Source: Opitutia bacterium
GTDB taxonomy: Bacteria > Verrucomicrobiota > Kiritimatiellia > CAIQIC01 > Lenti-01
DNA length: 40,248 bases
NCBI GenBank assembly: GCA_009928955.1
Contig: SABN01000020.1
Coordinates: 1 to 40,248, forward strand
Direction: 5' to 3'
This document shows positions 1-40,248 of the stretch, piece after piece. The translations under genes and the position numbers were made by a program. How positions within the stretch are numbered: position 1 is the first letter of the stretch; each line of letters begins with the position of its first letter. The notes under the pieces are model-generated. The model saw only the letters and a list, made by a program, of their open reading frames with translations. It made no database searches and was not told where the DNA came from.

Positions 1-100
1 CGCATTTGTAGCTTGGGCGATGCTAGGCAATGCCGTTGTTGACACGCAGGACTGTAACACGTATTGCGGGATATTGCGAGAAAGAGCTGCGGACTTCGCC

Positions 101-147
101 TATCCGCAGATTTTTTTTATCCGCAGATGTCGCAGATGAGCGCAGAT
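101..147. repeat. short direct repeats, CGCAGAT x4
   Basis: Four copies of CGCAGAT start at 105, 122, 131 and 141. The first two lie in a longer unit TATCCGCAGAT (101-111 and 118-128) separated by a run of T. There is no ORF with coding character here. Similar degenerate tandem heptamers occur between genes in many bacteria; their function is unknown. Spacing is irregular and there are no unique spacers, so it is not a CRISPR. Confidence 0.7.
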
Positions 148-254
148 ATCTTTTCCTGCTGAATTTAGGGGCTGTTCGATAATTACATGGACAGCTATGC
201 CCAAGCATGCTGAAGGTGTGCGACATTGCAAACAAAAAAAGATGAGGTTCCATT

Positions 255-299
255 GCCTCTTTGGCCCCAGTCAGCTGCGCCGACTGGGGCCAAAGAGGC
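255..299. repeat. perfect 18-bp inverted repeat (large hairpin)
   Basis: The arms at 255-272 and 282-299 are perfect reverse complements around a 9-nt loop, with a core GGCCCCAGTC / GACTGGGGCC. No T-run follows the stem directly on the plus strand. On the minus strand a T-run lies about 10 nt beyond it, so a terminator for the minus-strand operon ending at 563 is possible but not classical. It could equally be a mobile palindromic (REP/MITE-like) unit. Confidence 0.75.
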
Positions 300-321
300 C
301 GAGGAACACGAGCTCAACAGG

Positions 322-484
322 CACTGTACCCAGGGCGTCGCTCCGCCTTCGGCGTCGCTTGCCCTGGGCTACGATTACAGCGCCCCTCCAGGGCGCTTGC
401 CGCTTCGCGGCCGGGGATACCGGTGGTGCGCTTGCCCTGGGCTGGTATGTTTCGCGCTTTCAGCGCTTCTGCCGCTTCGCGGCT
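322..484. repeat. intergenic palindromic repeat cluster
   Basis: GCTTGCCCTGGGCT occurs at 357-370 and 430-443, and TGCCGCTTCGCGGC at 398-411 and 470-483. CCCAGGGC (329-336) can pair with GCCCTGGG (361-368), and CGCCC/GGGCG flank CTCCA at 381-395. The region therefore folds into several stems and repeats itself about every 72 nt. Short open frames across it are low-complexity and lack a plausible start. It looks like an imperfect tandem duplication of a REP-like element. The rest of 1-562 shows no gene that I can support. Confidence 0.6.
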
Positions 485-562
485 AGAGACATGCTGGCTG
501 GTGGCAAGGCATTACAACAAAGAGCGTTTGCACCGCAAAGTGTAGACGTGGTGAACGACTCC

Positions 563-2659
563 TTAGATAAAGAGGGTGTTGTTGCTGTTTTTGGCCATAT
601 CGACGAAGCTAGCGACGCCGGCGACTTCATCGATGTCGATGAGTTCATCGCGGGTGATGCCCATGACGCCCATGGCCATTTCGCAGGCGATGAATTTGAC
701 GCCGAGTTCGCGTGCTTGTTTGATCAATTCGGGTAGGGTGGTGACATTTTGTTGGGCCATGACCTGCTTCATCATGACGGTGCCCATGCCGCCCATGTTC
801 ATCTTGGACAGGGTGAGTTTGTTGGCGCCTTTGGGGAGCATCCAGCCGAACATTTGTGACATGAAGGACTTCTTAACGGCCGGTGGCTGTTCTTTGCGTA
901 GGACGCTGAGGCCCCAGAAGGTGAAGAAGATGCCGGTTTTGGCACCGGCGGCGGCCATGCCGCAGGCGATGATGAGGGCGGCCATGGCTTTATCGAGGTC
1001 GTTGCTGAACAGGACGATGGCGGCAGCATGGCCGGCGCTGGCGCCAAGTGGCGCGGTGCTAGTGCAGCTGGCGGTTGCGCTGCCAGCGCAGCTGGCTGGT
1101 GCGGCATTGCCGGCTGGCGTGGCGCCGGCTTTGCGGACGACGGCTTCGAGGTGTTGTGGGGTTTCGTTGAGTGAGACGAGTTCATTGCCGGTGGATTTGA
1201 GCCAGCTTTGGAGGTCAGGGGTGAAAGACAGCGGCGCTAGCAGCGAGACGCTGTCGCCGGGGTTGATCTCGTTCATTTTGGTTTTGAGTTTGACCACGGG
1301 GCCGGGGCAGGCCAGGGCGCGGACATCGAGGACGGCGACAGGTTCGGCGGCGGGGGTCGGTGCTGCCGGGGTTGCCGTGGCAGCTGCGCTTGTCGGTGCT
1401 GACTTGGTTTTGCGTTCGGCAGGCATAAATGGCTCTGGGTTGAAGTGTTTCCAGGTGAGGTAGGCGCCGGAGAGATTGCGGACGGTGAAGCCGTTTTGGC
1501 GCATGATGCGTTCGGCGAGGTAGCCGCGCAGGCCGGACTGGCAGCTGGTGATGTAGGGCTTGTTTTTGTCGAGCTCGCCGAGGCGTTCGCGCAGGGGGGT
1601 GTCGGCGGCGAGGGCGGCGATGCCGTTGGCGAAAGCGTCGGGATCGGGGGCGACGAGGCGGGCGGTGCCGTCGCCGAGGATGAGGCGGTTGGCGGGGTTG
1701 TCGCAGGCGACGATGGCGCGGCCGGCTTTGAGATAATCAAGGAGCTTGAGCGGGGTGTTGTCGCCGGCGATGCGGGGGGAGAGGAGGATGTCGGCGGCGG
1801 CGAGGACATGGGGCAGTTCGTCGGGATGGATGTGGCCGGGGAAGAAGACGCGCTCGGCGAGGCCGAGATCCATCAGCGCGGTCTGGTGTTTAGCGACCTG
1901 GGCGGAGCTGCCGCCAATGATGGCGAAATGGAGGTGTGGATTCTGGCGCAGGGCGGGGGGGATGGCGCGGAACAGAAGGTCGATGCCTTGGTAGACGGCG
2001 AAGGACCCGACGTAGAGGGCGAGGACGGCGTTGGGGGGGAGACCCAGGCGTTCACGGGCTTTCCGGGCCAGGGCGGGATCGGGTTCGACGAGGGAGGAGG
2101 GGATGTCGAAGATGTGGTGGATGGGCTTGCCGGGGGCGATCTGCCGGGCCTGCGCGACGAGGGCGGGGCCGGTGCCGATGACGGCGTCGGCGCGCAGGAT
2201 CGAGAAGCGCTCGACGCGGCGGTAGGCGGCCATGACGAGGTTGCGGAGGAATCCCTTTTTGTAGGAAGCGGGATCGGAGTGCTTTTCGAAGATCATCTTG
2301 GCGCCGTGGCGGCGGGCGAGGATGGCGGCGATGGGGCCGGCATCCTCGATGCCGTGGATGACGTGGTAGCGGCGGCGGCGGGCGAGGGCGGACGCCTTGA
2401 AGAAGAGGGCGAGGTCGAGGAGGGCCTTGGGCAGGGACGGGCCGATGGCCAGGGTTTTCGCGCGGATGAAGTTGGGGGCGCGGTGCAGGGTGACGCCGGG
2501 GAGTGGGTTGTCTTCGCCGACGGGCATGACGAGCAGATCGACGTCGTAGCCGAGTTCGGCGAGGGCCTGGGCGTTGAAGCGGACGCGCAGGGGGGATCCG
2601 CGCCACTGGAAGAACGGCTGCGGGGAGATCAGCAGGACGCGCGGCATTTCCGGGATCAT
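563..2659 (-). CDS. GT4-like glycosyltransferase fused to rhodanese C-half, TusA and DsrE domains
   Basis: The 698-aa frame is unbroken. Residues 1 to about 360 are a GT-B glycosyltransferase of the GT4 type: an N-terminal Rossmann half, then YVGSFAVYQGIDLL, the IGGSS strand and the donor-side stretch SPRIAGDNTPLKLLDYLKAG. Around residues 356-364 (LRERLGEL) the sequence changes abruptly to the second half of a rhodanese. Its active-site loop is CQSGLRGY (Cys373), followed by RNLSGAYLTW. A TusA domain follows with the CPGP motif (Cys451), then an Ala/Ser-rich linker and a DsrE/DsrF-like domain from about 544 to the end. The rhodanese-TusA-DsrE order is known as the C-terminus of CoA-disulfide-reductase-like flavoproteins; here the flavoprotein and the first rhodanese half are absent. 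The start overlaps the upstream stop (ATGA) and has AGGAG 11 nt upstream. It may be a genuine deletion fusion or an assembly join; the product of the sulfur half may be non-functional. Confidence 0.8.
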   Translation of the reverse strand: MIPEMPRVLLISPQPFFQWRGSPLRVRFNAQALAELGYDVDLLVMPVGEDNPLPGVTLHRAPNFIRAKTLAIGPSLPKALLDLALFFKASALARRRRYHVIHGIEDAGPIAAILARRHGAKMIFEKHSDPASYKKGFLRNLVMAAYRRVERFSILRADAVIGTGPALVAQARQIAPGKPIHHIFDIPSSLVEPDPALARKARERLGLPPNAVLALYVGSFAVYQGIDLLFRAIPPALRQNPHLHFAIIGGSSAQVAKHQTALMDLGLAERVFFPGHIHPDELPHVLAAADILLSPRIAGDNTPLKLLDYLKAGRAIVACDNPANRLILGDGTARLVAPDPDAFANGIAALAADTPLRERLGELDKNKPYITSCQSGLRGYLAERIMRQNGFTVRNLSGAYLTWKHFNPEPFMPAERKTKSAPTSAAATATPAAPTPAAEPVAVLDVRALACPGPVVKLKTKMNEINPGDSVSLLAPLSFTPDLQSWLKSTGNELVSLNETPQHLEAVVRKAGATPAGNAAPASCAGSATASCTSTAPLGASAGHAAAIVLFSNDLDKAMAALIIACGMAAAGAKTGIFFTFWGLSVLRKEQPPAVKKSFMSQMFGWMLPKGANKLTLSKMNMGGMGTVMMKQVMAQQNVTTLPELIKQARELGVKFIACEMAMGVMGITRDELIDIDEVAGVASFVDMAKNSNNTLFI

Positions 2660-3459
2660 GGCTTCTGTTTCTCCTGCGCGTTGCGGCGGAGGCGGCGCAG
2701 GACATCCAGCGGCCCGCCGCGGCGGCCGCCGAATTCGATGGGCGTCGCGCCGGAGGTCAGCGCGGCTTTGAGCGGGGCGACGAGGCGGGAGGCGTCGGCC
2801 GGCGCGGGGAGGGGAAAAGAGCAATGATACGAGCCGGCGCGATCTTCTTCTCCGGCGAAGGGGAGCGGATCGGAGCCGGCGAGAAGGGCGCGGCCCTGCT
2901 TCCGGGCCTTGGCGTAAAGAAGGGGGGCGGGGCAGCCGATGGGCCGCAGGGAGGTGTCGACGAGGACGAGCTGCGAGGGCGGGAATTCCGAAACCAGCGT
3001 GCGCACGAGCTGGCCGCGCGCGAACAGCCACTTGCCGGGCGCCCAGTCCAGCGCGGGCAGTCCCCCGTGGTCGAGGATGGCGCGGACGATGTCGCGGGCG
3101 GGGAGGCCATCGGCGATGGGGTCGTCGCTGAAGAGGGAGCAGACTTCGATGCGTTCGGCGGAGACGATCTGGCGGCCGGCGAGGATCCAGAGGTCGCGGT
3201 GGTCGGGCAGGTGGCGGATCTTGACGCCGCCGGCGGGGTCCCATGCGGCGATCCGCCAGCGGTCGCCGGGGAGGCGGATCTCATCTTGGGAGAGGGCTTG
3301 GAAGAAGGAGCAGTCGGCGCGCTCGGCGAGGCAGAGGACGCGCAGATCGGTCGGGGCGACGCGGGGCATGTGGTCGAGGGCGGCGAGGAGGAGCCGCGGG
3401 ACATCGTGGAAGGGATAGAGGTGGGCGTGGGCGTCCAGATGGATGCGGACGGGCTTCAT
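2656..3459 (-). CDS. putative metal-dependent hydrolase-like protein (PHP/amidohydrolase style), function unknown
   Basis: This is a 267-aa soluble protein without a signal peptide. The N-terminus HLDAHAHLYP places D-x-H-x-H on a first strand, as in TIM-barrel or PHP-type metal hydrolases. Near the C-terminus AGSDPLPFAGEEDRAGSY resembles the GSD strand of the same superfamily. The middle (LVLVDTSLRPIGCPAP, LLYAKARKQGRALLAG) looks like alternating strands and helices. I do not recognise a characterised family. Both ends overlap the neighbours by ATGA, so it is translated with the DUF4340 protein upstream and the glycosyltransferase downstream. Catalysis is inferred from the motif pattern only. 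Confidence 0.8.
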   Translation of the reverse strand: MKPVRIHLDAHAHLYPFHDVPRLLLAALDHMPRVAPTDLRVLCLAERADCSFFQALSQDEIRLPGDRWRIAAWDPAGGVKIRHLPDHRDLWILAGRQIVSAERIEVCSLFSDDPIADGLPARDIVRAILDHGGLPALDWAPGKWLFARGQLVRTLVSEFPPSQLVLVDTSLRPIGCPAPLLYAKARKQGRALLAGSDPLPFAGEEDRAGSYHCSFPLPAPADASRLVAPLKAALTSGATPIEFGGRRGGPLDVLRRLRRNAQEKQKP

Positions 3460-5204
3460 GGCGACTCCTGGCCGGACGGGGGCAGCAGGGCCGCGACGGT
3501 CCGGGGCGGGAGGGTGAACACGAGGCCGCGTCCGCGCACGGTGGCGCGGCGCGGACCGCCGGCGGAGGTTTCGGAGCCGACGAGCAGCGTGGTGGACAGC
3601 CCGCTTTGGCCGCGCAGGCGGATCGCCAGCGTCAGATGCGGTTCGGAAAAACCGGCCTCGGCTCCGCCGCCGCTTCCATCGGCCAGCAGGGTTTCGGCGC
3701 GCAAGGGCGCAAGCGCCTCCAGCAGGCGGTCGATCCACGGGGAGGCGGGAGACCAATGGCCGGTGGCGGGGTCGCGCTCGATCCGGAGGGTTTTCGCGGC
3801 GGTGGCGATCTGGACGGCGGCGATGTCGTCCGCGGGGATGGAGAGGATGTCGCGCGAGCGATATGGAAGGGGGTCCAGCGGAAAATTCAACAAGGTGGAT
3901 GGAGTGGCGATGGCGGGGGAAGAATCCCCGTCGATGGCGATGCGCGCGCTGCCAGAGTCGTGAAGATGGGGACCGAGATGGAAAACGACGGGCGCGCCCG
4001 CGGAGCCGAGGAGATCGATGCGGATGGTGCGGGCCAGCGGCGGCGGCGGGTTGGTCGGCGGCTGGTTATCAAAGGCGGAAAGGCGCACGTCGGCCCAGGA
4101 GCGGAGCAGGGATTGGATGGCTTCGGCGTCGGCCGGCGCGCGGATGGGGACGTCCAGTTGCCAGTGGCCGTCGTCGTCGCGGAAAAACGCGAGGACGGAT
4201 TCGGCCTCTTCGACGCGGACGCTCCGGATGGCGTCGGGATCGATGCCGGGGAGACGGCGGTCCCGGAGGTCGTCGGGGCGGACGAGCAGCGCTTGGCGGA
4301 CCGCCAGCGGGACCGCATAGATGGAGTTCTCGGCTTGGAGGCGGGCGTAGACCAAGGTGGGATCGTTGGGCAGCGGATCGCCGAGAGAGAGCATCTGGGA
4401 GCCGTCGCCGGAATCGGTGTTGAGCACGGCGGTGACGGCGCTCTGGCTGTCGAGCCCGTAGGGCGCCAAGTCGCTGACGGCATCCTGGATGAACTGCGCC
4501 ACGGAACAGGATAGCAAGGTTTCCACAAGGGCGGCGACGGTGGCGGGATCGACGCGGGCGGTGAAGGGCTGGAAGATGCGCCAGGCTCCTCCGGCGGCGC
4601 GGGCGAGCTGGATGTAGCCGGCGGGGCTGCGGATGTCGAGGCGTTCGATCGCCGCAGGGGCGCCGGCGAGCAGGGACCGGTCGCGCAGCGCATCGGCGCC
4701 GGCCGGAAGCAGATCGAGCAGGGAGATGTTGATGCGGGCCAAGCCGGCGTGGTCGGATTGGCGGACATAGATGCCGTCGCCGAGGGGAGTGCGGCGGCCG
4801 ATGAGGATCCGGTTGGTGACGGATCCCGCGATGATGGAGATGCTGGCCCGGGGCTCATCGAGACCATAGGGGGCGTAGGCGTCGTCTGTGCGCCGGGGCG
4901 GCAGGATGATGTCGCCGCGGGGCAATTCCTGCAGGGCGCCGAGCAACCGCTCGATGGCGACGGGGTCGGCGCGCGCGGCGAGGGGTCGCACGAGATGCCA
5001 TTGGCGGCCCTTGAGGCGGCACTCGATGGAGAGGTCGCCCGACTCGATGAGGAGGCGGTCGATGCGCGCGGGGTCGAAGCGGAAGGCGCGGCGCGCCTGC
5101 TCCAGGCGGGCCCGCGCGGTGTCGTCGTCCTGGTCCCAGAACAGGATCAGCAGGCCGAGGAAGGCGGCGACGAGGGCGAGGATGCCGGAGAGGCGGAAAT
5201 GCAT
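3456..5204 (-). CDS. DUF4340-domain membrane-anchored protein
   Basis: The protein has 582 aa with one N-terminal membrane anchor (about residues 5-22, LSGILALVAAFLGLLILFW); the rest is predicted to be outside the cytoplasmic membrane. Repeated units of the type W.L..P....AD...I..LL (near residues 68-85, 210-230 and 350-370) followed by YGLD and I.IG segments are typical of DUF4340 proteins, which carry several such modules. They are regularly encoded beside GldG-like and ABC-2 permease genes, as here, and probably form the extracytoplasmic part of that transporter. A strong Shine-Dalgarno (GGAGGAGG) precedes ATG 5204, only 1 nt after the stop of the GldG-like gene. The substrate is unknown. 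Confidence 0.88.
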   Translation of the reverse strand: MHFRLSGILALVAAFLGLLILFWDQDDDTARARLEQARRAFRFDPARIDRLLIESGDLSIECRLKGRQWHLVRPLAARADPVAIERLLGALQELPRGDIILPPRRTDDAYAPYGLDEPRASISIIAGSVTNRILIGRRTPLGDGIYVRQSDHAGLARINISLLDLLPAGADALRDRSLLAGAPAAIERLDIRSPAGYIQLARAAGGAWRIFQPFTARVDPATVAALVETLLSCSVAQFIQDAVSDLAPYGLDSQSAVTAVLNTDSGDGSQMLSLGDPLPNDPTLVYARLQAENSIYAVPLAVRQALLVRPDDLRDRRLPGIDPDAIRSVRVEEAESVLAFFRDDDGHWQLDVPIRAPADAEAIQSLLRSWADVRLSAFDNQPPTNPPPPLARTIRIDLLGSAGAPVVFHLGPHLHDSGSARIAIDGDSSPAIATPSTLLNFPLDPLPYRSRDILSIPADDIAAVQIATAAKTLRIERDPATGHWSPASPWIDRLLEALAPLRAETLLADGSGGGAEAGFSEPHLTLAIRLRGQSGLSTTLLVGSETSAGGPRRATVRGRGLVFTLPPRTVAALLPPSGQESP

Positions 5205-5205
5205 G

Positions 5206-6666
5206 CTAGTGCCTCCTCCGCCAGATGACGCCGAAGCCCAGAACGGCCACGAGTCCCGGCAGGAAGATGCCCACGGCCCAGAACAGGTGGCTGAGCTGCC
5301 GGGCATCCATGACCAAGCGGAGACCCTCGAAGGTCTTGGGCGAGATGGAAAGGAGTTCTTCGCGGTCGAGAAGCCAGTTGGCGGAATTCAGGAACAAGTC
5401 CGCATTGGCGCCCATGAGTCCGCCGTTGGAGGCGAAGTCGGAATCGCCGATGACGACCAGGCGCGTGGGGCGGATCTGCACATGGACGCCGGGAACGGGG
5501 CCGCGCTCGATGGCCACGGCGACGGGAACGGGGCCGGGGATGTCCACCTGCAGGTCGTACTGCGCCGAGACGTCATCGGGATCGAATTCGGCCCAGCCCT
5601 GCGGCGAGCAGGTGGCCAGCGCGGAGACGACGGGCTTGTCGCCGCCCGCGGTGAACGGGCGGGGACGGATGGAGCGGGGCAGGAACAGGACGCTGGCGAG
5701 GTTCTGGAGCGGGTCGGTGATGGGATGGGAGGGATAGGCGGTGATGTAGAGTTCGCGTCCGCTGAGGGTCCGGGTTTCATCCACGACGATGTCGTCGCCG
5801 AGCAGGACGCCCCATTCCAGCAACAACGGCTCCAGGCCGGACTTCGCGCGGGCGTCGAGGAGGAGGAGCAGGCGGCCCTTCCGGTCGAGATAGTCCCGGA
5901 TGAGGGCGACTTCGAAGGGGGCGAACGTCTGGACGGGACCCGCGACGATCATCAACGCGCAGCGGTTCGGCACGGACTTGGTCTCGCCGAGGTTGAGCAG
6001 CTCGACGTCCAGGTTTTCGTCGCGCAGGCGCGCCGCGATGCGGGAATAGCCGGCGCGCCGGTCGAAATCGCCGGGCGAGCGCTCCCCGTGGCCCTGGATG
6101 AAATGGACGACGGGGCGGGTGGCCTGCGTGAGCGCGTAGATGGCGCTGCTGAACCGCTGCTCGCCGCGGAATACCCGCCTGGTTTTTTCGTCCGCGCCGC
6201 CGGCGGGATGGCCATGCTCGATGAGATCCGCGGCGGCCACGGCCTGATGGCGGCCGCCGATGTCGAAGACCACGCATTCGGATCCTCCCAGGCGGTATTG
6301 GCGGGCCAGCTGTTCGGTGCGCGCCAGGTCGCGGTCCGGATCGGCGAATTCGACGGACACGTTGGGAGAGTTCGCGGCGTATTCCTGCAGCAGCGCGGTC
6401 ACGCTGCGATAGGCTTCGTGCGAGGGCCGCAGGAGGACGACGATGCGGATGTCGTCGGCGACGGATCTCAGCAGGAGCCGGCTCTTCTCGGAGAGCTGCG
6501 CGAACAGCTCGCGGCTCCAATGGATGCGCGCGTAGTGGCGCATGGACAGGTAGTTGATCATCGCGAAGATGGTGCCGGCCAGCAGGACGACGACCGCCAG
6601 ATTGGCGCGCAGGACGGTGCGCCGGATGCGGCAGGAGGCGGGGGAGAAGGGGGGGCGCGGTTCCAT
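5206..6666 (-). CDS. GldG-like ABC-transporter auxiliary protein
   Basis: This 486-aa protein has a cytoplasmic N-terminus, one membrane segment (about 22-42, LAVVVLLAGTIFAMINYLSM), a large extracytoplasmic domain and a C-terminal membrane segment (about 460-480) ending in WRRRH. The motifs HFIQGHGERSPGD, LLLLLDARAKSGLEPLLLEWGV and VIGDSDFASN mark the GldG / ABC-2 auxiliary domain (IFT52/GATase-like fold). In Bacteroidetes, GldA-GldF-GldG is needed for gliding, but the same trio is widespread in non-gliding bacteria with unknown cargo. It lies 5 nt after the permease stop and 1 nt before the DUF4340 start. Adjacent ATPase and permease genes support one complex. Confidence 0.9.
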   Translation of the reverse strand: MEPRPPFSPASCRIRRTVLRANLAVVVLLAGTIFAMINYLSMRHYARIHWSRELFAQLSEKSRLLLRSVADDIRIVVLLRPSHEAYRSVTALLQEYAANSPNVSVEFADPDRDLARTEQLARQYRLGGSECVVFDIGGRHQAVAAADLIEHGHPAGGADEKTRRVFRGEQRFSSAIYALTQATRPVVHFIQGHGERSPGDFDRRAGYSRIAARLRDENLDVELLNLGETKSVPNRCALMIVAGPVQTFAPFEVALIRDYLDRKGRLLLLLDARAKSGLEPLLLEWGVLLGDDIVVDETRTLSGRELYITAYPSHPITDPLQNLASVLFLPRSIRPRPFTAGGDKPVVSALATCSPQGWAEFDPDDVSAQYDLQVDIPGPVPVAVAIERGPVPGVHVQIRPTRLVVIGDSDFASNGGLMGANADLFLNSANWLLDREELLSISPKTFEGLRLVMDARQLSHLFWAVGIFLPGLVAVLGFGVIWRRRH

Positions 6667-6671
6667 GTCGG

Positions 6672-7418
6672 TCAGCGCAGGCGGCGCGCCTCCAGGATGC
6701 GGACGGAGAGGAACAGCAGCAGCACGGTGGCGCTGACGTACCAGACGATGGCCCGCGTGTCGATCACGCCGGCGGCGAAATCCAGCATGTGGACCGGCGC
6801 CGAAAAGAAGCGCGAGATCTGGCGGATCTTTTCGGCGTGGGCATGGAACGGCAGCAGGCCGCCCGACAGCAGGACGCCCAGCGCCCCCAGGCAGGACATG
6901 GCCGCGACGATCTGGTGGCGGGTCAGCAACGAGCACAGCAGGCCCACCGAGAGGAAGAAGGCGCCCACGAGCGCCGTGCCGAGGTAGCCGGCCGCCACGG
7001 GGCCCCAATCGATCGGCGGCAATTGCGCGCCGCAGCGCTTCAGGATCGCCGCGTAGGCGAGCGTGGGGATCCACAACAGCAGGAACGCGGAATAGGCGCC
7101 GGCGAACTTGGCCAGCACCACGTCGGTTTCGGTCACCGGCGAGGCCAGCAGCGTCTCCAGCGTGCCCATGCGGCGTTCTTCCGCGAACAGCCGCATGGTC
7201 AGCAGCGGCGTCACGATCAGCATGTCCAGCCAGAACCAGGGCGAGCCGAACAGGGTCCCCGCCATGTCGCCGTCCGTGGTCCCCCGGGCCAGTCCGGCGG
7301 CCAGCATCCAGAAGCTGAAGCCGGTGATGAGCAGGAAGAAGACGCCGACGACATAGGCGATGGAGGTCCGGAAAAAGGAATCCATCTCCCGCCGCCACAG
7401 ATGGAGGAAAACGGTCAT
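6672..7418 (-). CDS. ABC-2 type permease (GldF-like)
   Basis: The 248-aa integral membrane protein has about six membrane helices: a first near residues 18-40 (SIAYVVGVFFLLITGFSFWML), then others around 60-80, 105-130, 140-165, 172-192 and 220-240. Between helices two and three lies RLFAEERRMGTLETLLASPVTETDVVLAK, the hallmark cytoplasmic loop of ABC-2 permeases that contacts the ATPase. Length and topology match GldF. Its start overlaps the ATPase stop (ATGA), implying translational coupling. It should dimerise and work with the ATPase 7415-8389 and the GldG-like protein. Confidence 0.92.
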   Translation of the reverse strand: MTVFLHLWRREMDSFFRTSIAYVVGVFFLLITGFSFWMLAAGLARGTTDGDMAGTLFGSPWFWLDMLIVTPLLTMRLFAEERRMGTLETLLASPVTETDVVLAKFAGAYSAFLLLWIPTLAYAAILKRCGAQLPPIDWGPVAAGYLGTALVGAFFLSVGLLCSLLTRHQIVAAMSCLGALGVLLSGGLLPFHAHAEKIRQISRFFSAPVHMLDFAAGVIDTRAIVWYVSATVLLLFLSVRILEARRLR

Positions 7419-8389
7419 CCGGCTTTCCGCTTCCGGGGGTTCTGCACCAGCGCGGGCCGGCTGGTCAGGCGCAGGAACATTTCTTCGAAGCCCTTGGCGT
7501 CGCGCCGCAGCTCGCGCAGGGGCCACTGCCGGGTTTTCGCCAGTTCGGCCAATGGCGAGCGCAAGTCGGCCTCGCCCGTCCGGATGGAAACCGACATCCA
7601 TCCATCCGGCAGGGGATCGAAGCGGACATCTTGGGCGTCGGGCAGGCTTTCGACGGCCTCGGCCAGCAGATCGGGTGGCGCGAGCAGTTCCGCGTACAGG
7701 CGGGCCGCGGCCCGGACCAGGCGGGCGGGAGAATCCGAAGCGGCGAGGCGGCCCGCGTTCAGGATCAGGGCGCGGTGGCACAGGTGCTCCGCCTCCGCCA
7801 GCACGTGCGTCGAAAACAGGACGGCCCGGCCGTCGCCCGCGCCGCGCAGCAGTTCCCGCGCGGCGTGCACCTGCGCGGGATCCAGGCCGGCCAGCGGTTC
7901 GTCGAGCAGCAGGACTTCCGGTTCGTGCAGGAGGCAGTCGGCCAGGCCCGTGCGCTGGCGGAAGCCGCGCGACAAGTTTCCGATGATGCGCGTGGAAGTG
8001 TCGCCCAGCCCGCACTGCTCGACCACTTCGCGCAGCCGCGCCGCGAGCCGGGCGCCGCGCAATCCCTTGAGGTGGCCGCGGTAGGCGAGATATTCTTCCA
8101 CCCGCATCTCCGGATAGAGCGGAACGGTTTCAGGCAGATAGCCGATGCGGCGGCGGACTTCCAGCGAATGGGTCGTCACATCGAAGCCCGCCACTTGCAC
8201 GCGGCCCGAGGTGGGCGCCAGAACGCCCGCCAAAATGCACAACGTGGTGGTTTTGCCGGACCCGTTGGGCCCCAGGAAGCCCGCGATTTCCCCCCGGCGG
8301 ATCTGGAACGAGATGCCGCCCAGCGCTTCGCACCGGGGGAAGCGCCGGGTTAGATTCTCCACTTCGACTAAGGTTTCCGGGTCGGCCAT
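7415..8389 (-). CDS. ABC transporter ATP-binding protein (GldA/DrrA type)
   Basis: The 324-aa protein has a complete nucleotide-binding domain: Walker A GPNGSGKTT (40-48), Q-loop region YLPETVPLYPEM (84-95), a degenerate signature NLSRGFRQR (138-146, SR in place of SG), Walker B VLLLDEP (159-165), D-loop LAGLDP and H-loop FSTH. The C-terminal 100 residues form an accessory domain as in DrrA-like exporters. ATG 8389 was chosen because homology begins just after it (LVEVENLTRRF); an upstream TTG at 8437 would add 16 residues with no homology. The Shine-Dalgarno is weak. It heads the minus-strand operon and is divergent from the TolC gene at 8502. Confidence 0.93.
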   Translation of the reverse strand: MADPETLVEVENLTRRFPRCEALGGISFQIRRGEIAGFLGPNGSGKTTTLCILAGVLAPTSGRVQVAGFDVTTHSLEVRRRIGYLPETVPLYPEMRVEEYLAYRGHLKGLRGARLAARLREVVEQCGLGDTSTRIIGNLSRGFRQRTGLADCLLHEPEVLLLDEPLAGLDPAQVHAARELLRGAGDGRAVLFSTHVLAEAEHLCHRALILNAGRLAASDSPARLVRAAARLYAELLAPPDLLAEAVESLPDAQDVRFDPLPDGWMSVSIRTGEADLRSPLAELAKTRQWPLRELRRDAKGFEEMFLRLTSRPALVQNPRKRKAG

Positions 8390-8477
8390 GGTTGCAATTC
8401 CGGGGCCCACTCTACCCTCGGGCCTCCGCTGAATCAATCTCTAAGGCCCGTTTCCGGGCGCCTCCCTCGGAAAAGAT

Positions 8478-8496
8478 TTTTCCCCGGCGGGGAAAA
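8478..8496. repeat. TTTTCC/GGAAAA palindrome in divergent intergenic region
   Basis: TTTTCCCC and GGGGAAAA are perfect 8-bp arms around GGC, ending 5 nt before the ATG of the TolC-like gene. A second small stem (GCCCG/CGGGC, 8446-8459) lies on the ATPase side. The palindrome resembles those at 13837-13878 and 14045-14058. It could be an operator shared by the two divergent operons or a short repeat; it would also shadow the ribosome-binding site of the TolC gene. Confidence 0.55.
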
Positions 8497-8501
8497 CCGC
8501 T

Positions 8502-9941
8502 ATGTTCCGCCGCATGAGGAAAGGACTCCATGGCGGCTGGCTTTTCATCGCGCTGGCGTGGGCGGCGCCGAGCGGGGCGCAGGCGCCCGGACCGGATGCG
8601 GTGCCGCTGGCGCTGGAAGACGCCATCGAGCAGGCCTTGGCGCACAACCGCGATCTGGTGAAAGGGGCGCTGGGGCTGCAGGGGGATCGCCTCGCCGAAC
8701 AGCAGGCCCGGGAAGCCGCGCGCGGCATCCAGATCGTTCCGGAGGGGGCGGCCGGCGTGGGTCCCGCAGGCGGAGAGTGGCGCGCCGGCATGCGCGCGGA
8801 AGCGACGGGCGCCTATGGGACGCGCGTGGCGGTGGGGGGGGCGGTGCGGCAGATCGAGGTGGACGCGGCCGCCGAGGATCGCCGCGCCGAGGTGCGGGTG
8901 GAGGTGTCGCAACCATTGTTCCGCCGGTTCGGTCCGCTGATCCAGAATGAGCCCGTCGTGACGGCGAACGAGACGTTGCTGGCGGCGCGGCGCGCCTGGG
9001 AGCGGGACCGCTCCGCGCTGGTCGTGCGCGTGGTGGAGCTTTACGAGGGGCTGATCCACTTGCGCCATCAGGTTGAAAGCGACGAGGCTTTCGCCGTCCG
9101 CATGGAAAAGCTGTGGAGGCTGGCCGGGGCGCGCGAGCCGCAAGGGAAGACGACCCGCACGGAAGTGCTGCGCATGGACCTGCAGCGCGGCGAAGCGCAA
9201 TCCCGCCTGGAGGCGGAACGGTCGCAACTGGCCATCCAGTTCCAGGAATTCGCCGATTTGCTGGGCCTGCCGCTGGAATCGGCCTTCCGCCTGACGCCGC
9301 CGGCGATGCTGGATCTCGATGTCGCGGAGGCCGGCCGCGCCTTGGCCGTCGCGCTGGATGAACGGCCCGACTACGCCCAGGCCTTGCACGACATCGAAAC
9401 CGGCGACCGCCGCCTGCGGATCGCCCGGCGCAACCTCCTGCCGGACCTGAAGCTTTCCGCGCGCCAGACCACCTTCGGCGCGGGGCCCGAATGGAGCGAT
9501 GCCGGGCGGCTCGACGAAGACGACTGGTTCGTTGGCCTGACCGCCGACATGAACCTGAACCTGCGGGGGGCGCATCTGGAGGTGGCGCGCTCCGGCGTGG
9601 ATGCCGAAGCCCGGCGCCAAGTCGCGGAAATCGTGCGCAACCGGCTTGCCGTCGAGGTCCATGCGGGGCTGGCCACCTATCGCCGCACGCGCGCCGAACT
9701 GCAACTGGCCGCGCGCAACCGCGAGTTGGCGGCCAACCGCGCCGAGTTGGCGAAGGCCTTGTTCGAGGCGGGCCGCGCCAGCGCAGACTCGGTTTCGGAT
9801 GCCGAAGCCGATCGAATCCGGGCCGAGCTGAACGAGCTGTCCGCGCGCCGCGAGGCCTCGGTTTCCGCCTACCGTCTTTTGCATGTCCTGGGCACGCTGG
9901 TGCCGGCGCCCCGGGAAATCCTGCGCAATGAAAAGGAATGA
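8502..9941 (+). CDS. TolC-family outer-membrane efflux protein
   Basis: The 479-aa protein begins with a signal peptide (basic n-region RRMRKG, hydrophobic WLFIALAWAAPSG, probable cleavage after AQA). The body shows the two-fold pattern of outer-membrane efflux proteins: ALEDAIEQALAHNRDL at the N-terminus, long coiled helices rich in Arg/Glu/Ala (about 150-245 and 365-450), and DERPDYAQALHDIETGDRRLRIARRNLLPDL opening the second repeat. Two ATGs (8502 and 8514) are possible and neither has a good Shine-Dalgarno. It should form the outer-membrane duct of a tripartite exporter with the two following genes, which start 7 and 4 nt after their upstream neighbours. Confidence 0.9.
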   Translation: MFRRMRKGLHGGWLFIALAWAAPSGAQAPGPDAVPLALEDAIEQALAHNRDLVKGALGLQGDRLAEQQAREAARGIQIVPEGAAGVGPAGGEWRAGMRAEATGAYGTRVAVGGAVRQIEVDAAAEDRRAEVRVEVSQPLFRRFGPLIQNEPVVTANETLLAARRAWERDRSALVVRVVELYEGLIHLRHQVESDEAFAVRMEKLWRLAGAREPQGKTTRTEVLRMDLQRGEAQSRLEAERSQLAIQFQEFADLLGLPLESAFRLTPPAMLDLDVAEAGRALAVALDERPDYAQALHDIETGDRRLRIARRNLLPDLKLSARQTTFGAGPEWSDAGRLDEDDWFVGLTADMNLNLRGAHLEVARSGVDAEARRQVAEIVRNRLAVEVHAGLATYRRTRAELQLAARNRELAANRAELAKALFEAGRASADSVSDAEADRIRAELNELSARREASVSAYRLLHVLGTLVPAPREILRNEKE

Positions 9942-9948
9942 GCGACGC

Positions 9949-11157
9949 ATGAAAGCCAGATGGATCTTCGCGGGGTTGATTTTCCCGCTGCTGGGGGCCA
10001 GTTGCGGCCGGACCGGGGAGGAACCTCCGCGCACGGCGGTGGCGACGCGCGGCGGCATCCGCATGGCCGTTCCGTTCCAAGGCGAGCTGGAGGCGCGCCG
10101 CGTGGAGATGGTCGCCGTTGGCGTGCAAGGCTCCGCCGTGCTGGCGGATCTGGTGGCCGAGGGCGCCCGCGTGGAGGCTGGTGATCTGCTCGCGCGCTTC
10201 GACGCCTCGCAGATCGAGCAGGATCTCGCGCGGCAGGAGAACGATCTCGTTCGCGCGCGGCAAGAGCTCGAGAGCCTGGAGAAGGCGGAGCTTCCGCTCG
10301 AGTTGCTGGAACTGGACTCCAAGCGCACCGATGCGCGCACCGAGCGGGAGGCCGAGGAACGCTTCCTCGAAGCGGCGCGCGGCCTGATGGAACGCGGCCT
10401 GATGTCGGAAGGCGAGGTGGCCCAGCAGGAGCGGAAGGTGGAAGGGTTGCAGGCGCGCGGCGAGCAGTTGGAAACGCGCATCGAACTGACGCGCATGCAT
10501 ATGCACGCGGCCCGGCTGGCCAAGGCGCGCGCGGCGCTGGAGGCGGCGGAGCGCCAGCGCGATTTCACGGCGCGGCAACTCGCCTTGTGCGAAGTGCGCG
10601 CGCCGGTCGCGGGCGTGGCGACGTTGGTGCCGCTGCCGGTGGGCGGTGAATACCGCACTGCCCACGTCGGCGACACGTTGTTCCGCAATCAAGCCTTTCT
10701 TTGCCTGCCCGATCCATCGGAGCATGTCCTGCGCGGATACGTGGGCGAAGCGGAATTGCCGTGGGTGAAGGCCGGCCATGCGGTCGAAGCCGTTCCGGCC
10801 GCGTATCCGAACGTGCGCCTTTCCGGCCGCGTCGAAAGCGTCGGGGGGATGGCCCAGACGCGCCCCGGGCAGCCCATCTGGCGGAAGTTCTTCCCCGTGC
10901 AGATCGCGCTCGATCCCCTTTCCGAACCGATGCCGGTCGGCATCTCCGTCCGCGCGGAGATCATCGCCGGGGAATCGTCCGATGCGCTCTGGTTGCCGCG
11001 CGAGGCCGTCGAATGGCTCGGATCCCAGGCCATCGTGCGGCGGCTTTCGGGCCAGGGCGCCGCCGAGGAGGTTTCCGTCCGGACGGGCTTGGCCGATGCC
11101 GCGCGACTGGAAATCGTCGAAGGGTTGGCCGAAGGCGACCGGGTGCTTCTGCCCTGA
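9949..11157 (+). CDS. HlyD/MacA-family membrane fusion (periplasmic adaptor) protein
   Basis: The 402-aa protein has an N-terminal signal with a possible lipobox (LLGASC, Cys19; Gly at -3 is atypical). Next come a lipoyl/barrel half (about 45-85), a long coiled-coil hairpin (about 86-210, EQDLARQENDLVRARQELESLEK and the return helix QRDFTARQLALCEVRAPVAG), the second lipoyl half and beta-barrel (VRGYVGEAELPWVKAG, PVGISVRAEI), and a membrane-proximal domain ending EGLAEGDRVLLP. This is the order of MacA-type adaptors. ATG 9949 has AAGGA upstream within the end of the TolC gene; an earlier ATG at 9928 would overlap it. Its job is to bridge the permease and the TolC-like channel. Confidence 0.9.
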   Translation: MKARWIFAGLIFPLLGASCGRTGEEPPRTAVATRGGIRMAVPFQGELEARRVEMVAVGVQGSAVLADLVAEGARVEAGDLLARFDASQIEQDLARQENDLVRARQELESLEKAELPLELLELDSKRTDARTEREAEERFLEAARGLMERGLMSEGEVAQQERKVEGLQARGEQLETRIELTRMHMHAARLAKARAALEAAERQRDFTARQLALCEVRAPVAGVATLVPLPVGGEYRTAHVGDTLFRNQAFLCLPDPSEHVLRGYVGEAELPWVKAGHAVEAVPAAYPNVRLSGRVESVGGMAQTRPGQPIWRKFFPVQIALDPLSEPMPVGISVRAEIIAGESSDALWLPREAVEWLGSQAIVRRLSGQGAAEEVSVRTGLADAARLEIVEGLAEGDRVLLP

Positions 11158-11161
11158 CCCC

Positions 11162-12319
11162 ATGCATGCATTCGCGTCAGACTTGTGGATCGGGGTGCGG
11201 ACGGGACCCGCCCGCGCGGGGCTCGCGTTTTTCAGCTTGGCGCTGGGTTTGTTCGCCGTGACGATCCTGCTGTCCACGCTCGAGGCCTTGCAACGGCAGG
11301 CGCAGGGGCTGGTGCAATCGTTCGGCGCGAGTTCGTTCGCGCTCGTGCGTTCCGTCGCCGCTCCGGAAGAAACCGCGTGGAGCCGCCGGCAAGTGGATTT
11401 TCTGCGCGAGAATCTGGGCGAGGCCGCCTGGGTGTCGGGCGTGAAGTCGCTGCCGCCGTCCGTCAGCCCGGATTTCGCGGTGGTGGCGACGGATGCCCAC
11501 TTGGCCCTCGCCCGCGGCTGGCGCTTCGTCGACGGGCGCGCATTGGACGGACTGGATGTGCGCCAAGGTTCGCGCCACGCGATGGCCTCGGACTCGCTTT
11601 GCCGCGCGCGCCGGTGGCGCACGGGCGACATCATTATGCTGGGCCACGAGCCCTTCCGTCTCGTGGGCCGCTTTGAATCTCCGGGCGCCGCCGTTCCGGC
11701 GGTTCCGGAAAACGCCGTTTTCATTCCCTATTCCTCCGATGTGCTGGAAACCGGTGGCGAGGCCGCGCTTCGGCGCGTGGATGCGCTGCTGTTCCGCGCG
11801 GGGGAGGGGCTGCCGCCCGAGGCGGTGCGCCGCCGCGTGGTGGCGCTGTTGACGCAACCCGGCCTGGGCGCGGACGGCATCGAATGGATCACGCCGGAGT
11901 CCCTGTTGCAAGGCATCCGCCGCTGGCAGCGCGCCATCGCTTGGACGGCCGGTTCCGGCGGCGCGCTCGGGTTGCTGCTTGGCGCCGTAACCTTGGCCGG
12001 GATGCTGCTGACCGGGGTGCGGGAGCGCATCGCCGAGATCGGCCTGCGCCGCGCGCTGGGGGCGCGGCGGCGCGAGATCGCCGGCTTGTTCGTCGCGGAG
12101 GCGCTGGCGCTGACCGGCGCGGCGGCGATCGCGGGGATGCTCGCGGCGGAAGGTGCGCTGCGCTGGCTGGGCGTCCGGTTTCCGCTCCCGTTCCATTTCG
12201 GCGCGGGCGCGCGCCTGCTGCCGCTGGCGCTGGCGGGCGGGCTCGCGCTGGCGTGTTCCATCGGACCGGCGTGGATGGCCGCGCGCCTGCCGCCGGCGGA
12301 GGCTTTGCGAAATGAATAG
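11162..12319 (+). CDS. MacB/FtsX-like ABC permease lacking an ATPase domain
   Basis: The 385-aa protein has one N-terminal membrane helix (about 20-42, AGLAFFSLALGLFAVTILLSTL), a periplasmic core of about 200 residues (MacB_PCD type: VSGVKSLPPSV, DGRALDGLDV, SLCRARRWRTGD), and three C-terminal helices forming an FtsX domain. The latter contains the typical loop GVRERIAEIGLRRALGARRREI. MacB proper carries an N-terminal ATPase; here it is absent and no LolD/MacB-like ATPase gene lies beside it. The ATPase must be elsewhere or shared. The gene starts 4 nt after the adaptor and overlaps the next gene by 8 nt. Confidence 0.9.
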   Translation: MHAFASDLWIGVRTGPARAGLAFFSLALGLFAVTILLSTLEALQRQAQGLVQSFGASSFALVRSVAAPEETAWSRRQVDFLRENLGEAAWVSGVKSLPPSVSPDFAVVATDAHLALARGWRFVDGRALDGLDVRQGSRHAMASDSLCRARRWRTGDIIMLGHEPFRLVGRFESPGAAVPAVPENAVFIPYSSDVLETGGEAALRRVDALLFRAGEGLPPEAVRRRVVALLTQPGLGADGIEWITPESLLQGIRRWQRAIAWTAGSGGALGLLLGAVTLAGMLLTGVRERIAEIGLRRALGARRREIAGLFVAEALALTGAAAIAGMLAAEGALRWLGVRFPLPFHFGAGARLLPLALAGGLALACSIGPAWMAARLPPAEALRNE

Positions 12320-13832
12320 AAGCATCGGAATTGGGCTATCTTGGCTGTTGGCGTTTAGCGCCTGCGCGCGGGAAGAAGAGGCGAACATGAGCAAGACCTA
12401 TATGGAATCGACCTTGGCCGGCGCATGGTACGATGCGAATCCTTCCCGCTTGAAGGCGGAGCTGGAGGGCTATCTGCGGAATGCGAAGGCGGAGGCGGAC
12501 CCCGCCCTTTTCGCCGTCGTCGTTCCGCACGCGGGCTACGCCTATTCGGGGCCCTGCGCGGCGGTTGGCGCAAAAGCGCTCGCCGCCTGTCCGGAGTTGC
12601 GCCGCGTGGTGGTGCTGGGGTTCTCCCACCGCGTGCGCATGGCCAACCAGATCAGCCTGCCCGCCCGCGAGACGCATTACCGCTCGCCCCTCGGCGAAAC
12701 GCCGCTGGACGCCGCGGCCATCGCCGCGCTGCTGAAGCATCCGCTCTTTTCCGACATCCCGGCCTCGCGGCGCGGCGAAAACAGCGTCGAAATGCAATTG
12801 CCGCTGCTGCAGGTCGCGCTCGCCGGCCGCGACTGGAAGCTCGTGCCCGTCACCCTCGGGCAACTCGACGAGGAAACGCGCGGGCAGGCCGCCACGGCGC
12901 TCGCCGCGTTGATGGACGGCCACACGGCGTGGGTGGTCAGCTCCGATTTCACCCACTACGGCCCGAACTTCGGCTATGTGCCGTTCCGCACGAACATCGC
13001 GGAGAACCTCCGCCAGCTCGATGGCGGAGCCGTGGAGAAGATCCTCGCCGGCGATGCCGCCGGATTCGCCGCCTACTGCGACCGGACCGGCGCGACCATT
13101 TGCGGACAGGACTCCATCGGCGTCCTGCTGCGCATGCTGCCCAAGAAATTCAAAGCCCGGGAACTCGCCTACGACACCTCGGGGCGCAGCACCGGCGACT
13201 TCGGGAATTCCGTGAGCTATGCCGCCCTCGCGTTCTATCGGGAAGGAAAGATTCCCGAGAAGGAAACCCCGGGAAAACAGGAACTGACGGCGGCCGACAA
13301 GAAGGCCTTGCTGGCGCTCGCGCGCGCAACCATCGAACAGGCCTTGCAGAAGAAAGGCGCGCCCTCGCGCACGGATCCCGGCGTGGAGCCGACGCCCGCG
13401 ATGAGCCCGGTGATGGGCGGCTTCGTCACGCTGACGATCGCCGGCGAACTGCGCGGGTGCATCGGCGAAATCTTTCCGCGCCGCCCCTTGGTCGAGGTCG
13501 TCCGCGACCACGCCCTCGACGCGGCGTTCAACGATCCCCGCTTTCCGCCGCTGGCCGCGAAGGAGCTGCCGAAGGTGCGGATCGAGATCAGCGCGCTGAC
13601 GCCGCCGGTGTCCGTCGCGTCGTACCGGGACATCGAGATCGGACGGCACGGCATGGTGATCGAGCTGGGCGGCCGCTCCGCCGTGTTCTTGCCGCAGGTC
13701 GCGCCCGAGCAGGGCTGGGATCTGCCCACCACGTTGACCTACCTCTCGCAAAAGGCCGGACTTCCCGGCAACGCCTGGCAGGATCCCCGCGCGACATTCA
13801 CCGTTTTCGAGGCCATCGTCTTCCATGAGTAG
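12312..13832 (+). CDS. MEMO-AMMECR1 fusion (AmmeMemoRadiSam proteins B and A), possible lipoprotein
   Basis: The 506-aa protein has a MEMO (class III extradiol dioxygenase-like) domain at about 32-325, with VPHAGYAYSG (His73), LGFSHR, SSDFTHYG and a long catalytic-type core. It is followed by an AMMECR1 domain at about 335-504, with GELRGCIGEIFPRRPL (Cys383) and AFNDPRFPPL. These two proteins are usually separate and are encoded with a radical SAM enzyme, absent here. The chosen start has GGAGG 9 nt upstream and gives the leader RSIGIGLSWLLAFSAC, which looks like a lipoprotein signal (Cys18). The alternative ATG 12387 (RBS AAGAGG) would give a 481-aa cytosolic protein. The function of this system is not established. 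Confidence 0.85.
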   Translation: MNRSIGIGLSWLLAFSACAREEEANMSKTYMESTLAGAWYDANPSRLKAELEGYLRNAKAEADPALFAVVVPHAGYAYSGPCAAVGAKALAACPELRRVVVLGFSHRVRMANQISLPARETHYRSPLGETPLDAAAIAALLKHPLFSDIPASRRGENSVEMQLPLLQVALAGRDWKLVPVTLGQLDEETRGQAATALAALMDGHTAWVVSSDFTHYGPNFGYVPFRTNIAENLRQLDGGAVEKILAGDAAGFAAYCDRTGATICGQDSIGVLLRMLPKKFKARELAYDTSGRSTGDFGNSVSYAALAFYREGKIPEKETPGKQELTAADKKALLALARATIEQALQKKGAPSRTDPGVEPTPAMSPVMGGFVTLTIAGELRGCIGEIFPRRPLVEVVRDHALDAAFNDPRFPPLAAKELPKVRIEISALTPPVSVASYRDIEIGRHGMVIELGGRSAVFLPQVAPEQGWDLPTTLTYLSQKAGLPGNAWQDPRATFTVFEAIVFHE

Positions 13833-13836
13833 GAGA

Positions 13837-13878
13837 GTTTTCCACGGTGGGAAACACGTTTTCCACACCGAGGAAAAC
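13837..13878. repeat. two adjacent TTTTCC...GGAAA palindromes
   Basis: GTTTTCCAC-G-GTGGGAAAC (13837-13855, one arm mismatch) is followed 2 nt later by GTTTTCC-N7-GGAAAAC (13858-13878, perfect arms). Both lie just after the stop of the MEMO-AMMECR1 gene. The same arms recur at 8478-8496 and 14045-14058. The stems could act in the transcript end of the upstream gene or as DNA-binding sites. The remainder to 14011 shows no further gene. Confidence 0.55.
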
Positions 13879-14011
13879 CGGTCGGGACATCGGCGCGCGC
13901 GGGAAGGCTCGGGACGGCAAGCGTTTTGGGATTGAAAAGCATGGGGGAAAGCCTCATCGTCCCCCCCCGATATCGGAAAACCGTATCCAAAGCCTTTTAT
14001 AGCGAGGAAAC

Positions 14012-14039
14012 CCCCGCAGCGGATCGCGGGGATTTTTTT
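14012..14039 (+). terminator. rho-independent terminator
   Basis: CCCCGC (14012-14017) pairs with GCGGGG (14026-14031) around an 8-nt loop and is followed by A and seven T. It is placed to end transcription from the TolC-adaptor-permease-MEMO unit before the GT2 gene at 14086. Confidence 0.8.
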
Positions 14040-14044
14040 ATGGT

Positions 14045-14058
14045 TTTCCATATGGAAA
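14045..14058. repeat. perfect 14-bp palindrome upstream of GT2 gene
   Basis: TTTCCATATGGAAA is a perfect palindrome 28 nt before the chosen start of the GT2 gene. It shares TTTCC/GGAAA arms with the palindromes at 8478 and 13837. It is an operator candidate or part of a dispersed repeat family. Confidence 0.5.
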
Positions 14059-14085
14059 CGACCCCAAAATGAAGTGTGGAATAGG

Positions 14086-15384
14086 ATGATGAGCCACGTG
14101 CATCAAGCCATCGAGCAGGTTTTCAGCGTCGCGATGCATGCGACGTTCGTTCTGTCGTGGATCTATTGCGCCATGACCGTCGCGGCATTGGTGTTCCGCC
14201 GCCATCCGGCTGCGCGCGAGGAAGTTCCTGGAGTCGTCCGCTATCCGAAGGTGACCGTCCAGATCCCGACCTACAACGAGTTGGCCGCTCTGAATTGCGC
14301 CACGTGCTGCCTGCATTTCGATTATCCAGCGGAACAGCTTCAGATCCTGATCGGCGATGACAGCAATCGGCCGGAGATTTCCCGCGCGATCGACGATTTC
14401 GCCCGGCGCTTCCCCCGGGTCCAGATCTGCCGGCGCGGCAACAACCAAGGCTTCAAGTCCGGCAACCTGAACCACATGCTCCAGTCCACCGTGGGAGAAT
14501 ATATCCTGATCTTGGACTCCGATTTCATGCCGGAGAAGGATTTTCTCCGGCGGTTGGCCGCCCCGGTTCTCCAAGATCCGACCTTGGCCGGGGTGCAAGC
14601 CTCCTGGCACGTGGCCAATGCGCGGCAGAACTACAGCACGCTGATGGGCGCGGGCATCATCAACGTGATCCATGTGGTCATTCTTCCGTTGCTCAAGCGG
14701 ACGGCGAAGACGGGGATGTTCTGCGGTTCCGCGGAGCTGGTGCGCAAGGATCTGCTCGTGGCGCAGGGCGGCTGGACGGTGGGGGCGCTGACGGAGGACG
14801 TGGATTACTCGCTGCGGGCGATGGCCGGCGGCGAACGCATTGAATTTCTGGAAGACCTGTCCTGTTCCTGCGAAGCCCCGCACACGCCGAAGGATCTGTT
14901 CCGCCAGCAGATGCGCTGGGCCTACGGCGTCATGCGCGCCTTGATGGACCACGGCGGCCGGCTGTTGAGGTCCGGGCGGGCCCGCAAGCGGACGAAGGCG
15001 GCGGTGGTGTGTTTCTGCGGCGGCTATCTGATGGTGGTCTTGATGCTGCTGACGTCCGTGTCCGGCCTGCTCAGCGTCGCCACCGCCGCGATGGGCGCCT
15101 CGGTGGTGGCGGGGGGCGAAGGGGCCGGGGGCATGGGGAATTCGCTGCTGAATTTCTTGCTGACCTGCGGCATGCTCGTCTCCTCCGTTTGCGCCGGGTT
15201 CGCCACCGGATTCGGCGTGCGCAGCATGCAGAAACTGGTGGCCGCCTCCTTGACCCTCGGATTCATCCTGCTGTTTTTCGTCGGCAAGGGATTGGGGAAG
15301 GCGCTTCTGGGCCTGCCGATGCACTGGTTCATGCTCAAGAAGAACGGCAACGAGCGTCCGTTGGCCCCCGTCGCGGCGGGCTAA
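14086..15384 (+). CDS. processive-type family 2 glycosyltransferase (cellulose synthase-like)
   Basis: The 432-aa membrane enzyme has one N-terminal helix (about 20-40, FVLSWIYCAMTVAALVF), then a GT2 catalytic domain: VTVQIPTYNE, GDDSNRPE (first Asp pair), LDSDFMP (DxD), TEDVDYS (catalytic Asp) and QQMRWAYG (the QxxRW motif of processive synthases). C-terminal helices lie at about 305-340, 355-380 and 385-410. D,D,D,QxxRW and topology fit cellulose/hyaluronan-type synthases, but there is no PilZ domain and no bcs partner nearby, so the polymer is unknown. ATG 14086 or 14089 is favoured (GGAA 5 nt before ATG 14086); GTG 14074 is also in frame. Confidence 0.85.
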   Translation: MMSHVHQAIEQVFSVAMHATFVLSWIYCAMTVAALVFRRHPAAREEVPGVVRYPKVTVQIPTYNELAALNCATCCLHFDYPAEQLQILIGDDSNRPEISRAIDDFARRFPRVQICRRGNNQGFKSGNLNHMLQSTVGEYILILDSDFMPEKDFLRRLAAPVLQDPTLAGVQASWHVANARQNYSTLMGAGIINVIHVVILPLLKRTAKTGMFCGSAELVRKDLLVAQGGWTVGALTEDVDYSLRAMAGGERIEFLEDLSCSCEAPHTPKDLFRQQMRWAYGVMRALMDHGGRLLRSGRARKRTKAAVVCFCGGYLMVVLMLLTSVSGLLSVATAAMGASVVAGGEGAGGMGNSLLNFLLTCGMLVSSVCAGFATGFGVRSMQKLVAASLTLGFILLFFVGKGLGKALLGLPMHWFMLKKNGNERPLAPVAAG

Positions 15385-15601
15385 GGGGCCATCATCCGGG
15401 CGCGCGCCGGCGTTGCCAAGGCGAAAGCCAAGCGCCTTCTCCGTGGCGGAAGAATGTTTTCCGCGGTGCGAGAGCCTCCCCGGCGGCGCAAAATGGCGGG
15501 AAGGGGCGGATCAAGGCGCAATCGGGGATTGAGACTTGTTTTTCGGCGAAACGGGGGTATTCTTTCGCACTTCTTATTTGAATAGGAGCTGGAGCGTATT
15601 C
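15385..15601. other. intergenic region before hom with degenerate TTTTCC motif
   Basis: This 217-nt gap has no gene I can support. At about 15438-15472 it holds TTCTCCGTGGCGGAAGAA and TGTTTTCCGCGGTG, relatives of the TTTTCC/GGAAA palindromes elsewhere. No clear terminator for the GT2 gene was seen. The 3' part holds the promoter candidate for hom. Confidence 0.4.
15536..15563 (+). promoter_or_regulatory. possible sigma70 promoter for the hom operon
   Basis: TTGTTT (15536-15541), a 16-nt spacer and TATTCT (15558-15563) lie 39 nt upstream of the hom ATG. The match is moderate and rests on consensus similarity only. Confidence 0.4.
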
Positions 15602-16915
15602 ATGTCGAAACTGAAAGAAATCGGAGTGGCGGTGCTGGGATTCGGCACGGTGGGGGCCGGCGTGGTCGAAACGCTGCAGAAGAACGGCGGCCTGCTGGCG
15701 GAGCGCCTGGGCCTCCGGCTGGCGTTGCGCGGGGTGGCGGATTTGGACGTCGCGACCGACCGCGGGGTGACGGTGGATCCGGCCCTCTTGACGATGGACG
15801 GGGCGGCGCTCATCGCGCGTCCGGACGTGGATGTGGTGGTGGAATTGATCGGCGGCACCGGGGCGGCGAAGACCTTCATCCTGCAGGCGCTCCGCCTGGG
15901 CAAGCCGGTGGTGACCGCGAACAAGAAGCTGCTGGCCGAGCATGGCGAGGAAATCCACCGCGTGGCGGAGGAGCACCAGACCGAGATCCTCTTCGAGGCG
16001 TCGGTGGCGGGCGGCATTCCGATCATCAAGGCCTTGCGCGAAGGGCTGTGCGCGAACCGCATCGAGAGCATCTATGGCATCCTGAACGGGACCTGCAACT
16101 ACATCCTGACCCGGATGGAGAACGAAAAGCTGCCGTTCGACGAGGTGTTGAAGGCGGCGCAGGCGGCGGGCTACGCCGAGGCGGAGCCGAGCTTGGACAT
16201 CGACGGGCATGACACGGCGCACAAGGCGGCCGTGCTGGCTTCGCTGGCCTATGGCTGCAACGTGCCGCTGGACAAGGTGCAGGTGTCGGGCATCCGCGGG
16301 ATGGCGGCGGCGGACATCGCCTATGCGGCGGAAATGGGCTACCGGATCAAGCTGCTGGCGATCATCCAGGGCGGGCCCGAGGGCGTCGAGGTGAGCGTGC
16401 AGCCGACGCTGGTGGAGCACGGCCACCAGCTGGCGGCCGTTTCGGGCGTCTTCAACGCGGTGCTGGTCAAGGGCGACGTCGTGGGCACCACGCTGTATTA
16501 CGGGCGCGGCGCCGGACGCGCGGCGACGGCCAGCGCGGTCGTGGCGGATCTGGCCGACGCGGCCCTGAATCTGCGCGCGGGCGGACGGCGGCGCGATCTG
16601 AGCGGCCTGCCGGCGAAAACGCCGGTGGCGCTGCGCGACCCGGGCGACATCGTGGCGCGGCACTACCTGCGTTTTTCCATGAAGGACCAGCCGGGCACCT
16701 TGGCGCGCGTGGCCGCCGTCCTGGGCGACCACCGCATCGGCATCGATTCGGTGATGCAAAAGGAAGCGCCCACGAACGCGGAATACGTGCCCGTGATCAT
16801 CGTGACCGGGCCCGCGCGGGAGCGGGACATGGCCGGGGCGCTGGCGAAGATCGCCGCGCCGGACGGCCTGACGGACCGGCCGACGGTGCGCTACCGCATC
16901 GAAGATTTCGAATAG
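15602..16915 (+). CDS. hom: homoserine dehydrogenase
   Basis: The 437-aa enzyme reduces aspartate semialdehyde to homoserine, the branch point toward threonine and methionine. It has an NAD(P)-binding Rossmann motif GFGTVGAG (13-20), VVTANKKLLAEHG, the family signature around GILNGTCNYILTRM and AGYAEAEPSLDIDGHDTAHK, and a C-terminal ACT domain (about 355-437, FSMKDQPGTLARVAAVLGDHRIGI), which usually gives threonine feedback control. Length is normal for the monofunctional ACT-containing form. GGAG lies 7 nt before ATG 15602. It is followed 27 nt later by aspartokinase, so the first and third steps of the aspartate pathway are co-transcribed. Confidence 0.96.
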   Translation: MSKLKEIGVAVLGFGTVGAGVVETLQKNGGLLAERLGLRLALRGVADLDVATDRGVTVDPALLTMDGAALIARPDVDVVVELIGGTGAAKTFILQALRLGKPVVTANKKLLAEHGEEIHRVAEEHQTEILFEASVAGGIPIIKALREGLCANRIESIYGILNGTCNYILTRMENEKLPFDEVLKAAQAAGYAEAEPSLDIDGHDTAHKAAVLASLAYGCNVPLDKVQVSGIRGMAAADIAYAAEMGYRIKLLAIIQGGPEGVEVSVQPTLVEHGHQLAAVSGVFNAVLVKGDVVGTTLYYGRGAGRAATASAVVADLADAALNLRAGGRRRDLSGLPAKTPVALRDPGDIVARHYLRFSMKDQPGTLARVAAVLGDHRIGIDSVMQKEAPTNAEYVPVIIVTGPARERDMAGALAKIAAPDGLTDRPTVRYRIEDFE

Positions 16916-16942
16916 GCAGACAAACAAAGGAGGAAACAGGCG

Positions 16943-18217
16943 ATGGCCTTGTATGTGCAGAAATATGGCGGAAGTTCCGTGGCGGATGCCGAGTGCATGC
17001 GCCGCGTGGCGAAACGCATCCGCGACACGCAGCAAGCCGGCAACCAGGTGGTGGTGGTGGTGAGCGCCATGGGCGACACGACCGACGACCTGATCGCGCT
17101 GGCGAGGCAGGTGAATCTCGAGCCCAACGAGCGCGAGATGGACAGCCTGATGGCCACCGGCGAAATGGCCTCGAGCGCCATTCTCACGATGGCGCTCCAC
17201 GCCGTCGGCGCGAAGGCGATCTCGATGACCGGCCACCAGGCGGGCATCAAGGTGGATGGCACGCACCTGAAGGCGAAGATCCAGGAGATCAATCCGAAGC
17301 GGATCCAGGACCATTTGAAGCAGGGCTGCGTGGTGGTCGTGGCGGGTTTCCAGGGAATGAATCCCGCGGAAGATGTCGCCACGCTCGGACGCGGCGGATC
17401 CGACACGACGGCCGTGGCCCTTGCGGCGGCCCTGAAAGCCGACCGCTGCCAGATCCTGAAGGATGTGGACGGGGTGTTCACCGCGAATCCCCGCGTGGTG
17501 CCGGCGGCCCGCAAGCTCGACGAGATCACGTACGACGAGATGCTGGAGCTGGCGAGCTGCGGGGCCGAAGTCCTGCAGTCGCGGGCCGTCGAATTCGCCA
17601 AGAACTACGGCGTGGTGTTGGAGGTCCTTTCAAGTTTTGAAGTCAAGCCCGGCACGTTGGTGCGGGAGGAGGTCGAAGAGATGGAACAGGTGATCATTCG
17701 CGGCATCGCCGCAGACAAGAACCAGGCCAAGGCGACGTTGCTGGGCGTGCCGGACACCCCCGGGGTGGCCGCGCGCATCTTCAAGAGCCTGGCCGGCGCG
17801 AACATCAACGTGGACATGATCGTCCAGAACGTCAGCGCGGCGGGCATCACGGACCTGTCGTTCACGGTGGCGAAGGACGACATCGCCAAGACCAAGCGCC
17901 TGCTGGAGCCGCTGGTGCGGGAGATCCAGGCCGCGGGACTGAGCTTCGACGAGAACATCGCGAAGGTGAGCATCGTGGGCGTGGGCATGAAGAGCCACTC
18001 GGGCGTGGCTTACAAGATGTTCGACGTGCTGGCGGCGCACCAGATCAACATCGAGATGATCTCGACCTCGGAAATCAAGATCTCCGTGGCGATCCGCGCG
18101 GCGGACGCCGACAAGGCGGTCCGCGCGATGCACGAGGCGTTCGGCATGGCGTCCGCGCCGAAGCAGGCCTCCGCGAAGCGGAAGGCTCCGGCGAAGAGGG
18201 GCGCGAAAAAGAAGTGA
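16943..18217 (+). CDS. lysC: aspartate kinase
   Basis: The 424-aa enzyme phosphorylates aspartate. The kinase domain starts with VQKYGGSSV (5-13) and has FQGMN, TLGRGGSDTTAVALAAAL and LKDVDGVFTANPR; tandem ACT domains (about 265-400) contain DTPGVAARIFKSLAGANINVDMI and SHSGVAYKMFDVLAAHQINIEMIS, the Lys/Thr-sensing form. An AAAGGAGG Shine-Dalgarno precedes ATG 16943. Unusually, about 20 residues after the ACT domains form a basic tail, AKRKAPAKRGAKKK, absent from standard aspartokinases; comparable Lys/Ala/Pro tails occur on assorted proteins in some PVC bacteria. It is in an operon with hom and cimA. Confidence 0.97.
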   Translation: MALYVQKYGGSSVADAECMRRVAKRIRDTQQAGNQVVVVVSAMGDTTDDLIALARQVNLEPNEREMDSLMATGEMASSAILTMALHAVGAKAISMTGHQAGIKVDGTHLKAKIQEINPKRIQDHLKQGCVVVVAGFQGMNPAEDVATLGRGGSDTTAVALAAALKADRCQILKDVDGVFTANPRVVPAARKLDEITYDEMLELASCGAEVLQSRAVEFAKNYGVVLEVLSSFEVKPGTLVREEVEEMEQVIIRGIAADKNQAKATLLGVPDTPGVAARIFKSLAGANINVDMIVQNVSAAGITDLSFTVAKDDIAKTKRLLEPLVREIQAAGLSFDENIAKVSIVGVGMKSHSGVAYKMFDVLAAHQINIEMISTSEIKISVAIRAADADKAVRAMHEAFGMASAPKQASAKRKAPAKRGAKKK

Positions 18218-18251
18218 GAGGGCGGGCCGATCCGGGCCCCGGGAGTTCCGC

Positions 18252-19844
18252 ATGAAGAAGATCACCATCTACGACACGACGCTGCGCGACGGCGCGCAGG
18301 GGGAAGGCATCAACTTTTCGCTGTCGGCCAAGATCCGGATCGCCCGTTGCCTGGACGAGTTTGGCATCGACTACATCGAGGGCGGGTTCGCCGCGTCCAA
18401 CCCCAAGGACATGGCGTTCTTCGACGAGATGAAAACCGTCCGGCTGAAGCACGCGAAGCTGGCGGCGTTCGGCAGCACGCGGCGCGCGCGCCTGACGGCG
18501 GCGAAGGACCCCGGGCTGGCGGCGATCCTGCGGACGGGCGCGCCCGTCGCGACGATCTTCGGCAAGAGCTGGCTGCTGCATGTCGAGAAGGTGCTCAAAA
18601 CCACGGCGGAGGAGAACCTGAAGATGATCGCCGATTCCGTCCGCTTCCTGAAGAAGCACGGCAAAGAGGTGATCTATGATGCCGAGCACTTCTTCGACGG
18701 CTATCTGGACAACCCCGAATATGCGCTGCGGACGCTGCAGGCCGCGGCCGACGCGGGGGCGGACGCGCTCGTGCCGTGCGACACCAACGGCGGACGGCTC
18801 ACCTCCGAAGTGGCGCGGATCACCGCCGAGGTGCGGGCCCGGTTCCCGGGCGCGGCGCTGGGCATCCACACGCACAACGACTCCGATCTCGCGGCGGCCA
18901 ATTCGCTGGCGGCGGTGGAGGCGGGCGCCACCATGGTCCAGGGGACGATCAACGGCTACGGCGAGCGGACCGGCAACGCCAACCTGTGCTCCATCATTCC
19001 AAGCTTGGCCCTCAAGATGGGCGCCCAGATGGCCTGCGGCGCCCGGCTGGGGAATCTCCGGAGCGTTTCGCTGCTGGTGGACGAGATCGCGGACCAGCGT
19101 CCCCCGAAGAACCGGCCCTTCGTCGGCGAAAGCGCCTTCGCGCACAAGGCGGGCATGCATGTGGACGCCGTCAGCAAGGTGTCGCGGAGCTTCGAGCACG
19201 TCGATCCGGCGGCGGTGGGCAATGAACGGCGCATCCTGATGAGCGAGCTGTCGGGCGCGAGCAACGTGCGCCTGAAGACCGGCGAGATGGGGCTGGTTTT
19301 CCAAAAAAACTCGCCGGCGGTGAAGGACATCCTGCAGAAGCTCGAGAACATGGAGAAGAACGGCTACCAGTTCGAATCGACCGAAGCCTCCTTTAAGCTG
19401 CTGGTTCAGAAAGTGCTCAAGAAGCACGTGCCGTTCTTCGATCTGCAGGGGTTCAGCGTGGTGGTTCAGAAGAAGGATGGGACCAGCAAGGCGACGACGA
19501 CGGCCACCATCAAGGTCAGCGTGAAAGGACAGACCGAACTGACGGCCGGCGAGGGCGACGGTCCCGTGGATGCGCTCAACAGCGCGCTGCGCAAGGTGCT
19601 GCGCCGGTTCTATCCCGCCATCGATTCGGTGGTCCTCGAGGACTACCATGTGCGCATCCTCAATCCCGAGTCGGCCACGCAGGCGACGACGCGCGTGCTG
19701 ATCGAGTCCTCGGACGGCCGCGAGCGGTGGGGCACGGTGGGCGTGAGCGAAAACATCATCGAAGCCTCGTGGGAGGCGCTGGTGGACAGCGTGGAATACA
19801 AGCTGTTCCTGGACGAGCACCGCCGCCGGTCCAGCAAGAAGTAA
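18252..19844 (+). CDS. cimA: (R)-citramalate synthase
   Basis: The 530-aa enzyme condenses pyruvate and acetyl-CoA to citramalate, giving 2-oxobutyrate for isoleucine without threonine deaminase. It has the HMGL-like barrel with YDTTLRDGAQGEGINFS (7-23), CDTNGGR (176-182), metal-binding HTHND (206-210), GTINGYGERTGNANL and the subdomain AFAHKAGMHVDAV. A C-terminal LeuA-dimer domain runs from about 390. Length and the DGAQGEG motif separate this clade from the DGEQ-type 2-isopropylmalate synthases. GGGAG precedes the ATG. It lies between lysC and valS, fitting a branched-chain amino acid role. Confidence 0.93.
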   Translation: MKKITIYDTTLRDGAQGEGINFSLSAKIRIARCLDEFGIDYIEGGFAASNPKDMAFFDEMKTVRLKHAKLAAFGSTRRARLTAAKDPGLAAILRTGAPVATIFGKSWLLHVEKVLKTTAEENLKMIADSVRFLKKHGKEVIYDAEHFFDGYLDNPEYALRTLQAAADAGADALVPCDTNGGRLTSEVARITAEVRARFPGAALGIHTHNDSDLAAANSLAAVEAGATMVQGTINGYGERTGNANLCSIIPSLALKMGAQMACGARLGNLRSVSLLVDEIADQRPPKNRPFVGESAFAHKAGMHVDAVSKVSRSFEHVDPAAVGNERRILMSELSGASNVRLKTGEMGLVFQKNSPAVKDILQKLENMEKNGYQFESTEASFKLLVQKVLKKHVPFFDLQGFSVVVQKKDGTSKATTTATIKVSVKGQTELTAGEGDGPVDALNSALRKVLRRFYPAIDSVVLEDYHVRILNPESATQATTRVLIESSDGRERWGTVGVSENIIEASWEALVDSVEYKLFLDEHRRRSSKK

Positions 19845-19856
19845 GAGGTTTTGGCC

Positions 19857-22544
19857 ATGTCCGAGCTCCCGAAAAACTACGATCCGAAAGCCATCGAGCA
19901 GAAGTGGTACGACTGGTGGAAGGAGAAGGGGTATTTCCATTCCGATTCCGGGCGGGGCGGCAAGCCGTACACCGTCGTGATCCCGCCGCCGAACGTGACG
20001 GGCATCCTGCACATGGGCCACGCCTTGAACGAGTCGATCCAGGACGTGATGGTGCGCCGCAAGCGCATGCAGGGGTTCAACACGGTCTGGGTGCCGGGCA
20101 CGGACCATGCGGGCATCGCCACGCAGAACGTGGTGGAGCGGCAGCTCAAGAAGCAGGGCCAAAGCCGCTGGGACCTGCCGCGCGACGAGTTCCTGAAGCG
20201 GGTCTGGGAGTGGAAGGAGCAATACGGCGGCACGATCCTGAACCAGCTCCAGAAGCTGGGCAATTCGTGCGACTGGGACCGCACGCGCTTCACGATGGAC
20301 GAGGGGCTCAGCGACGCGGTGGCCGAGGTGTTCGTGCGCCTCTACGCGAAGAAGCTGATCTATCGCGGCGAGTACATCATCAATTGGTGTCCGCGGTGCG
20401 GCACCGCCCTGTCGGACGAGGAGAGCGAGCACGAGAACCAAGCGGGCCATCTGTACCACATCCGCTATCCGGTGAAGGGCGGCCGCAAGAACGAGTTCGT
20501 GACGGTGGCCACCACGCGGCCGGAGACCCTGCTGGGCGACACGGCCGTGGCCGTCAATCCGCGCGACGAGCGCTATGCCAAGCTCAAGGGCAAGACGCTG
20601 CGGCTGCCCGTGCTCGGCCGCGAGATCCCGCTGATCGAAGACGATTTCGTGGATCCGCAGTTCGGGACCGGCGCGGTGAAGGTCACGCCGGCCCACGATC
20701 CGAACGACTTCGAGATGGGCCGCCGGCACAACCTGCCCATGGTCAACGTCATGACCGGCTCGGGCGAGATGAACGAGAACGCCGGGCCGTACCAGGGGCT
20801 CGACCGGACCGCCTGCCGCGAGAAGATCGTCGCCGATCTGCAAGAGTCGGGCCTGTTGGTGAAGATCGACGACCACCTGCATGCGGTGGGCCATTGCTAC
20901 CGCTGCCACACGGTGGTCGAGCCGCGCCTTTCGCCGCAGTGGTTCGTGAAGATGAAGCCGCTGGCGCGCCCGGCCATCGAGGCGGTGAAGGACGGCCGCG
21001 TCCGCTTCGTGCCCGAGCGCTGGAACAAGGTGTACCTCGACTGGATGGAGAACATCCGCGACTGGTGCATCAGCCGCCAGATCTGGTGGGGGCACCGCAT
21101 CCCCGTGTTCTATTGCGAAGCGACCGACTGCCAGCACGAGTGGGCCGCCAAGGGGCAGCCGGCGAAATGCCCGCGCTGCGGCTCCGACCAGTTCCGCCAG
21201 GACCCCGACGTGCTCGACACGTGGTTCAGTTCGTGGCTGTGGCCGTTCAGCGTGTTCGGATGGCCGAAGGACAACGCCGATTTGCGCTTCTATTATCCGA
21301 CCAGCGATCTGGTGACGGGTCCGGAGATCATCTTCTTCTGGGTGGCGCGCATGGTCATGGCAGGCTTGGAGTTCATGGGCGACGTGCCGTTCCGCCGCGT
21401 GTATCTGCACGGCACGGTCCGCGACAGCCAAGGCCGCAAGATGAGCAAGAGCCTGGGCAATTCGATCGACCCGCTCGACATCATCGCCGACTTCAGCGCC
21501 GATGCGTTGCGCTTCAGTCTGATCGCGCTGACGGCGACCGGCCAAGACGTGTACATTTCGAAGGAAAAGTTCGAGCTGGGCCGGAATTTCGGGACGAAGA
21601 TCTGGAACGCGGCGCGGTTCATGCAGATGCATACCGGCGAACGCGCGGTGGACGTCCGCGATCCGAAGTTCGATCCTTCGCTGCTGACGGCGGACGACCA
21701 GCACATCCTGGCGCTGCTGCACAAGACGATCTCCGCCTGCGACGAGAACGTCGAGCGGTGCCGCTTCAACGACTACGCCAAGGCGATGTACGAGTTTTTC
21801 TGGCACGAATTCTGCGATTGGTACGTGGAATACGCGAAACAGCCGCTCTACGGGGCCGACGAGGGGCGCAAGGGCGAGGTGCTCAAGGTGATGCACTATG
21901 TGCTGTCGCGCGCGCTGTGCCTGCTGCATCCCATCATGCCGTTCCTGACGGAGGAGCTGTGGCAGGGGATGGGATATGCCGCCATGGCCGAATCGGCCAT
22001 GATCGCGCCGTGGCCGCGCGCGATGGACGAGGAGGAGCTGGCTTCGTGGGGCGTTCAGGCCGATGCCGTCGCCTACGTGGACGCCAAGCATGCCGCCATC
22101 GGGCTCGCGCGCAACCTGCGGGCCGACTACGGGCTCGCGCCCGCGCAGACCGCCGATTTCGTCCTGCGGCCGGGGGATGCCGCCGTGGGCGACCGGGTGC
22201 GCGCCGACCGCTCGGCTTATCTGCCGTATTTGAAGGCCGGCAAGCTGGAGGTGGAGGCCGATTTCACGCCCGCCAAGGCCATGCCCAGCGTCATCACGCC
22301 GCTGGGCACGCTGTTCATGTCGCTGGAAGGCCATGTGGACGTGGAGGCCGAGAAGATGCGGCTTTCCGAACAGCTTGAAAAAACCGGGCAAGAGCTGGCG
22401 GGCGTCAGCAAGAAGCTCGAGAACGAGAATTTCGTGAGCCGGGCGAAACCCGAGGTCGTCGAGCAGGTGCGGACGCGCAAGCGCGAGCTCCAGGAGAAGC
22501 GCGACAAGCTGGGGAAGCTGATCGAAGCGATGGCCTCGTCCTGA
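19857..22544 (+). CDS. valS: valyl-tRNA synthetase
   Basis: The 895-aa class I synthetase charges tRNA-Val. It has PPPNVTGILHMGHALN with HIGH-type HMGH (52-55), an inserted CP1 editing domain (TTRPETLLGDTAVAVNP, GTGAVKVTPAHDPNDF), LDTWFSSWLWPFSVFGWP, KMSKS (528-532), an anticodon-binding domain and a C-terminal coiled-coil arm (about 830-895, MRLSEQLEKTGQELAG...). A four-Cys zinc knuckle (CEATDCQHEW...CPRCG) is present. ATG 19857 has AGAGG 8 nt upstream; a TTG two codons earlier is less likely. It follows cimA by 12 nt. Confidence 0.98.
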   Translation: MSELPKNYDPKAIEQKWYDWWKEKGYFHSDSGRGGKPYTVVIPPPNVTGILHMGHALNESIQDVMVRRKRMQGFNTVWVPGTDHAGIATQNVVERQLKKQGQSRWDLPRDEFLKRVWEWKEQYGGTILNQLQKLGNSCDWDRTRFTMDEGLSDAVAEVFVRLYAKKLIYRGEYIINWCPRCGTALSDEESEHENQAGHLYHIRYPVKGGRKNEFVTVATTRPETLLGDTAVAVNPRDERYAKLKGKTLRLPVLGREIPLIEDDFVDPQFGTGAVKVTPAHDPNDFEMGRRHNLPMVNVMTGSGEMNENAGPYQGLDRTACREKIVADLQESGLLVKIDDHLHAVGHCYRCHTVVEPRLSPQWFVKMKPLARPAIEAVKDGRVRFVPERWNKVYLDWMENIRDWCISRQIWWGHRIPVFYCEATDCQHEWAAKGQPAKCPRCGSDQFRQDPDVLDTWFSSWLWPFSVFGWPKDNADLRFYYPTSDLVTGPEIIFFWVARMVMAGLEFMGDVPFRRVYLHGTVRDSQGRKMSKSLGNSIDPLDIIADFSADALRFSLIALTATGQDVYISKEKFELGRNFGTKIWNAARFMQMHTGERAVDVRDPKFDPSLLTADDQHILALLHKTISACDENVERCRFNDYAKAMYEFFWHEFCDWYVEYAKQPLYGADEGRKGEVLKVMHYVLSRALCLLHPIMPFLTEELWQGMGYAAMAESAMIAPWPRAMDEEELASWGVQADAVAYVDAKHAAIGLARNLRADYGLAPAQTADFVLRPGDAAVGDRVRADRSAYLPYLKAGKLEVEADFTPAKAMPSVITPLGTLFMSLEGHVDVEAEKMRLSEQLEKTGQELAGVSKKLENENFVSRAKPEVVEQVRTRKRELQEKRDKLGKLIEAMASS

Positions 22545-22582
22545 GCCGCCCCCGTCGTTTACAGAAAGAAGGAGAAAACCGC

Positions 22583-23743
22583 ATGGCCAAGGAACTGGCA
22601 TTTGTCTTGATCAATCCCTACACGGTCGCCAAGTCGCGCACGGGCGGCGTCATCGCGCGCTACATCAGCCGGACCGGGCTGGACTTCGTGGCGGCGCGGA
22701 TGTTCGCGCCGAACCAGGAGCTGGCGCAAGCCTATGCTCAACTGATCCGCACCGATTCCGACATCGACCCCGTCATCCGCCCCCTGTTGGCGGACTACGT
22801 GGAGCGGGAATACGGACCCGATCCCGCCACGGGCTGCCGCCGCCGCGTCATGATGCTGCTGTTCGAAGGCGAGAACGCCATCCAGGCCGTGAAGGACGTC
22901 ACCGGGCCGATCCGCCCCACCAACAGCGGCGAAAGCGTTCGCGACACGTTCGGCGACCACATCCTGGATCCGGCCGGCGCGATCCACTATCTGGAGCCGG
23001 CGGTTTTCATCGGGCCGAACCCAAACGCCACCGCCGAGGCGCTGAAGCTCTGGGCGAAGTACAGCGAGGAATGCGGCGGGATCGTGGATGCCGCCGGAGA
23101 CGTTCCTCAGGGCGCGTCCTTGGAAGAGGCGCTCGTCATCCTCAAGCCCGACAACTTCCGGTTTGCCAGCGCCCGGCCGGGCCTCATCATCGATATTTTT
23201 TCCCGCTCGGGTCTGCGGATCGTCGCCGCGAAGATCCATCGCATGACCGTCGCCGAGGCCGAAGAATTCTACGGCCCGGTGCGCGACGTCCTGCGCGAGA
23301 AGCTCAAAGGCATGGTGGCGGAGCGCTCCGCCAAAGCCGTGGCCGCGGAGCTGGGGATGGAGGTTCCCGAAGAGGTCAAGGGCCAGCTCGGCGACATCCT
23401 GGGTCCGCGCTATGGCGACAACCAGTTCTACCAGATTGTCCAGTTCATGACCGGGCGCTGGGGCGAGGGCCTGCTCGAGGAGGAGAAGGCCAAGCCCGGC
23501 ACGGTCCATTGCCTGCTGCTGGTCTATGCCGGCGTCAACGCCATTTCGCGCATCCGCAACATCCTCGGCCCCACCGACCCCAGCAAGGCGCTGCCCGGGT
23601 CCGTCCGCCGCGAGTTTGGACAGGACATCATGGTCAACGCCGCGCACGCCTCGGATTCCGTCGAAAACGCCCGGCGCGAAATGAAGATCACCCAGGTCGG
23701 AGCCGACAGCCTCCGCCCTTGGGCGGAGGCTTACTATCCGTAA
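22583..23743 (+). CDS. double-length nucleoside-diphosphate-kinase-like protein
   Basis: The 386-aa protein is two NDK folds in tandem. The C-terminal copy (about 182-386) keeps ILKPD (Lys188), the RNILGPTDP loop and NAAHASDSVENARREM with the phospho-acceptor His355, so it should transfer phosphate between NTPs and NDPs. The N-terminal copy (1 to about 165) has LINPYTVAK for the Lys strand and VTGPIRPTNSGESVRDTFGDHILDP, but the N..HxSDS motif is not preserved, so it is probably structural or regulatory. Ordinary NDK is about 140 aa; long tandem forms occur in several PVC and related bacteria. AAGGAG precedes the ATG. It is 38 nt after valS. Confidence 0.85.
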   Translation: MAKELAFVLINPYTVAKSRTGGVIARYISRTGLDFVAARMFAPNQELAQAYAQLIRTDSDIDPVIRPLLADYVEREYGPDPATGCRRRVMMLLFEGENAIQAVKDVTGPIRPTNSGESVRDTFGDHILDPAGAIHYLEPAVFIGPNPNATAEALKLWAKYSEECGGIVDAAGDVPQGASLEEALVILKPDNFRFASARPGLIIDIFSRSGLRIVAAKIHRMTVAEAEEFYGPVRDVLREKLKGMVAERSAKAVAAELGMEVPEEVKGQLGDILGPRYGDNQFYQIVQFMTGRWGEGLLEEEKAKPGTVHCLLLVYAGVNAISRIRNILGPTDPSKALPGSVRREFGQDIMVNAAHASDSVENARREMKITQVGADSLRPWAEAYYP

Positions 23744-23791
23744 GTCCGACCGTGCTCCCCCCCGCCAACCCCAACCCCAAAGGAGACTGAC

Positions 23792-24991
23792 ATGTTCTTC
23801 AACCAAATCGAAACCGCTCCCGCCGATCCCATCCTGGGCCTGACCGAGGCCTTCCGCAAAGACCCGCGCGCCACCAAGGTCAATCTGGGCGTGGGCGTTT
23901 TCGTGGACGACAAGGGCACGACGCCGGTGTTGGAATGCATCCGGCGCGCGGAGCGCCTGCTGTGGGAAACGGAGAAAACCAAGGGCTACACGCCGATCTC
24001 CGGACCCGCCGAATACGGCGAAGCGGTGGCGCATCTGGTGTTCGGGAGCGATTTCAACGGCCTGGCCACGAACCGCGTCGCCGTGGCGCAGACGCCGGGC
24101 GGCACCGGCGCCCTGCGGGTCGGCGCGGAATTGCTGAAGGACTTCCGCAAGCAGGGGGCGGTCTGGATGCCGAATCCGACCTGGGGCAACCACGGCGGCA
24201 TTTTCACCGCGGCGGGGTTGGCGACGAAGAGCTATCCCTACTACGATCCCGCCACCCAGGGCGTGGACGTCGAGGCGATGTGCGCCGCGCTGGAGAAAAT
24301 CCCCGCCGGCGACGTGGTGCTGTTGCACGTCTGCTGCCACAATCCCACCGGCGCCGATCTCGACTCCGCGCAGTGGGCGCGGGTGGGCGACATCGCCGCC
24401 AAAGCCGGCTGGCTGCCATTCTTCGACTTTGCCTACCAGGGCTTCGGCGCGGGACTCGAAGAAGACCGCGCCGGACTGCTGGCGGTGATGCAGAAGGTGC
24501 CCGAGGCGCTGGTCGCCTCGTCGTTCTCCAAGAACATGGGCCTCTACGGCGAGCGCGTCGGCGCGCTGTTGCTCGTGGCCGAATGCGCCAAGGGCGCGGC
24601 CGCCGGGTTGTCGCAGGTCAAGCGCCTCGTGCGCGTGCTCTACTCCAATCCCCCCAAGCATGGCGCGGCGCTGGCGCGCATGGTGCTGGAAGACGCCGAG
24701 CTGCGCCGCCGGTGGGTCCAGGAAGTGGAAACCATGCGCCTGCGCATCCAGAGCGTTCGCCAGCAGCTCGTCGCCGGCCTCGCCGCGCGAGAAACCGGAG
24801 TCGACTTCTCCTTCATCGTCCGCCAAAATGGGATGTTCTCCTTCAGCGGCCTGGGCGATGCCCAGGTGGACTTTTTGCGCGCGCAAAAAGCCATCTACAT
24901 GGTCAAGGGCGGCCGCATCAACGTCGCCGGCCTCATGGCCGAGTCGCTGGAGTACGTCTGCGACTCCATCGCCGAGAGCCTGAAGCTCTAG
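23792..24991 (+). CDS. aspartate/aromatic aminotransferase (class I, PLP)
   Basis: The 399-aa fold-type I aminotransferase of the AspC/TyrB subgroup moves the amino group between aspartate or aromatic amino acids and 2-oxoglutarate. It has FNQIETAPADPILGLTEAF at the N-terminus, KVNLGVGVFVDD, the QTPGGTGALRVG loop, NPTWGNH, HNPTG, DFAYQGFG, and SFSKNMGLYGERVG with PLP Lys247. Length is standard. An AAAGGAG Shine-Dalgarno lies 7 nt before the ATG. It ends the amino-acid block, where it could feed aspartate to LysC/Hom. Whether Asp or aromatic substrates dominate cannot be told from sequence alone. Confidence 0.93.
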   Translation: MFFNQIETAPADPILGLTEAFRKDPRATKVNLGVGVFVDDKGTTPVLECIRRAERLLWETEKTKGYTPISGPAEYGEAVAHLVFGSDFNGLATNRVAVAQTPGGTGALRVGAELLKDFRKQGAVWMPNPTWGNHGGIFTAAGLATKSYPYYDPATQGVDVEAMCAALEKIPAGDVVLLHVCCHNPTGADLDSAQWARVGDIAAKAGWLPFFDFAYQGFGAGLEEDRAGLLAVMQKVPEALVASSFSKNMGLYGERVGALLLVAECAKGAAAGLSQVKRLVRVLYSNPPKHGAALARMVLEDAELRRRWVQEVETMRLRIQSVRQQLVAGLAARETGVDFSFIVRQNGMFSFSGLGDAQVDFLRAQKAIYMVKGGRINVAGLMAESLEYVCDSIAESLKL

Positions 24992-25103
24992 GTTGCGGCT
25001 CCGGAGAGCGGCCGCGCCGGGAGACGTTTCGCGAGGAAAGGCCGCAGTCCTTGGCCGGAAGGATGAACGCGTCGGGAGATGTCCGGCCGCCTGGAATTTG
25101 CAT

Positions 25104-25132
25104 TTGCAACGGCATGCGGCAACGTTTATGAT
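25104..25132 (+). promoter_or_regulatory. strong sigma70-type promoter for the surface-glycan operon
   Basis: TTGCAA (25104-25109), a spacer of exactly 17 nt and TATGAT (25127-25132) form a near-consensus promoter. It lies in the only sizeable gap (24992-25218) before a run of about twelve closely packed same-strand genes. It predicts a leader of roughly 80 nt. The rest of the gap (24992-25103) shows no gene or clear terminator. Confidence 0.7.
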
Positions 25133-25136
25133 GAAC

Positions 25137-25159
25137 CATCGTTTTGTTGCGCAACGATG
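25137..25159 (+). other. hairpin at the start of the operon leader
   Basis: CATCGTT (25137-25143) pairs with AACGATG (25153-25159), and inside it GTTGCGCAAC (25146-25155) is a perfect palindrome. The element starts about 5 nt after the -10 box, at or next to the expected transcription start, so it could be an operator dyad or a 5' stabilising stem. Confidence 0.45.
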
Positions 25160-25218
25160 CGAGTCGAATGCTTGGGAAGAGTGGGCGCGCGAAAAGGGAT
25201 GGATGAGGAGCGTGGCGG

Positions 25219-25698
25219 ATGGCGATTGCGGCAAATACCCGGTTGGGACAAGGCGTGGTGATCCATCAGCCGGATCTGGTGAACCTCTACGGCTGCGCGA
25301 TCGGCGACGGGACCCGGATCGGGGCGTTCGTCGAAATCCAGCGGGGCGCCGTGATCGGGGCCCGGTGCAAGATTTCATCGCATACGTTCATCTGCGAGGG
25401 CGTGACCATCGAAGACGAAGTGTTTGTCGGCCACGGCGTGATGTTCATCAACGATCCGCAGCCCCGGGCGACGGCGGAAAACGGCGCGTTGCAGACCGAG
25501 GCCGACTGGACCTGCCTGCCGACCTTGGTCAAGCGCGGGGCCTCCATCGGCAGCGGGGCGGTCATCCTGTGCAATGTGACCATTGGCGAACGGGCCCTGA
25601 TCGGCGCCGGGGCCGTGGTGACCAAGGACGTGGCGCCGGGCGCCATCGTGGCCGGGGTGCCCGCTCGCCTGATGAGAAGCAAGGGAGCGAAGACATGA
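25219..25698 (+). CDS. hexapeptide-repeat N-acetyltransferase (WbpD/WlbB-like)
   Basis: The 159-aa left-handed beta-helix acetyltransferase has hexapeptide units along its whole length (IGDGTRIGAFVEIQRGAVIGARCKIS, IEDEVFVGHGV) and MFINDPQPRA, a loop characteristic of the WbpD/WlbB group. It ends VTIGERALIGAGAVVTKDVAPGAIVAGVPARLM. WbpD acetylates the 3-amino group of UDP-2-acetamido-3-amino uronic acid. The protein is a little shorter than WbpD. GGAG lies 8 nt before the ATG, and its stop overlaps the next start (ATGA). The neighbouring oxidoreductase and DegT genes support the assignment. Confidence 0.88.
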   Translation: MAIAANTRLGQGVVIHQPDLVNLYGCAIGDGTRIGAFVEIQRGAVIGARCKISSHTFICEGVTIEDEVFVGHGVMFINDPQPRATAENGALQTEADWTCLPTLVKRGASIGSGAVILCNVTIGERALIGAGAVVTKDVAPGAIVAGVPARLMRSKGAKT

Positions 25699-26717
25699 GC
25701 AAAATCATCGGCGTGGGGGTGGTGGGGTACGGGTATTGGGGACCGAATCTGGTCCGGAACCTGATGGCGAATCCGGACTGCCGGGTGCGGGGCGTCAGCG
25801 ACCTCCGGGAAAAGCAGATGGCGGCGGCCACCCTGCGCTATCCCGGGATGCTCTGCACCACCGATTGCTCCCAGATCATGAATCATCCGGACATCGACGC
25901 GGTGGTCATCGCCACGCCGGTTTCATCGCATTATCCGCTGGCCATGCAGGCGTTGAAGGCCGGGAAGCACGTGTTGGTCGAAAAGCCGCTGGCTTCCTCC
26001 TCGGAGCAATGCCAGGCGCTGATCGAGGAGGCCGCCCGGCGGAATCTGGTTCTCATGGTGGACCATACCTTCATCTACACGGGCGCGGTCCGGAAAATCA
26101 AGGAGCTGGTCGAGGGGGGGCATCTGGGCTCGCTCTATTATTATGACTCGGTCCGGGTGAATCTGGGGTTGTTCCAGCATGACGTGAACGTGCTGTGGGA
26201 TTTGGCGGTCCACGACCTGGCCATCATGGATTACGTGCTGGGCCAACCGCCGCTGGCGGTGGCGGCGACCGGCGTGGCCCATATGGCGGGACATCCCGAA
26301 AACATCGCGTTTCTGACCTGTTTCTTCGCGGACAACCTCATCGCCCATTTCCACGTCAACTGGCTGGCGCCGGTCAAGATCCGGCGCACCTTGATTGGCG
26401 GGAGCCAGAAGATGATCGTCTACGACGATCTGGAGCCGAGCGAGAAGATCAAGGTGTATGACAAGGGCATCAACTGGGCCGACACGCCGGAAGGGGTCTA
26501 CCGCATGATCAACGGTTATCGGACCGGGGATATGTGGGCTCCGCAGCTGGTTGGCAGCGAAGCCTTGGGCGTCGAAGTGGCGCACTTCATCGACTGCATC
26601 GGTTCCGGCGCAAAGCCGATCACCGACGGCGCGGTGGGACGGCGCGTGGTTCAGATCCTCGAGGCGGCTTCGGCTTCAATGGCGCAGCGCGGCCACCCCG
26701 TGGAACTGGAGGGATAG
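25695..26717 (+). CDS. Gfo/Idh/MocA-family oxidoreductase (WbpB/WlbA-like)
   Basis: The 340-aa NAD(P)-dependent sugar oxidoreductase has a Rossmann motif GYGYWGPN (11-18), then ATPVSSHYPLAMQALKAGKHVLVEKPLA with the EKP motif (96-98). The C-terminal domain has DLAVHDLAIMDYVLG, containing the HD pair near the sugar. In the Wbp pathway this enzyme oxidises C3 of UDP-GlcNAc uronic acid to supply the 3-keto sugar for the DegT aminotransferase that follows 3 nt later. Substrate specificity is inferred from the flanking acetyltransferase and aminotransferase; other Gfo/Idh enzymes have similar motifs. Confidence 0.88.
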   Translation: MSKIIGVGVVGYGYWGPNLVRNLMANPDCRVRGVSDLREKQMAAATLRYPGMLCTTDCSQIMNHPDIDAVVIATPVSSHYPLAMQALKAGKHVLVEKPLASSSEQCQALIEEAARRNLVLMVDHTFIYTGAVRKIKELVEGGHLGSLYYYDSVRVNLGLFQHDVNVLWDLAVHDLAIMDYVLGQPPLAVAATGVAHMAGHPENIAFLTCFFADNLIAHFHVNWLAPVKIRRTLIGGSQKMIVYDDLEPSEKIKVYDKGINWADTPEGVYRMINGYRTGDMWAPQLVGSEALGVEVAHFIDCIGSGAKPITDGAVGRRVVQILEAASASMAQRGHPVELEG

Positions 26718-26720
26718 AGC

Positions 26721-27824
26721 ATGATTCCGTTCGTGGATTTGAAGGCGCAGTATCGGAGCATCAAGCCGGAAATCGATGCGGCGATCGGGCGGGTGCTGGA
26801 GACGGGCGCGTTCGCCTTGGGTCCCGCCGTGGCCGATTTCGAAAAGCAGTTCGCCCCGTATGGCGGGGTGGCCTTCGCCGCCGGCGTGAACACGGGAACC
26901 AGCGCCCTGCATTTGGCGCTGCTGGCGCTGGGCGTCGGGCGCGGCGACGAAGTCATCGCGCCGGCCATGACGTTCATCGCGACGGTTTCGGCCATCGACT
27001 ACACGGGGGCGCGCCCGGTGCTGGTCGATGTGGAGCCCGGCACCTGCACGATGGACCCCGCGAAGATCGAGGCGGCCATCACGCCGCGCACCAAGGCGAT
27101 CCTGCCGGTGCATCTCTATGGCCAGTGCGCCGACATGGATCCGATTCTGGAGATCGCCAAGAAGCACGGGTTGCCGGTGGTGGAGGATTGCGCCCAGGCG
27201 CACGGCGCGGAATACAAGGGGCGCCGGGCCGGCAGCATGGGGGTGATGGGCTGTTTCAGCTTCTATCCCGGGAAGAACCTGGGGGCCTATGGCGAAGGCG
27301 GGGCCGTGGTCACGGACCAGCCGGCGCACGACAAGGCGATCCGGATGCTGCGCGATTGGGGCACGGACAAAAAGTACTACCATGATCTGAAGGGGTACAA
27401 CTACCGCATGGAAGGCATCCAAGGGGCGGTTCTGGGCGTCAAGATGAAGTACATCGAGGAATGGACCGAAAATCGCCGCGCCGCGGCGAAGCTCTATCGC
27501 GAACGATTGGCGGGAATACCGGGCGTCCGGGTGTCGCAAGAAGCGATGGATCGCCGGCACGTCTACCATGTCTTCGCCGTTTTCGTGGAGAACCGCGACG
27601 AAGTGGCCAAGCGGATGCAGGAAGCCGGCGTTGGCGTCGGCATCCATTATCCCATCCCGGTCCACTTGCAGAAATGCTTCGCCGAACTGGGATACGAGCG
27701 CGGCGATTTCCCCGTGGCGGAGCGGATCGGCGCCGAAGAGCTTTCCCTGCCGATTTTCCCGGAGTTGAGCCGGGAGCAAATCGATCAGGTCGTCTCCGAA
27801 CTGGAGAAATCCATCCGTGGCTGA
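26721..27824 (+). CDS. DegT/DnrJ/EryC1 sugar aminotransferase (WbpE/WlbC-like)
   Basis: The 367-aa PLP enzyme adds an amino group to a keto-sugar nucleotide. It begins IPFVDLKAQYRSIKPEIDAAI (family start) and has NTGTSALHLAL, VVEDCAQAHGA (PLP-contact Asp156), CFSFYPGKNLGAYGEGG with PLP Lys185, and GYNYRMEGIQGAVL. HYPIPVHLQKCFAELGY near the C-terminus is typical of WbpE and its relatives, which convert the 3-keto group of UDP-GlcNAcA to a 3-amine. GGAGG precedes the ATG. Together with the two upstream genes it covers the oxidation, amination and acetylation steps; WbpA (UDP-GlcNAc dehydrogenase) and the WbpI epimerase are not in the window. Confidence 0.92.
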   Translation: MIPFVDLKAQYRSIKPEIDAAIGRVLETGAFALGPAVADFEKQFAPYGGVAFAAGVNTGTSALHLALLALGVGRGDEVIAPAMTFIATVSAIDYTGARPVLVDVEPGTCTMDPAKIEAAITPRTKAILPVHLYGQCADMDPILEIAKKHGLPVVEDCAQAHGAEYKGRRAGSMGVMGCFSFYPGKNLGAYGEGGAVVTDQPAHDKAIRMLRDWGTDKKYYHDLKGYNYRMEGIQGAVLGVKMKYIEEWTENRRAAAKLYRERLAGIPGVRVSQEAMDRRHVYHVFAVFVENRDEVAKRMQEAGVGVGIHYPIPVHLQKCFAELGYERGDFPVAERIGAEELSLPIFPELSREQIDQVVSELEKSIRG

Positions 27825-27885
27825 ACGGGTCCAGAAACCGGGCCGGGTCAGTCCCGCCCGCCACGCCCAATCGGCGGAGTCCACG

Positions 27886-28506
27886 ATGCCTGAGGAAATC
27901 CACCAGGCGCAACGCTTGCGGGACGAACGGGGGTTGGATGAGATGCTTGCCCTATATGGCCAGCACCTCGGGGGTCTCAGCGCCCAGGATTTTCGGATGC
28001 GGCGGGTGATTTGGCGCGCGCTGGTCAAGTCGTGCGGCGAGAATTTGCAGGTGGGGGCGGGCGCCTTGTTCCGGAACATCGAGACGTTTGAAATCGGGGA
28101 CCAGGTGTGCATCGGGCCTCAAAGCTACATCCAGGGAATGCATGATGGCCATTGCGTGATCGGGCACCATGTTTGGATCGGGCCGCAGGCATTTCTGGAT
28201 GCGCGCGATCTCGAGTTGGGCAACTATGTCGGATGGGGGCCGGGGGCCCGGTCGCTTGAATCCCAGCACACGGGCCAGCCGGTCCATCTTCCCCTCATCC
28301 AGACCGATCTGGACATCCAGCCCGTTCGGATCCAGGAGGGTGCGGATATCGGCACCAATGCGGTCATCATGCCGGGCGTGACCGTCGGGCGCGGCGCCAT
28401 CGTGGGGGCGGGGGCCGTGGTGACCCGGGATGTCCGCCCTTTCGCCATTGTCACGGGAGTGCCGGCCCGGTTCTTGCGTTGGAGAGAGGGGCATGAAGCA
28501 TCCTGA
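27886..28506 (+). CDS. hexapeptide-repeat acyltransferase
   Basis: The 206-aa protein has an N-terminal helical part (about 1-50) and a left-handed beta-helix (about 55-200): VGAGALFRNIETFEIGDQVCIGPQSYIQG, HVWIGPQAFLDARDLELGNYVGWG, and VTVGRGAIVGAGAVVTRDVRPFAIVTGVPARFL. SLESQHTG and a DLDIQPVRIQEGADIGTNAVIMPGV segment place it in the LbH acetyltransferase family, probably sugar O- or N-acyltransferases of polysaccharide clusters. ATG 27886 with GGAG 7 nt upstream is preferred; GTG 27817 would overlap the previous gene by 8 nt and add 23 residues without family character. Confidence 0.85.
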   Translation: MPEEIHQAQRLRDERGLDEMLALYGQHLGGLSAQDFRMRRVIWRALVKSCGENLQVGAGALFRNIETFEIGDQVCIGPQSYIQGMHDGHCVIGHHVWIGPQAFLDARDLELGNYVGWGPGARSLESQHTGQPVHLPLIQTDLDIQPVRIQEGADIGTNAVIMPGVTVGRGAIVGAGAVVTRDVRPFAIVTGVPARFLRWREGHEAS

Positions 28507-28581
28507 TCCATCCGGGCCTTCCTTTGATCGAACCGGAAACGGCCATCCGGCCGCAGACCGCTCCGGATTCCCGCCATCGCC

Positions 28582-29520
28582 ATGAAAAAAACACTCATCA
28601 GCCTGATCACGCCCGCCTTCAATGAGGCCCAGAACCTGCCGCGCCTCTACGGGCGGATTTGCGAGGCGCTGGACCCGTTGGCCGATGTCGCGTGGGAATG
28701 GATCGTCGTCGACGACCATTCCGCGGACGACACGTTTCCGGTCGTCGCGGAGATCGCCGCGCGAGACCCAAGAGTGCGCGGGATGCGCCTGTCCCGGAAC
28801 GCCGGCTCCCACATCGCCTTGCGGCTGGGGCTTTCCAAAATGAACGGGGATTGCGCGGTCGCCTTGGTCGGCGATCTGCAAGACCCGCCCGAAATCATTT
28901 CGGAAATGCTGGAGGTTTGGCGGGGCGGAACCCAAGTGGTGTGGGCCGTCCGGGAAAGCCGCAAGGGGGAAGATGCGGCCAAAATCCTGTTTTCCCGGTT
29001 TTACTACTGGATCATGCGGCGGATCGTCGGCTTGAAGGACCTTCCCTCCATGGGCGCGGATTTCTTCCTGGCCGACCGCCGGGTCATCAATGTGCTGATG
29101 GAATTCAACGAGTCCAACGTCAGCATCTTGGCGCTGCTGACGTGGGTGGGATTCCGGCAAGGCCGGATTTGCTACGAAAAGCAGGAGCGGGCGGGCGGGG
29201 AATCGGGCTGGACCTTCGAGAAAAAAGTGAAGATCGCGATCGACTCGATCACGTCGTTCTCCTATTTCCCCATCCGCATGATGAGCTATGCCGGCATGGC
29301 GGTCGCTCTTTCCGGCTTTCTGTACTCCCTGGTCATCGTCGCCAACAAGTTTCTGGGCAATCCGAGCAAGGGATGGTCCGAGTTGATGATCGTCCTGCTG
29401 ATTCTCGGAGGGCTTCAAATGTTGATGACCGGCGTGCTCGGCGAGTATGTCTGGCGAACGCTGGATGAATCGCGGCGGCGGCCCCGGTTCATGGTCGAAA
29501 ACGACACCCGTCCCGGGTGA
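28582..29520 (+). CDS. GtrB/DPM1-like polyprenyl-phosphate glycosyltransferase (GT2)
   Basis: The 312-aa enzyme has a cytoplasmic GT2 domain (1 to about 225) and two C-terminal membrane helices (about 232-256 and 266-290). LITPAFNEAQNLPRL, IVVDDHSADDTF, RLSRNAGSHIALRLGL, LVGDLQDPPE and GADFFLADRRVI match the GtrB/ArnC/dolichol-phosphate-mannose synthase group, which put a sugar onto undecaprenyl phosphate. That lipid-linked sugar is the donor type used by ArnT/PMT-like enzymes such as 36289-37980 in this operon. No Shine-Dalgarno is obvious before ATG 28582. Confidence 0.9.
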   Translation: MKKTLISLITPAFNEAQNLPRLYGRICEALDPLADVAWEWIVVDDHSADDTFPVVAEIAARDPRVRGMRLSRNAGSHIALRLGLSKMNGDCAVALVGDLQDPPEIISEMLEVWRGGTQVVWAVRESRKGEDAAKILFSRFYYWIMRRIVGLKDLPSMGADFFLADRRVINVLMEFNESNVSILALLTWVGFRQGRICYEKQERAGGESGWTFEKKVKIAIDSITSFSYFPIRMMSYAGMAVALSGFLYSLVIVANKFLGNPSKGWSELMIVLLILGGLQMLMTGVLGEYVWRTLDESRRRPRFMVENDTRPG

Positions 29521-29586
29521 CCCGTCCGGGGGACGTCGGCAGACCCAGCGAAAAGCGGAATTCAATCGGATTCGAAACAAGGACAT

Positions 29587-30498
29587 ATGCATACAAGCCC
29601 AGAAGGTTTCCTCAACGTCAAATTCGCGCTGGGACAGTTGCTGGTGGAGGGCGGCGAGCCGGCGCGGAATCTGGAGCGCGCCGTGGAGATGATCCGGCGC
29701 GCGGCGAAAAGCCAATGCGATTTGGTTCTCCTGCCGGAGGTCTTGGACCTGGGGTGGACCCATCCCAGCGCCAAGAACGAAGCCATGCCGATCCCGGGGG
29801 CCTACAGCGATGTCTTGACCGCGGCGGCGAAAGAGAACCGGATCTATGTCTGCGCGGGACTGACGGAGCTGGACGGCCGGACGGTCTACAACAGCGCCAT
29901 TTTGATCGACGATTCCGGCGAGATCCTCCTGAAGTATCGGAAGATCAATGCGCTCGACGTCGAGCAGGAGTTCTACGCCATCGGGACGACGCTCAACGTG
30001 ATCGACACGAAATTCGGACGGATGGGGTTGAACATCTGCGCCGACAACTATTTCGACTCGCTGCACATCGGCCACACGCTGGCGCGGATGGGGGCGCAGA
30101 TCATCCTGTCTCCTTCGTCCTGGACGGTGGGGCACGATGTCACGGAGGAAGACGATCCCTACGGTGAAAAGTGGATGAAGCCCTATCGCGTGCTGGCGGA
30201 GTACCACGACCTGGTCATTCTCGGGACGACCAGCGTCGGGTACATCGTGGGCGGTCCCTACGAAGGGAAGAAGATGGTGGGCAGTTCGCTCGCGGTGAGC
30301 CGCGAGGGGCTTTTGGCGAAAGGGATCTACAATGAATTCGCCGGGGAACTCATCCCCGTGGAATTCACGGTTCCCGTCCGCAGGGAGAAGGGGACCGACA
30401 TCGGGATCCGGCTGAAGTCGATGGGGTATGTGTTCGATGAACCGCCTCCGCGCAGCAAATGGTCGATGGATTTCCACGAGAAATCCAAGAGAGGATGA
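29587..30498 (+). CDS. carbon-nitrogen hydrolase (nitrilase superfamily amidase)
   Basis: The 303-aa protein has the nitrilase fold with the triad Glu51 (LLPEVLDLGW), Lys119 (KYRKINALD) and Cys151 (GLNICADNYF). The family hydrolyses or transfers amides; some members act as glutaminase or ammonia donor, as in the N-terminal domain of glutamine-dependent NAD synthetase. The WTVGHDVTEEDDPYG and TTSVGYIVGGPYEGKKMVG segments are consistent with an aliphatic-amidase-like branch. The next gene, a PP-loop amidotransferase, begins 5 nt after the stop. The context suggests that it releases ammonia for that enzyme; this partnership is inferred. Confidence 0.88.
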   Translation: MHTSPEGFLNVKFALGQLLVEGGEPARNLERAVEMIRRAAKSQCDLVLLPEVLDLGWTHPSAKNEAMPIPGAYSDVLTAAAKENRIYVCAGLTELDGRTVYNSAILIDDSGEILLKYRKINALDVEQEFYAIGTTLNVIDTKFGRMGLNICADNYFDSLHIGHTLARMGAQIILSPSSWTVGHDVTEEDDPYGEKWMKPYRVLAEYHDLVILGTTSVGYIVGGPYEGKKMVGSSLAVSREGLLAKGIYNEFAGELIPVEFTVPVRREKGTDIGIRLKSMGYVFDEPPPRSKWSMDFHEKSKRG

Positions 30499-30503
30499 TT
30501 TCC

Positions 30504-31676
30504 ATGAGCCAGGCAAGCGAGACCGATTACCAGATTTGCACTCGGTGCATCCATGATTCAACCGTGCCGGGAACGGTGTTCGACGAGAACGGCGTGTGCA
30601 GCTATTGCCATTTGTACGACAAGCTGGACAAGATGTTCCCGTTGGGGGCGGAAGGCGAACGGCGGCTGGCCGCGTTGACCGACCGCATCCAGCGCGCCGG
30701 CCGGGGAAAAAAGTATGACTGTGTTCTCGGGGTGAGCGGCGGCCGGGACAGCACCTACACGCTGTATTATCTGGTCAAGGTGCTGGGTTTGCGGCCATTG
30801 ACGGTCCACTTCAACGACGGCTTCGGCAATCCGGTGGCCGGGGAGAACATGAAACGATCCGCCGAGCGGCTGGGGGTGGATTTCCGGACCATCACCTCGG
30901 ACTGGCGCGAGTCCAAGGATCTGAAGATCGCCTTCCTGAAGGCCTCCACCCCGGATCTGGAGTGCGCCACGGATATCGGGATCGCAACCGCCCTGTATGG
31001 GGCCGCGGCGAAGGAAAACGTCAAGTATGTCATCATCGGGCAGTCCTTCCGGACGGAGGGGATTGCCCCGCTGGAATGGAACTATCTGGACGGGAAATAT
31101 CTGGACGCCGTCCATCGCTTGTTCGGCAAGCACAAGCTGCGCAAATGGACCCCGGAGGATCCCGGGTTCCACTTGAATGTCCGGCATATGGCCTATTATG
31201 CCGCTTGGCGGCGGATCCGCGCGATCCCCATCCTGTACTACGTTGATTACGTGCGGAAGGATGTGGACGACATCATAAAGAAAGAGTTCGACTGGGTCTA
31301 TCCCGGAGCCCACTACTTCGACGATCTGTATCAAAGCCTCATGTTCTATGTGCACCGGGTGAAGTTCGGGTTCGACCGCCGGCGCTACAACTACTCGGCC
31401 CTGATCCGGTGCGGGCAGATGGACCGGGCCGAAGCGTTGCAGCGGATGGAGCAGGTCTACGTCATCGAGGACAAGAAGGTCATCGATCTCTGCATCAAGC
31501 GGCTGGGCTTGACGGAGGCCGAGTTCGCGGAGATCATGAAGCTGCCTCCGAAAACGTTCCGGGACTATCCCACGCAATATGGCCTGATCCGCAAAATGCG
31601 GATTCCCATCTGGATCATGTCCCGGTTGCGGCTGCTGCCGGAAACCGCCTACGACAAGTATTTCAGCTGCGGCTAG
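30504..31676 (+). CDS. N-acetyl sugar amidotransferase (WbpG/PseA-like, PP-loop)
   Basis: The 390-aa ATP-pyrophosphatase-fold enzyme has a zinc-type cluster at the N-terminus (CTRC at 12-15, CSYC at 32-35), then PP-loop SGGRDSTYTLY (78-88) and the family segments TVHFNDGFGNPVAGENM and FRTEGIAPLEWNYLDGKYL. WbpG and PseA use ATP and ammonia to turn an acetamido group of a sugar into an acetamidino group. In WbpG systems the ammonia comes from HisH2/HisF2; those are absent here and a CN-hydrolase lies directly upstream. ATG 30504 has GAGGA 8 nt upstream; ATG 30495 overlaps the upstream stop and would have its Shine-Dalgarno too close. Confidence 0.92.
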   Translation: MSQASETDYQICTRCIHDSTVPGTVFDENGVCSYCHLYDKLDKMFPLGAEGERRLAALTDRIQRAGRGKKYDCVLGVSGGRDSTYTLYYLVKVLGLRPLTVHFNDGFGNPVAGENMKRSAERLGVDFRTITSDWRESKDLKIAFLKASTPDLECATDIGIATALYGAAAKENVKYVIIGQSFRTEGIAPLEWNYLDGKYLDAVHRLFGKHKLRKWTPEDPGFHLNVRHMAYYAAWRRIRAIPILYYVDYVRKDVDDIIKKEFDWVYPGAHYFDDLYQSLMFYVHRVKFGFDRRRYNYSALIRCGQMDRAEALQRMEQVYVIEDKKVIDLCIKRLGLTEAEFAEIMKLPPKTFRDYPTQYGLIRKMRIPIWIMSRLRLLPETAYDKYFSCG

Positions 31677-31718
31677 GGGTCGTCTCCGGCGCCTTGGAAG
31701 TCTTTTGGATCGTCGCAT

Positions 31719-32711
31719 ATGGCCTTCTCCTCCCGAACGAAAAGCCGGCTTCGGATCTGGCTGGGGGGGGGCGTCAGCTTGGTGGCCTTGTGGTTGGCGT
31801 TCCGCAATGTGGAATGGGGAGAGTTGGCGCGCGCCTTGGCGCTGGTGCGGCCCGGGTGGATCGCGCTGGGCATCCTGTGCACGCAACTGGAATTGACGTT
31901 GGCGGCTTGGCGGTGGCGGGTGCTGCTGCGTCCCATCGGCCGCTACCGGCTTTTGGGGGATTGTTTTTCGCTGTTCATGGTGGGCTATGCCGCCAACCAG
32001 ATCTTTCCGGCGCGCCCGGGTGAAATCATCCGCTCCGTTTTGTTTGGCCGGAAGTTCGCCGTTTCCAAGGCGGCGGTTTTGGGGACGGCGGTCGTGGAGA
32101 AGCTGGTGGATGTCGTGGCCTTGGTCCTGCTTTTGGGGCTGGCCCTTGTGTTCATCGAGGTTCCCCTGGAGATCCGCCTGTTGGGGGCGCTGTGCGGCGT
32201 TGTCTCCATCGCCGCATGGGGCATTCTCTGGTTGGTTTGCCGGCGCGCGGCCCTGTCCACCTGGCTGTTGCGGGGATTGCGCTGGACTCCGCCGGCCGTC
32301 CATCGATGGCTGGAGCAATTCCTTCGGAATTCGATTGTCGGCATGGGGGCGATCCACGATCTGGCGACGGCCTTCTCCGCCTTGGCGCTTTCGGCCGCCG
32401 TTTGGGGCGCGGGCATTCTGGTGACGCAGGCCTATTTGATGGCATTTGGATTGCAGTTGCCGTGGTATGCCCCGGTTTTCGTCTTGGTGGTCGTCAATCT
32501 CGGGATGTTGATCCCTTCGTCGCCGGCGGCCGTGGGCGTGGCGCATCTGCTCTATGTCGTGTCCCTGTCTGTTTTTGGTGTGGACAAGGCGACGGCTTTG
32601 GCGGTAGGTCTGGTTCTGCATGCCATCAGCTTTGTCCAAGTGTTGGTGGTCGGACTTCTCTGTTTTGGACATGAAAACCTGCAGGTAAAGGACATCGATG
32701 ATCAAGGGTAG
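31719..32711 (+). CDS. UPF0104 / lysylphosphatidylglycerol-synthase-TM family membrane protein
   Basis: The 330-aa polytopic protein has about eight hydrophobic helices. GYAANQIFPARPGEIIRSVLFGRKFAVSKAAVLGTAVVEKLVDVVAL and VNLGMLIPSSPAAVGVAHLLYV are the conserved loops of the MprF/AglD-like family (UPF0104). Members move or modify lipids or lipid-linked sugars, and are frequent in polysaccharide loci; a flippase-like role is plausible here but unproven. There is no MprF synthetase domain. Its 3' end overlaps the next gene by 14 nt. Confidence 0.87.
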   Translation: MAFSSRTKSRLRIWLGGGVSLVALWLAFRNVEWGELARALALVRPGWIALGILCTQLELTLAAWRWRVLLRPIGRYRLLGDCFSLFMVGYAANQIFPARPGEIIRSVLFGRKFAVSKAAVLGTAVVEKLVDVVALVLLLGLALVFIEVPLEIRLLGALCGVVSIAAWGILWLVCRRAALSTWLLRGLRWTPPAVHRWLEQFLRNSIVGMGAIHDLATAFSALALSAAVWGAGILVTQAYLMAFGLQLPWYAPVFVLVVVNLGMLIPSSPAAVGVAHLLYVVSLSVFGVDKATALAVGLVLHAISFVQVLVVGLLCFGHENLQVKDIDDQG

Positions 32712-33666
32712 CCAGGTGTTGGTGACGGGCGGGGCGGGACTGATTGGTTCCCACATCGTGGACCGGCTGGTCCGCGGGGGCGCCCGCGAAATCGTGGTCT
32801 ACGACAATTTCGTGCGGGGCCGCCGCGAGAATCTCGCGTGGGCGTTGGCGAATGGCTCCGTGACCATCGTGGAGGGTGACATCCGCGACCGGGAGTCCCT
32901 GAAGGCGGCGATGTCGGGCGCGGACTTGGTGTTCCATTTGGCCGCCATCCGGATCACGCAATGCTCGGAGGAGCCCCGCTTGGCCTTGGAGGTTCTCGCG
33001 GATGGCACCTTCAATGTGCTGGAGGCCGCCAAAGATCTGGGGGTCCGCAAGGTGGTGGCGTCGTCGTCGGCTTCGGTCTATGGGCTGGCGGATGGCTTTC
33101 CGACGGCGGAGACCCAGCATCCCTACCACAACCGGACGCTGTACGGGGCGGCCAAGGCGTTCAACGAGGGATTGTTGCGGTGCTTCAACGAGATGTACGG
33201 GCTTCCCTATGTGGCCTTGCGGTATTTCAATGTCTATGGCCCGCGCATGGATGCCTATGGCGCCTATACCGAAGTGATGATCCGCTGGATGGAGCGGATC
33301 GAGGCCGGGCTCCCTCCGATGATTTTGGGGAATGGCTTGCAGACCATGGATTTCGTCTATGCGGAAGATGTCGCCGACGCCAACATCCTGGCGGCGGAAG
33401 CGGAGGTGTCCGACGAAGTGTTCAATGTGGCCAGCGGCGTCGAAACCAGCCTGAAAGGCTTGGCCGAGACGTTGCTGAAAGTCATGGGATCGACGGTCGC
33501 GGTGGAATACGGTCCGGAACGCAAGGTCAATGCGGTGTCCCGGCGTCTGGCCGACACCTCCAAGGCGCGGCGATTGCTGGGATTTGAAGCCGGGGTGGAT
33601 CTAGAGGCCGGCCTGCGCCAATTGGTCGAATGGTGGCGGGCGGAAAAAGCCCGTCCGACCGGATGA
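32698..33666 (+). CDS. NAD-dependent sugar-nucleotide epimerase/dehydratase (extended SDR)
   Basis: The 322-aa protein has a nucleotide-binding TGGAGLIGSH (10-19), FHLAA, the catalytic SSSASVYG and Y-x3-K as LYGAAKAF, and RYFNVYGPRMD, the signature of UDP-sugar epimerases such as GalE/WbpP. GGIDE-like active-site variation cannot resolve whether it is a 4-epimerase or a dehydratase. AAAGGA lies 6 nt before the ATG, inside the upstream gene. It should make one sugar nucleotide for the glycan. Confidence 0.9.
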   Translation: MIKGSQVLVTGGAGLIGSHIVDRLVRGGAREIVVYDNFVRGRRENLAWALANGSVTIVEGDIRDRESLKAAMSGADLVFHLAAIRITQCSEEPRLALEVLADGTFNVLEAAKDLGVRKVVASSSASVYGLADGFPTAETQHPYHNRTLYGAAKAFNEGLLRCFNEMYGLPYVALRYFNVYGPRMDAYGAYTEVMIRWMERIEAGLPPMILGNGLQTMDFVYAEDVADANILAAEAEVSDEVFNVASGVETSLKGLAETLLKVMGSTVAVEYGPERKVNAVSRRLADTSKARRLLGFEAGVDLEAGLRQLVEWWRAEKARPTG

Positions 33667-33698
33667 GTTGCGACCCGATCAGAAGGTAGAGGAACGCC

Positions 33699-35096
33699 AT
33701 GGACCCGAATTATGATGCCGCTTTTCGGAATTTCGAATACCGCTGGCCCGAGCGGTTTCCCGGGCCGCGCTGGACGCGGACCGAAGACGGGCGGGCTTTT
33801 ATCCGGAACATGCCGGAGACGGCGGAAGAACTCCAGGCCGACAGCCGCTGGCCCGCCTTTTTCCCCTCGCCGATTTGCCTGGTGACGGTGCGGCATGGCG
33901 ATGAAGTGGCGCTGGAGAAAGTGGTGGGGGCCTCGATCGTCAATCGGTTTCCCTACGTCTTGGCCTTGAGTTTTTGCCGCGTGCCCCTATCCGAACGGCA
34001 TCATCCGCGGCATCGTTTCATGGAACTGCTGGAGAAAAGCGGGGCCGCGAATGTGCAGTTCCTGTCGCCGGGGCCTTTGCTAGGCCGCGCGATGGGCGCC
34101 GTCGCGGAAATTCCGGAAGCCCAGACCCGGGAGCGGCTGAAAGCCAGCGGATTGGGAATCCGGCCGGGGGAGAGCCATGGCGCTCCGGTGTTCAACGATG
34201 CCTATATGGTGTATGAAGGACATCTGGCCCGGCCCGTGAAGGGATTTGAGGGCGAGCGGGTATATGATCGCCCGTGGGAGGATGTGGGCAGTCACCGGGT
34301 CTACTTCCTGGAGATCAACTGCATCCAGTTGCAGGAGGAGATTGCGGAAGGCCGGCGCCACATCCATTGGCGGGGTCTTCCGGTCTGGTCGCCCCGGCTC
34401 CCGTTTCAACCGGCGGAACCGCCGTCGGTTCCGGGGGAGGGATTTCAGTCCGCCTATCAGAAGGGGTATGCGCCCCGCTATGTATTTCCATCGGCGGCGA
34501 CGGCCGGGTTCGAGCAAGACGCGCGGAAACACGGGATGGCCATCAAGCATCTGGCCCCGTTGCCGGAAGACCAGGTCGAGGTGGACAACGACCGCGCGCG
34601 CTGGCCGTGCTTCTTCCCTTCTTCGCTGGCGATGATCACCACGTGGGGCGACGATGGCCGGCCCAATGTGATTCCGTGCGGGTCGACCACGGTGCTGAGC
34701 CGGAGCCCGATGATCATCGCCGCGTGCATCTCGTATGCCCGCATCAACGTGCGCTACGCGCCCCGCGCCTCGATCGATCTCCTGCGCAAGCGGGGGGCGT
34801 TCGGGTGCGCGGTCCCCTTCATCCACGAGCGAGTCGTCGCCGCGATCAAATATGCGGGGAACGTGTCGTTTCGCGACGATCCGGACAAGGTGGCCCGCTC
34901 CGGGCTGGCGGTGGAGCCGGGCGGGGAAGCGCCGGGATTGCCGGCGCTGCCGATCCAATATGACTGCCGGATCGTCGGGGAGGTCAAGCTCGGCACGCAT
35001 GCGATGTTCCTGGGGGAAGTCCGCCGGATCCGGGTCCGGACGGATGTGCAGGCGGAAAATCCGTTGAAGTGGTGCCCTTGGGGCATCGTGGAATGA
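33699..35096 (+). CDS. tandem flavin-reductase-like (FMN split-barrel) protein
   Basis: The 465-aa protein contains two related halves. The second (about 295-465) starts ARWPCFFPSSLAMITTWGDDGRPNVIPCGSTTVLSRSPMIIAACISY and matches the flavin reductase domain (FMN-binding split barrel). The first (about 48-245) starts SRWPAFFPSPICLVTVRHGDEVALEKVVGASIVNRFPYVLALSF, the same opening pattern, and keeps the later FLEINCIQLQ strand. Each half opens with RWP.FFPS, pointing to an internal duplication. Such proteins bind FMN and reduce flavin or carry out redox reactions, but their substrate in a polysaccharide locus is unknown. AGAGGA precedes the ATG; the stop overlaps the next start (ATGA). Confidence 0.82.
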   Translation: MDPNYDAAFRNFEYRWPERFPGPRWTRTEDGRAFIRNMPETAEELQADSRWPAFFPSPICLVTVRHGDEVALEKVVGASIVNRFPYVLALSFCRVPLSERHHPRHRFMELLEKSGAANVQFLSPGPLLGRAMGAVAEIPEAQTRERLKASGLGIRPGESHGAPVFNDAYMVYEGHLARPVKGFEGERVYDRPWEDVGSHRVYFLEINCIQLQEEIAEGRRHIHWRGLPVWSPRLPFQPAEPPSVPGEGFQSAYQKGYAPRYVFPSAATAGFEQDARKHGMAIKHLAPLPEDQVEVDNDRARWPCFFPSSLAMITTWGDDGRPNVIPCGSTTVLSRSPMIIAACISYARINVRYAPRASIDLLRKRGAFGCAVPFIHERVVAAIKYAGNVSFRDDPDKVARSGLAVEPGGEAPGLPALPIQYDCRIVGEVKLGTHAMFLGEVRRIRVRTDVQAENPLKWCPWGIVE

Positions 35097-36292
35097 ACGA
35101 CATGAATATTCCTTTTACGCGGCCTTGGCTGGGAGTCGAGGAAGAGGCGGCGGCGGCGCGGGTGATTCATTCAGGTTGGGTCACCCAAGGGCCCGAGGTC
35201 GAGGCGTTCGAACGGGAATTCGCGGAATTCGTCGGGGCGCCCTGCGCCTGCGCGGTTTCCAGCTGCACGGCGGCGCTGCATTTGGCGTTGATGGCGGCGG
35301 GGGTGCAATCGGGCGACGAGGTCGTCACCGTGAGCCATTCCTTCATCGCCACGGCCAATGCCGTGCGCTATTGCGGGGCGACGCCCGTGTTCGTGGACAT
35401 CGATCCGGGGACCTACAACCTAAACCCGGCAATGGTTGAGCGCGCGATTTCCTCTCGCACGCGCGCCATCCTGTGCGTTCATCAGATGGGAATGCCCTGT
35501 GATCTGGCTGCCATCCTCCCCCTCGCGCGCAAACGGGGAATCCTCGTGGTGGAGGATGCCGCCTGCGCCACGGGAAGTGAAATCCTCTGGAATGGCCAAT
35601 GGGAAAAAATCGGGAAACCCCATGGGGACGTCGCTTGCTTTTCCTTCCACCCGCGGAAATTGCTGACGACCGGAGACGGGGGGATGATCACCACCCGCCG
35701 GCCGGAGTGGGACCGGCAATTCAAATTGTGGCGGCATCACGGGATGGATTTGCCGGATTCCGCGCGGCACAAGGCGAAGCAGATTCTCTTCGAGGGATAT
35801 GCGGCCTTGGGATACAACTACCGGCTGACGGACATCCAGGCGGCGGTGGGACGGGAACAGCTGAAGAGAATTCCGGCCGTCGTCGAACGGAGACGGGCCA
35901 TGGGGGAGCGTTATCTGAGTCAACTGGCGAGCATTCCCGGGATCGGCTTGCCCGTCGAACCGGCGTGGGCGAAAACGAATTGGCAGAGCTTCTGTATTCG
36001 GCTCCCCGACGGATGCCGTCAGCTCGACGTGATGCAGCGGTTGCTGGATGCCGGGGTGGCGTCCCGGCGCGGAGTCATGAATGCCCACGAGGAGCCGGCC
36101 TACGGACCGGAGGATTGGTCGTGCGGTTGCTTGAAACCCGAATGCCGCTGCAAGCCCCGGAGCTGCGCCCGGCTGCATGAAAGCGAAACGGCGAAGACGG
36201 GCTGCATCCTCTTGCCGATGTTCCATGGGATGACCGAGGAACAGCAGGACTGGGTCGTGAAGAGCCTGGCCGATTCCGTTCGGGGCCGATGA
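35093..36292 (+). CDS. DegT/DnrJ/EryC1 aminotransferase with Cys-rich insert
   Basis: The 399-aa PLP enzyme opens IPFTRPWLGVEEEAAAARVIHSGWVTQGPEVEAFE and has SSCTAALHLALMAAG, VVEDAACATGSE and CFSFHPRKLLTTGDGG with PLP Lys189, then GYNYRLTDIQAAVG. It belongs to the perosamine-synthase/ArnB-like side of the family and should make a 4-amino (or similar) sugar nucleotide from a keto intermediate. In the C-terminal part, where relatives run from the EPAY motif to the LP-SE motif, this protein has CGCLKPECRCKPRSC with Cys344, 346, 351, 353 and 358, an unusual metal-binding-like insert. ATG 35093 overlaps the upstream stop; ATG 35102 is an alternative. Confidence 0.92.
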   Translation: MNDMNIPFTRPWLGVEEEAAAARVIHSGWVTQGPEVEAFEREFAEFVGAPCACAVSSCTAALHLALMAAGVQSGDEVVTVSHSFIATANAVRYCGATPVFVDIDPGTYNLNPAMVERAISSRTRAILCVHQMGMPCDLAAILPLARKRGILVVEDAACATGSEILWNGQWEKIGKPHGDVACFSFHPRKLLTTGDGGMITTRRPEWDRQFKLWRHHGMDLPDSARHKAKQILFEGYAALGYNYRLTDIQAAVGREQLKRIPAVVERRRAMGERYLSQLASIPGIGLPVEPAWAKTNWQSFCIRLPDGCRQLDVMQRLLDAGVASRRGVMNAHEEPAYGPEDWSCGCLKPECRCKPRSCARLHESETAKTGCILLPMFHGMTEEQQDWVVKSLADSVRGR

Positions 36293-37980
36293 GGGCGGCC
36301 TCCGGAAATGCGATGAAATCGCCGGCGATGGACAGGCTCCTCAACTTCGGCAGGGCGCATGTCCGGTCGTTGGCGGCGGGGAGCGCGGTTCTGCTGGCGA
36401 CGGTCTTGGCGGTTCTGTTCTATAGCGCCACATGGCGGACCGGAGACGATGGCCGCTATTACGTTTTGGGCGTTTCCATCGCGGAAGGCGCCGGACTCGT
36501 TCACTACGAAAATCCGTTGCAGCCGCCCGAGTCGCTCACCCCCCCCCTCTATCCGGCCCTGATCGCCGGCGTCATGCGGACGACGGACAACCCCGTCGTT
36601 TGGGTGAAGCGGACCGGGAATGCGCTTTATGTGTTGGCGGTCCTGATGGCGGTGTTGGCCTTGATGGGGCCGCGCGGCGTTTCCCGCCCGGGACTGATGG
36701 GCGCGTACATGGGCATGCTGGCCGTCGGCGTGGCCTCGTTCGCCTCCTTCATCATGTCGGACACGCTCTTCATCCTGTGGGTATATGCCTGCCTTTGGTT
36801 GAGCGGCCGGGAGAAACAAGGCTGGCTCGCGTGCGTTGTCCTCGGGTGCGGTTGTGGACTGGCCTATCTGACCCGGATCGCCGGATTGGCCTTGGTGCCG
36901 GCCCTGCTGCTGCCCGTCCTGCTGAAAAGGCAATGGCGGAATTTGTTGTTCATCGGATTGGGCCTTGGCGTAGTGGTGGCCCCTTGGTTCTACCGCAAAT
37001 ACTTCCTGCTGGATCTTCCCGACCATTATGTCGCGATGGCGGAAGGCTATGCCCGGATGCAAGGCCAGAAGCTGTGGGTGCAGTTCCCGCTCATCATGGC
37101 GCAGGAATTCATCCGCGACATCCCGGTGTTCCTCGCGAAGGTGATTCCGCGCCAATTCCTGTATGCCGCAACGGAGGTGATCCCCAGCCAGCTGTTCTGG
37201 GATGGCGTCGGAGGGGTGGCGGGCTTTGCCATGGCGGCGGGTCTTTTGCTGCGAATCCGCCGGTGGACGGCCATCGACTATTTCTTCATTTTCACGATCT
37301 TGCTGATTGCCGCCATTCCAGGGCCGATTTACGACAAATACGCGTTTTTCCCGATCCTCCCCATCGCGGCTTTTTATTGTTTCGGCTTCATGGAATGGGT
37401 GGCCCATCGCGCCGCCGGCTTTTTCCATTCCAAATGGATGGGCCATGGGGTTCGGGCCGCCGCGCTCGGTGCGCTGGTCTTCTCATTGCTGTTGGATTTC
37501 ACGGCGGGCGGGATTCATTTCGCGAAGGAAACCCCGCGCCGGCTCCATGGGCCATGGGCGCCCGAGAGATTCCAGTCTTTCGGGAATGCCTATTATGACG
37601 CATGGGCCCGGGTCAGCGAGGCCGCCACGTGGATCCGGAAGAACACTCCTGCGGACGCGCTTCTCATGTCGCGGAAGCCGGACCATCTGTTCGTGATGTC
37701 CGGGCGACAGGGGTGGCGATATGACCTTCCCCGCAAAGTGCTATGCGAGACTTCCATGGACGCGGTGGAGAAATTCTCGCCGGATCGCATGGTTTTGCTG
37801 TTGGAGGATGCATTTCCATCCGGCCCCACCTTCGATGCCTATGGAAACAACCGGGAAGCGGTGCTGAACGAAACCGTGCGCAAAATGCCCGAGCGCTGGC
37901 GGGTGGTCTATTCGACGGCGGAGCCGGTGACGCGCGTTTGGGCCTATGGCGGGGGCGTCGCGTCGGCCACGGGGGAGTGA
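36289..37980 (+). CDS. ArnT/PMT-like membrane glycosyltransferase (GT39/GT83 type)
   Basis: The 563-aa integral membrane protein has about ten hydrophobic helices between residues 28 and 415 and a soluble C-terminal domain (about 430-563). After the first helix comes WRTGDDGRYYVLGVSIAEGAG, the acidic periplasmic loop typical of GT-C enzymes, then PPLYPALIAGVM and later YDKYAFFPILP. GT-C enzymes transfer sugar from polyprenyl phosphate to a lipid or polymer outside the membrane; the GtrB-like gene in this operon would supply the donor. Its start overlaps the DegT stop (ATGA); ATG 36313 is an alternative. The 3' end overlaps the convergent EamA gene by 37 nt. Confidence 0.85.
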   Translation: MRAASGNAMKSPAMDRLLNFGRAHVRSLAAGSAVLLATVLAVLFYSATWRTGDDGRYYVLGVSIAEGAGLVHYENPLQPPESLTPPLYPALIAGVMRTTDNPVVWVKRTGNALYVLAVLMAVLALMGPRGVSRPGLMGAYMGMLAVGVASFASFIMSDTLFILWVYACLWLSGREKQGWLACVVLGCGCGLAYLTRIAGLALVPALLLPVLLKRQWRNLLFIGLGLGVVVAPWFYRKYFLLDLPDHYVAMAEGYARMQGQKLWVQFPLIMAQEFIRDIPVFLAKVIPRQFLYAATEVIPSQLFWDGVGGVAGFAMAAGLLLRIRRWTAIDYFFIFTILLIAAIPGPIYDKYAFFPILPIAAFYCFGFMEWVAHRAAGFFHSKWMGHGVRAAALGALVFSLLLDFTAGGIHFAKETPRRLHGPWAPERFQSFGNAYYDAWARVSEAATWIRKNTPADALLMSRKPDHLFVMSGRQGWRYDLPRKVLCETSMDAVEKFSPDRMVLLLEDAFPSGPTFDAYGNNREAVLNETVRKMPERWRVVYSTAEPVTRVWAYGGGVASATGE

Positions 37981-38882
37981 CCGTCGGGCTTGGCGGGCTT
38001 CATGATGAAGAACGCGCCGAGGACGGTCAGGGCGCAGGCCACCAGGATCGGCGCGGTGAGGGGCTCGTCGGCGAGGCTCCATCCCAGCAGCAGGCCGATG
38101 ACGGGGACGACATACTCGTAGGAAATGGCGATGGCGGGCGTGCTGTGGCGCAGCAGCCAGAAGTAGCTCGTGAACCCGCCCAACGAAGCGCCCAAGACGA
38201 GCCCGGCGAATCCCATCCAGGCGGCGGGGCCGACGCCAGCGAGGTCGATGCGCGCGCCTTCGCCGATCAGCAGGCCCAGGACCAGCATCTGGCCGCCTCC
38301 AAAAAAGAACAGGAGCCCGGTCGAACGGACGGTGGAGAGGGGATTCGGGAAGGCGTGGTAATACAAGGTGCCCACGACCCAGATCGCCGTGCAGGCCAGC
38401 AGATACCACAGGCCGAGGGGATATCCGCCGGCCGTGCCGGCGCGGGTCTGGCGGGCGATGATGGCCAATCCGAGGAATCCGAGCAGGAGGCCGCTGGCTT
38501 GCCAGACAGAGGGGCGGGGAAGGCGACGGGCGAGCCAGCCTCCCAGCAGGAGCCATGCAGGGGTGGTGCCCAGCACGATGGCGGCGGTGCTGGAAGAAAC
38601 CGTTTCTTGCGATTTGGCGAGCAAGCCGCTCCCGAAGACGATCAGGGGGCCTGCGGCGACGAAGTGGCGCCACAGGTCGGCGAAGGCCGGCCGGGAGCGG
38701 TCGCGCTGGAGCACGGAAAGGCCCCACATCAACGCGGAAGCGATCAGCATGCGCGCGCCGGTCATCATGAAGGGCGGCATGTCTTCGATGGCGAAATGGT
38801 TGGCGATGTAGGAGGAGCCCCACGAAAAGTAGAGCAGGGCCAGCGCCCCGGCGATTTTGAGCTTGTGAGGGATGCGGAGCAT
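37944..38882 (-). CDS. EamA/DMT-superfamily transporter
   Basis: The 312-aa protein has ten predicted helices in two EamA repeats. The first starts GALALLYFSWGSSYIANHFAIEDMPPFMMTGARML (the W.S.F..K-type opening), the second GLWYLLACTAIWVVGTLYYHAF; it ends in SYEYVVPVIGLLLGWSLADEPL, the usual last-repeat motif. Family members export amino acids or other small metabolites. ATG 38882 was chosen because homology starts there; it lies 13 nt after the flavoprotein stop, so the two may be co-transcribed. The last 37 nt overlap the convergent glycosyltransferase gene. Confidence 0.9.
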   Translation of the reverse strand: MLRIPHKLKIAGALALLYFSWGSSYIANHFAIEDMPPFMMTGARMLIASALMWGLSVLQRDRSRPAFADLWRHFVAAGPLIVFGSGLLAKSQETVSSSTAAIVLGTTPAWLLLGGWLARRLPRPSVWQASGLLLGFLGLAIIARQTRAGTAGGYPLGLWYLLACTAIWVVGTLYYHAFPNPLSTVRSTGLLFFFGGGQMLVLGLLIGEGARIDLAGVGPAAWMGFAGLVLGASLGGFTSYFWLLRHSTPAIAISYEYVVPVIGLLLGWSLADEPLTAPILVACALTVLGAFFIMKPAKPDGHSPVADATPPP

Positions 38883-38895
38883 GGCCAAGCGGCGT

Positions 38896-40116
38896 TCATC
38901 CGCCGTCGGCGACGGTGCCGACGAGATGTCCGGAGCACAAGGCCCAGTGGAGGTTCCATCCGCCGGTGGGGCCATCCAAATCGAGGATTTCGCCGGCAAA
39001 ATGCAGGCGTTTCGCGACCCGGCCTTCCAGCGTCTCCGGATGGACCTGTTTCAGCGACACGCCGCCGGACGTCGCCATGCTTTCCTGGAATCCCCCGGTG
39101 CCGCGAACCGCCAAGGGGAGCGCGGCGAGGTGCCGGTGCAGGCTTTTCCCCTGCTCGGCGGTCAGGCGGGAAAAGGTTTGATCGGGCGGGATGCCAGCCA
39201 ATTCCAGAATCGTGCCAGCCAGGGCGCGTGGCATGTGCCGGGCCAGCCAGGCGTGGAGAGACCGGGACCCGTCGGTTTGCCGCAGCCGGAGGAAGTCGGG
39301 CGCCGCGGAAAGCAGGGCCAAGTGGAGCAGAACCGATCCTTCGGCGAGGAGAAGCCGGGCGACGCGCCCGGACAGATTGAGAACCGCCGGCCCGGAAATG
39401 CCGCGATGAGTGAAAAGCAGTTCGCCGCGCTCGGAGGTCCCGCGCTTTCCCGCGATGGAGATCGACACGTCTGGCAAGGAAACCCCGCTATGCAAAGCGG
39501 GCCAGTGTTCGGCGGTGCGGAGGGAAGTCAGGGCGGGCGCGGGGGGCGTGAGATCATAGCCCAAGGCGGAGGCCAAGGCGAATCCGGAGCCGTCGGAGCC
39601 GAGACGCGGCGCGGATTGCCCGCCAGCAGACAGCAGGACCGAATGGGCGGTCCATGAATCGATTTTCCATGGCGCGGCGGCGTTGTGCGGCGAAACCAAG
39701 CGGGAGACGGCATGGTTGAAAACAAACCGCACGCCCTCCCGCTCGCAAGCGTGAAGGAGGGCATCGCGAACTTGCGGCGCCGATTGGGAGCGGGGATAGA
39801 TCCGGCCGGCGTCATCCGCCACCGTTGGCACGTTCATATCGGCCAAGAGGATCCGCAGGTCTTCAGGCGGGAGCGATCGAAAAGCGGGAAGGGCAAAACG
39901 GCCCTGCCGCCCAAACGCCGAGGCGAAGGCCTCTTCATCGGCGAGATGGCTCAGATTTCCGCGTCCGCCGCCGGTGACGGCCAGCTTGGCTCCAGCGCCC
40001 GGCAGGCGATCCACCACCAGCACGCCTCCGGGCAGGCGGCGGCGCGCGGCCGCCCAGGCGGCCAGAAGGCCAGCCGGGCCTGCGCCAACGATGAGAAGAG
40101 AGGCATCCAAAGGCAT
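38896..40116 (-). CDS. HI0933/YhiN-family NAD(P)/FAD-dependent oxidoreductase
   Basis: The 406-aa flavoprotein has the dinucleotide-binding motif LIVGAGPAGLLAAW (8-21), then AGAKLAVTGGGRGNLSH, the hallmark of the HI0933-like family (also annotated aminoacetone oxidase family). It has SAGGQSAPRLGSDGSGFALA, FTHRGISGPAVLNLSG and C-terminal TGGFQESMATSGGVSLKQV with FAGEILDLDGPTGGWNLHWALCSG. Length is typical. The physiological substrate is not established; roles in rRNA or other modification have been discussed for relatives. No clear Shine-Dalgarno is seen. It begins 27 nt after a partial solute-binding-protein gene. Confidence 0.93.
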   Translation of the reverse strand: MPLDASLLIVGAGPAGLLAAWAAARRRLPGGVLVVDRLPGAGAKLAVTGGGRGNLSHLADEEAFASAFGRQGRFALPAFRSLPPEDLRILLADMNVPTVADDAGRIYPRSQSAPQVRDALLHACEREGVRFVFNHAVSRLVSPHNAAAPWKIDSWTAHSVLLSAGGQSAPRLGSDGSGFALASALGYDLTPPAPALTSLRTAEHWPALHSGVSLPDVSISIAGKRGTSERGELLFTHRGISGPAVLNLSGRVARLLLAEGSVLLHLALLSAAPDFLRLRQTDGSRSLHAWLARHMPRALAGTILELAGIPPDQTFSRLTAEQGKSLHRHLAALPLAVRGTGGFQESMATSGGVSLKQVHPETLEGRVAKRLHFAGEILDLDGPTGGWNLHWALCSGHLVGTVADGG

Positions 40117-40143
40117 ACGGAGGGGGGAGGGGGACCGATTTCT

Positions 40144-40248
40144 TTATTTTGAAAAGGGAATCCACCGCTGCAGGATGGATTCAAGCGTTCCGTCCTTTTG
40201 CCAGTCCGCCAGCGCCTGATTGGCGGATTCCCGCAACGTGACGCTGCC
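40144..40248 (-). CDS. solute-binding protein C-terminus (partial, cut by window edge)
   Basis: The last 34 codons plus TAA are visible. The sequence RESANQALADWQKDGTLESI followed by LQRWIPFSK has the ending typical of family 3 extracellular solute-binding proteins (amino-acid ABC transporters or relatives), where N.AL..W..DGTL..I...W is conserved. The start and the rest of the gene lie beyond the window. Only the pattern of this tail supports the call. Confidence 0.6.
   Translation of the reverse strand, partial: GSVTLRESANQALADWQKDGTLESILQRWIPFSK

Follow-up and report, generated by a model that had tools for sequence, protein, structure and literature searches.

A nitrilase-fold hydrolase encoded beside a sugar amidotransferase in several bacterial phyla: a candidate ammonia supplier in place of HisH2/HisF2

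Where does an N-acetyl sugar amidotransferase obtain its nitrogen when its gene cluster lacks the class I pair HisH2/HisF2? This question is raised by a stretch of 40,248 nucleotides from an Opitutia bacterium (contig SABN01000020.1, positions 1 to 40,248; hereafter the window), in which a gene of the CN-hydrolase (nitrilase) superfamily is followed at once by one for a WbuX/WbpG-type amidotransferase (Table 1). The first-pass annotation, made from the sequence alone, had described a nitrilase-fold gene with E51, K119 and C151 next to a WbpG-type PP-loop amidotransferase with SGGRDS and two cysteine pairs, in an operon without HisH or HisF. These points were all confirmed: the hydrolase matches PF00795 and has the three residues in place, the amidotransferase exceeds the cut-off of TIGR03573 (WbuX; 234.6 bits against 203.2) and carries the pairs CTRC and CSYC, and the window contains no HisH- or HisF-like ORF. 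The 5-nt spacing given for the two genes is right if the amidotransferase starts at the second of its two possible ATG codons, and wrong if it starts at the first, which overlaps the hydrolase stop codon.

Table 1 Features of the window and of fused or embedded amidotransferase-type proteins in other loci.
Feature	Coordinates	Strand	Basis or remark
Hexapeptide-repeat acyltransferase (sugar N-acetyltransferase type), same cluster	25219..25698	+	PF00132; best NCBIfam NeuD/PglB/VioB, below cut-off
Gfo/Idh/MocA dehydrogenase	25695..26717	+	closest NCBIfam model UDP-GlcNAc 3-dehydrogenase, below cut-off
DegT/DnrJ/EryC1/StrS sugar aminotransferase, WbpE/QdtB-like	26721..27824	+	PF01041 3.4e-127; PDB matches include WbpE
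Second hexapeptide acyltransferase	27817..28506	+	
Family 2 glycosyltransferase	28582..29520	+	homologue often upstream of the pair in Omnitrophota
CN-hydrolase (nitrilase superfamily), proposed ammonia supplier	29587..30498	+	PF00795 8.6e-32; AF2 nitrilase fold
Catalytic Glu51 codon	29737..29739	+	invariant in all relatives that cover the site
Catalytic Lys119 codon	29941..29943	+	invariant
Catalytic Cys151 codon (ICADNY)	30037..30039	+	invariant
Signature GGPYEGKKM (residues 222-230) of amidotransferase-paired hydrolases	30250..30276	+	
ATGA overlap, hydrolase stop and possible amidotransferase start	30495..30498	+	sequence
N-acetyl sugar amidotransferase (NASAT, WbuX/WbpG type), PP-loop enzyme	30495..31676, alternative start 30504	+	TIGR03573 2e-69
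Tetracysteine motif C27/C30 and C47/C50 (numbered from 30459)	30537..30608	+	sequence; invariant in clade
PP-loop SGGRDS	30735..30752	+	sequence; conserved in clade
Class II GATase-amidotransferase fusions	L213:4112-6145, L214:4250-6076, L215:4096-6135, L216:4098-6125, L147:5071-7137		
Sixth class II GATase-amidotransferase fusion	L202:4117-6123		
WbuX-like domain between adenylation and carrier domains of NRPS	L146:3259-8913		
WbuX-like domain between adenylation and carrier domains of NRPS	L212:4525-8565	-	

The genes upstream of the pair match the logic of a 3-acetamido sugar route, from which we infer the likely substrate; in P. aeruginosa O5, WbpG is reported to turn the product of this route into an acetamidino sugar (PMC10607449). 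Downstream of the pair, at 33699-35096, the window encodes a protein of 465 aa whose C-terminal half resembles flavin reductases and whose N-terminal 300 residues have no assignment; a homologue of this protein lies in the pair's cluster in another locus (L039, 10212-11579). With a GC content of 0.597 against 0.668 for the first 26 kb of the window, the composition of the pair would fit an acquired glycan island. The dip covers positions 28000-32000, with the pair and its flanks (0.61, against 0.65-0.70 in most of the window), and suggests horizontal acquisition. Carriage by a mobile element or phage was considered and rejected: no relatives were found in PLSDB plasmids or in IMG/VR, and phage records gave only weak, partial matches of 30-31%. 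The source assembly (3.42 Mb in 345 contigs) is 90% complete with 8% contamination. That the contig itself is a contaminant was ruled out by its ValS, to which full-length copies from other genus members show 84-90% identity, so the contig belongs to the genome.

A scan based solely on the hydrolase, with patterns that included GPYEGKKM, covered 84,980 species genomes and returned 58 loci at 55-72% identity, and 55 of these also encode an amidotransferase of the window's type. The neighbourhood survey proposed by the first-pass annotation, for a hydrolase beside the amidotransferase without HisH/HisF, thus finds the arrangement in eight named phyla (Bacteroidota, Omnitrophota, Acidobacteriota, Myxococcota, Verrucomicrobiota, Pseudomonadota, Planctomycetota and Elusimicrobiota), with no HisH or HisF within about 6 kb in the paired loci, and its concern that the pairing might be confined to this genome is not borne out. 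The two genes are at most 230 nt apart in 53 of the 55 paired loci, many of them overlapping and the others usually separated by tens of nucleotides. The hydrolase comes first in 45 cases, including the window, and second in 11, all from Bacteroidota, where the genes still adjoin each other. Other neighbours are far less constant across the 58 loci (DegT in 26, SDR in 16, GT2 in 14, Gfo in 11). The adjacency of hydrolase and amidotransferase goes far beyond chance, and the pairing is confirmed as a conserved module.

Close spacing has two exceptions. The reading frame is split in L037, while in L041 three genes are inserted between the partners and a duplicated C-terminal piece of the hydrolase (9878-10075) lies directly before the amidotransferase, a remnant which indicates that the ancestral state was adjacent. 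Three of the 58 hydrolase loci lack the amidotransferase (L046, L062 and L080), the last of them ending at a contig end; in the other two, members of the hydrolase clade stand alone (L046:6016-6831 and L062:955-1767), and both genomes carry two HisH genes. Since the scan pattern contained GPYEGKKM, the invariance of GGPYEGKKM is partly a product of ascertainment, and we downgraded it as independent evidence. HMM searches with the hydrolase, which do not depend on the scan patterns, added three strong members (G641, identical with L211; G1010; G875). Each adjoins an amidotransferase and carries a form of the motif to which the first scan was blind, GGPYEGKKS and GGPYEGRKM being the variants seen in the HMM-found loci. 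In G875 (L254/L255) a single-chain fusion of hydrolase and amidotransferase was considered on the strength of two apparent one-base differences, one of them in a run of A. It was not counted, because the normal overlapping arrangement of its relatives explains it, and with this sole candidate rejected no natural fusion of the two proteins was found. Pairwise distances among the hydrolases track those among the amidotransferases (matrix correlation r = 0.82, n = 53), which partly reflects shared ancestry.

In a tree of 158 amidotransferases (57 with a hydrolase neighbour, 85 with HisH/HisF neighbours and 16 others), all 57 hydrolase-neighbour sequences fall into one clade with an SH-aLRT support of 100, and the nearest outsider by profile score, L183, belongs to a HisH/HisF cluster. 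The simplest reading of this topology would be one replacement of the partner followed by spread of the paired clade, probably via horizontal transfer. The clade has its own residues: 20 positions are fixed in it and different in HisH/HisF-paired members, clustering at 119-128, 146-150, 196-198 and 284-300, and a clade-specific HFNDGFxNP stands near the PP-loop strand where others have a DNGW-like segment. These differences would be expected if the clade had changed its chemistry, installing another nitrogen group on a different acceptor while the hydrolase gives the nitrogen or processes the product. We consider this quite unlikely, as the window's enzyme scores above the TIGR03573 cut-off, retains the tetracysteine motif and the PP-loop, and has neighbours that fit the 3-acetamido sugar route. 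All 36 A2 members match TIGR03573 at E<=1e-5, and the AF2 model of the amidotransferase (pLDDT 90.8) has a Legionella NASAT (8wex) as its best fold match in the PDB.

A census made independently of the hydrolase, in which TIGR03573 was run against 338 genomes from the phylum of the window and 296 from Bacteroidota and the neighbourhoods were read, gave 110 loci of the amidotransferase type: 85 with HisH and/or HisF nearby, 22 with neither partner, and three with the hydrolase (the window, L206 from a seed genome, and L211, which is not from a seed genome). In none of the 110 do the hydrolase and HisH/HisF occur together. Copies of hisH2 and hisF2 elsewhere in the genome had been named in advance as a finding that would speak against the hydrolase as ammonia supplier, and they are indeed present here: contig C314 of the same genome carries a second TIGR03573 gene adjoining HisH2 and HisF2. 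This cassette has a WbuX of its own, and the host genome holds both arrangements, each with its own amidotransferase. That HisH2/HisF2 from such a cassette (HisH2-HisF2-WbuX2 in this genome) serve the window's amidotransferase in trans, with the hydrolase merely incidental, is nevertheless very improbable in view of the 50 hydrolase genomes, 48 of them with the pair and most of them incomplete MAGs, which we searched for HisH (E<=1e-20) and HisF-type proteins (E<=1e-40). HisH is absent from 19, single in 24 and multiple in seven, and HisF-type matches are absent from 17, all of which are among the 19 without HisH and all of which have the pair; they include Bacteroidota, Omnitrophota, Myxococcota and Verrucomicrobiota. 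Some of these 17 absences may be due to gaps in incomplete MAGs, but such gaps are unlikely to account for all of them. The 17 pair-bearing genomes therefore argue that the amidotransferase is independent of HisH2/HisF2, and the pairing is, furthermore, kept in both gene orders.

What kind of enzyme is the hydrolase? Its 303 residues contain a PF00795 domain (110.9 bits against a cut-off of 23.2) and the Glu-Lys-Cys triad, which place it in the CN-hydrolase superfamily, a second active-site glutamate, E126, is present in 50 of 57 relatives, and its AF2 model has a nitrilase fold (pLDDT 90.5). No NCBIfam equivalog scores above its cut-off. The first-pass annotation had allowed that the hydrolase might group with enzymes of an unrelated substrate; it forms a clade of its own, with no named family above cut-off. 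A grouping with the glutaminase domain of NadE was ruled out by profiles and motifs: archaeal nitrilase, carbamoylputrescine amidase and Nit2 are closer, the NAD+ synthase model gives 47.1 bits against a cut-off of 479, the hydrolase has CADNY and not CEDxW, and it lacks the PNYxxFDE loop at which the NadE glutamine site is located (PMC6946656). The host genome also encodes an ordinary fused glutamine-dependent NadE, which has ICEDSWW and PNYGVFDE. With the NadE motifs missing, the statement that the hydrolase is a NadE glutaminase is unsupported, while the statement that it works like one is still plausible; the parallel with NAD synthetase drawn at first pass accordingly survives as one of function and fails as one of sequence. 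Nitrogen could come from glutamine or from some other amide.

Two sister hydrolases (L017/L018, from G072 and G031), about 43% identical, have GPW.GW in place of GGPYEGKKM, and one of them sits near sulfatase, radical SAM and desaturase-like genes. No amidotransferase was found in the stretch read around these two or around a weaker relative (G633), from which GGPYEGKKM is also missing.

The affinities of the hydrolase bear on another explanation, namely that it catalyses a different reaction of the sugar pathway, in which an acyl, carbamoyl or amide group on the sugar is hydrolysed or transferred, and that the amidotransferase runs on free ammonia. Profile searches do place it nearest to nitrilase, N-carbamoylputrescine amidase and deaminated-glutathione amidase, and not to NadE; the best Foldseek matches of its model are mouse Nit2, a carbamoylputrescine amidase from a plant and an archaeal amidase whose structure contains glutaramide; and single-domain NadE enzymes work on free ammonia (PMC3376133), which could likewise be an alternative nitrogen source for the amidotransferase. 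A separate step would, however, sit poorly with a hydrolase that replaces HisH/HisF, never co-occurring with them in the 110 census loci, and that accompanies one amidotransferase clade only, in a family whose other members mostly have either HisH/HisF next door or a class II glutaminase in the same chain. We regard this explanation as unlikely.

Taken together, the pairing across phyla, the mutual exclusion with HisH/HisF, the dedicated amidotransferase clade, the intact motifs of both proteins and the genomes devoid of detectable HisH/HisF support, as the best reading and a likely one, that the pair is a two-subunit, ammonia-channelling sugar amidotransferase in which the hydrolase replaces HisH2/HisF2. 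The Glu-Lys-Cys site of the nitrilase-fold subunit would release ammonia by hydrolysing an amide, most probably glutamine. The PP-loop subunit would use ATP to activate the carbonyl of the sugar's N-acetyl group, yielding AMP and PPi, and would add the ammonia there, so that the acetamido group becomes an acetamidino group. The hydrolase would thus take the place that the class I pair HisH2/HisF2 has in WbpG/WbuX systems. A complex of the two proteins, a tunnel and ammonia as their common intermediate are predicted by this scheme, as is the donor glutamine, and the amidine product by family assignment. The stand-in role proposed at first pass agrees with all the genomic tests applied, and the first-pass interpretation as a whole is partly supported. 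In a more specific form, which we hold to be moderately likely, a PP-loop sugar amidotransferase recruited a nitrilase that does not belong to the NadE lineage, as a second and independent case of a nitrilase-type ammonia supplier. This nitrilase would have ousted HisH2/HisF2, possibly with a donor other than glutamine, leaving one enzyme family with ammonia sources of class I, class II and nitrilase type.

The census loci with neither partner point to further sources of ammonia in the family. Five of the 22 encode proteins of 609-689 aa in which a class II glutaminase (beginning MCGI; GATase_6/7, Ntn, GlmS/PurF-like) is fused in front of the amidotransferase domain, the whole scoring below the TIGR03573 cut-off. 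In two others a WbuX-like PP-loop domain lies inside a non-ribosomal peptide synthetase, where it may form amidines or another nitrogen group on peptides, and in three the gene is near a contig end. As the PP-loop family already employs at least two classes of glutaminase, a nitrilase-type protein as third supplier is a natural reading, and these amidotransferases seem prone to exchanging their source of ammonia.

Nitrilase-type (class IV) glutaminases are listed solely as a component of NAD synthetase (PMC3376133), and our literature search, outside which most subscription papers lay, returned no description of the hydrolase-amidotransferase pairing. The pairing suggests a route of ammonia supply to cell-surface sugar synthesis that has not been described before. 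If true, this would be the second synthetase with a nitrilase-type glutaminase, a module that can then be recruited anew; it would explain the synthesis of amidino sugars in genomes without HisH/HisF, and the pair would be a genomic marker of amidino glycans in lineages with few cultured members, Omnitrophota among them. With related PP-loop amidotransferases using HisH/HisF, class II or nitrilase partners, the family would offer a natural experiment in glutaminase swaps and the rebuilding of tunnels.

Among known systems, WbpG-HisH2-HisF2 of P. aeruginosa and WbuX-WbuY-WbuZ of E. coli O145 share with the window the amidotransferase family TIGR03573, the tetracysteine motif and a sugar cluster with WbpB/WbpD/WbpE-like genes, whereas the window locus has a nitrilase-fold hydrolase and no HisH/HisF, and its amidotransferase belongs to a distinct clade with its own motif residues. 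The NASAT of Legionella pneumophila (8wex; PMC10607449), the best match of the amidotransferase in sequence as well as fold, is about 20% identical over the fold. The fused class II GATase-WbuX proteins resemble the pair in joining a NASAT-type PP-loop domain to an ammonia source other than HisH, but their glutaminase is of the Ntn, GlmS/PurF-like type and in the same chain, while the nitrilase is encoded by an adjoining gene here. Of the features of class IV (NadE-type) amidotransferases, the pair has the nitrilase component and the PP-loop partner and lacks the sequence features of the NadE glutaminase. The nearest precedent comes from Thermus thermophilus, in whose NAD synthetase the nitrilase and PP-loop subunits are encoded by separate, clustered genes and form a glutamine-using complex (PMC3376133), so that a split nitrilase/PP-loop arrangement is not new in principle; the synthetase of the window, in contrast, is of another family with another acceptor, and its hydrolase, by profile and active-site motifs, is not related to NadE.
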